A stretch of DNA of 36,982 bases, taken from contig CAIMUP010000137.1 of the NCBI GenBank assembly GCA_903844645.1, forward strand, positions 1 through 36,982. The letters are read 5' to 3'. The position numbers and the translations under genes are program-made. The notes under the pieces were generated by a model. That model ran no database searches. It was given only the letters and a program-made list of their open reading frames with translations, and was not told the origin of the DNA. Shown piece after piece: positions 1 through 36,982 of this stretch (position 1 is the stretch's first letter; each line of letters starts with the position of its first letter). Source of the stretch: an uncultured Bacteroidota bacterium (GTDB lineage: Bacteria > Bacteroidota > Bacteroidia > AKYH767-A > JABDAW01).

Positions 1-87
1 GTTAAGCTATCTGGAGGAATAAACAAGCTATCTCCTTCCATAATTAAGCTATCTGTACGCATCATTAAGCTATCTGTGTAAACCACC
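1..87. repeat. 21-bp tandem array 1 (runs off the left edge)
   Basis: The core AAGCTATCT begins at 4, 25, 46 and 67, so the period is exactly 21 bp. Only about nine bases per unit are conserved; the other twelve differ in every copy. The last unit merges with the dispersed CCTGACAGG element that starts near 76. The array lies beyond the 3' end of the minus-strand gene at 236-922. The window edge probably cuts the array. No coding potential is evident. Confidence 0.85.
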
Positions 88-155
88 TGACAGGTAACGG
101 CAATCAACCTGTGACCAAGCATCCTGACAGCTGCCCCCTGCTGCTGTAAGGTTGC
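76..155. repeat. Dispersed CCTGACAGG element, compound copy
   Basis: The segment GTGTAAACCACCTGACAGG (76-94) recurs exactly at 23265-23283. A second part at 119-155 is an imperfect inverted repeat: GCATCCTGACAGC (119-131) pairs with GCTGTAAGGTTGC (143-155) at 11 of 13 positions. The G.A mismatch inside this stem is also present in the copy at 23936-23987. The element is intergenic, with no ORF. It belongs to a family with six loci in this window. Confidence 0.7.
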
Positions 156-235
156 ACCGTAATAAGTTATTAAAAAGCAAAAGCAGCCAGATAGGAACGC
201 AAATCGGCTTACAAATCAGGATATTTTTCGGTTAC

Positions 236-922
236 TTATTTCCCTTCCTTGCCCTTGAGGATGAAAATTTGGAAGCCGATATTGAAGTTTGATAACGGAA
301 TATTGGTGGAAAATAACCCATTCGTAGCCGCAGTATTGGTGCCTGGACCGGAGGTGATGGTCGTAATAGAATGTTCATAAGAAATTGCGCCGGTGGCGAT
401 TGAAATAGTGAGCCAAGGTTTAAGAAAATAGGAGAAGCCAGGAGAATAATTGAGATTATATCCCCGCACATTCAGCGAAGTAGCAGAAGTGGAATCGGGA
501 TGGTATAGAAAATTACTGACTTCGTTATCGCCCTTCCGAATACTGATGGAAAAAGAGTTGGTAAAGTACAGCTTCTCGGTAATGGCGGTATAAGTCCTCC
601 CAAAAAGCCCGTAATACCAAGAAATACTGTTAGAAATTGTCTTCGACGAGGGGATATTTTCCAGAATACTGTAGTTATTTACATAGCTCGTAGTAAGCCC
701 CAAAACAAAATTAGGGGTAATAAAATATCCCGCTTGCAAATTTCCGGTTAAGTTCTTGGTAGAAGACCGTAAACCATTAGGATTGCCCTCCGCATCAGCA
801 TTTTCGGTGGTCGGGTTATTATAAATTAGGCTTCCTCCTATCAAAAAGCGCCCCTCGGTAGGCTGCGCGATAAGGAAAGTATTCAAGAAAATGAGGGCGA
901 GTATCAAGCAGAGTTTATTCAT
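236..922 (-). CDS. Outer-membrane beta-barrel (porin-like) protein
   Basis: A 228-residue protein with a clear N-terminal signal peptide (MNKLCLILALIFLNTFLIAQ, cleavage after about residue 20). The mature part alternates short amphipathic strands with polar turns, for example FLIGGSLIYNN near the start, NLQAGYFITPNFVLGLTTSY around residues 60-80 and FNIGFQIFILKG at the end. This is typical of the small eight-stranded OmpA/OmpX-like barrels of Bacteroidota, which sit in the outer membrane and usually have no assigned substrate. The ATG at 920-922 is the only sensible start because it opens the signal peptide. A weak TTTCTTTG match to the -7 consensus lies on the minus strand at 992-999, about 70 bp upstream. 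It faces away from the gene at 1099. The family is inferred from architecture alone; no specific motif identifies a function. Confidence 0.75.
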   Translation of the reverse strand: MNKLCLILALIFLNTFLIAQPTEGRFLIGGSLIYNNPTTENADAEGNPNGLRSSTKNLTGNLQAGYFITPNFVLGLTTSYVNNYSILENIPSSKTISNSISWYYGLFGRTYTAITEKLYFTNSFSISIRKGDNEVSNFLYHPDSTSATSLNVRGYNLNYSPGFSYFLKPWLTISIATGAISYEHSITTITSGPGTNTAATNGLFSTNIPLSNFNIGFQIFILKGKEGK

Positions 923-1098
923 AAGATTATTTTTATTAATTGGTATTAAGTTTTTAGATTTTTGGTAAGGAATTTTAGGATCTTAAAGATGCAAAGAAAG
1001 GCATTTATATGGAAGTATGGCTGGGCAGTATGGAATACTGGTTTTCTTATCCAAAATTTTACTATTTTCGCATCCCACGTTACTAACTTTATATCGCT

Positions 1099-1962
1099 AT
1101 GAAAAGAAAAATATTGATTGCCTCGGTCTTTGTATCTGTTATATCATTAATCCTTATTGATGGGATGAATCATCCTGTTGCATCCTACCAAACTGGTGCT
1201 CCCCCGGGGGTTTCCGGTGATCCTTTCGGAGGGCATGCTACCTGTAATTCCGCAAACTGTCACTTTGGTGCGCCGGTAGATACTATGGCGGCGATGATTA
1301 CTACCAATATTCCGCCTACAGGATACATTCCGGGAGATACTTTTAACATTCGCGCCACTATTAATGCTCCCGGGCATGTTTTGTTTGGGTTTGAAATCTC
1401 TGCGCAAAGTCTTTCCGGAATGTATAGAGGAACGATTCTCGATACCAGTGCCGATACCCAGCTTACGATAGGAAATATTCACTATATTACCCAAACGTAT
1501 GGCGGAGCGGGTGGAAATAATACGCGGACATGGGCATTTAATTGGATTGCCCCTGCTGCTGGCAGCGGAAATGTTACCTTTTTTGGGAGTTTTAATAAGG
1601 CGAATAACAATTTTACGAACACTGGCGACAGTATCATCGTATCTTCTACGACGGTGATAGAAAATGTTACCACTTTTATCCCAAGTAATAGCATCGCTAA
1701 TGAGAATAATAAGGAACTAACTATCTTTCCGAATCCTTCCCATAGTATTGCCACGGTAAGCCTACCCGAAAATGTTGAAGCGATTACTTTTTATAATACT
1801 ATTGGACAAGAAATCGGTATTCCCTATACCTTTAATAAGGGAACAAATAGCGGCGGGGAGGTTATCCTGAATACTTCTGCCATGGGCGATGGGATTTATT
1901 TTATTACCGTAAAGAATCCAGACGGCAACGTACTCTCCAAACGATTTATCGTTACCAAATAA
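1099..1962 (+). CDS. Choice-of-anchor-V-like exported protein with T9SS type A sorting domain
   Basis: A 287-residue secreted protein. Residues 1-28 form a signal peptide. A Reeler-like / choice-of-anchor-V domain follows (about 30-190): it opens with TGAPPGVSGDPFGG, then CNSANCHFG, then beta-rich segments on 'GY-PGDTFNIRATI' lines. The CX4CH motif at Cys49-Cys54-His55 resembles a haem c attachment site, though canonical sites are CX2CH, so haem binding is unproven. Residues about 205-287 are a type A sorting domain (LTIFPNPSHSIATVSL ... GIYFITVKNPDGNVLSKRFIVTK), which directs Type IX secretion and surface anchoring. A near-consensus -7 element, TATTTTCG, lies at 1063-1070. The gene stands alone; array 2 begins 50 bp after its stop. 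Confidence 0.8.
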   Translation: MKRKILIASVFVSVISLILIDGMNHPVASYQTGAPPGVSGDPFGGHATCNSANCHFGAPVDTMAAMITTNIPPTGYIPGDTFNIRATINAPGHVLFGFEISAQSLSGMYRGTILDTSADTQLTIGNIHYITQTYGGAGGNNTRTWAFNWIAPAAGSGNVTFFGSFNKANNNFTNTGDSIIVSSTTVIENVTTFIPSNSIANENNKELTIFPNPSHSIATVSLPENVEAITFYNTIGQEIGIPYTFNKGTNSGGEVILNTSAMGDGIYFITVKNPDGNVLSKRFIVTK

Positions 1963-2011
1963 GAGGCGGCAACCGGTTTCGCAGGTATTCTTTTATCTAA
2001 TAAAAGGGTTT

Positions 2012-2200
2012 GGTATACTTTTCGGAGCGATCGGTATACTTTTCGGAGCGATCGGTATACTTATCAGAGCGATCGGTATACTTATCAGAGCGATCGGTAT
2101 ACTTTTCGAAGCGATCGGTATACTTTTCGAAGCGATCGGTATACTTATCAGAGCGATCGGTATACAATTCGGAACGATCGGTATACAATTCGAAGGATTT
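2012..2200. repeat. 21-bp tandem array 2 (nine units)
   Basis: GGTATAC begins at 2012, 2033, 2054, 2075, 2096, 2117, 2138, 2159 and 2180, giving nine exact 21-bp steps. Each unit also carries a CGATCG palindrome at its junction. A variable middle alternates between TTCGGAG, ATCAGAG, TTCGAAG and TTCGGAA. Both strands read open because 21 is divisible by three, so the seven-residue peptide repeats are an artefact. The array ends 36 bp before the promoter of the methyltransferase at 2268. Confidence 0.93.
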
Positions 2201-2235
2201 AATTCTCGCCGCGAGATTGTCTGCTAAATAATGTG

Positions 2236-2243
2236 TAGTTTTG
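2236..2243 (+). promoter_or_regulatory. Bacteroidota -7 element (TAGTTTTG)
   Basis: TAGTTTTG followed by CC matches the Bacteroidota sigma-A -7 consensus TAnnTTTG. It lies 25 bp before the ATG at 2268. It overlaps a possible TTG start at 2241 and so argues against that start. No convincing -33 TTG was found. Confidence 0.65.
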
Positions 2244-2267
2244 CCACCCGATAAAAAGGATTATACT

Positions 2268-2957
2268 ATGAAATCACAACTAAAACAATTGGCAAAGTAT
2301 TGCTTTAAACATATTGCCCGGCTTCCGGCAAAAGGGAATTGGTATTTTGTAAAGTCATTAATGTACGACATAGAAGGCAGGCAACAATTAGCCATCAATC
2401 GCGACTATGTCCGTCATAAAACTTTGGAACTTTGTGCCTATGAAATCCGCCAGAACAAAGTAAAAGGCAATGTTGCAGAGTTAGGCGTGTTTAAAGGAGA
2501 GTTTGCGAAGAAAATTAATGAACTTTTTCCGGAACGGAAGTTCTATTTATTCGATACCTTTGAGGGATTCGACAAGCGCGATATAAAAGATGAAACGGCG
2601 AACAAGTTTTCTACCGGCGACCAAGACTTTTCTAACACTTCGATAGCGTATGTTTTGAAAAAGATGACGACGCCCGAGAATTGCATTGTAAGAAAAGGAT
2701 ATTTTCCAGAAACCGCCGAGGGATTAGAAGACAAATTCTGCTTTGTCAGCTTAGATGCCGACCTTTATAAACCTATTTTGAATGGTTTGGAATACTTTTA
2801 TCCGCGATTAGAACAGGGCGGATATATTTTTGTACATGATTTCAACAATGCGCTATACAAAGGAGCGCGGGAGGCAGTGGTAAAGTATTGTTCGGAGCAT
2901 AAAATCTCCTATACCCCCATCCCCGACATCAGCGGGACAGTAATTATTACCAAATAA
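2268..2957 (+). CDS. TylF/MycF-family O-methyltransferase
   Basis: A 229-residue SAM-dependent methyltransferase of the macrocin O-methyltransferase (TylF/MycF) type, which usually methylates sugar hydroxyls in glycans or natural products. Visible motifs are the SAM-binding glycine-rich strand VAELGVFKGEFAKKI, the acidic loop YLFDTFEGFD, and the metal-site region SLDADLYKPILNGLEYFYPRL followed by GGYIFVHDFNN. The start is placed at ATG 2268; an in-frame TTG at 2241 falls inside the -7 element. Length fits the family (about 220-250 residues). The amino-acid permease begins 17 bp downstream on the same strand, so the two are probably co-transcribed. No polysaccharide cluster is visible, so the substrate is unknown. 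Confidence 0.82.
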   Translation: MKSQLKQLAKYCFKHIARLPAKGNWYFVKSLMYDIEGRQQLAINRDYVRHKTLELCAYEIRQNKVKGNVAELGVFKGEFAKKINELFPERKFYLFDTFEGFDKRDIKDETANKFSTGDQDFSNTSIAYVLKKMTTPENCIVRKGYFPETAEGLEDKFCFVSLDADLYKPILNGLEYFYPRLEQGGYIFVHDFNNALYKGAREAVVKYCSEHKISYTPIPDISGTVIITK

Positions 2958-2974
2958 CTTAACCCGCTTCGGCA

Positions 2975-4345
2975 ATGACAGAAGCAAAATCTAAGAATCC
3001 CTTAGTCCGCGGCTTAGGCTTAAAGGAAGCCACGGCTTTAAACATGATAGATATGGTCGGCATAGGACCATTTGTTACGATTCCCTTTATAATTTCTGCC
3101 ATGCATGGTCCGCAATGTATTCTTGCATGGGTATTGGGAGCTATTCTTGCACTATGCGATGGATTTGTATGGGCAGAATTAGGTTCTTCAATGCCCGAAG
3201 CAGGCGGCAGTTACGTTTTTCTTAGAGAGCTTTACGGAAAACATAAATGGGGATCACTAATGTCCTTTCTTTTCATCTGGCAGACGGTAATTCAAGCACC
3301 TTTAGTCATCGCCAGTGGAGCAATCGGCTTCTCGCAATACTTAGGATATTTATTTCCTACTACTTCGATGTATAATGCAGAAGGTTCGGTAATTCCGCAT
3401 ATAATTTCTGGAGCTTTGGTACTACTATTAGTGTTCCTTCTATACCGAAAGATTACCGACATAGGGAAAATATCCATTCTCTTATGGATAGTCGTCATCG
3501 GCACTATAGCCTGGCTGATAATCGGTGGTATCATGAACTTCCACTATGACCTTGCCTTCACTTATCCTGATAAAGCCTTTGAATTATCACCTATTTTCTT
3601 CACCGGTTTAGGCGTTGCATCGGTAAAGACTATCTATTCCTTTCTCGGCTATTACAATGTCTGCCATCTTGGTGCAGAAATCAAGGAACCGCAGAAGAAT
3701 ATCCCACGAAGCATCTTTATTTCCATCATCGGTATCGCTATTTTATATCTCTTGATGCAAATTTGTGTCCTCGGTGTAGTCCCTTGGCAAACAGGGAAGG
3801 ACTCAAAGTTTATTGTCAGTTTATTTTTTGAGAATATCTATGGTAAAACCGCCGCCATCATTGCCACAATCTTAATTCTCTGGATAGCCATCGCATCTTT
3901 GTTTGCGTTAATCTTAGGATATTCACGAATACCTTACGCCGCCGCAGTAGATGGTAAGTTTTTCTCTGTCTTTGCCAAGATTCATCCTACCAAAAAGTTC
4001 CCACATGTCTCCCTTTTGATCCTTGGTGCAGTAGCATTTATCTTTAGCTTACTCTTTAAATTAAAGGAAGTAATCACCGCCATCATCGTCATGCGAATCC
4101 TCGTACAATTCGTAGGACAATCCATCGGAGTTATTCTATTAAGATACCGCAAGAATGACATTAAGCTTCCTTTCAAGATGTGGTTCTTTCCCCTCCCAGC
4201 CATCATCGGAATTATTGTATGGATGTTTGTATTTTTCTCCACAGACTGGCAGTTTCAAGTAGCAGGAATCGGTATCATCCTTCTCGGTATCATCATCTTC
4301 CATATAAGAGCGGTGAGAATGAAGGAATGGACACCGTTTAAGTGA
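2975..4345 (+). CDS. APC-superfamily amino acid permease
   Basis: A 456-residue inner-membrane transporter with about twelve hydrophobic segments and a short hydrophilic N-terminus. It carries the characteristic first-helix region of APC permeases (MVGIGPFVTIPFIISA, about residues 27-42) and the following acidic-Pro-Gly signature ELGSSMPEAGGSYVFLRELYG (about 68-88). A mid-protein LGAEIKEPQKNIPRSI loop (about 230-245) is also typical. These proteins take up or exchange amino acids or polyamines using ion gradients; the substrate cannot be read from the sequence. Length is normal. It starts 17 bp after the methyltransferase stop, and no separate promoter was recognised. The TTC/CTT-rich codon use continues into nuoN. 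Confidence 0.85.
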   Translation: MTEAKSKNPLVRGLGLKEATALNMIDMVGIGPFVTIPFIISAMHGPQCILAWVLGAILALCDGFVWAELGSSMPEAGGSYVFLRELYGKHKWGSLMSFLFIWQTVIQAPLVIASGAIGFSQYLGYLFPTTSMYNAEGSVIPHIISGALVLLLVFLLYRKITDIGKISILLWIVVIGTIAWLIIGGIMNFHYDLAFTYPDKAFELSPIFFTGLGVASVKTIYSFLGYYNVCHLGAEIKEPQKNIPRSIFISIIGIAILYLLMQICVLGVVPWQTGKDSKFIVSLFFENIYGKTAAIIATILILWIAIASLFALILGYSRIPYAAAVDGKFFSVFAKIHPTKKFPHVSLLILGAVAFIFSLLFKLKEVITAIIVMRILVQFVGQSIGVILLRYRKNDIKLPFKMWFFPLPAIIGIIVWMFVFFSTDWQFQVAGIGIILLGIIIFHIRAVRMKEWTPFK

Positions 4346-4464
4346 TTCAATAATACCATTTTTATAGAAAGCCTTTTAATTAGTATTCAGGAATGGGCGG
4401 CGGGCTGTAGAAGTGCAAAAAATCCTTATCCTAAACCACCGTTATCCAAACCCAAATCTTTTAC

Positions 4465-4472
4465 TACTTTTG
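4465..4472 (+). promoter_or_regulatory. Bacteroidota -7 element before nuoN (TACTTTTG)
   Basis: TACTTTTG followed by CC matches TAnnTTTG and lies 16 bp before the nuoN ATG. This implies nuoN has its own promoter and a very short leader here. Confidence 0.65.
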
Positions 4473-4488
4473 CCCCCTCAAACAAATT

Positions 4489-5901
4489 ATGGACATATCA
4501 TACCTTATATTAATGAAATCGGAGGTGATTCTATCACTCTTCATTTTCCTTTTAATCATCCTTAAAATAAAGGAGAAGGAAGCCAATAATTCCTTGGTCT
4601 TCGACATCGTGAATCTATTCCTTGTCATCAACTTTATTATCGGTTTCTTCAACGATTGTAACGGTATACTCTTCAGCGGTATGTATCATACCAATAGCCT
4701 TATTGCCTTGGAGAAAAACATACTGAACTTCGGCGTGCTCATTATCTCTTTGCAAGCTTATTCATGGTTAAAAGACCACAAGCATGTCATCGAGTTTTAC
4801 ATTCTGTTACTTTCCACGTTGCTTGGTATGTTCTTCATGATTTCCAGTGGCAATTTCCTTTTGTTTTATCTGGGATTAGAACTTTCTACCATCCCTCTTG
4901 CTGCCCTTTCTAACTTCGATTTAGAAAAGAAGAAGTCTTCTGAAGCAGCCTTTAAACTTATCATCTCTTCTGCATTCTCTTCCGCTGTTTTGTTATTCGG
5001 AATCTCTCTTTTATATGGCACTACCGGCACTCTTTCATTCACCGAGATGCAACCTCTTATCAAAGGAACCGAATTGCAACTCTTTGCACTCGTAATTATC
5101 TTCTCCGGCTTTGCTTTTAAACTCTCTGCCGTGCCGTTTCACCTCTGGACAGCCGATGTTTATGAGGGTTCTCCCGTTGCCGTTACCGCTTACCTTTCGG
5201 TCATATCGAAGGGGGCGATTATGTTTATCTTTATCTCTGCCCTTTATACCGTTTTCCAGAGCATGGTTCACACTTGGTATCATATCCTTTTTCTGTCCTC
5301 GGTATTGACTATCCTTATCGGTAATCTCTTTGCGTTGCGCCAGCAAAACATCAAGCGTTTCCTTGCCTTTTCTACCATTACGCAGGCGGGTTATATCCTT
5401 CTGGGTATCTCTGCCAACAGTCCGATGGGAACGGCATCGGCTATCTATTTTATCTTAGTCTATATCTGCTCGAACCTGGGGGCTTTCGGTGTTATTTCAT
5501 TGGTTTCGGCAGTAACCGGTAAGGAAAATATTGACGACTACAAGGGTTTCTACACCACGAATCCCCTTCTCTCACTAACCCTTACCCTTTCGCTCTTTTC
5601 TCTGGCAGGAATTCCGCCAACAGCAGGCTTCTTCGGCAAATTCTTTTTGATTTCTGCCGGAGCAGCATCGGGGAATTATGTTTTCATTGCCATTGCAGCC
5701 CTGAATATGGTCGTTTCGCTGTACTATTATCTCCGTGTTGTCAAAGCTATATTCATGGACAAGAATACCACTCCCATTGTGCGCCTAACCTCTCCGCTTT
5801 CCATGAAAATAGCATTACTAATATGTGTAATCGGTATCGTTTTTATCGGATTGGTGAGCCATATTTTTGAACATATTTACTCATTAAGCAATAACCTGTA
5901 A
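4489..5901 (+). CDS. nuoN: NADH-quinone oxidoreductase subunit N
   Basis: A 470-residue polytopic membrane protein of the antiporter-like ND2/NuoN family. It is one of the proton-pumping membrane-arm subunits of respiratory complex I. About fourteen hydrophobic helices are visible. Conserved parts include the FYLGLELSTIPLAALSNF segment with its glutamate (about residue 130), the proton-channel region SGFAFKLSAVPFHLWTADVY (about 205-224; family hallmark K and H), and SLAGIPPTAGFFGKF near residue 375. Length is usual for Bacteroidota NuoN. No other nuo gene is present in the window; its upstream neighbour is a permease and it has its own -7 element. It overlaps the next gene by one base (TAATG), implying translational coupling. 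Confidence 0.92.
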   Translation: MDISYLILMKSEVILSLFIFLLIILKIKEKEANNSLVFDIVNLFLVINFIIGFFNDCNGILFSGMYHTNSLIALEKNILNFGVLIISLQAYSWLKDHKHVIEFYILLLSTLLGMFFMISSGNFLLFYLGLELSTIPLAALSNFDLEKKKSSEAAFKLIISSAFSSAVLLFGISLLYGTTGTLSFTEMQPLIKGTELQLFALVIIFSGFAFKLSAVPFHLWTADVYEGSPVAVTAYLSVISKGAIMFIFISALYTVFQSMVHTWYHILFLSSVLTILIGNLFALRQQNIKRFLAFSTITQAGYILLGISANSPMGTASAIYFILVYICSNLGAFGVISLVSAVTGKENIDDYKGFYTTNPLLSLTLTLSLFSLAGIPPTAGFFGKFFLISAGAASGNYVFIAIAALNMVVSLYYYLRVVKAIFMDKNTTPIVRLTSPLSMKIALLICVIGIVFIGLVSHIFEHIYSLSNNL

Positions 5902-6272
5902 TGGCTCTCACAAAATACCATATCCACGAAGAAATAGATGGAACAAAATGCTCCATTGCAGAGAAGAATTGCTCGAAAGAAAGGGCTTCTTTCTTGAAAG
6001 ATCTGTTAGAAACGAACGGCTTTGAAGTAAAGATAGGAATCTCTGCACCACCCAAAGCAATTGCCAAACCTGCTGCGCCAGATGCCGAACCGATAGAGGC
6101 AGAAGTTCCACCTGAAACCTATACTGTTGGCGTAACCGACATAGTTTTTAACCCTATTCATTCACTTTATAGCAGGGAACTGAAAACAAAGCATGGGCAT
6201 GTGGTAACTGTTGCATACTGGCTCCAAAAAGATGCCGTTTCTCACGATGATGTCCCGTATTATCAGCGATAA
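5901..6272 (+). CDS. Conserved-looking small protein coupled to nuoN
   Basis: A 123-residue soluble protein of unknown function. Its ATG shares the last base of the nuoN stop codon (TAATG), a classic coupling arrangement. The N-terminal half (about 1-50, KYHIHEEIDGTKCSIAEKNC ... FLKDLLETNGFEVKI) looks like a compact alpha/beta fold. A Pro/Ala-rich linker (about 53-75) follows, then a beta-rich C-terminal part (TYTVGVTDIVFNPIHSLYSR) ending in DDVPYYQR. No signal peptide or membrane segment is seen. Pairing with nuoN could mean a role linked to complex I, but no motif supports this. Confidence 0.7.
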   Translation: MALTKYHIHEEIDGTKCSIAEKNCSKERASFLKDLLETNGFEVKIGISAPPKAIAKPAAPDAEPIEAEVPPETYTVGVTDIVFNPIHSLYSRELKTKHGHVVTVAYWLQKDAVSHDDVPYYQR

Positions 6273-6290
6273 GGTTTCCAATTTCATTCA

Positions 6291-6818
6291 ATGATGGAGG
6301 GAATCAGCGCAGAAGAGATAGAAGGTATCGAAGATTTCATCTTTCGTTTGTCAGAAGCTCAACTGAATGAATGGAAAGCTAATCTAAAAGTGAAACAACC
6401 TTATGTATATACAGTATTTACTAGATTTATTAATAAAAACCAAATGCCAAATGAACAAGATACTCTGTTTCGCATCTTGTTTGTGGTACTAAAATGCTTC
6501 GATGTTTATGGTTTCGAGCTACCTTCTTTCACAGAAAAGGAAATGTCGAAGTATGATGTTAAATGGAGACAACAAATGACGGCAGGAATTGGAGAAGTTC
6601 ACCGAAACAATATAATAAAAGTAGGAGAAACCGTGCATCAGGGAACAATTTCTGCATACATTCACGATAAATGTATAGAAAAAGACGCGCCTAATTCACA
6701 AACTTCGTATGTTAAGACAGAGATGAAGTTTAACACTTTAAGTGTTGTCGTTTTGATGTATGGAAGTAAGATAGAAGACCTCCTTCGTCATCAAAACAAT
6801 ACCCTTTCCAAGCAATAA
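6291..6818 (+). CDS. Hypothetical protein, third gene after nuoN
   Basis: A 175-residue, mainly helical soluble protein with no recognised domain. It begins 18 bp after the preceding stop; two ATG codons stand in tandem, and 6291 or 6294 could be the start. The N-terminus is acidic (SAEEIEGIEDFIFRLSEAQL) and leads into amphipathic helices (VYTVFTRFINKNQMPNEQDT, LFRILFVVLKCFDVYGFELP). The C-terminal third (MKFNTLSVVVLMYGSKIEDL) looks beta/alpha. The spacing suggests it is co-transcribed with nuoN and the 123-residue gene. After the stop, an interrupted hairpin (6847-6870) precedes A-rich sequence; it lacks a T-run on this strand, so it is not called as a terminator. Confidence 0.65.
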   Translation: MMEGISAEEIEGIEDFIFRLSEAQLNEWKANLKVKQPYVYTVFTRFINKNQMPNEQDTLFRILFVVLKCFDVYGFELPSFTEKEMSKYDVKWRQQMTAGIGEVHRNNIIKVGETVHQGTISAYIHDKCIEKDAPNSQTSYVKTEMKFNTLSVVVLMYGSKIEDLLRHQNNTLSKQ

Positions 6819-6961
6819 GATACTCCCTTTCATCCTCCTTTTATTGTTGCGCCCCAAAAGGGGAACGCAATCATAAAAAAAGGAATGACAAATCCACTAA
6901 AACCTCCACCAAATCCCGCAAAAGGTACTCCTATTAAGATGCCTTTTATCGGTATTTAATA

Positions 6962-7171
6962 AGAAGATACACCTTTTGAACGAGGTGTTATTCCTTATTT
7001 AATAGCTATAATTGGTAATATAGGAATCTTGATTCCTTTTCTAATAGAAGCTACACCTTTTCAGTCAGAAGCCATACCATTTCGAATATAAGCTACACCT
7101 TTTCAGTCAGAAGCCATACCATTTCCAATAGAAGCTACACCTTTTCGGTCAGAAGCTGAACCTTTTAAGCT
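6962..7171. repeat. 21-bp tandem array 3a (ten registers, four degenerate)
   Basis: Good units begin at 7046, 7067, 7088, 7109, 7130 and 7151, with core AGAAGCTACACCTTTTC or its variant AGAAGCCATACCATTTC. Another clear unit begins at 6962, exactly 84 bp (4 x 21) earlier; the three units between keep only scattered identities such as CCTTTTC at 7035-7041. Register is thus retained through decayed copies. Two unit types alternate, so part of the array is effectively a 42-bp repeat. Confidence 0.88.
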
Positions 7172-7189
7172 TATGTTCATGAACATAAG
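7170..7189. repeat. Perfect 20-bp palindrome between arrays 3a and 3b
   Basis: CTTATGTTCATGAACATAAG is its own reverse complement over all 20 bases. A near-identical palindrome lies at 7379-7400, on the far side of array 3b. It could be a dimeric-protein operator or a hairpin end. Confidence 0.75.
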
Positions 7190-7237
7190 GTCATAAGGTG
7201 ATCCTTTTCACTGAATCTTATATACTTCTTGGTGATA

Positions 7238-7384
7238 AGTGTTCAAGACTATCAGAAAAGTATAGAAGGTTCCGAAAAAAGTGTAGAAGTTTCCCCGAAA
7301 AGTGTATAAGATTCTTGGAAAAGTGTAGAAGTTTTCTGGAAAAGTGTAGAAGATTTATGAAAAAGGTTCATCTTTTGGGCTTAT
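7238..7384. repeat. 21-bp tandem array 3b (inverted relative of 3a)
   Basis: Units begin at 7238, 7259, 7280, 7301, 7322, 7343 and, degenerate, 7364. The core is AGTGTAGAAG followed by a variable part and GAAA. Read on the minus strand the units contain CTTCTACACTTTTCC, which resembles the AGCTACACCTTTTC core of array 3a, so the two arrays are inverted relatives. A possible 64-residue ORF across this array is an artefact. Confidence 0.85.
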
Positions 7385-7400
7385 GTTCATGAACATGAGC
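7379..7400. repeat. Second copy of the ATGTTCATGAACAT palindrome
   Basis: CTTATGTTCATGAACATGAG (7380-7399) differs by one base from the perfect palindrome at 7170-7189, and an outer G-C pair extends it to 7379-7400. Together the two copies bracket array 3b. The remaining sequence up to 7556 is AT-rich with no recognised feature. Confidence 0.65.
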
Positions 7401-7556
7401 TTTTAAGGTATAGCATCTGATTTGGAAGCTGAACCTTCTGATTAAAATGGTTAATATTCTATTAGAAAAGGCAATGCTTCTATTCCAAAAGCTATTTAAT
7501 ATTCCCTAAAGACAACTTTAAATTTTAGATTTCGTTAAACATTTTCGAGGTTTGGA

Positions 7557-8339
7557 ATGCCTTGTTTTATAAATCATTTAAGGGATATTAAAGAAGGTAT
7601 GAAGAAACCAAAAATCAAGATAAAAAGGGAGATGAGAAGAATGGGAAGGTATAAAAGAATTACCTATTTGTTGAAGCATAGTGCATACTTAAATGCCAAT
7701 GCTGGTACTTTTGCCGGAATACCGAATGATGGTGAGGCGGTACGTGTGAACGCGCTGGAATTACAAGAACAACTTATCGCACAAAGGAGGGGGAAGAAGC
7801 TGGATATTGCATATAAAGACCAACTTGATGTATGTTTTGACATGATGGATGCGAATTATGACTTCGTTGACTATGTTTCTGGCGGAGATGTTGATATAAA
7901 TAGTTTATCGGGCTTGAATTCCAGGAAAAATACCAAGCCAAGAACCAAAAGACCGAAGACAGATACGGCAGCACGGTGGATTCCTGACATAACTCCTAAT
8001 CAATTAACGCTGGAGACTACACGGGATGAGGTATCTCGGATTACGACCGTGATTTCTTCCACAGATGAAGGCTTTAAAGTTGAAGTTACTCAACAAAATC
8101 GTATCAAGATTTCGCTGGGAGATAAGTCTTGTCTGATAGATTTCTCTACTGCCGCAAAAATCCTTCTGAAATATCTGGAAGGAGGCAAACCTATCGAAGC
8201 ATTTATCGTTAAAGCCAATGCGAATGGCGTTTCTATTCCTCGGAAATTACCAAAAAATGTTCCAAATGTTGATGGAAATTACAGACCTGCAATATCTCCT
8301 GTACTGCCTCCCGAAACAAGTGCGGAAGACCCTGAATAA
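7557..8339 (+). CDS. Unknown helical protein with a GGD-type element
   Basis: A 260-residue protein without signal peptide or membrane segment. A basic N-terminus (KKPKIKIKREMRRMGRYKRI) is followed by helices that end in YDFVDYVSGGDVDINSLSGL (about residues 97-116). A disordered basic linker (SRKNTKPRTKRPKTD) and a beta-rich C-terminal half come next. The helical part ending 'YV...GGD...LSG' resembles a family of roughly 200-residue Bacteroidota proteins with a helical bundle and fibronectin-like domain; I recall that resemblance by pattern only. The C-terminal half (EVTQQNRIKISLGDKSCLID) has no clear match. The start may instead be Met15 at 7599. It converges on the TMTC-like gene, 41 bp away. 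Confidence 0.6.
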   Translation: MPCFINHLRDIKEGMKKPKIKIKREMRRMGRYKRITYLLKHSAYLNANAGTFAGIPNDGEAVRVNALELQEQLIAQRRGKKLDIAYKDQLDVCFDMMDANYDFVDYVSGGDVDINSLSGLNSRKNTKPRTKRPKTDTAARWIPDITPNQLTLETTRDEVSRITTVISSTDEGFKVEVTQQNRIKISLGDKSCLIDFSTAAKILLKYLEGGKPIEAFIVKANANGVSIPRKLPKNVPNVDGNYRPAISPVLPPETSAEDPE

Positions 8340-8380
8340 AACAGAATAAAACGGTAATCAAGTAAGCCAAACGGCTCACC

Positions 8381-10396
8381 TTAATCCTTCTTCTCCGGAG
8401 CTAATCGTTCAGCCCGTTCAAGATATTGTTTAGACTTCGCAGCATCGCCAAGTTTCTCGTAAGTAACTCCCATAAGATAGGCGTTTTCTTTGTCATTAGG
8501 GTTAATAACTTCGGCTTGTTTGAAGAATTCCATCGCCTTTTCAAATTGATTTTGGCTGGCATAATTAACACCTATGTCAACATACGGAGTAACCGATTTA
8601 GGATCAACTTTCATTGCCCTGAAGAATTCATTATTTGATTCCTCATATCTATTCATTTGCCCATAAACCTCCCCTTTACTGACATAAAGTGGAAGAAATC
8701 CCGGGTCTTCTTTAATAGCCGCCTCAAACTCTACAAGAGCCTGCTCATACTGCTTCAAATTCTTGTATAAAACAGCAAGGTTTTTATGGATAGAAGGGTC
8801 TGGCGAGGTATGTCGTTGAACATATTGTTCCTGGTACTTTAAAGCTGTAGCAAAATCCTCTTTTTTTATGAAACAAACTGCTAAATATGAATACACTTCC
8901 GGGTAATTCGGGTAGATAGCGATGGCTTTATTGAATTCTGTTATAGCATGTTCCAGAATACCTGCTTTTAATGCCGCATTTTGTTCAGCAGGATACTTAT
9001 TATCTATCAAGATAGTGCCATAATTGTAGTGAACTCTTGCACTGTTATCAGCAGTTTCGGCATCATGTACAAATAACGACGCATTGTCTTTCCAATCCGG
9101 ATTACGAGCCATAACTTTTATAGAATAAAGTCCAACAATTACCATAACAAATGTGAATAATAAGCCATTCATCATAACCATTTGGCGGATGTTTATAAAC
9201 TTCGTTTTAACAGCCTCACTCTTTGTTATTTTTAGTAAACAATATGTCAGGATCAGGCAGAATCCTAACGAAGGAATGTACAGAAATCGCTCCGCCATTG
9301 TAGAAGCTAATTTAAGATAGATATTAGACACCGGAAACAGTGTAATAAGGAAGAAAAAAGCTGCATAAGCTGCGACGTTTCGGCTACGTATTTTGATGGC
9401 AGCAAAAACAAATATAGAAAGATAGATAAGTATCGCGAATAAAGCCATAGGATCTCCGATATTCTTTAAAGGAATTTGGGAAAAAGAATAATCATACGAC
9501 AGCGGATGTGGAACTATTAGCAGAAAAATATATCGTAATAAGATAAACATCGCAGAAGCGAAATAAGATAGTGAACCATCTGCGCCCATCAGTGAATTAT
9601 CCATGATACTTAGATGACCTTCTGTAGCAGTATTGATCAATATTTTGTAACGCATAATGACATACAAGCCAGTAACTGCGGCAACCACGACAGATGCTGT
9701 AAGTAATTTCTTAGTATCTTTAACAACGAAAACATAAAGTGTAAGAGGTATGATAAGAAGAAAAACAATGCCCGTTTCCTTCGATAACATTGACAGAAAA
9801 AGTGAAACTATTGCCAGGATTAATGTAGGGATTGAGTTATTCGACAACCATTTTATAAAAAATAATACAGAACCTATCGCAAAGATGAAACATAATATCT
9901 CGTCCATGCTTTTAATGTTATCAACAACCTCTGTATGTATCGGATGAGCTGTGTAAAGAAGCCCGCAAACAAAGGGAAACAGGAGATTTTGATTTTTAAA
10001 TAACTTACATAACAGAAGAAACAAAAGCCAACATGAAAGAGCATAACAAAAGACATTAACAAAATGGAAAACCTTTGTATTATCCGGGAAAAATTGCCAC
10101 TCTATCGCGAATAAAACCAAAGATGCCGGACGATAAATCGGATCATCTATGCCAGTCATACCATACCAATAACTTTTCTTGATGATTTCTGGAATACCAC
10201 CAATCCCTTTATGCACACTGTTGTTCTTTTTCAGGACAGCAGTATCATCTAATGCGTAATTAAATGTAATACTTTGGGCATAAAGAATAAAAGCAAAGAC
10301 GGCAATGATAACTCCCAGCCAATGTTTCATTTTGATTAGGGCATTCGTGTCAATTCTTTTATCAGAAGGCTTGGTTGTTTTCTTAATTTGTTTCAT
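8381..10396 (-). CDS. TMTC-like GT-C membrane protein with C-terminal TPRs
   Basis: A 671-residue protein. An N-terminal block of about ten membrane helices (about 25-430) begins with YAQSITFNYALDD, whose Asp50-Asp51 after the first helix is the usual catalytic/metal position of GT-C glycosyltransferases. HPIHTEVVDNIKSMDEIL (about 151-168) matches the HPIHTE-type motif of eukaryotic TMTC protein O-mannosyltransferases and their bacterial relatives. Residues about 455-671 form five or six tetratricopeptide repeats (for example PEVYSYLAVCFIKKEDFATA and PLYVSKGEVYGQMNRYEESN). A lipid-linked sugar transfer role in the inner membrane is inferred; donor and acceptor are unknown. A consensus -7 element lies on the minus strand at 10429-10436, 32 bp upstream, so it is transcribed separately from speB. 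Confidence 0.78.
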   Translation of the reverse strand: MKQIKKTTKPSDKRIDTNALIKMKHWLGVIIAVFAFILYAQSITFNYALDDTAVLKKNNSVHKGIGGIPEIIKKSYWYGMTGIDDPIYRPASLVLFAIEWQFFPDNTKVFHFVNVFCYALSCWLLFLLLCKLFKNQNLLFPFVCGLLYTAHPIHTEVVDNIKSMDEILCFIFAIGSVLFFIKWLSNNSIPTLILAIVSLFLSMLSKETGIVFLLIIPLTLYVFVVKDTKKLLTASVVVAAVTGLYVIMRYKILINTATEGHLSIMDNSLMGADGSLSYFASAMFILLRYIFLLIVPHPLSYDYSFSQIPLKNIGDPMALFAILIYLSIFVFAAIKIRSRNVAAYAAFFFLITLFPVSNIYLKLASTMAERFLYIPSLGFCLILTYCLLKITKSEAVKTKFINIRQMVMMNGLLFTFVMVIVGLYSIKVMARNPDWKDNASLFVHDAETADNSARVHYNYGTILIDNKYPAEQNAALKAGILEHAITEFNKAIAIYPNYPEVYSYLAVCFIKKEDFATALKYQEQYVQRHTSPDPSIHKNLAVLYKNLKQYEQALVEFEAAIKEDPGFLPLYVSKGEVYGQMNRYEESNNEFFRAMKVDPKSVTPYVDIGVNYASQNQFEKAMEFFKQAEVINPNDKENAYLMGVTYEKLGDAAKSKQYLERAERLAPEKKD

Positions 10397-10428
10397 AGTT
10401 GAACTGTTATCTAAAGCAATTGCGGCGG

Positions 10429-10436
10429 CAAAAGTA
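10429..10436 (-). promoter_or_regulatory. -7 element for the TMTC-like gene (TACTTTTG)
   Basis: On the minus strand this reads TACTTTTG followed by CCGCC, matching TAnnTTTG, 32 bp before the ATG at 10394-10396. The rest of the speB-TMTC gap (10437-10558) shows nothing further. Confidence 0.65.
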
Positions 10437-10558
10437 AAGTTTTAAGGATGAATCATAACATCTGTTCAAAGACAGATTTATTCTCCCCCGCATTCGACAG
10501 GAATTTATGGACACGTGGAAACAACGGAAATTCCTTCCACCAACTGTTAATGAAAAGA

Positions 10559-11452
10559 CTAAAGATTTTCCTTGAAACTGATGTATCCTATCAAGCGATA
10601 CACAAGTTTCGCCATGGCATATTCAGAGAGTATCTGACCTTCTATAGGAGCTATCTCAACAACATCAAAACCGATGACATTTTTTGCATTAATTACCTTG
10701 CGAAGGAAAGCTAATGTCTCCTCCCAATAGAGTCCTCCAGGTTCTGCCGTACCTACCGACGGAACTATAGAAGGATCGAAACCATCAGCATCAATAGATA
10801 TGTAAACATTGTCAGTAAGCGTCGCAATAGCTTCATCCATCCAGTTAGGATTGGCACGAATTTGATGAGCATAAAAAGTGTTTATGTCAGGAGATGCTTT
10901 GATTAAATCAGACTCTTGTTTACATTGCGCACGAATGCCGATTTGTGTGAGATTAAGCCCCAGTTCGTGGATGCGAGCCATCACCGATGCGTGAGAATAA
11001 ATATTATCGTGGTAAGAAAGACGAAGGTCTGAATGGGCATCGAATTGAAGTACAGTAATGCTCTCAAACTTCTTCATGAATGCCTTTACGAAGCCCAGCG
11101 TTACCGTATGTTCTGCACCAAGAGAGACGACAAATTTGTTATCATTTAATAAGGCTGTAGTATGTTCCTCAATTAATGCGATGGCTTCTGCATCTATTTT
11201 ATCACCGAATTCAATAGGAGCAATAGTTGCGATAGGGTTTGTAATTAATGTTTCAACATCCAGCTCTTCATCATAGAATTCTACGAAATGAGAAGCATTG
11301 ATTATCGCCGCAGGACCTCTTGCCGAGCCTTGCAGATAAGAGGATGTGTGCTCATAAGGAACTTGTTGAATAACATACTTGGCATTCTTGTAAGAATAAA
11401 GATTTTCATCCTCAATACCGAGGAAGTTTTCGTCAGTTGTAAGACCCTTCAT
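10559..11452 (-). CDS. speB: Agmatinase / ureohydrolase-family protein
   Basis: A 297-residue member of the arginase/agmatinase family, which hydrolyses a guanidino group to urea; agmatinase yields putrescine. The binuclear manganese signatures are all present: SLGAEHTVTLG (about residues 107-117, the usual GGEH region with an Ala in second position), QFDAHSDLR (about 134-142) and ISIDADGFDPSIVP (about 218-231, usually SxDxDxxDP), followed by EPGGLYWEE. Length is typical for agmatinase. Its ATG directly follows the sucC stop (TAA-ATG, no gap), so it is translated from the sucC transcript. Agmatinase is preferred over arginase by length and by GTAEPGG, but a formimidoylglutamase or guanidinobutyrase activity cannot be excluded. 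Confidence 0.82.
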   Translation of the reverse strand: MKGLTTDENFLGIEDENLYSYKNAKYVIQQVPYEHTSSYLQGSARGPAAIINASHFVEFYDEELDVETLITNPIATIAPIEFGDKIDAEAIALIEEHTTALLNDNKFVVSLGAEHTVTLGFVKAFMKKFESITVLQFDAHSDLRLSYHDNIYSHASVMARIHELGLNLTQIGIRAQCKQESDLIKASPDINTFYAHQIRANPNWMDEAIATLTDNVYISIDADGFDPSIVPSVGTAEPGGLYWEETLAFLRKVINAKNVIGFDVVEIAPIEGQILSEYAMAKLVYRLIGYISFKENL

Positions 11453-12646
11453 TTAATTACTCAATACTTGATTCACTAAATCTGCAGCTTCTTTCAGCAA
11501 CGTCGCAGGGAATACTTTCAGACCTGATTCATCTATGATTTTTCTTGCTTCAACTGCATTGGTTCCTTGAAGGCGAACGATGATAGGCACAGGTATTTCG
11601 CCAATGTTTTTATAAGCATCCACAATTCCTTGAGCAACTCTATCACAACGTACAATCCCTCCGAAGATATTCACCAAAATTGCCTTGACATTCGGGTCTT
11701 TCAGAATAATTCTAAAGGCTTGTTCGACGCGAGCTGCATTTGCTGTGCCACCTACATCAAGGAAGTTGGCAGGGAAGCCACCAGCCAGTTTAATGATGTC
11801 CATCGTTGCCATGGCAAGCCCAGCACCATTCACCATACAACCAACATTCCCGTCTAATTTTACATAATTTAGGTTGTGCTCGCCAGCTTCTACCTCGGTA
11901 GGGTCTTCTTCTGTAATGTCACGCATCTCGGCGTACTTGGGATGGCGATAAAGTGCGTTTTCATCAAGATTAACCTTAGCATCTACTGCGATGATTTTAT
12001 TATCCGAAGTCTTTAACACAGGATTAATCTCAAACATCGAAGCATCAATGCCGTCATAAGCCCTAAATAGGTTGGCAACGAACTTGGTCATCTCCTTAAA
12101 TGCACTCCCAGACAAGCCGAGATTAAAAGCAATCCTACGAGTCTGGAAACCCTGTAATCCTACCGCCGGATCAACCTCTTCCTTAAAGATAAGATGCGGC
12201 GTTTTCGCTGCCACTTCTTCAATATCCATGCCGCCTTCGGTGCTATACATGATGATATTCCGACCGGTATTTCTATTCAGCAAAACACTCATGTAAAACT
12301 CCGCCGTCTTCGTCTCGCCAGGATAATAAACATCCTGCGCAATCAATACTTTATTCACTTTTTTTCCCTCTTTTCCGGTCTGTGGCGTAATCAATTGCAT
12401 ACCGATTATTTTTGATGCAATATCCTTCACCTCATCCAGCGATTTAGCCAACTTCACGCCGCCACCTTTGCCACGTCCTCCAGCATGAATCTGGGCTTTG
12501 ACGACCCACCATCCCGTGCCGGTTTGTTTTTGTAATTCCTTTGCTGCATCTACTGCTGCTTCTGCGGTTTCGGCTACAATTCCCTCTTGAATTGCGACAC
12601 CATAACTCTTTAAAATTGACTTCCCTTGATACTCGTGAATGTTCAT
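11453..12646 (-). CDS. sucC: Succinate-CoA ligase, ADP-forming, beta subunit
   Basis: A 397-residue ATP-grasp protein, full length for SucC. It is the nucleotide-binding subunit of succinyl-CoA synthetase, which makes ATP from succinyl-CoA in the TCA cycle. Visible motifs are the N-terminal MNIHEYQGKSILKSYGV, the ATP-grasp lid/loop KAQIHAGGRGKGGGVKLA (about 50-67), FEINPVLKT (about 202-210), DGNVGCMVNGAGLAMATMD (about 263-281), the power-helix/phosphate region NFLDVGGTAN and FGGIVRCD near residue 326. The alpha subunit sucD is not in the window. The gene abuts speB downstream. A TAGTTTTG -7 element is at 12670-12677 on the minus strand. Confidence 0.96.
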   Translation of the reverse strand: MNIHEYQGKSILKSYGVAIQEGIVAETAEAAVDAAKELQKQTGTGWWVVKAQIHAGGRGKGGGVKLAKSLDEVKDIASKIIGMQLITPQTGKEGKKVNKVLIAQDVYYPGETKTAEFYMSVLLNRNTGRNIIMYSTEGGMDIEEVAAKTPHLIFKEEVDPAVGLQGFQTRRIAFNLGLSGSAFKEMTKFVANLFRAYDGIDASMFEINPVLKTSDNKIIAVDAKVNLDENALYRHPKYAEMRDITEEDPTEVEAGEHNLNYVKLDGNVGCMVNGAGLAMATMDIIKLAGGFPANFLDVGGTANAARVEQAFRIILKDPNVKAILVNIFGGIVRCDRVAQGIVDAYKNIGEIPVPIIVRLQGTNAVEARKIIDESGLKVFPATLLKEAADLVNQVLSN

Positions 12647-12669
12647 CTTGTATTTTTTTTATTAAGCGG

Positions 12670-12677
12670 CAAAACTA
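12670..12677 (-). promoter_or_regulatory. -7 element for sucC-speB (TAGTTTTG)
   Basis: Minus-strand TAGTTTTG followed by CCGC matches the TAnnTTTG consensus and lies 23 bp before the sucC ATG. Confidence 0.65.
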
Positions 12678-12977
12678 AGAAATTAATCATAAAAAAAACG
12701 ATACATCCCCCATCGCTCATTATTACTATAAACCAAATACTTGATTTATTTTTCTTCATAGCTACTTCCAATCGTATTTCTGCAACTTTAGATGCCGCTA
12801 CACTTTCCAATTTAAACTATAAAATCTTTCATTCCCACCGAGTAATTTGTATAATTTTGTTCCTGTAAGGTCATTTACTTAGTTAAGGATAAACCAGTTG
12901 CTGGTAGCCGTTAAGGATATTCTATTTGGTTGAAAAAGGATATGAAACAAGACATAAATAGTTCCCCGGAAGAATAC
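12678..12977. other. Divergent intergenic region without repeats
   Basis: This AT-rich stretch separates sucC (minus) from the DUF6600-like gene (plus). A second plus-strand TAATTTTG is at 12852-12859 and could be an upstream promoter. No tandem array, hairpin family member or credible ORF was seen; an 80-codon frame here has no protein-like character. Confidence 0.5.
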
Positions 12978-12985
12978 TAATTTTG
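12978..12985 (+). promoter_or_regulatory. -7 element for the DUF6600-like gene (TAATTTTG)
   Basis: TAATTTTG followed by C matches TAnnTTTG, 57 bp upstream of the ATG at 13043. The leader is A-rich, as is common in Bacteroidota where strong Shine-Dalgarno sites are rare. Confidence 0.6.
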
Positions 12986-13042
12986 CATTTGGCACAGTTT
13001 TAGCAACGGCATGAAATATTAACTAAATAAAACAAAAAAATT

Positions 13043-14302
13043 ATGAAAACAGCAATCAAAATCTTCGTCGTGATGTTCGTACTGAATGTTGCTTCGGTAG
13101 TATGCCCCGAAAAGGCATCGGCTCAAGGACCTATGAGTTACCAGGTCTTTTATGATGAATTAAGTCCGTATGGAGAATGGATGATGTATCCCAACTATGG
13201 CTACGTTTGGGTGCCTAATGCCGGACCTTTCTTTTCTCCTTATCAAACTTCCGGACACTGGGTATTTACCAACTATGGCTGGACATGGGCTTCTGATTAT
13301 CAATGGGGCTGGGCACCGTTTCATTATGGCAGATGGGATCGTGATCCTTACTATGGTTGGATATGGATTCCTGGTCATGAATGGGGACCTGCATGGGTAT
13401 CATGGAGGCGTTGCGAGGGCTACTACGGATGGGCTCCTATTGCTCCCGGCATCTCCTTGGAATATGCCTACGGAAGGGATTATTATCCGCCGCAAGAGCG
13501 ATGGGTATTCTGCGACGAAAGATATATTGACGACCCTTACGTATCCCGATATTATGCTCCGAGAGGAGAGAATCATCGCTACATAGAACGCGGTGAAGTG
13601 ATTCATAACAGGCATGATGAAAGAGAACGTGGATACTACTACAATGAAGGTCCGCGACGCGAAGAAGTAGAACGCGGAACACATCGCAGGGTAGAGACTA
13701 TGGAAGTGCGTAACCATGACCGTCCTGGGCAAGATATGGATCGGAATTCATTAAGCATCTATCGCCCTGAAATTCATCGTGGCAAGGAAAAGGATAACTC
13801 GATACCTGCTCCAAGAAGGATTACTGATAAAGATAATATCCGCCCTGAAAAGGAACGACCTAACGTGAACAAAGACAGGACCGAAACCGATAAACCAATC
13901 ATCAAAGGCGATGAAAGGAACAAGCAAAACAAGGGTATGGATGAGCAACACAGAACTCCGGAAAACAAGGTTACTCCTGACAACAGGAATCAGCAACACG
14001 ACGCACCTGTCAAACCCCGAGAAGAACAACCTTTCAAGAAGGAGGAAGGTGCTCCGAAACCTGCCAATGAACGTGGCAAGGAACAACAAATGGGTGGACA
14101 ACCTGCGAAAGGGAATCTCTTTGAAAGCGGTCCTCAAACCCAGCCTATAAAGCCTCAAGCACAGCCTGGTAAACAGGAGGTAGGAAGGGACAAGAAAGCG
14201 GATAAAAAGGATGCTAAAGTAAAGACTCCCGAAGTAAAAGATAAACGCAAAGTAGAAGAGCCGGTAAAGAAAGCGGAAGAAGAGAAACGGACTCCACGAT
14301 AA
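13043..14302 (+). CDS. DUF6600-like Trp/Tyr-rich exported protein with charged tail
   Basis: A 419-residue secreted protein. Residues 1-27 are a signal peptide ending ASAQ. Residues about 30-165 are very rich in Trp, Tyr and Gly, with recurring GxW/YGW units (YGYVWVPNAGPF, SGHWVFTNYGWTWASDYQWG, WAPFHYGRWDRDPYYGWIWI), the pattern of the DUF6600 family. The second half (about 190-419) is charged, low-complexity and probably disordered, full of R, E, K, D, P and Q with no hydrophobic core. A strong intrinsic terminator follows 25 bp after the stop, so the gene is monocistronic. The family has no known biochemical function; cell-envelope or matrix location is inferred from the signal peptide. Confidence 0.8.
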   Translation: MKTAIKIFVVMFVLNVASVVCPEKASAQGPMSYQVFYDELSPYGEWMMYPNYGYVWVPNAGPFFSPYQTSGHWVFTNYGWTWASDYQWGWAPFHYGRWDRDPYYGWIWIPGHEWGPAWVSWRRCEGYYGWAPIAPGISLEYAYGRDYYPPQERWVFCDERYIDDPYVSRYYAPRGENHRYIERGEVIHNRHDERERGYYYNEGPRREEVERGTHRRVETMEVRNHDRPGQDMDRNSLSIYRPEIHRGKEKDNSIPAPRRITDKDNIRPEKERPNVNKDRTETDKPIIKGDERNKQNKGMDEQHRTPENKVTPDNRNQQHDAPVKPREEQPFKKEEGAPKPANERGKEQQMGGQPAKGNLFESGPQTQPIKPQAQPGKQEVGRDKKADKKDAKVKTPEVKDKRKVEEPVKKAEEEKRTPR

Positions 14303-14326
14303 AGGCATCGAAACACGAGTGAACCG

Positions 14327-14363
14327 AAACACCCTTCAAGATGATTGAAGGGTGTTTTTTTTT
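14327..14363 (+). terminator. Intrinsic terminator after the DUF6600-like gene
   Basis: The stem AAACACCCTTCAA pairs perfectly with TTGAAGGGTGTTT around a GATGA loop, and the T-run extends to 14363 (nine T). This is the clearest Rho-independent terminator in the window. Confidence 0.92.
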
Positions 14364-14371
14364 GATATTAA

Positions 14372-14421
14372 ACCTCTTTCATAATTGAGCACCTTTTTTA
14401 TTGCCTAATTATGAAAGAGGT
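14372..14421. repeat. 15-bp perfect inverted repeat
   Basis: ACCTCTTTCATAATT (14372-14386) is the exact reverse complement of AATTATGAAAGAGGT (14407-14421), separated by 20 bases with a T-rich run. It immediately follows the terminator. It could be a second terminator-like hairpin or a small element remnant; no ORF lies inside. Confidence 0.8.
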
Positions 14422-14658
14422 CTAATATTCCAATAGACACCCCGACCTAAAGGACGGCACTATTCATTCCTTTTATTATTATGTGAGGGATAATTGCAGA
14501 ATGGACGATTTTATTAAAAGTTAGCATATCGCTTCATAGCATTGTTACGGGAATTAAAAAATAGGAGTTTAACAGCATTATTATTAATACCGAAACACCA
14601 TTAACACTACTATTGGTATGAATAGGATATTCCAAAATCCTAAAAAAGCAGCTTTGCA

Positions 14659-14784
14659 GGACTAACGCTCTGCACAAAAACGCGTTTTTCGGCATACCTT
14701 GGACTAACGCTCTGCACAAAAACGGCTTTTTCGAGCTAACCTGAACTAACGCTCGACACAAAAACAGGATTTTCGTCCCTTCCG
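14659..14784. repeat. 42-bp tandem array 4 (three units, 2 x 21)
   Basis: Units begin at 14659, 14701 and 14743. Each contains ACTAACGCTC, then CACAAAAAC, then a T-run. Unit 1 carries a perfect palindrome AAAAACGCGTTTTT, and unit 2 has AAAAACGGCTTTTT at the same place. The period of exactly 42 bp is twice the 21-bp period seen elsewhere. A G9 homopolymer (14809-14817) follows. The rest of the 14422-14986 gap shows no gene. Confidence 0.88.
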
Positions 14785-14986
14785 TAGTTTGCGATGTGGT
14801 AACTTTTCGGGGGGGGGTAGTCGCATCGCCAATTATCCTTTGCAAAGATTTTTTTAAAATTCCGAAGCCCTTTCATCGCCTTCTTAATAAAATTTTTCTT
14901 CCACGACATGCCGCTATTCATGGTGAATAATTTGACAAAATTTTTGTAATTTTACGCCTTCAATATTCACCGAAATTTTTAATCTC

Positions 14987-17900
14987 ATGAAGAATATAAT
15001 CCCTCGCACTGCCCACCGATTCATCGTTGCTACGATCATCACTTTTCTCTTTTTATTCATTAATAAAAACGCGCATGCCCAGCAAGGACAATGGACTTGG
15101 ATGAATGGAAATAATTACATCAACTCTAACGGAGTCTTCGGCACACAATCCGTCTTTGCTGCCGGCAATACGCCTCCCGCCCTCTATGAGGCTTGCGAAT
15201 GGACCGATAAGGAGGGGAATTTCTGGCTCTTTGGCGGCTTGCGATCGTCTGCCCCTACCGAGTTCAGCGACCTCTGGGAATATAAACCCGCCCTCAATCA
15301 ATGGGCATGGATTAAGGGTCCGGGCATCGCCAATCAGGCAGGAATTTATGGTACTTTCATGGTTCCTTCCCCGAGTAACAACCCGGGATGCAGGGCTTGG
15401 GGCGTTGCCACTTGGGTGGATACCGCAGGCGATTTGTGGCTCTTCGGAGGATTAGGAAAGGATATTGTCGGCACTCACAATCAGTTGAATGACTTATGGC
15501 GGTATAATATCGCCACCAACGAATGGACTTGGATGAACGGTATGAATACCGCGAATGACCCGGGAGACCACGGTTCTTTACTCGTTCCTGACCAGCAGAA
15601 TATCCCTCCCTCCCGCTACGAAACCAATGCATCCTGGACCGATAATGATGATAACCTTTGGCTCTTTGGAGGCTTCGATGGAGGCTACCTTTCTGATGTA
15701 TGGATGTTTAATATGTCCTTCCAAGAATGGGCTTGGATGGCAGGACCTAACATCACCAATCAACCCGCTGTCTATGGTATTTTAGGTGTTCCCGACCCTG
15801 CCAATACTCCCGATGGAAGGATGGTTTATGCCAAGTGGAAGGAAAGTAATGGCGACTTCTGGATGTATGGCGGATGGGATGGTGCTGATAACTGGAATCC
15901 TAAGTCACATAATGATCTTTGGCGATTCGATCCCGTTACTTGGCTTTGGACTTGGATGAAGGGCGATAGCACTGCGAATCCTATTGGTCTTACTGGCACT
16001 CTCTGTGTCGGTGCAGTGGAATTAAAGCCCCGCGGAAGAATGGAGAACCGTGCCTGCTGGACTCGCAAATGCGATAACTTCGTCAACTTTGGCGGCACCT
16101 ACGATGAAGGTTTAAATAGTTATAACGACCTTTGGGAATACAGCCTACCCACCAACACCTGGACACAGATAAGCGGCAACCTAAATGCCAATCAAGCGGG
16201 TAGTTATGGAACGATTACCGTATCCAGCGCTACCAATATGCCTTGCAGCAGAATGGGTTCTATCGGATGGAGCGATACCCTCGGCAACCTCTGGATGTTT
16301 GGCGGCTGTTCGGACTTCTCTGTAGGGCGTTTTCTAAATGATTTATGGCGATTCGTTCCTGATACCACCTGCCCGCATATAGTTGGCACCGATACTGTTA
16401 CCAGTGCCTTCAATGCCCAGCCTGTAAGCGGTTGCAGCCCCCTTGCCGTTACGTTTAATAATACCAGTATCAACGGTAGTATCTTTCATTGGAGCTTTGG
16501 TGATACCACCTTTAGCACCAGTGTTAATCCTACCCATATCTATACTCATGGAGGCACTTATACTGTTACTTTAATAGCGAATGCATCGTGTGCCATTCAT
16601 CCTGATACTACGACTATTACCATTACTGTTTACCCGGGTGCTGCGCCTGTAATTACCGGTGATAGTTCGTTATGTACTGGCGGCATCTCTATCCTGGATG
16701 CAGGTACTTTTGCTTCTTATCATTGGAGTACAGGAGCTACTTCCGAGACGATCACTACCACTACCACGAATACCTTCACCGTTACCGTTACCAATGCCAA
16801 TGGTTGCACCGGAACAGCCACGAAAACAGTTACAATACATCCTTTGCCTACCCCTTCTATCAGCGGTGCAGACTCTTTATGTTCTGGTGATACCTTAATT
16901 ATTGATGCTGGCTTCTATTCACATTTCCATTGGAATAATGGAGACACCGTTTCCGTCTTATTCATCACCGCTTCCGGCACTTATATCGTTACGGTTACCG
17001 ATGCCTTCGGTTGTTCCGCCACATCCAGCAAAACCATCACTGTGAACCCTACGCCTACACCTGCTATTACTGCAAGCGGTGCTACTACCTTCTGCCAAGG
17101 CGACTCCGTTACCTTTAATGTCGGTACTTATACTTCGTATCTTTGGAATACAACTGCTACTTCTCAAGTTATTACCGTGAACACTTCAGGAATCTACATC
17201 GTAACCGTTACGAGCATGAATGGTTGCACCGCAACAGCTTTACAAACCGTGAATGTGATTCCTATTCCTGCCGTTTCATCTGCTTTCATCGCCGATACCT
17301 TGTCTGGATGCAACCCGCTTACCGTTCATTTCACCAATCACAGTATTAATGGCGTTACATATCTGTGGGACTTTGGCGATCATCATACCGATACCGCGAA
17401 AAACCCTACCCATACCTACACCGATACCGGTACTTTTACCATTACGTTATTAACTATCAACGATACCTCTCTCTGTGGTCGCTTTGCTGACTCTACCAGC
17501 CACGTAAGCTACATCGTGGTGGCGAATAAGGTCGTTATTACCAACCAATTTGCTGTTAATCCCATGAAAGGATGCACCCCGATGGTGGTTACGATTACGA
17601 ATACCACCACGAATGCTTCATCCTACTACTGGAACCTCGGTAACGGGCAGACAAGCTACGATAAAACCCCACCAATCACTCTTTATAATGACTCGGGAAC
17701 GTATTATATTACCTTAATTTCTTATGCCAGCAGCAAATGTTACACCGCACCCGATACCCTAACCATCAGCATCCATGCAGATTCCTGCGCCTTGATTATT
17801 CCCAATGTTTTCTCCCCCAATGAGGATGGCAAAAACGATTTCTTCAACCTTATTGCCGATGGATATACGAACTATCGCCTCCTTATTTTCAACCGTTGGG

Positions 17901-18064
17901 GGATGAAGGTTTTCGAAAGCACCGATGCCGCTATTCTTTGGAATGGAAAGGTAAACAATACCGGCGGAATCTGCCCTGACGGCACATATTATTATATCTT
18001 CGCTGCCAACGATATTACCGGTAGCAAAGTGTCGGAGAAGGGCTTCATTACTTTGATAAGGTAA
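14987..18064 (+). CDS. Kelch-repeat / PKD surface protein with T9SS type B C-terminus
   Basis: A 1025-residue exported protein. Residues 1-32 are a signal peptide (ends NAHAQ). About 34-462 hold six Kelch-like blades with repeated LWLFGG ... DLWEY/DLWRY ... WTWMNG/WAWMKG blocks, probably a beta-propeller. A PKD domain follows at about 471-550 (GCSPLAVTFNNTS ... HWSFGDTTFS), then three Ig-like/SprB-like repeats (about 555-760) each opening near LCSGDTLIIDAG or similar, then two more PKD-like domains (about 764-930, LWDFGDHHTDTAKNPTHTYT). The final 85 residues are a gliding-motility-associated type B sorting domain (NVFSPNEDGKNDFFNL, IFNRWGMKVFES, CPDGTYYYIF, SEKGFITLIR). It should pass through Type IX secretion to the surface. 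Role may be adhesion or glycan binding; no catalytic motif was seen. Confidence 0.9.
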   Translation: MKNIIPRTAHRFIVATIITFLFLFINKNAHAQQGQWTWMNGNNYINSNGVFGTQSVFAAGNTPPALYEACEWTDKEGNFWLFGGLRSSAPTEFSDLWEYKPALNQWAWIKGPGIANQAGIYGTFMVPSPSNNPGCRAWGVATWVDTAGDLWLFGGLGKDIVGTHNQLNDLWRYNIATNEWTWMNGMNTANDPGDHGSLLVPDQQNIPPSRYETNASWTDNDDNLWLFGGFDGGYLSDVWMFNMSFQEWAWMAGPNITNQPAVYGILGVPDPANTPDGRMVYAKWKESNGDFWMYGGWDGADNWNPKSHNDLWRFDPVTWLWTWMKGDSTANPIGLTGTLCVGAVELKPRGRMENRACWTRKCDNFVNFGGTYDEGLNSYNDLWEYSLPTNTWTQISGNLNANQAGSYGTITVSSATNMPCSRMGSIGWSDTLGNLWMFGGCSDFSVGRFLNDLWRFVPDTTCPHIVGTDTVTSAFNAQPVSGCSPLAVTFNNTSINGSIFHWSFGDTTFSTSVNPTHIYTHGGTYTVTLIANASCAIHPDTTTITITVYPGAAPVITGDSSLCTGGISILDAGTFASYHWSTGATSETITTTTTNTFTVTVTNANGCTGTATKTVTIHPLPTPSISGADSLCSGDTLIIDAGFYSHFHWNNGDTVSVLFITASGTYIVTVTDAFGCSATSSKTITVNPTPTPAITASGATTFCQGDSVTFNVGTYTSYLWNTTATSQVITVNTSGIYIVTVTSMNGCTATALQTVNVIPIPAVSSAFIADTLSGCNPLTVHFTNHSINGVTYLWDFGDHHTDTAKNPTHTYTDTGTFTITLLTINDTSLCGRFADSTSHVSYIVVANKVVITNQFAVNPMKGCTPMVVTITNTTTNASSYYWNLGNGQTSYDKTPPITLYNDSGTYYITLISYASSKCYTAPDTLTISIHADSCALIIPNVFSPNEDGKNDFFNLIADGYTNYRLLIFNRWGMKVFESTDAAILWNGKVNNTGGICPDGTYYYIFAANDITGSKVSEKGFITLIR

Positions 18065-18165
18065 GTACCCATCGCTACCAAACTTTCCACCAGAATAGCC
18101 TTTGTAACCGTGGATGTCTGGAAGTCGAGAAAACATTAAATTCAGGGTAATAAAATTTATAACGA

Positions 18166-18202
18166 AAGGCTCTTCAGACGAATAAAAAATCTGGAGAGCC
18201 TT
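18166..18202 (+). terminator. Terminator-like hairpin after the Kelch/PKD gene
   Basis: AAGGCTCTTCAGA (18166-18178) pairs with TCTGGAGAGCCTT (18190-18202) over 13 bp with one T.G wobble, around an A-rich loop. Only short T runs follow, so termination efficiency is uncertain, but its place 100 bp after the stop fits. Confidence 0.6.
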
Positions 18203-18268
18203 CCTATTTAATGCCATATTGGTATTGAATATTCCCAAAAAGAGGTCGAAAAAAGCCGCCAATCACTG

Positions 18269-18373
18269 CCTTGCGTGTGGAAATCAGAGCCCTGCGTGTG
18301 GAAACCAACGCCCTGCGTGTGGAAACTTTTGACCTCCGTGTGGAAACCATTGACCTCCGTGTGGAAACTTTTG
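18269..18373. repeat. 21-bp tandem array 5 (five units)
   Basis: Units begin at 18269, 18290, 18311, 18332 and 18353. The conserved part is TGCGTGTGGAAA, or TCCGTGTGGAAA in the last units, followed by a variable five to six bases such as CCAACG, CTTTTG or CCATTG. A degenerate unit may precede at 18248. The array lies between two same-strand exported-protein genes. The rest of the gap up to 18549 shows only a possible TAATTTTA promoter-like string near 18497. Confidence 0.9.
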
Positions 18374-18549
18374 ACCCCTTTCGGGGGATGCCCCATCCGA
18401 ATAAACCTATCAAAAGAAGGAATCAAAAAACCATTCCCTAAAGCGTACAGATAGGAAATATTTCAATGGAAATTTCCGAATGTGATTTCCTTTTCTTAAT
18501 TTTACCCCGTTAAATAAAAACAATGCTTGTTGAATTAAATAGTATTCCT

Positions 18550-21500
18550 ATGAAAAAACTGATTCTTTTTATCTCGATTTCCTTTCTCCTTCTCTGTTTT
18601 GATGCTCACGCCCAGCGTTACTGGATGCAACAAGCGGGAGGAAATACCATTGATGCCGGCACCGACCTCGGGCTTGACGGTTGGGGCAATACGTATGCTA
18701 CCGGCTACTTTACCTCTACCGCTACGTTCGGAACTTTTTCCTTGACTCCTGCCGGAGTTGAGGATATTTATCTGACCAAATTGGATAGTACCGGGCATTA
18801 TGTTTGGGCAAAGAAAGCGGGTGGGGGAGGCTCCGACAGACCTATGTCCATGAAGGTTGATCGGTTTGGGAATTCCTATATTTGTGGGTATTTCTATTCC
18901 ACCGCTACCTTTGGTTCTTATACAGTTACCTCCACCGGAGTTCAGGATATTTTTATTGCCAAGTACGATAGTGCCGGAACCTGCCTTTGGGTGAAGAGTG
19001 CCGGCAGTACTGGGACGGATATTGCTTACGGAATTGCGATTGATGGCTTGGGCAATGTAGTCGTTACTGGGGAGTTTATCGGGACGGCTACTTTTGGGTC
19101 ATTTACCCTTGTCAGTATGGATACTACGATAGATGTTTTCACCACCAAGCTCGATGCTAACGGAAACTTCCTTTGGGTTAAACAAGGTGCCGGTCCCGCT
19201 ATAGATAGAGGGCTTGATATTGCATGCGATGCCGCTGGCAATGTTTATGTAACGGGTCAGTTTACGGATACCATCACCTTCGATTTCATTCACAATAACA
19301 ATATGTACAATGCCATCTTCCTAATTAAGTATGATGCCTCTGGTAATGAGCAATGGTTTACTCGGGCTGGCGGCGGCACCTTTAATGTTGCTCGTGCCAT
19401 TGCCATTGATAACAATCAAAACCCTATTATTACCGGAGATTATACAGGAATATTGACGTTCTTCTCGACTTCTGTGGCGCAGACCCATTTGTATGGTCCT
19501 TATACCAACAAGATTTTCATTGCGAAGTACAGCAATACCGGCAATATTCTTTGGGATACCGCGAATGGTTCTGATGGTGAGCTAACGGCAAAGAATCTTG
19601 CGATAGATAGCGCAGGAAACTCTTATATTATTGGAAACTTTACCTGCAAATTGAATCAGTATGCCGATGAATATGGTCAAGGTACCTTCAACAGTGTTGG
19701 CTATTGGGATATTTTTGTTACCAAGTTTAATTCCTCTGCTTCCTGGCAATGGAGCAGACAAGTGGCTGGGCATGGAAATGAATTTGGTGCCGGCATCGCC
19801 GTCAATGCTAACAATATGGTTTATATTACTGGGAGTTTTAATATTGACCTTATCATTCCCGAACGGCAAGATTATGTAAACTTTCTTGGCTACGGAGATA
19901 TGTACTTTCAGGATGATTGTTATTACTACTATTATTACAATAATAGCTGCAATGATTATGCTTATGGCTGGGATTACAGGAAATGGAACACACATGGTAA
20001 TGGTGATGCTTTCATTGGTAAGGGAATTGATCTTTTGAGGTATCCATATTACTACTATATTAGAACAGATACTTTATGTACCCATGATCAGAAGACCATT
20101 TGTATAAATATAAATTATAATTCCGCTGATACTCTATGTCCGGATACAATAAACTTATGTTCGCCAGGAGGTGATATATATGCCAATACTCATACTTGTT
20201 ATGATGAATATATAAGCAATCACCGAGGACCCAATTTCCATTTTCATTGGTCTAATGGTGATACTACTTATCAATCCTATATTCATGCTTCGGGTTATTA
20301 TTCAGTAACCATCACCACTTTTGATGGGTGTTTTACTTCAACTGATTCAGTATATGTGGTGATTAATCCCAATCCACCTATTCCAACCATTTCCGATGAT
20401 CATGGAATCAATACAAATGCTATTATTACTGATACAATATTCTTATGTGCAGACTCTGCTTTACTAACGGGTGGAGGTTATACAAACTGCTCTGTAGGAT
20501 GGACAAATAGTTTTAATCTTTCAGATACCATTTCTACAATAGAAGCAACATACACCGATCGGTATTGGTTCACAGTTCGAAATATCTTTGGATGTAGCAG
20601 AACTAATTATGTTGAGGTTGTTATTAGCAATTTATTAGATACGATTGTTCCAAAACTAAAATGTGTGACTGATGTAGATATGGATGATACCGTTTACTTA
20701 TGTGATGGGCAACCATTTTATATGCTTATTTACGATAGTTTATCAAATCCTATGGCAATTGATGAATGTATTCGTGATGCATATTTTTATTGGTCTGCAA
20801 CACCTTCAACAATTACATATTATCCTATTGGTGATTCATGTAATGTGGAAAATGGTTTCACCCCGTCGGCACCTGGTTGGTACACTATTACAAATACTGT
20901 AGTAAGAATAAGCCATTGTGATACCGATACTGTTATTTGTTCTAAGATGATCTATGTTGTGTTGTATCCCGATACGTCTGTTATAGTTACCTTAACGGGA
21001 AATCTGCATATCTGTCCTGGAGATTCAACTTTATTAATTGCTACAGGCAATACTTCATATTATTGGGAAACTCCCACTTTTTATGGCAACCATGCAGACT
21101 CACTTTGGGCTACACAGACAGGGTATTATTCTATTTCAGTAACCGTTACTACCACGCATGGATGTTCGGCAGATGCTTATGATGAAGTTTATGTTTCTGT
21201 TTATCCCCAACCGCTCGTTACCATGATTCCTATCAGTGGATTAATATGTCCTTTTGATTCTGTTCAGTTGCATTGTGATGGGAATATTACGTTTAACTGG
21301 CATGGTCCGAGTGGTCCTGTTGGTGGCGATACAAATACCATTTATGTCAACCAGCCTGGCAATTATTATTGCATTCGAACGGACACCAACGGCTGTACTT
21401 TAGTATCTAATTTTGTAGAGGTTATTCAATACAATACTCCCTATCTTATGGTCTCGCCAGGGTATGAAATCTGTGCAGGGGATTCAATTTTATTAACTGT

Positions 21501-23247
21501 TGTTACGAGTCCTTCTGCTACAATTCAATGGTTGCCGCCACTTTCGGGGAGTAGCCTTATGCAATATGTTACGACATCGGGAACGTATTCCTGTCAAGTG
21601 GTTTGTTGTAATATTACGACCGTTGTTAATGCAACTGTAACGGTTTCAACTCCAAATGCTCACATTAATGGATTACACACTTTTTGTCAGGGAGATTCTG
21701 TTTTACTCACTGCTGATTCAGGGATGGTTATGTATATCTGGAATCCAGGTAATATTCAAACTCCATTCCTCTGGGTTTCGCAGGCTGGCTGGTATTTCCT
21801 GACTACCTTCGATGCCTTTGGATGTGTTGCTACCGACAGCGTCCACATCACGATGACTCCGCCTTACACTGTTCCTTACCTGCAGGTTTCTGCCCCCGAT
21901 TTTTGTCAGGGGGATTCTGTTTTGATAACTCTTAATACCAATGCCTTGAGCACTATTCAATGGCAAGCCCCACTCACAGGAAATAGTTTTACACAGTATG
22001 TTGATACGTCGGGTACATATATATGCAGTGTGACCTATTGTAATATCACCACTACCGACAGCATCACGGTTAATGAGTTTATACCACTTGCACATATTAC
22101 TGCCGTGGGTCCCATAACCTTTTGTGCAGGAGATTCGGTTATACTTAATGCCAATTCAGGAATGACTACTTACCTCTGGAATCCCGGCTCCTACACCACA
22201 CAATCCATCACTGTACTTCAAAGCGGAAGCTATTCACTTACTACTTCCGATTCATTAGGTTGCGTTGCAACGGATAACATTTCCATCACCGTAACTCCCG
22301 CTTATTCTGTACCTCAATTACACATAAATGCTGATACTTTGTTTTGTCCGGGAGACTCTATCACGATAACTGTTCAAGCGAATTCATTAAGCACACTCGT
22401 CTGGTCGAGTCCATTATCCGGTAATAATTTTACGCAAACTGTTTATGATTCAGGAATCTATATTTGCTCGGTTACTTATTGTAATATTCAAACATCCGAC
22501 AGTGTTCATGTTTATAAATTCTTCCCGCTGGCATTGATTACCGGCACTGTTCGTTTCTGCGATGGCGACTCCGCAATACTCACTGCGAATACCGGAATGG
22601 TTACCTATTTATGGAATCCGGGAGCGATTCCCCAACAAAGTATTACTGTTACGCATCAAGGCACTTATTTTCTTGAAACATCAACTACTGCCGGCTGCGT
22701 GGCGAATGATTCGGTGCATATTTCTCTCATTCCCAATAATGCCCCGATACTCTCGGACACGGTTATTTGCATCGGTTCCTATGCTACGCTGAATGCCAAT
22801 GGTGCACCTACAATCGAGTGGTTTGATTCTGCTAATGGCGTGATTCCTTTCTGGTATGGATATTCTTATATCACTCCTGCTTTGAATCTTCCGGCTACTT
22901 ATTACATCCGTTGCCATACCGATTCTTGCAGGTCATTACGCATTCCGATAACGGTTGATGTAGAGGATTGTCCGCCTACCACCACTAATATTTTTTCTCC
23001 CAACAGAGATGGTAAAAATGACCGATGGAGTATTGATGGGCGTGGTTTGTCAGCCTTAAAAGTAAAGATATTTAATCGTTGGGGAATGCTGATTTATCAA
23101 TGGGATGGCACCTTAGGAAGCTGGGGTGGGGAGGTGATGAATACCGACAAACTGGCTCCCGATGGCACCTACTATTATCTCTTCACTGCCAAAGCCCTTA
23201 CCGGTGCTAACTTCTCCGAAAAGGGCTTCATTACCTTGATAAGGTAG
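18550..23247 (+). CDS. SBBP beta-propeller / PKD-Ig giant surface protein, T9SS type B
   Basis: A 1565-residue exported protein. The start is set at 18550, where MKKLILFISISFLLLCFDA opens a signal peptide ending HAQ; an in-frame ATG at 18523 would add nine non-signal residues. About 22-450 are SBBP-type propeller repeats: repeated GNxYxTGxF ... TATFGxF ... DIFxxKxDxxGxxLWVK blocks. A Tyr/Asn/Asp-rich stretch follows near 455-500 (CYYYYYYNNSCNDYAYGW). Many Ig/PKD-like repeats come next, several opening FCQGDSVLLTADSG or FCAGDSVILNANSG and paired with a cysteine module of the type CSVTYCNITT. The last 85 residues are a type B sorting domain (NIFSPNRDGKNDRWSI, IFNRWGMLIYQW, PDGTYYYLF, SEKGFITLIR). 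Surface display by Type IX secretion is well supported; binding partner is unknown. Confidence 0.9.
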   Translation: MKKLILFISISFLLLCFDAHAQRYWMQQAGGNTIDAGTDLGLDGWGNTYATGYFTSTATFGTFSLTPAGVEDIYLTKLDSTGHYVWAKKAGGGGSDRPMSMKVDRFGNSYICGYFYSTATFGSYTVTSTGVQDIFIAKYDSAGTCLWVKSAGSTGTDIAYGIAIDGLGNVVVTGEFIGTATFGSFTLVSMDTTIDVFTTKLDANGNFLWVKQGAGPAIDRGLDIACDAAGNVYVTGQFTDTITFDFIHNNNMYNAIFLIKYDASGNEQWFTRAGGGTFNVARAIAIDNNQNPIITGDYTGILTFFSTSVAQTHLYGPYTNKIFIAKYSNTGNILWDTANGSDGELTAKNLAIDSAGNSYIIGNFTCKLNQYADEYGQGTFNSVGYWDIFVTKFNSSASWQWSRQVAGHGNEFGAGIAVNANNMVYITGSFNIDLIIPERQDYVNFLGYGDMYFQDDCYYYYYYNNSCNDYAYGWDYRKWNTHGNGDAFIGKGIDLLRYPYYYYIRTDTLCTHDQKTICININYNSADTLCPDTINLCSPGGDIYANTHTCYDEYISNHRGPNFHFHWSNGDTTYQSYIHASGYYSVTITTFDGCFTSTDSVYVVINPNPPIPTISDDHGINTNAIITDTIFLCADSALLTGGGYTNCSVGWTNSFNLSDTISTIEATYTDRYWFTVRNIFGCSRTNYVEVVISNLLDTIVPKLKCVTDVDMDDTVYLCDGQPFYMLIYDSLSNPMAIDECIRDAYFYWSATPSTITYYPIGDSCNVENGFTPSAPGWYTITNTVVRISHCDTDTVICSKMIYVVLYPDTSVIVTLTGNLHICPGDSTLLIATGNTSYYWETPTFYGNHADSLWATQTGYYSISVTVTTTHGCSADAYDEVYVSVYPQPLVTMIPISGLICPFDSVQLHCDGNITFNWHGPSGPVGGDTNTIYVNQPGNYYCIRTDTNGCTLVSNFVEVIQYNTPYLMVSPGYEICAGDSILLTVVTSPSATIQWLPPLSGSSLMQYVTTSGTYSCQVVCCNITTVVNATVTVSTPNAHINGLHTFCQGDSVLLTADSGMVMYIWNPGNIQTPFLWVSQAGWYFLTTFDAFGCVATDSVHITMTPPYTVPYLQVSAPDFCQGDSVLITLNTNALSTIQWQAPLTGNSFTQYVDTSGTYICSVTYCNITTTDSITVNEFIPLAHITAVGPITFCAGDSVILNANSGMTTYLWNPGSYTTQSITVLQSGSYSLTTSDSLGCVATDNISITVTPAYSVPQLHINADTLFCPGDSITITVQANSLSTLVWSSPLSGNNFTQTVYDSGIYICSVTYCNIQTSDSVHVYKFFPLALITGTVRFCDGDSAILTANTGMVTYLWNPGAIPQQSITVTHQGTYFLETSTTAGCVANDSVHISLIPNNAPILSDTVICIGSYATLNANGAPTIEWFDSANGVIPFWYGYSYITPALNLPATYYIRCHTDSCRSLRIPITVDVEDCPPTTTNIFSPNRDGKNDRWSIDGRGLSALKVKIFNRWGMLIYQWDGTLGSWGGEVMNTDKLAPDGTYYYLFTAKALTGANFSEKGFITLIR

Positions 23248-23264
23248 GTGGCTTGTATTATATT

Positions 23265-23295
23265 GTGTAAACCACCTGACAGGTCAGCAAGCATC
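23265..23295. repeat. Dispersed CCTGACAGG element, short copy
   Basis: Nineteen bases (23265-23283) are identical to 76-94. The copy then jumps to a GCATC string that occurs further along in the first copy, as if an internal part were deleted. It lies 18 bp after the SBBP gene stop. Confidence 0.7.
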
Positions 23296-23469
23296 ACTAA
23301 TGATGATGTTGATAAATCATTATCAAAAAACTAAAACAAGCCCTCTAAAGTTTTATTAAATAACAATATTAATGCTCAAACTCACTGCCGTCGCAGAACG
23401 GATGCCTCTTACCTTTACTAAAAATTTGACTTTTTCCGGTGTAGGAACGGTAGGGCTGGCGAAAAAGAT

Positions 23470-23697
23470 GTCATTCGGTTTGCGAGGAATGACCTGTTCT
23501 TCAAAAAAGATGTCATTCTCTTTGCGGGGAACGACATGGGGGACAAAATTCTTGTCATTCTCTTTGCGAGGAACGACATTTTTGGGAAAATTTTTGTCAT
23601 TCCTTTTGAGAGGAATGACAAAAAGTACGCAATATTTGTCGTTCCTCTCAAGAGGAATGACATGTTTTGGGGAAACAGGGTCAGGAAGAAACGACAT
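23470..23697. repeat. 42-bp tandem array 6 with palindromic GTCATTC units
   Basis: GTCATTC or GTCGTTC begins at 23470, 23512, 23554, 23596 and 23638, and a degenerate copy starts at 23680; each step is exactly 42 bp. Each unit has a dyad half: GTCATTCC, a short centre, then GGAATGAC or GGAACGAC, followed by an 18-base spacer. In the fifth unit the centre reads CTCTCAAGAG, close to the reverse complement of the fourth unit's centre CTTTTGAGAG. Frames open through the array are artefacts. The array lies in a convergent gap. Confidence 0.9.
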
Positions 23698-23829
23698 AAA
23701 TGCCTGTTTTGGGTTGTTTTTAAGACAAAATTCAGTGGAAGCGATTATCTCAATGAAAGAACTGCCGATTGTACTATTAGCAGTAAAATTATAAATTAAA
23801 TTAAATTCATCATTAAATAATTAAATAAA

Positions 23830-23940
23830 ATGGGATTAAAGAAAAAAGATGTTGATAGCAAAGAAATTGTAGAAAGTTCATTAACGAAGTCAGGAATCAG
23901 ATTAGGGGTTCTTCCTGCCGTCTATCGTCCATTCGAGTAA
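23830..23940 (+). CDS. Possible 36-residue ORF (remnant or small protein)
   Basis: MGLKKKDVDSKEIVESSLTK begins the frame, which ends RPFE. The ATG is preceded by A/T-rich sequence typical of Bacteroidota leaders. Composition is protein-like (charged helix-like start), but no family is recognised. Its stop codon forms part of the left arm of the inverted repeat at 23936-23987, so the element may have cut off a longer gene. It could equally be chance. Confidence 0.3.
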   Translation: MGLKKKDVDSKEIVESSLTKSGIRLGVLPAVYRPFE

Positions 23941-23987
23941 CCATCCTGACAGGTGCGCCCCTTCGCGTTCCTGTAAGGATGGTTACT
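23936..23987. repeat. Dispersed CCTGACAGG element, hairpin copy
   Basis: AGTAACCATCCT (23936-23947) is the exact reverse complement of AGGATGGTTACT (23976-23987). The stem continues inward as GACAGG against CCTGTA with the same G.A mismatch seen at 119-155. The loop holds GCGCCCC, matching the GGGGCG-type centre of other copies. Confidence 0.8.
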
Positions 23988-24034
23988 AATCAAATAAAAA
24001 TTCAAACAACAAACAACAAATAAAAAAACAAACC

Positions 24035-24121
24035 ATGACCTATCCCGACAAAGAACAATATAAAGCCGATTTACAAAAGGCATTCCTTCCTCATGTACCT
24101 AACACCCGAAAGGTTTTATAA
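24035..24121 (+). CDS. Possible 28-residue ORF (remnant or small protein)
   Basis: The frame starts MTYPDKEQYKADLQKAFLPH and ends after TRKVL. It follows an A-rich leader (CAAACAACAAATAAAAAAAC) that looks like a Bacteroidota translation start. The peptide is amphipathic and protein-like, but too short to assign. It may be a remnant of the same gene as the ORF at 23830, separated by the inserted element; frame and content do not prove this. Confidence 0.28.
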   Translation: MTYPDKEQYKADLQKAFLPHVPNTRKVL

Positions 24122-24137
24122 TTGGAATTCCAATAGA

Positions 24138-25361
24138 TTAATACCTCGCCGCCATGAAGAGATTGATGTCCTTAAAAGGCATCTTGAAGAGGTCAGCAAT
24201 TAATTTGTTTGTGATAGATCCTTTGTACATATAGATACCGTTTCGCACACCCATATCTGCCCATAACGACTGCTCGAAACCTCCTGCCTGCCCCATATTC
24301 AGCAATATCGGAGTAACGACATTCGAGAGGGCATGAGAGGCAGTCCTCGCCACGCGAGAAGCGATATTCGGAACGCAATAATGGATGATGCCATACTTAA
24401 TAAAAGTAGGTTCCGTATGATTCGTAACGACAGATGTTTCAAAGCATCCACCGGCATCAATACTAACATCCACAATGACAGAACCAGTGCGCATTTTGGC
24501 AATCATTTCCTCTGTTACCACGCATGGCGAACGCCCTTCGATAGGAGCCATCGCACCGATTACGACATCGGCAGTAAGGAGTGCTTCAGCAATGGCATCA
24601 GGCGAGATGATGGAGGTGAAAAGCCGCGTTCCGAGATGGTTTTGCAACCTCCGGAGCTTGTATAACGAGTTGTCGAAAATCTTTACTTCAGCCCCCAATC
24701 CTATAGCTGCCCGGGTAGCGAACTCGCCCACCGTTCCGGCTCCTATTATCACGACTTTGGTGGGTGGTATCCCTGATATTCCGCCAAGCATTTCGCCTCT
24801 TCCGTGCATTACATTGCTTAGGTATTCTGCCGCTATCAGTAGCGAAGTGCTGCCCGCAATCTCGCTCATAGATTGTATGATAGGATAGATTCCGGAGCGG
24901 TCTTTTATGTAATCAAATGCGAGGGCGGTAACTTTTTTTGAGGCTAATGTCTTAAAGAATTTATCTGTTTGGGTATTTAATTGGAGGATGGAAAAAAGGT
25001 TCTGCCCGGAGTGGAGGAATTTCAATTCAGCCTCGCATGGCGGCGCAACTTTAAGGATAATATTTGCCTTAAAAACATCTTCTATATGATACGCAATCCT
25101 TGCACCCGCTTCGCTATATTCTGCATCGGTGAAGAAAGCTGCTTTGCCCGCGCCAGCCTCCAGCACGACCTCATGACCATTATTTGTCAGCAAAGCAACA
25201 GCATCCGGAACCAAGGCGATTCGGTTCTCTTGAAAAGAAGTTTCTTTCGGAATCCCGATGAAAAGACTATTCTTTTGCTGCGCCACCTCCAGCATGCTTT
25301 CCTTAGGCATCAACATGCCGGCTTTGGCGATTACTGCTACCTTCGATTTAGCTTCTTCCAT
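24138..25361 (-). CDS. ald: Alanine dehydrogenase
   Basis: A 407-residue member of the alanine dehydrogenase / PNT family, which interconverts L-alanine and pyruvate with NAD and ammonia in the cytoplasm. After an N-terminal extension of about 30 residues common in Bacteroidota, the substrate domain begins SLFIGIPKETSFQENRIALVP (Lys and Arg of the family site). FDYIKDRSGIYPIIQSMSEIAG follows near residues 148-169. The NAD-binding Rossmann motif VVIIGAGTVGEFATRAA lies near 207-223. C-terminal VDVSIDAGGCFETS and HYCVPNIASRVARTASHALS are also typical. Its start is 33 bp after the tsaE stop, and tsaE-ald is probably one operon. Some relatives are annotated as NAD(P) transhydrogenase alpha; length favours Ald. 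Confidence 0.88.
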   Translation of the reverse strand: MEEAKSKVAVIAKAGMLMPKESMLEVAQQKNSLFIGIPKETSFQENRIALVPDAVALLTNNGHEVVLEAGAGKAAFFTDAEYSEAGARIAYHIEDVFKANIILKVAPPCEAELKFLHSGQNLFSILQLNTQTDKFFKTLASKKVTALAFDYIKDRSGIYPIIQSMSEIAGSTSLLIAAEYLSNVMHGRGEMLGGISGIPPTKVVIIGAGTVGEFATRAAIGLGAEVKIFDNSLYKLRRLQNHLGTRLFTSIISPDAIAEALLTADVVIGAMAPIEGRSPCVVTEEMIAKMRTGSVIVDVSIDAGGCFETSVVTNHTEPTFIKYGIIHYCVPNIASRVARTASHALSNVVTPILLNMGQAGGFEQSLWADMGVRNGIYMYKGSITNKLIADLFKMPFKDINLFMAARY

Positions 25362-25394
25362 TGAATTGATAGTATGTTTTTATGCAATATGATT

Positions 25395-25808
25395 TTATGA
25401 TGTTATCCGTACTATTCGTTCTTCATTAATAAAATGAATCTCGGCTTTTACTGAATCCGAAGGCAAAAGGTTATGAATTTTCTCCGCCCATTCAATGAAA
25501 CAATAGCTGCCGCTGTAAAAATAGTCCATACATCCTATATTTACGGCTTCTTCCTCATTCTTAATTCTATAAAAATCGAAGTGATAAACCACCATGTCAT
25601 CAGCCGTTTGGTATTCATTAATAATGGAAAACGTGGGGCTATTGACCTGATCCGTAACCTGAAGGGCTTTACAGAGTTCCTTAATAAGCGTCGTTTTTCC
25701 GGCTCCCATTTCCCCATAAAATGCAAAAACACGTTTGTCTTTACAATAATCCAACATAGTTTTGGCGCATTGTTCGAGGTCATTCACCGAAGTTATATTT
25801 AATTCCAT
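25395..25808 (-). CDS. tsaE: tRNA t6A biosynthesis ATPase TsaE
   Basis: A 137-residue P-loop ATPase of the TsaE family, which assists TsaB-TsaD in forming N6-threonylcarbamoyl-adenosine at position 37 of ANN-reading tRNAs. Motifs are the Walker A FYGEMGAGKTTLIKELCKAL (about 30-49), SPTFSIINEY (about 62-71) and HFDFYRIKNEEEAVNIG, with FIEWAEKI near residue 105. The start is placed at ATG 25806-25808 (MELNITSV) because a TAATTTTG promoter element lies at 25814-25821; a longer in-frame ATG at 25853 would be upstream of it. Length is then normal. It is divergent from plsY and probably co-transcribed with ald. Confidence 0.92.
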   Translation of the reverse strand: MELNITSVNDLEQCAKTMLDYCKDKRVFAFYGEMGAGKTTLIKELCKALQVTDQVNSPTFSIINEYQTADDMVVYHFDFYRIKNEEEAVNIGCMDYFYSGSYCFIEWAEKIHNLLPSDSVKAEIHFINEERIVRITS

Positions 25809-25813
25809 AGTCG

Positions 25814-25821
25814 CAAAATTA
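25814..25821 (-). promoter_or_regulatory. -7 element for tsaE-ald (TAATTTTG)
   Basis: Minus-strand TAATTTTG followed by CG matches TAnnTTTG and lies five bases before the tsaE ATG, implying a nearly leaderless mRNA. It excludes the longer start at 25853. Confidence 0.6.
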
Positions 25822-25860
25822 CAATCCTGACAATAAATGCGGCATGCAACCAAATTTTTC

Positions 25861-25868
25861 TACTTTTG
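25861..25868 (+). promoter_or_regulatory. -7 element for plsY (TACTTTTG)
   Basis: TACTTTTG followed by GCGG matches TAnnTTTG, 15 bp before the ATG at 25884. It overlaps an in-frame TTG at 25866, ruling out that start. Confidence 0.65.
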
Positions 25869-25883
25869 GCGGCTCGAAAACAG

Positions 25884-26534
25884 ATGATATCTCTCTCCAA
25901 CATTGTTACTTTATTGTGTGCCTACCTCCTCGGTTCCATCCCGACTGCGGTATGGATTGGGCAAATATTCTACAAAATAGACGTCCGCGAATACGGCAGT
26001 GGCAATGCCGGAGCCACCAATACCTTCCGAGTTTTGGGGTATAAAGCGGGTATTCCGGTATTAATTATTGACATTTTCAAGGGCTGGGCGAGCGTTGCGA
26101 TATTGGTCGTGGTGCTGAAGAAATTCAACTTCGTTCAATCCGGTTCCGAGGAATATGGAAACATACAATTAGGCTCCGGCATTGCTTGCCTGATGGGGCA
26201 TATCTTCCCTATCTATGCGGGTTTCAGAGGGGGTAAGGGTGTCGCCACATTACTCGGTATCATGCTCGCCATCCACCCAAATTCTACCGGCGTTTGCATC
26301 GGAATATTCATCCTCACGCTCCTCCTTTCGGGGTATGTTTCCTTGAGTTCCATGATTGCCGGATTCGCCTTTCCGTTCCTCCTTTTATATGCCTTTCATA
26401 ATGAAAATGAAATCCAGAATTTATTCTCCATGCTCATCGCGACCCTGATTTTGGTAACCCATCAAAAAAATATCGAAAGGCTCTTTCGGGGCGCAGAACC
26501 GAAGATAAAACTATTCAAAAAGAAGAAATCTTAG
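25884..26534 (+). CDS. plsY: Acyl-phosphate:glycerol-3-phosphate acyltransferase PlsY
   Basis: A 216-residue inner-membrane enzyme with about five hydrophobic helices. It transfers acyl groups from acyl-phosphate to glycerol-3-phosphate, the first step of phospholipid synthesis. All three family motifs are visible: LLGSIPTAVWIG (about 14-25), REYGSGNAGATNTFRVLG (about 33-50) and GHIFPIYAGFRGGKGVATLLG (about 110-130). The C-terminus is basic (FKKKKS). The start is ATG 25884, chosen from the promoter position. It is divergent from tsaE and convergent with ribD; array 7 begins 10 bp after its stop. Confidence 0.94.
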   Translation: MISLSNIVTLLCAYLLGSIPTAVWIGQIFYKIDVREYGSGNAGATNTFRVLGYKAGIPVLIIDIFKGWASVAILVVVLKKFNFVQSGSEEYGNIQLGSGIACLMGHIFPIYAGFRGGKGVATLLGIMLAIHPNSTGVCIGIFILTLLLSGYVSLSSMIAGFAFPFLLLYAFHNENEIQNLFSMLIATLILVTHQKNIERLFRGAEPKIKLFKKKKS

Positions 26535-26543
26535 TCCAACTTT

Positions 26544-26732
26544 GCCGGCAAAGACGACAACTTCGCTGGCGTAGATGACGCCGTCGCTGGTGTAGTTGAC
26601 GTCGTCGCTGGTGTAGTTGACGCCGTCGCTGGCGTAGATGCCGTCGTCGCCAGCGTAGATGACGCCGTCGCTGGTGTAGTTGACGTCGTCGCCAGCGTAG
26701 ATGACGCCGTCGCCAGTGTATATTGATGTTAA
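26544..26732. repeat. 21-bp tandem array 7 (nine units, flipping core)
   Basis: Units begin at 26544 (degenerate), 26565, 26586, 26607, 26628, 26649, 26670, 26691 and 26712. Each has GCTGG or GCCAG, then YGTAG, then a TGACGYCGTC-like part. The core reads CGCTGGCG in some units and its reverse complement CGCCAGCG in others, in the same flanks. The array fills most of the convergent gap between plsY and ribD, and is GC-rich compared with its surroundings. Confidence 0.93.
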
Positions 26733-26771
26733 AAGGAGGTTTTAAAAGCTATTTTTAGCAGAATTCCCTGT

Positions 26772-27815
26772 TTAAGGATTCCTTTTTATTAATAAAATGT
26801 CTGATTCGATAGAGGTGCTGGAATCGAAATTTCCATGAATTTCGGGAGCTTTAACCCCGTTTCCGAGCATTTTATTGCCGATAAAAATACGGGCTTCGTC
26901 CCACTCGTTTTCCTGGATAAAAGAATTTAAGACCCGTGCTCCGCCCTCGATCATGAGGGATTCAATATTACGTTTAAAGAGTTCATTTAATACCTGTTTA
27001 AGAACCGATTTTCCGAAATCAATCTTAATGAACTCAAGGTTCTCGACCACCGCAGATTTCTTTTCGGTGAAGATTAAAGTAGCAATCGTTTGGTCGAATA
27101 AAAGCAGATGCTGCGGCAACCGAAGGTCCTTATCCAAGGTAATTCTTATAGGATTCGCTCCGCTCCAATCGCGAACAGAAAGTGCAGGATTATCGTGGAA
27201 AGCAGTATTCGTCCCGACCATAATAGCCTGTATTTCGCTGCGCCATTTATGGGTCAGCATCCTCGAATATTCATTACTGATCCACTCCCTTTTTTCTGGA
27301 TGAATTATATGCCCCGAACCGATGTATCCATCCAATGATTGCGCACATTTCAGGACAATGAAAGGGCGATGCTTTTCGTGGAAAGTATAGAATGTTTTGT
27401 TCAATTCCCTGCACTCTTTTTCGAGAATACCAACCACCACTTCGCAACCATTCTGCAACAGTTTCTCGATACCCTTTCCGCTCACTTTATCACTGGAGTC
27501 TTTGCATCCGATGACCACTTTCTTAATGCCTTTATTAATGATTAAATCTGCACAAGGTGGCGTTTTGCCATGATGATTGCAGGGTTCGAGATTGACATAC
27601 AGCGTACTGTTTTCGGGGATGTTAGGATGCTTCTTTTCGGCATCGCGGATAGCATTAACTTCAGCATGAGGATGTCCGTATTCGGTATGGAATCCTTCTC
27701 CGATAATCATTCCATCATGCACCAATACCGCACCCACCAAAGGATTCGGAGCGACCCTACCCAAACCGTTGTGGGCAAGATCGAGGCATCGCTGCATGAA
27801 ATATTCGTTCGTCAT
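26772..27815 (-). CDS. ribD: Riboflavin biosynthesis deaminase/reductase RibD
   Basis: A 347-residue bifunctional enzyme that deaminates diaminohydroxyphosphoribosylaminopyrimidine and then reduces the sugar side chain, early in riboflavin synthesis. The N-terminal deaminase begins MTNEYFMQRCLDLAHNG and has substrate residues GRVAPNPLVGAVLV. Its zinc site shows HAEVNAI (about 49-55) and EPCNHHGKTPPC (about 74-85). The C-terminal reductase (about 145-347) has FIVLKCAQSLDGYIG, MVGTNTAFHDNPALSVR and MIEGGARVLNSFI. The start is ATG at 27813-27815; an in-frame ATG at 27890 would lie upstream of the TAATTTTG element at 27846-27853. Length is usual for RibD. It is divergent from prmC, as commonly seen in Bacteroidota. 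Confidence 0.93.
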   Translation of the reverse strand: MTNEYFMQRCLDLAHNGLGRVAPNPLVGAVLVHDGMIIGEGFHTEYGHPHAEVNAIRDAEKKHPNIPENSTLYVNLEPCNHHGKTPPCADLIINKGIKKVVIGCKDSSDKVSGKGIEKLLQNGCEVVVGILEKECRELNKTFYTFHEKHRPFIVLKCAQSLDGYIGSGHIIHPEKREWISNEYSRMLTHKWRSEIQAIMVGTNTAFHDNPALSVRDWSGANPIRITLDKDLRLPQHLLLFDQTIATLIFTEKKSAVVENLEFIKIDFGKSVLKQVLNELFKRNIESLMIEGGARVLNSFIQENEWDEARIFIGNKMLGNGVKAPEIHGNFDSSTSIESDILLIKRNP

Positions 27816-27845
27816 CGTGGGGATTAAATTTGTATTTATCGTCGT

Positions 27846-27853
27846 CAAAATTA
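27846..27853 (-). promoter_or_regulatory. -7 element for ribD (TAATTTTG)
   Basis: Minus-strand TAATTTTG matches TAnnTTTG, 30 bp before the ribD ATG. On the other strand a one-mismatch TAGTATTG at 27867-27874 may serve prmC, five bases before its ATG. Confidence 0.55.
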
Positions 27854-27879
27854 CTGAAAGTTTGAGTAGTATTGCGGGC

Positions 27880-28758
27880 ATGGAAAACAAGATGATAACC
27901 GTGAACGATATGATGTTGGCATTTGAAGCCGAATTGAAACCTTTTTACCCGATGGAAGAGATACATGGTTTCATTCGATGGGCATTCGGATACGTGTGCG
28001 ACTATGCCCCTGTGGACATGGTATTGAAGAGAGATAACCTCCTATCGCGAGAAGAATTCCTGATGCTATTCAACGTCTTGGAAAGGCTTAAAACTTATGA
28101 GCCTATTCAGTACATTCTTGGCGAAACGGAGTTCTATGGGATGAAGATAGTAGTCAATCCTTCGGTGTTGATTCCGCGACCCGAGACGGAGGAGTTGGTG
28201 GCACTTATCATCAAAGAGAATCATGAACAAACCATTACCATTCTGGATGTCGGAACGGGCAGCGGGTGTATTGCCATCGCCTTGAAAAAGCATTTGCCGA
28301 AGGCTACCATACTAGCGGTGGATATTTCGGAGGAGGCTCTTATTATTGCGAAGGAGAATGCTGTGATGAATGCTGTTTCCATTGATTTCAGGAAGGTGAA
28401 TATCTTGGATGAAGGGGATCGGAATACCTTGCCCCACGTGGATGTCATCGTTTCCAACCCTCCTTATATAACCCGTAAGGAAATGCCGATGATGGAGCGG
28501 AATGTGCTGGATTACGAGCCGCATTTGGCGTTGTTTGTGGAGGATGACGACCCTTTGATATTCTATCGTGCGACCCTTGCTTTTGCCTTTGCCTTTGCGA
28601 AGACGCCTCATTCCGTTCTGATTTATTGGGAGATTAATGAAAGCATGGGCAGTGCTTTGGCAGAGATATTAAAAGAAAATGGGGTAGATGATTTTACCAT
28701 TCTCCAGGATATGCGAGGCAAGGACAGGATGATGAAGGTGATGCTGAAACATCAGTAA
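27880..28758 (+). CDS. prmC: Release factor glutamine N5-methyltransferase PrmC
   Basis: A 292-residue SAM-dependent methyltransferase that methylates the GGQ glutamine of peptide release factors RF1 and RF2. The N-terminal helical domain (about 1-75) is followed by YEPIQYILGETEFYGMKI and PRPETEELVALI. The SAM motif ILDVGTGSGCIAIALKKHLP lies near residues 120-139, and the catalytic NPPY motif is in VSNPPYITRKEM. The start is ATG 27880 (MENKM); Met at 27892 is possible. Frames further upstream run into ribD and are unlikely. Length is typical. Confidence 0.93.
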   Translation: MENKMITVNDMMLAFEAELKPFYPMEEIHGFIRWAFGYVCDYAPVDMVLKRDNLLSREEFLMLFNVLERLKTYEPIQYILGETEFYGMKIVVNPSVLIPRPETEELVALIIKENHEQTITILDVGTGSGCIAIALKKHLPKATILAVDISEEALIIAKENAVMNAVSIDFRKVNILDEGDRNTLPHVDVIVSNPPYITRKEMPMMERNVLDYEPHLALFVEDDDPLIFYRATLAFAFAFAKTPHSVLIYWEINESMGSALAEILKENGVDDFTILQDMRGKDRMMKVMLKHQ

Positions 28759-29047
28759 TCGCTTCTTATTAATATTTGACAGTTTTCGAGGAATAATGAT
28801 TTATCTCCGATGAATTGTACTATATTCCCGAGGGATTAACATAGGCTTCTTCGGAAAACAACCTTAGACTTCTTGCATAATTAAGGTACCATAGTGATTG
28901 GCTACTTATAATTGGGTAATGATGAAAAAGATCTATTATTTAGTTACGTTACTATATGTTTTGATTGTCAAAAGGAGGTAGGTGATAACACCAAAGAAAC
29001 CATTATCATATAAAAAGTAACTCCTTATATATACAGCATTCCTATTT
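28759..29047. other. Gap after prmC, no gene found
   Basis: This AT-rich stretch precedes array 8. It contains only a 19-codon frame at 28922-28981 (MKKIYYLVTLLYVLIVKRR), which looks like the start of a signal peptide but stops at once. No terminator or repeat was recognised. Confidence 0.4.
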
Positions 29048-29236
29048 ATGCCTCGAGGATTACTTTTTATGCCTGCAGGATTACTTTTTATGCCTGCAGG
29101 ATTACTTTTTATGCCTCGAGGTTTACTTTTTATGCCTGCAGGATTACTTTTTATGCCTGTAGGATTACTTTTTATGCCTCGAGAGTTACTTTCGATGCCT
29201 CGAAGGTTACTTTCGCATATGCGAAAACTACTTTTA
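29048..29236. repeat. 21-bp tandem array 8 (nine units, CCTCGAGG/CCTGCAGG)
   Basis: ATGCCT begins at 29048, 29069, 29090, 29111, 29132, 29153, 29174 and 29195, and a degenerate unit starts at 29216. Each unit is ATGCCT, a palindromic centre, then a TTACTTTTT-like tail. The 8-bp palindrome is CCTCGAGG in some units and CCTGCAGG in others, so both halves changed together. Later units (CCTGTAGG, CCTCGAGA, CCTCGAAG) are less symmetric. Peptide repeats read here are artefacts of the 21-bp period. Confidence 0.93.
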
Positions 29237-29348
29237 CTATCGTAATGGGACGGACTTTTGGTTGTACATGTTAATGAAAAAAGTCCATAAGTCCCATAAA
29301 GACTTAGTAACCGCCAAAAGAGGTCTAATAAATAATTCAAGAAATAAT

Positions 29349-29356
29349 TAGTTTTG
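29349..29356 (+). promoter_or_regulatory. -7 element for the MATE gene (TAGTTTTG)
   Basis: TAGTTTTG followed by CCGCC matches TAnnTTTG, only 11 bp before the ATG at 29368. The transcript would have almost no leader. Confidence 0.65.
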
Positions 29357-29367
29357 CCGCCTTATTT

Positions 29368-30765
29368 ATGGCGAAACAAAACAAGACAAGCACCTTCTCG
29401 GCAATCGTTTCTGTAATCAAACTTTCATTAAACGGAGAGGAGCAAGATTACACACAGGGCAGCATCCGTAAAGCAGTGTTTTTGCTTGCCATCCCGATGA
29501 TATTAGAGCTAAGTTTGGAGAGTGTCTTTGCTTTGGTGGATATTTTCTTTGTGAGCAAATTAGGTTCCAATGCTATAGCGACCGTAGGCTTAACGGAGTC
29601 TGTCATTACCATTGTGTATTCAATAGCAATAGGCTTGAGCGTGGCAGCTACGGCGATAGTAGCTCGAAGAATCGGGGAAAAGAATCCCGAAGCCGCGGCA
29701 CATGCCGGAGCACAATCGTTGTTAGTAGCCTTGTTGGTTACAGTTATTACGAGTATATCGGGAGTGATTTTCGGAGGGCATATCTTAACCATGATGGGAG
29801 CCAGCGAGACGGTGGTGAATGAGGGAGCTATCTTCACCAGAATCATGTTTGGTGGCAGTATCGGCATCATGCTTTTGTTTTTAATCAATGGTATTTTCCG
29901 CGGCGCAGGCAATGCAGCTATGGCGATGAAAAGTTTGTGGATAGCGAGCCTTATCAACATCGTTTTATGCCCTGTCTTCATTCATTTCTTTGGGCTGAAA
30001 GGAGCTGCAATGGCAACAGTAATAGGACGAAGCACAGGGGTAATCTATCAATGTTATCATCTCTTTAAAGGGAGCGGTATTATTAAGTTCAGAAGAGAAC
30101 ATTTCATGGTCGATTTCACAATTATCAAATCTATTATTAAGATAGCATCACCCGCCACGCTACAGTTTATTATTGCCAGCGGCAGTTGGATAGTGTTAGC
30201 AAGGTTAGTTGCAGAAACAGGCGGAACCACAGCCTCTGCCGGCTATCAGATAGCAATACGGAATGTGATATTCTTTATATTACCCGCATGGGGAATGAGT
30301 AATGCCGCAGCCACCTTAGTAGGGCAGAACTTAGGAGCCAAACAAATCGAAAGAGCAGAACAAAGCGTGTTATTAACTACGAAATACAATGTCATCTTCA
30401 TGAGTTTTGTAACCATACTCTTTGTATTCTTTGCACACCCTATCATCAGTTTCTTTACGACGGATGAAGCAGTGATAGAATATGGGGCATTAGCCTTGCG
30501 GATATTCGGATCGGGCTATGTATTCTACGGAATAGCGATGGTGATGACCCAATCCCTCAATGGAGCAGGAGATACCCGCACCCCGACCGTAATCAACTTG
30601 GTTTGCTTCTGGTGTTTTCAGATACCATTAGCATACCTTTTGGTTAAAGTAATCGGTTTAAAATCAACAGGAGCATTCATCGCCGTACCCGTTGCCGAAT
30701 GCCTGATAGCAGTCGTTTCGTTTTACTTTTTCAAAAAAGGAAAATGGAAAGAAGTAAAGGTCTAA
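29368..30765 (+). CDS. MATE-family efflux transporter
   Basis: A 465-residue inner-membrane protein with about twelve hydrophobic helices, the size of MATE cation/drug antiporters, which expel organic cations or metabolites using sodium or proton gradients. Typical segments are the first helix LAIPMILELSLESVFALVDIF (about 39-59), GLTESVITIVYSIAIGLSVAATAIVARRIGE (split motif near 70-100), NGIFRGAGNAAMAMK (about 173-187) and its C-half counterpart LNGAGDTRTPT (about 400-410). The two halves are related, as the fold requires. Substrate is unknown. It has its own promoter and no partner genes; the nearest downstream gene is 936 bp away. Confidence 0.9.
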   Translation: MAKQNKTSTFSAIVSVIKLSLNGEEQDYTQGSIRKAVFLLAIPMILELSLESVFALVDIFFVSKLGSNAIATVGLTESVITIVYSIAIGLSVAATAIVARRIGEKNPEAAAHAGAQSLLVALLVTVITSISGVIFGGHILTMMGASETVVNEGAIFTRIMFGGSIGIMLLFLINGIFRGAGNAAMAMKSLWIASLINIVLCPVFIHFFGLKGAAMATVIGRSTGVIYQCYHLFKGSGIIKFRREHFMVDFTIIKSIIKIASPATLQFIIASGSWIVLARLVAETGGTTASAGYQIAIRNVIFFILPAWGMSNAAATLVGQNLGAKQIERAEQSVLLTTKYNVIFMSFVTILFVFFAHPIISFFTTDEAVIEYGALALRIFGSGYVFYGIAMVMTQSLNGAGDTRTPTVINLVCFWCFQIPLAYLLVKVIGLKSTGAFIAVPVAECLIAVVSFYFFKKGKWKEVKV

Positions 30766-30799
30766 CCACCATATCCTCAACAATTCTCAATTCTTATGG

Positions 30800-30920
30800 C
30801 GCGTCCCCTGCTGCCTCCCACCAAAACAGCCCCACCAAAGGCAGCAGCGGTCGGGCTGTTCGGGGGTTCCGTTGCCGCCACCCCTTGCTTCGCGCCACCC
30901 AAAGGCGGCAACCAAGCCCC
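30800..30920. other. GC-rich island with nested inverted repeats
   Basis: The segment is markedly GC-richer than flanking DNA. It holds CTGCTGCC (30809-30816) facing GGCAGCAG (30840-30847), and GTTGCCGCC (30871-30879) facing GGCGGCAAC (30904-30912). The string GGTCGGGCTGTTCGGGGG recalls a common Bacteroidota intergenic repeat with GGTCGGGCTTTCCGC; that link is from memory. No credible ORF crosses it. It may be a mobile-element relic. Confidence 0.5.
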
Positions 30921-30974
30921 TACCATCCCTCGCGCAGCAAACTACCAAGTTCCCCAAACCCGTCAGGATTGAAG

Positions 30975-31000
30975 CCGTTACCTGTCAGGTGATTTACCCA
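30975..31000 (-). repeat. Dispersed CCTGACAGG element, partial copy
   Basis: Read on the minus strand this is TGGGTAAATCACCTGACAGG followed by TAACGG, matching the first copy (ACCTGACAGGTAACGG at 85-100). Only one half of the element is recognisable. Confidence 0.65.
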
Positions 31001-31086
31001 CAAAACGAGCAGGAAACAAAGTACCAAAAGCCTGCCATAATTGCAGTTATCGAAACAACAAATCACCAAAAGCCTGCTCAAATACC

Positions 31087-31338
31087 CAGTTATTCTGCCG
31101 TTCGAGAACTCCACATCTCTATTCCCATGCGTTATTCCGGTTCTCTAAAACTGTAGATGTCCAAACCATCGCGTTATTCCGGTGTTCTAAAACTGTAGAT
31201 CTCTAAACCCACGCGTTATTCTCCCAATCGAGAACTTCAGATGTCCGGAACCACGCGTTATTCTCCAATTCGAGAACTTCAGATGTCCAGAACCACGCGT
31301 TATTCTCCCAATCGAGAACTTCAGATGTCCAGAACCAC
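31087..31338. repeat. 42-bp tandem array 9 (six units, 2 x 21)
   Basis: GCGTTATTC begins at 31129, 31171, 31213, 31255 and 31297; a variant CAGTTATTC sits at 31087 and a broken GCGTTGG at 31339, all exactly 42 bp apart. Units read GCGTTATTCTCC, then CGAGAAC, then TTCAGATGTCC and a short A/C-rich part. TTCTC and GAGAA form a small dyad in the later units. The first three units are the most diverged. Confidence 0.9.
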
Positions 31339-31477
31339 GCGTTGGTTTGAAGATAATGAGCAACTAATCAGTGTATTTTGAGTTTATGGGGATTTCGGGT
31401 TGGTGATCAGTTGTTTGGAGAATTTAATCTACCAAATCATTGCCGTCCCGTTTACAGGACGGACAGCAATGGAAACA

Positions 31478-31528
31478 TAAATTGGCTTTAGCCAAAACAA
31501 ATTCCGTGATTTGGCTAAAGCCAATTTA
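31478..31528. repeat. 19-bp perfect inverted repeat (GGCTTTAGCC)
   Basis: TAAATTGGCTTTAGCCAAA (31478-31496) is the exact reverse complement of 31510-31528, with a 13-base loop. Each arm contains its own smaller palindrome, TTGGCTTTAGCCAA-like. Just upstream, CCGTCC (31443-31448) and GGACGG (31457-31462) form another small hairpin. This is a compound, probably mobile, intergenic repeat. Confidence 0.85.
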
Positions 31529-31541
31529 CTTCGCATCTTTT

Positions 31542-31609
31542 TATCTGGGTAAACATCTTGACAGGAAAATGCAAAGGGGCGATTGCCCATAAGGATGTTT
31601 ACCCAGATA
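31542..31609. repeat. Dispersed CCTGACAGG-type element, long hairpin copy
   Basis: TATCTGGGTAAACATC (31542-31557) and GATGTTTACCCAGATA (31594-31609) are perfect reverse complements over 16 bp. The interior contains TTGACAGG and GGGGCGATTGCC; the latter recurs at 35123-35134. It lies directly upstream of the promoter at 31648. Confidence 0.88.
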
Positions 31610-31647
31610 GAGGTGTTACATTTCATTCCCTGTTATTCATTAACTAT

Positions 31648-31655
31648 TATTTTTG
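31648..31655 (+). promoter_or_regulatory. -7 element for the BNR-repeat gene (TATTTTTG)
   Basis: TATTTTTG matches TAnnTTTG, 46 bp before the ATG at 31702. It excludes the upstream in-frame ATG at 31558, which lies inside the hairpin element. Confidence 0.6.
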
Positions 31656-31701
31656 TAAATTCGCCCTCGTTACTAATCTAATAGATTTAAAAAAGAATCA
31701 G

Positions 31702-34341
31702 ATGAAAAATTATTTACTTAAAATAGCAATGATTGCAGGATTTGCTCTCCTCACCATCTCCCTCCAGGCACAGCCCTGGATGGCGAATATCACCGATAAA
31801 AACAACCCTAACTTTTTTGAAATTCAAAAAGCGTTTAACGATTATTGGGCATCGAAAGGCATAGACTTCTCCAAGAAAAAAGGAAAGGAAAGCGAAGACG
31901 AAGAATTGGCAGGCTGGTATCAGTTCAAACGGTGGGAATGGTTCATGAGTCCCCGTGTCTCTAAGAATGGAGAGTTCCCCGATCCGATGATTGCCTACAA
32001 TGAATACCGCAAGTTTGAGAGTCAGAATAATCAACGAACGAAGCAGATTAATAGCATCACCTCGAACTGGACTTTGATGGGTCCTATTGCCGTTCCTACC
32101 GCAACCAGTGGGCAACATGGGGCAGGACGTTTGAATTGTTTGGCAGTAAATCCGATGAGTTCTTCTATTCTTTATGTAGGCTCACCCGGTGGCGGCTTTT
32201 GGCGATCGAATAATGGCGGAACAACTTGGGTCGCTACCGGAGATCACAATGCTACCTTGGGAGTATCCGATATTGCCGTCAATCCCGTAGATACGAGCAT
32301 TGTCTATATCGCGACAGGAGATAATGATGCGAACGATACCTACTCGGCAGGCGTTCTGAAGTCCACCAATGGCGGCATGACCTGGAATACGACGGGCTTG
32401 AATTGGGCAGTAAGCGGTTCGAGAATCATGGCTAAGATATTGATTAAACCCGATTCGGTGAATGTATTATTAGCCGCTACCGGCAATGGGATTATGCGCA
32501 GCGTGGATGCTGGAGTAACCTGGACAACCCAGCTAAACTTGGCAGGGATAAGAGATTTGAAATTGAAACCAAACCATTCGAGAGTAGTGTATGCGAGTAC
32601 GAATACACATATCTATCGGTCGCTCAATGGAGGGATTTCTTTTAGTTTGGTTTCATCTGGTTTGCCCTCTACGGGGATGGATAGGATAGCATTAGGAGTT
32701 ACTCCTGCCGATTCAAATTATGTTTACGCCTTGTATTCAGCATCAGATTATAGCTACGGAGGCGTTTATCTTTCTACCGATGGAGGAACGACCTTTACCA
32801 CGCAGTCCACCGCACCGAACTTATTAGGCTTTGCTACGAACGGTAACAGTACCGGTGGACAAGGTTGGTATGATCTGGCATTGGGGGTTTCGCAAACTTC
32901 CAAGACTACAATTATGGTGGGCGGAATCAATGTTTGGAAATCTACCACCAGTGGTGCTACAGGAGGCTGGAGCTGTGTCGGCAAAGGGTATAATCCAGTA
33001 ACGAGTGCAAGCCATATTCATCCCGATGTTCATGGTATCATGTTTCAGCCAGGAAGTGGAACGGTAGTATATTGTATGAACGATGGAGGGATTTTCAAAA
33101 GCACCAACACAGGCACTGCCTGGACGGATATTAGTTCTGGCTTATCCATCATGGAATTTTATAGTACCAGCACTTCGCAGAATATCTCTACCGTATGTAT
33201 CGGCGGTGCGCAGGATAATGGTTGTAATAAATACACTTCGGGTTCATGGGAGAGCATAGCAGGGGGCGATGGAATGCACGTAGAAATTGATAAAACCGAT
33301 GCCAACCAAATGTATGAAGAACTGCCTAATGGCGATATTTCTTATTCTAATAATGGTGGTGGCGGCTGGGTAGATATTACCCCCTTTGGGAATGCTAATG
33401 GCGGATGGGTTACTCCCTTTTTGATAGACCCTACTACCCATACCACTTTGTATGCTGGCTATTCGGATGTATATAAAACTACTGACCAAGGCAATAATTG
33501 GGTTTCGATAACCAATGGGAATCTTACATCAGGCACTAATTTGGTTCAGGCGATGGCTGTAGCTCCTTCTAATTCTAATACTATTTACGTGGCTTACGGT
33601 CCGCCAGTAGTAGGTATTGCCGATTGTAATGCCCTCTTTAAAACGACGAATGGCGGCACTTCTTGGGCAAGCATTACGGGTACACTTCCATTGGGTGTTG
33701 CACCCTTAACTTCTATTGTTGTGAAGCCTAATGATCCCAATACTTTATGGGTTACTTTAACAGGGTATAATCCGGTGGATAAAATCTTCAAAAGCACGAA
33801 TGGCGGAGCTACTTGGACGAATGTTTCCGGTAATCTTCCTAATGTCCCTATCAATTGCGCAGTCTATGTTCCGAATACTCCCAATGCTCTTTATGTAGGC
33901 ACCGATTTGGGTGTTTATTACACCGATGATGTCCTTGGCACTTGGGTTTCGTTCAGTACCAATCTGCCTAATGTTGTCATCAATGATCTGCATATCCAAA
34001 CTACTACCAGCAAGCTCCGGGCAGGCACTTATGGCAGAGGGATGTGGGAAACGCCGATGTATATCACCACTAATATCCCGAATGAATTGGCAGTTGATAA
34101 TTCCATTAATCTATTCCCGAACCCTACCACTGGCGAAATATTTATTGATATTCCAATGAATGAGAACACCGATATTACCGTATTCAATGTCCTTGGCGAA
34201 CGCATGGAGGGTTTATCTATCGAAGCAAAAGGGATGACCCAATACGCTATTAATCTAAGCAAAGAACCGAAAGGGATTTATTTTGTTCGCATCCAAGCAG
34301 GCGAGAATATCATTACCGAGAAGGTGGTTTTAATTAAATAA
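31702..34341 (+). CDS. BNR/sialidase-like propeller protein with T9SS type A sorting domain
   Basis: An 879-residue exported protein. The start is ATG 31702, which opens a signal peptide (MKNYLLKIAMIAGFALLTIS, ends QAQ); longer in-frame extension would include a repeat element. About 130-780 carry many BNR/VPS10-like propeller repeats, seen as STNGGxTW, SLNGGISF, KTTNGGTSW, KSTNGGATW and 'NTLYVG/NALYVGTDLGVYYT' lines. No sialidase catalytic Arg triad was identified, so this may be a non-enzymatic propeller. Residues about 801-879 form a type A sorting domain (INLFPNPTTGEIFIDIP, FNVLGERMEG, GIYFVRIQAGENIITEKVVL). Type IX secretion to the surface or medium is expected. Relatives are often annotated 'glycosyl hydrolase' from the repeats only. 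Confidence 0.87.
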   Translation: MKNYLLKIAMIAGFALLTISLQAQPWMANITDKNNPNFFEIQKAFNDYWASKGIDFSKKKGKESEDEELAGWYQFKRWEWFMSPRVSKNGEFPDPMIAYNEYRKFESQNNQRTKQINSITSNWTLMGPIAVPTATSGQHGAGRLNCLAVNPMSSSILYVGSPGGGFWRSNNGGTTWVATGDHNATLGVSDIAVNPVDTSIVYIATGDNDANDTYSAGVLKSTNGGMTWNTTGLNWAVSGSRIMAKILIKPDSVNVLLAATGNGIMRSVDAGVTWTTQLNLAGIRDLKLKPNHSRVVYASTNTHIYRSLNGGISFSLVSSGLPSTGMDRIALGVTPADSNYVYALYSASDYSYGGVYLSTDGGTTFTTQSTAPNLLGFATNGNSTGGQGWYDLALGVSQTSKTTIMVGGINVWKSTTSGATGGWSCVGKGYNPVTSASHIHPDVHGIMFQPGSGTVVYCMNDGGIFKSTNTGTAWTDISSGLSIMEFYSTSTSQNISTVCIGGAQDNGCNKYTSGSWESIAGGDGMHVEIDKTDANQMYEELPNGDISYSNNGGGGWVDITPFGNANGGWVTPFLIDPTTHTTLYAGYSDVYKTTDQGNNWVSITNGNLTSGTNLVQAMAVAPSNSNTIYVAYGPPVVGIADCNALFKTTNGGTSWASITGTLPLGVAPLTSIVVKPNDPNTLWVTLTGYNPVDKIFKSTNGGATWTNVSGNLPNVPINCAVYVPNTPNALYVGTDLGVYYTDDVLGTWVSFSTNLPNVVINDLHIQTTTSKLRAGTYGRGMWETPMYITTNIPNELAVDNSINLFPNPTTGEIFIDIPMNENTDITVFNVLGERMEGLSIEAKGMTQYAINLSKEPKGIYFVRIQAGENIITEKVVLIK

Positions 34342-34526
34342 AAACCAACTAAAAACAGTATTATTTCGTCCTGAAAAAACTCTTTTCCGGACATCTGTTT
34401 TTACACCCATTTTGCCCATTCCGTGGACAGCACCCTGTTCCAGAACACTTTTTTGATACCCTATTTTAGCGCCTTATCAGATTGATCTTCAGTAACTTGT
34501 GAAGAAAAAAAACGATGTTCAAAATG

Positions 34527-34736
34527 CCCCTGGTAATTACCAATTGTAAGACGATAACTGCCAATTGTAAGATGATAACTGGCAGTTGTAAGACCATCTT
34601 TGCCAGTTGTAAGACGATAACTGGCGATTGCAAGACGATAACTGCCAGTTGCAAGACCATAATTGCCAATGTACAGACCATCACTGCCAATTACAAGACA
34701 ATAACTGGCAGTGAATAGACCACAACTGCCAATTAC
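34527..34736. repeat. 21-bp tandem array 10 (ten units, flipping core)
   Basis: AAGAC-type unit starts lie at 34548, 34569, 34590, 34611, 34632, 34653, 34674, 34695 and 34716, with a degenerate first unit at 34527. Units combine AAGACGATA (or AAGACCAT) with ACTGCCAATTGT or ACTGGCAGTTGT. The core ACTGGCAGT and its reverse complement ACTGCCAGT both occur in the same flanks. Remaining sequence of the 34342-34860 gap shows nothing else. Confidence 0.92.
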
Positions 34737-34860
34737 AAGTAGATTTTGTGAATCAAAACAGCTTTCGGTGGTGGATTAATGATAAGTATTTTCCTTTTCT
34801 GTTGGGTATATCAATTACGTTATTGAACGGAATAGACCTTATAGAAATGAAAAATATTTG

Positions 34861-35088
34861 TCAGTTCTTATGGGCACTATTCTTGGATGAGGGCTTATCC
34901 TCTTTCAATACTTTCAACAAATAGCTGTATGCTTTGCTCAATACCATGCTGTATGATTTCCCCGTGAATAGTTCCGATTCATTAGTTTGTTTATCGGTAA
35001 GCATTAATTTGAATTCTTCATCGTCCAATCTGTCAAGGCTTATGGTATATTTTATCAGTAAGGTTTTTAGTTTGGTAGTGTTACGCAT
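34861..35088 (-). CDS. Small hypothetical protein
   Basis: A 75-residue acidic/basic soluble protein (MRNTTKLKTLLIKYTISLDR ... LLKVLKEDKPSSKNSAHKN). It looks like a beta-hairpin (DDEEFKLMLTD) followed by an amphipathic helix (YSMVLSKAYSYLLKVLKE) and a lysine-rich tail, a plausible compact fold. A TAGTCTTTG string, one base longer than the -7 consensus, lies about 12 bp upstream on the minus strand. No family is recognised. It is on the same strand as the gene at 35205 but is separated from it by a dispersed repeat element. Confidence 0.55.
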   Translation of the reverse strand: MRNTTKLKTLLIKYTISLDRLDDEEFKLMLTDKQTNESELFTGKSYSMVLSKAYSYLLKVLKEDKPSSKNSAHKN

Positions 35089-35114
35089 TTTTCAGGATGC
35101 AAAGACTAGGAAAA

Positions 35115-35176
35115 GATTTGGAGGGGCGATTGCCTGTAAGGATGCTCGCATACCTGTCAGGCGGTTTACCCAAATC
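35115..35176. repeat. Dispersed CCTGACAGG element, inverted copy
   Basis: GATTTGG (35115-35121) and CCAAATC (35169-35175) bracket the copy. On the minus strand it reads GGGTAAACCGCCTGACAGG, then GCATCCTTACAGG, then CAATCGCCCC. It thus contains the same modules as the copies at 31542 and 23936, in a slightly different order. Confidence 0.75.
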
Positions 35177-35204
35177 CATGACCCTTGGGTGGTTTGGTAG
35201 CCTC

Positions 35205-36023
35205 TCAATCATCAAAAGGTTTCCAACACCAATCGGTATGTGGACCAATCTGAAGAAAGTATAAAGGTTGTGCATTTGTAGTAAATTTAAAATGATGTTC
35301 GTTAATAACATTTCTTAAGATAGTAACAGCATAACTTCCGTTATTCCTCGCATCTTTAATATATTGATTCATTTTTTTACTCGTGGCAACCATTACTACA
35401 GATTCATCTCCTTTTGATTGCTGCTCGACATCCGCTCTCATGGCTTCAAATTGTGGCGTATCATTAAAGCCTTTAACAGTTTTCGTATTCACAAAATAAT
35501 CTCCAATCCCCATTCTGTTTGTTTCAAATCCTTTCGACGAACCCTCTGTCAAAATAATCTGTGTTACTTTCAAATTCTTTTTCGCCTGCTCCGCCGGTGT
35601 CTCCTTCTGATTTTCCATCACTACTGCAAAAGGATGCTGCATTAATAGTTCCCAATCACGATTATATATTTCTGAATCCTTCGCATTCATCCTCCCTTGT
35701 TCATATCTTACACCGTCCTTCAGCAATTGAGTCATCTTGGTCATAAATCCCTGCGCATCAAGTTCCTCCAATCCGGTAAACCATTTTATGTCCTCCACAA
35801 TTTTAGCACTATCCATTTCCGGCTCCAATGAAAATCGTTCTTCCAGATACTTCATATATCCCAGATTATCTTCATAAGGACCCGCGAATTGCGCCAGCAA
35901 TCCCGGTTTGAAAATTTTATGTTTAATGGCAGGACTCGTAATTCCGCCTTTCTTATTTCTTGATACTGTTATCGTCCCAGCCACTGCAATAGGACCGAGA
36001 ATAAATTGATAAGTAACTTCCAT
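35205..36023 (-). CDS. Hypothetical protein, 272 residues
   Basis: A soluble protein without signal peptide. The N-terminus (MEVTYQFILGPIAVAGTITV) is beta-like and resembles a strand-rich tail or effector start rather than a signal sequence. The middle is helical and charged (LEERFSLEPEMDSAKIVEDI). The C-terminal half (residues about 150-272) mixes strands and helices (KVTQIILTEGSSKGFETNRM, ESVVMVATSKKMNQYIKDAR, HFKFTTNAQPLYFLQIGPHT) and ends WCWKPFDD. No catalytic motif is recognised. A TATCTTTG -7 element is at 36047-36054. The first residues resemble type VI tail-tube (Hcp-like) or phage structural openings only superficially, so I do not assign them. Confidence 0.65.
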   Translation of the reverse strand: MEVTYQFILGPIAVAGTITVSRNKKGGITSPAIKHKIFKPGLLAQFAGPYEDNLGYMKYLEERFSLEPEMDSAKIVEDIKWFTGLEELDAQGFMTKMTQLLKDGVRYEQGRMNAKDSEIYNRDWELLMQHPFAVVMENQKETPAEQAKKNLKVTQIILTEGSSKGFETNRMGIGDYFVNTKTVKGFNDTPQFEAMRADVEQQSKGDESVVMVATSKKMNQYIKDARNNGSYAVTILRNVINEHHFKFTTNAQPLYFLQIGPHTDWCWKPFDD

Positions 36024-36318
36024 ATTTTAACTTTTTATTGTGGCGGCAAAGATAGGGAATTATGTGTTTGTAAAACTGGGTAAGGGTATCCTTACCATAA
36101 AATAAAACGAAAGACAAAGGCTCATCCCATTCATCCTTATCCAATGCACCCACATACATACTTTTATGATAATGAATCGTATCCCCCGACCTAAACACAT
36201 ATTCCTCCAACATATTTTCATGAGCAAACAACGAATGCCACGTCTCATAATACGAAAATCTACTTCTTCCAAGTGATGATTGGTATAGATGAAATATTTC
36301 AGGGTAAAATGTAAGGAA
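35953..36318 (-). pseudogene. 5'-truncated gene remnant
   Basis: An open minus-strand frame runs from a stop at 36319-36321 to 35953. Its first two-thirds read like a real protein (YPEIFHLYQSSLGRSRFSYY, ETWHSLFAHENMLEEYVFRS, YVGALDKDEWDEPLSFVLFY) down to about 36060. No start codon precedes the protein-like part; the first ATG (36231) is internal. Upstream the frame is cut by a stop and the REP-like hairpins. Downstream it runs into the promoter and first codons of the next gene, so the natural end also seems lost. The parent family was not recognised. It may be an overlapping intact short gene starting at 36231, but truncation is more likely. Confidence 0.4.
36047..36054 (-). promoter_or_regulatory. 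-7 element for the 272-residue gene (TATCTTTG)
   Basis: Minus-strand TATCTTTG followed by CCGCC matches TAnnTTTG, 23 bp before the ATG at 36021-36023. Confidence 0.6.
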
Positions 36319-36322
36319 TTAA

Positions 36323-36439
36323 AAGGATTGGAAATCCTTAGTGAGTAGGCAAGGGATTGCAAATCCCTCGAAGCGAAACGTCACATATCCAGCGGCTCTG
36401 GGTGAAGGCAATGGATTACAAATCCATCGGAGCGATACG
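36323..36439. repeat. Three REP-like GGATT-N3-AATCC hairpins
   Basis: Palindromes lie at 36323-36339 (AAGGATT/AATCCTT), 36352-36368 (AGGGATT/AATCCCT) and 36411-36427 (ATGGATT/AATCCAT). The second and third belong to matching 33-base units (36348-36380 and 36407-36439) sharing GGCAA before and CGRAGCGAWACG after the stem. Their stems differ by a compensatory G-C to T-A change. This is the organisation of REP elements mobilised in trans by RAYT-type transposases; no such transposase is in the window. Confidence 0.8.
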
Positions 36440-36552
36440 AACATCCTGCACAGCGGGCAGTGTCCACCTCTTCCCATCCCGAACAGAGAAGTTAAGCCCG
36501 TCAGCGCAGATGGTACTAGTGTGAAAGCTGGAAGAGTATGTCGTTGCCATAA
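36440..36552 (+). rRNA. rrf: 5S rRNA-like gene, isolated, 5' end uncertain
   Basis: The diagnostic bacterial 5S core is present: CACCTCTTCCCATCCCGAAC, CAGAGAAGTTAAGCCCG, CAGCGC and GATGGTACT. It is followed by a 3' arm GGAAGAGTATGTCGTTGCCA. The usual GGGAGAGTAGGTC reads GGAAGAGTATGTC here, two differences in a conserved part. Helix I does not close cleanly: the expected 5' arm TGGCAACG is absent beside the core. GGCAATG at 36407, inside a REP-like unit, could pair with CGTTGCC but is about 30 bases too far away. No 16S or 23S gene is in the window. It may be a dispersed functional 5S copy or a 5S whose 5' edge was damaged by the repeats. Confidence 0.8.
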
Positions 36553-36561
36553 TTTTTAAAG

Positions 36562-36597
36562 CCCTCCGAGAAATCGGGGGGGGGGGGGTATTTTTAT
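36562..36597 (+). terminator. Terminator-like hairpin after 5S, with G13 tract
   Basis: CCCTCCGA pairs with TCGGGGGG (one T.G wobble) around a GAAA tetraloop, followed by a G-run that totals 13 (36576-36588) and then TATTTTTA. Position and shape fit an rRNA terminator. The homopolymer may be mis-sized. The sequence 36598-36756 shows nothing recognisable. Confidence 0.6.
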
Positions 36598-36756
36598 GCC
36601 TGTTTTTCACTCTGTTTTTTCTCCTTGTTTTGACCCTTTAAAAAACTCAAGTACACCTCCAAAACAGTTTTCGGCGCAAAAAGTTCGGGAAGTAACAATC
36701 TTGTATTCAATTACTTGCAGGCAATAATGTCGTATGCTCGCCCGCCCCTGAAAATT

Positions 36757-36982
36757 GGCAATGTTTAGAAGAACATTGCCAATGTTTAGGAGAATGTTGG
36801 CAATGTTTAGGAGAATATTGGCAATGTTTAGAAGAATACTGGCAATGTTTAGGAGAATACTGGCAATGTTTAGGAGAATGTTGGCAATGATTAGGAGAAT
36901 ATTGGCAATGATTAGAAGAATACTGGCAATGTTTAAGAGAATGTTGGCAATGTTTAGGAGAATGTTGGCAGTGATTAGAAGA
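36757..36982. repeat. 21-bp tandem array 11 (ten units plus; runs off the right edge)
   Basis: GGCAATG-type unit starts lie at 36757, 36778, 36799, 36820, 36841, 36862, 36883, 36904, 36925, 36946 and 36967. Units are GGCAATGTTTAGGAGAAT followed by ATT, GTT or ACT. One junction reads CATTGCCAATG, the others the reverse-complement core ATTGGCAATG. Units are highly alike, so this looks like a recently homogenised array. It lies downstream of the 5S gene. Confidence 0.95.

What the first reader, a model, noticed from the sequence alone, without database searches (positions are those of the whole stretch)
6962..7400. Inverted pair of 21-bp arrays separated and capped by a 20-bp palindrome
Array 3a (plus-reading AGCTACACCTTTTC) and array 3b (minus-reading CTTCTACACTTTTCC) are inverted relatives. 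A perfect palindrome CTTATGTTCATGAACATAAG lies between them, and a one-mismatch copy caps the far end of 3b. An inverted pair around a palindrome could extrude as a long cruciform or mark an inversion event. The palindrome may itself be an operator.
Basis: partly seen in the sequence, partly recalled or inferred. Interest (0 to 1): 0.6.

Follow-up and report, generated by a model that had tools for sequence, protein, structure and literature searches.

The report
Giant inverted array of 21-bp repeats
Between two genes of an uncultured lake bacterium lies a 540-base stretch built of 21-base units and arranged as one huge imperfect mirror palindrome; it is one of roughly 900 arrays, nearly all with exactly this spacing (two turns of the DNA helix), that fill the gaps between genes in this bacterial genus and that I found no earlier description of.

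Summary
P1 (CTTATGTTCATGAACATAAG, 7170-7189) is perfect; P2 (7380-7399) has one mismatch. The reading changes: the palindromes do not cap separate arrays. The region ~6955-7490 is one 21-bp register. P1 and P2 lie exactly 10 units apart on the dyad axis of the surrounding units, as mirror partners in a giant inverted repeat centred at 7284.5 (154-nt arms 70% complementary; 0/600 controls match the best-centre score). A congener has the locus without indels, with the same centre, spacing and two identical 14-bp cores.

The locus belongs to a genome-wide phenomenon. In 1.36 Mb sampled (35%), 256 segments repeat at 21 bp and at most 2 at any other unit length from 12 to 40. Arrays make up 5% of the DNA and occur in about two thirds of gaps >=200 bp. 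Unit sequences differ between arrays, but self-complementarity recurs and some arrays hold units flipped in register. Only a few were seen in 1.45 Mb outside the genus.

Best reading: a period-locked repeat system, constrained at two helical turns and reshuffled by in-register inversion, probably acting as a DNA scaffold. Period, symmetry and conservation are shown; function is inferred. RNA-hairpin covariation was tested and not supported.

The parts
6955..7490 (.). Whole element: one continuous 21-bp register (about 25 units) containing 3a, P1, 3b, P2 and the right-hand part
   Evidence: same dyad axis class ranks first in each section; gap-free alignment to the congener G002 over this stretch (54% identity at the left end, 73-84% from 7131 on)
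7023..7174 (+). Array 3a, unit about CAGAAGCTACACCTTTTCAGT, with a 42-bp alternation
7170..7189 (.). Palindrome P1, perfect 20 bp, CTTATGTTCATGAACATAAG
   Evidence: core ATGTTCATGAACAT identical in G002
7232..7372 (-). Array 3b, unit about GAAAAGTGTAGAAGATTCCTG, inverted relative of 3a; belongs to the largest similarity cluster of arrays (13 members)
7380..7399 (.). Palindrome P2, one mismatch to P1, exactly 210 bp = 10 units downstream of it
   Evidence: same spacing in G002
7401..7495 (-). Right-hand inverted counterpart of 3a (mirror of 7074-7168, 64% identity)
7074..7227 (+). Left arm of the giant inverted repeat
   Evidence: arms of 154 nt, 70% complementary; centre 7284.5
7342..7495 (-). 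Right arm of the giant inverted repeat
6291..6818 (+). Upstream neighbour, 175-aa ORF without a Pfam match (context)
7557..8339 (+). Downstream neighbour, 260-aa ORF without a Pfam match; ortholog at 70% aa identity in G002 next to the same element

Best explanation
The locus is one 21-bp-phased array shaped as a giant imperfect palindrome, and a strong member of a genome-wide, lineage-specific set of intergenic arrays locked to 21 bp, i.e. two turns of B-DNA. SHOWN: the strict period, the intergenic location, the enrichment of self-complementarity without a shared motif, in-register inverted units in about a tenth of arrays, and cross-species conservation of register, centre and palindromes at this locus. 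INFERRED, process: arrays spread and homogenise by copying; because a symmetric unit reads alike on both strands, strand exchange or hairpin-mediated template switching can copy units backwards while keeping the 21-bp register, which makes inverted halves and occasional perfect palindromes such as P1 and P2. INFERRED, function: what is selected is the helical phase and two-fold symmetry of the DNA, most likely as a scaffold on which an abundant, weakly sequence-specific dimeric nucleoid protein assembles on one face of the helix, or as a supercoil-absorbing element; the protein is not identified.
For: Period: 256 segments at lag 21, <=2 at any other lag 12-40 in 1.36 Mb; 94 at lag 21 in G002 against at most 8 at any other lag up to 40, 12 at lag 45. 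Location: 278 of 323 arrays intergenic, in 209 of 311 gaps >=200 bp of all three gene orientations. No coding signal (open frames 0.85 vs 0.82 in controls). Unit dyad symmetry: z 10.7 in G000 and 3.2 in G002, mirror-symmetry control not raised. Palindrome centres spaced at multiples of 10.5 bp (441 pairs vs about 11 per other bin; coding 23 vs 12). Arrays fold better than period-preserving column permutations on both strands (mean z about -1.9). In-register flipped units in 36 of 327 arrays on one axis, 0 on the next best axis; seen by eye in L246 and L187. 51 of 275 arrays have a long inverted centre with >=55% complementarity, 0 of 272 array-free stretches. This locus: no indel in the array stretch against G002, cores 100%, 3b 73%, third codon positions 67%; same inverted centre ranks first in G002.
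Against: No binding protein or process was identified. Unit palindromy is a tendency only: 63% of G000 arrays have >=6 of 10 pairs against 38% by chance. The left end of the element (6961-7130) is only 54% identical in G002. Dyad phase is not generally carried into the flanks or between different arrays of one gap. Half of the arrays fall into similarity clusters, so common descent could explain part of the fixed period without selection.
Confidence: 0.42

Rival explanations
1. Neutral satellite family: one ancestral 21-bp array spread to many gaps by duplication; the period is inherited, sequences drift and are homogenised locally, and the arrays do nothing.
For: 189 of 385 arrays fall into 65 similarity clusters, some across species. 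DNA outside the detected arrays keeps a faint 21/42/63/84 lag, as decayed arrays would. A 3b-like array also stands before a paralog of the downstream gene in G002.
Against: Arrays with unrelated units still share the exact period, and single-base slips (lags 41 and 43: 8 and 6 cases) do not found new 20- or 22-bp arrays. At this locus register and palindromes are conserved across a divergence at which third codon positions are 67% identical.
Confidence: 0.3
2. RNA-level element: the gap is transcribed and the giant hairpin, in which P1 pairs with P2, acts in termination, RNA stability or processing.
For: Fold z -9.4 and -7.1; arrays genome-wide fold better than period-preserving controls.
Against: Both strands fold comparably and divergent gaps carry arrays as often as others (53 of 73). 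No compensatory excess between species (4 double changes vs 2.6 mean and 7 maximum at other same-class centres) or within arrays (ratio 1.32 vs up to 1.50 in slid controls). 21 matches B-DNA (10.5 bp per turn) rather than A-form RNA (about 11; own knowledge).
Confidence: 0.12
3. P1 and P2 are a pair of sequence-specific operators, 20 helical turns apart, for a dimeric repressor that loops the DNA upstream of the gene at 7557.
For: 14-bp core identical in 4 of 4 copies over two species while outer bases vary; spacing 210 bp conserved. TGTTCNNGAACA 19 sites against 2 for the reversed control.
Against: The two copies are mirror partners of one inverted repeat and may homogenise each other. At least half of the 19 sites are explained by another 21-bp array and a dispersed repeat. 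The core has no second exact locus in the genome.
Confidence: 0.12
4. Cruciform or inversion switch: the inverted pair flips 7190-7380 or extrudes as a phase-variable device.
For: Inverted repeat beyond 0/600 controls; flipped units occur in other arrays.
Against: Same order and orientation in G002. Arms only 70% complementary, so poor recombination substrates. No recombinase gene was seen among the window proteins scanned against Pfam.
Confidence: 0.04

Closest known systems
Tandem repeats of archaeal Borg elements (PMC9879509)
   Same: Many independent-looking repeat regions per genome, each with its own unit, largely absent from related genomes
   Different: Borg units vary in length, are perfect, A-rich, fast-evolving, and about half lie in ORFs; here the period is fixed at 21, units are imperfect, not coding, self-complementary, and this locus is conserved between species
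REP/BIME elements mobilised by RAYT transposases
   Same: Short intergenic palindromic units, sometimes in clusters
   Different: REP units share one sequence family genome-wide; here unit sequences differ, and the only PF01797 matches in the genus are partial or interrupted
Iteron or centromere-type phased arrays (plasmid iterons, parC/tubC, omega heptads)
   Same: Direct repeats in helical phase that could seat a dimeric protein on one face of the DNA
   Different: Those are one or a few loci with one motif; here there are hundreds of loci without a common motif, and no 7-bp sub-period
Intergenic tandem repeats of freshwater Planctomycetota (PMC9426551)
   Same: Intergenic tandem repeats in lake bacteria, there linked to structural variation
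   Different: No fixed period or symmetry is mentioned in the passages I read
Eukaryotic satellite DNA
   Same: Concerted evolution of tandem units with a fixed period related to DNA packing
   Different: Small dispersed arrays in a bacterium, confined to gene gaps, with in-register inversions

Membership tests
REP/BIME with RAYT | Intact RAYT (Y1_Tnp, PF01797) in the genome | tested here: not met
   Only partial matches in G000 (80 codons), G001 and G002, several with internal stops; full-length ones in the same family and order
REP/BIME with RAYT | One shared palindromic sequence family genome-wide | tested here: not met
   No k-mer or dyad-aligned motif common to arrays
CRISPR array | Constant repeats separated by unique spacers | tested here: not met
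   Units are head-to-tail 21-mers without spacers
Protein-coding heptad (7-codon) repeat | Open reading frame through the array | tested here: not met
   Stops in the frames at the locus; open frames genome-wide equal to reversed and complemented controls
Structured RNA element | Compensatory base changes in paired positions | tested here: not met
   Not above controls within arrays or between species; no Rfam match in the window except 5S rRNA
Structured RNA element | Transcription of the element | not testable with these tools
   No expression data
Borg-type tandem repeats | Variable unit lengths, perfect units, A enrichment, many in ORFs | tested here: not met
   Period 21 only; 278 of 323 intergenic, 32 overlapping called ORFs; units imperfect
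Phased protein-binding array (iteron- or centromere-like) | Spacing of whole helical turns | tested here: met
   21 bp = 2 x 10.5; palindrome centres at multiples of 10.5 bp
Phased protein-binding array (iteron- or centromere-like) | Common recognition motif | tested here: not met
Phased protein-binding array (iteron- or centromere-like) | Cognate DNA-binding protein | not tested
   No candidate was sought systematically
Satellite-type repeat family | Shared descent and local homogenisation of units | tested here: inconclusive
   189 of 385 arrays cluster by sequence, the rest do not

The most novel reading that the evidence does not exclude
A bacterial genus carries a chromosome-wide, period-locked repeat system: about 900 intergenic arrays at exactly two helical turns, selected for spacing and two-fold symmetry rather than sequence, seating a dedicated architectural protein and evolving by in-register inversion of units, a bacterial counterpart of packing-related satellite DNA.
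Probability: 0.3. Interest if true: 0.85.

Novelty: new variant of a known kind. Interest (0 to 1): 0.62.

Why it matters
Bacterial intergenic tandem repeats are usually few and of mixed periods. Here about 5% of the chromosome consists of arrays nearly all with one period equal to two helical turns, with symmetric units whose sequence is free. If the spacing is selected, it points to a chromosome-wide DNA architecture in bacteria that can be tested with one pulldown or one respacing experiment; if it is not, it is a bacterial satellite with an unusual copying process that keeps register while flipping strands.

Tried and rejected
(1) Arrays confined to the 3' ends of genes, as the window alone suggested: rejected, divergent gaps carry them as often. 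(2) Hairpin covariation within arrays: an apparent excess in the first 436 kb did not survive a larger sample and wider slid controls. (3) Compensatory change between species at this locus: not above controls. (4) RAYT/REP: rejected. (5) Common motif, heptad sub-period or coding heptads: rejected. (6) Dyad phase shared by different arrays of one gap: 5 of 27 at phase 0, several of them between similar arrays; not a general rule. (7) Dyad axis carried into flanks: weak. (8) ATGTTCATGAACAT as a general array cap: rejected. (9) Comparison of orthologous matE and ribD gaps with G001 and G002: synteny broken, uninformative. (10) A first control for the giant inverted repeat (last line) excluded the true centre by construction; redone correctly. 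Nine literature searches found no description of 21-bp intergenic arrays in Bacteroidota; the library holds open-licence papers only.

Full report
WHERE IT IS. The window is contig C137 (36,982 bases) of a 3.84-Mb, 143-contig assembly. Proteins with type IX secretion signals and the nearest named relatives of the NADH-quinone oxidoreductase subunit at 4489-5901 place it in the Chitinophagales, among uncultured lake bacteria; the nearest is the metagenome-assembled genome Umea1_bin-0439, 80% identical in that protein (same genome as G001). The finding lies in the 738-bp gap between two co-directional ORFs without Pfam matches (6291-6818 and 7557-8339).

OBSERVATION. Arrays 3a and 3b are tandem repeats of 21 bp. 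P1 (7170-7189) is a perfect 20-bp palindrome and P2 (7380-7399) a one-mismatch copy. The 14-bp core occurs exactly only at these two places in the genome. 3a matches inverted 3b at 13 of 21 positions, which 1.8% of random array pairs reach.

ONE REGISTER, ONE AXIS. Written in rows of 21, the stretch 6961-7485 keeps one register. P1 and P2 are exactly 210 bp apart. The axis class of the palindromes ranks first of 21 in 3a, in 3b and right of P2, each computed without the palindromes (4.7-5.3 of 10 pairs against a mean of 2.7-2.9). The palindromes are thus the most symmetric units of a symmetric array and not separate capping elements.

GIANT INVERTED REPEAT. The repeat finder gives arms 7074-7227 and 7342-7495, 70% complementary over 154 nt. 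The centre, 7284.5, is the midpoint of P1 and P2. Complementarity there is 70% against a background of 28% and 49% for the next best centre, and 66% with the palindromes left out. In 300 column permutations and 300 permutations of unit order no control reached the observed score. As single strands the region folds with z -9.4 and -7.1, P1 pairing with P2.

CONSERVATION. A congener (G002, 70% identity in the downstream protein) has the same element. The array stretch aligns without a gap. Identity is 54% in the left part of 3a, 84% around P1, 73% in 3b, 100% in both 14-bp cores and 67% at third codon positions of the next gene. P1 and P2 are 210 bp apart there too, and the inverted centre ranks first at exactly the same place (60%). 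Pairing is kept by sequence conservation, not by compensatory change.

GENOME-WIDE SETTING. I sampled 1.36 Mb of the genome (35%), 0.85 Mb of G002 and 53 kb of G001. Counting segments with at least 31 of 42 matches at a given lag, lag 21 gives 256 in G000 and no other lag from 12 to 40 more than 2; G002 gives 94 at lag 21. With multiples of 21 merged there are 323 arrays (5.1% of the DNA; extrapolated to about 900 per genome), 278 of them intergenic, in 209 of 311 gaps of 200 bp or more (co-directional 121/187, convergent 35/51, divergent 53/73). Gene calls are my own ORF heuristic. Contigs often end inside arrays, this one included. In 1.45 Mb of other Chitinophagales only a few arrays of this type appear (L036, L058, L059, L126), plus period-7 arrays in Niastella and Longitalea. 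The genus-level restriction is therefore a matter of density and rests on samples.

SYMMETRY WITHOUT MOTIF. Consensus units are self-complementary far more often than 21-mers from array-free gaps (z 10.7 in G000, 3.2 in G002); mirror symmetry, the control, is not raised. Palindrome centres in gaps are spaced by multiples of 10.5 bp (441 pairs against about 11 per other bin); part of this follows from the geometry of any symmetric 21-bp array. No motif is shared, though half of the arrays fall into small similarity clusters. Against a control that keeps period and unit variation, arrays fold better on both strands in both species (mean z about -1.9). Long inverted centres with at least 55% complementarity occur in 51 of 275 arrays and in none of 272 array-free stretches; the present locus is among the top four of about 376. 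In 36 of 327 arrays units stand in both orientations on one axis, none on the second-best axis; L246:47-384 and L187:17663-17925 show it by eye.

INTERPRETATION. A sequence-specific protein cannot recognise hundreds of unrelated palindromes, and RNA structure should leave covariation, which was tested and not found. What is shared is spacing and symmetry. I infer that two helical turns is the constrained quantity, that units are copied in either orientation while the register holds (strand exchange or hairpin-mediated template switching), and that the arrays serve as a phased DNA scaffold. The process is moderately supported; the function is inference. A neutral satellite family with inherited period is the main rival, and an operator pair remains possible at this locus because of the fully conserved cores.

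The suggested genome search was run: the exact core does not recur. The relaxed form TGTTCNNGAACA has 19 sites: two here, four as units of a 21-bp array on C12 (6338-6433), several in a dispersed repeat, the rest scattered. So the palindrome is not a general cap. The second test, similarity of 3a and 3b, is passed modestly. The long-read test could not be run.

Noticed in passing
window 2-87, 1991-2203, 14647-14787, 18253-18392, 23443-23674, 26532-26732, 29017-29237, 31105-31364, 34525-34750, 36742-36982: Ten further 21/42-bp arrays in the window, all in gene gaps; the contig begins and ends inside arrays, which seem to break the assembly.
   Followed up: partly
window 6833-6884: Hairpin-like element (TCCTCCTTTTATTG...CAATCATAAAAAAAGGA) with counterparts at the same place in G002:C81 and after the 123-aa gene in G002:C178; looks like a conserved terminator-like repeat.
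   Followed up: no
window 34335-34470: Dispersed repeat containing GTGTTCTGGAACA, 8 places in the genome, beside CAATTG-type arrays in two of them and at the ends of contigs C19, C22 and C103: perhaps the end of a mobile element.
   Followed up: partly
G000:C12:6244-6481 (L222): Another 21-bp array whose units carry TGTTCGGGAACA, the same palindrome class as P1 and P2.
   Followed up: partly
L246:47-384: Near-perfect palindrome of about 300 bp made of alternately inverted 21-bp units (84% complementary), probably recent.
   Followed up: partly
L187:17663-17925: 21-bp array in which single units (GCGGAA... and TTCCGCC...) stand in either orientation in one register.
   Followed up: partly
L188:4726-4991, L219:1-257, L210:19245-19341: 3b-like arrays (ACTTTTCCGGAAAAGT core) before a paralog of the 260-aa downstream gene in G002 and at the ends of contigs C9 and C48 of this genome, which may be adjacent.
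   Followed up: partly
L036:15380-15755, L058:5598-5781, L059:18447-18735: 21-bp arrays in other uncultured Chitinophagales at low density; the phenomenon may be wider than the genus.
   Followed up: partly
L079, L084, L102 (Niastella, Longitalea): Tandem arrays of period 7 (also seen at 14 and 21), apparently a different kind.
   Followed up: no
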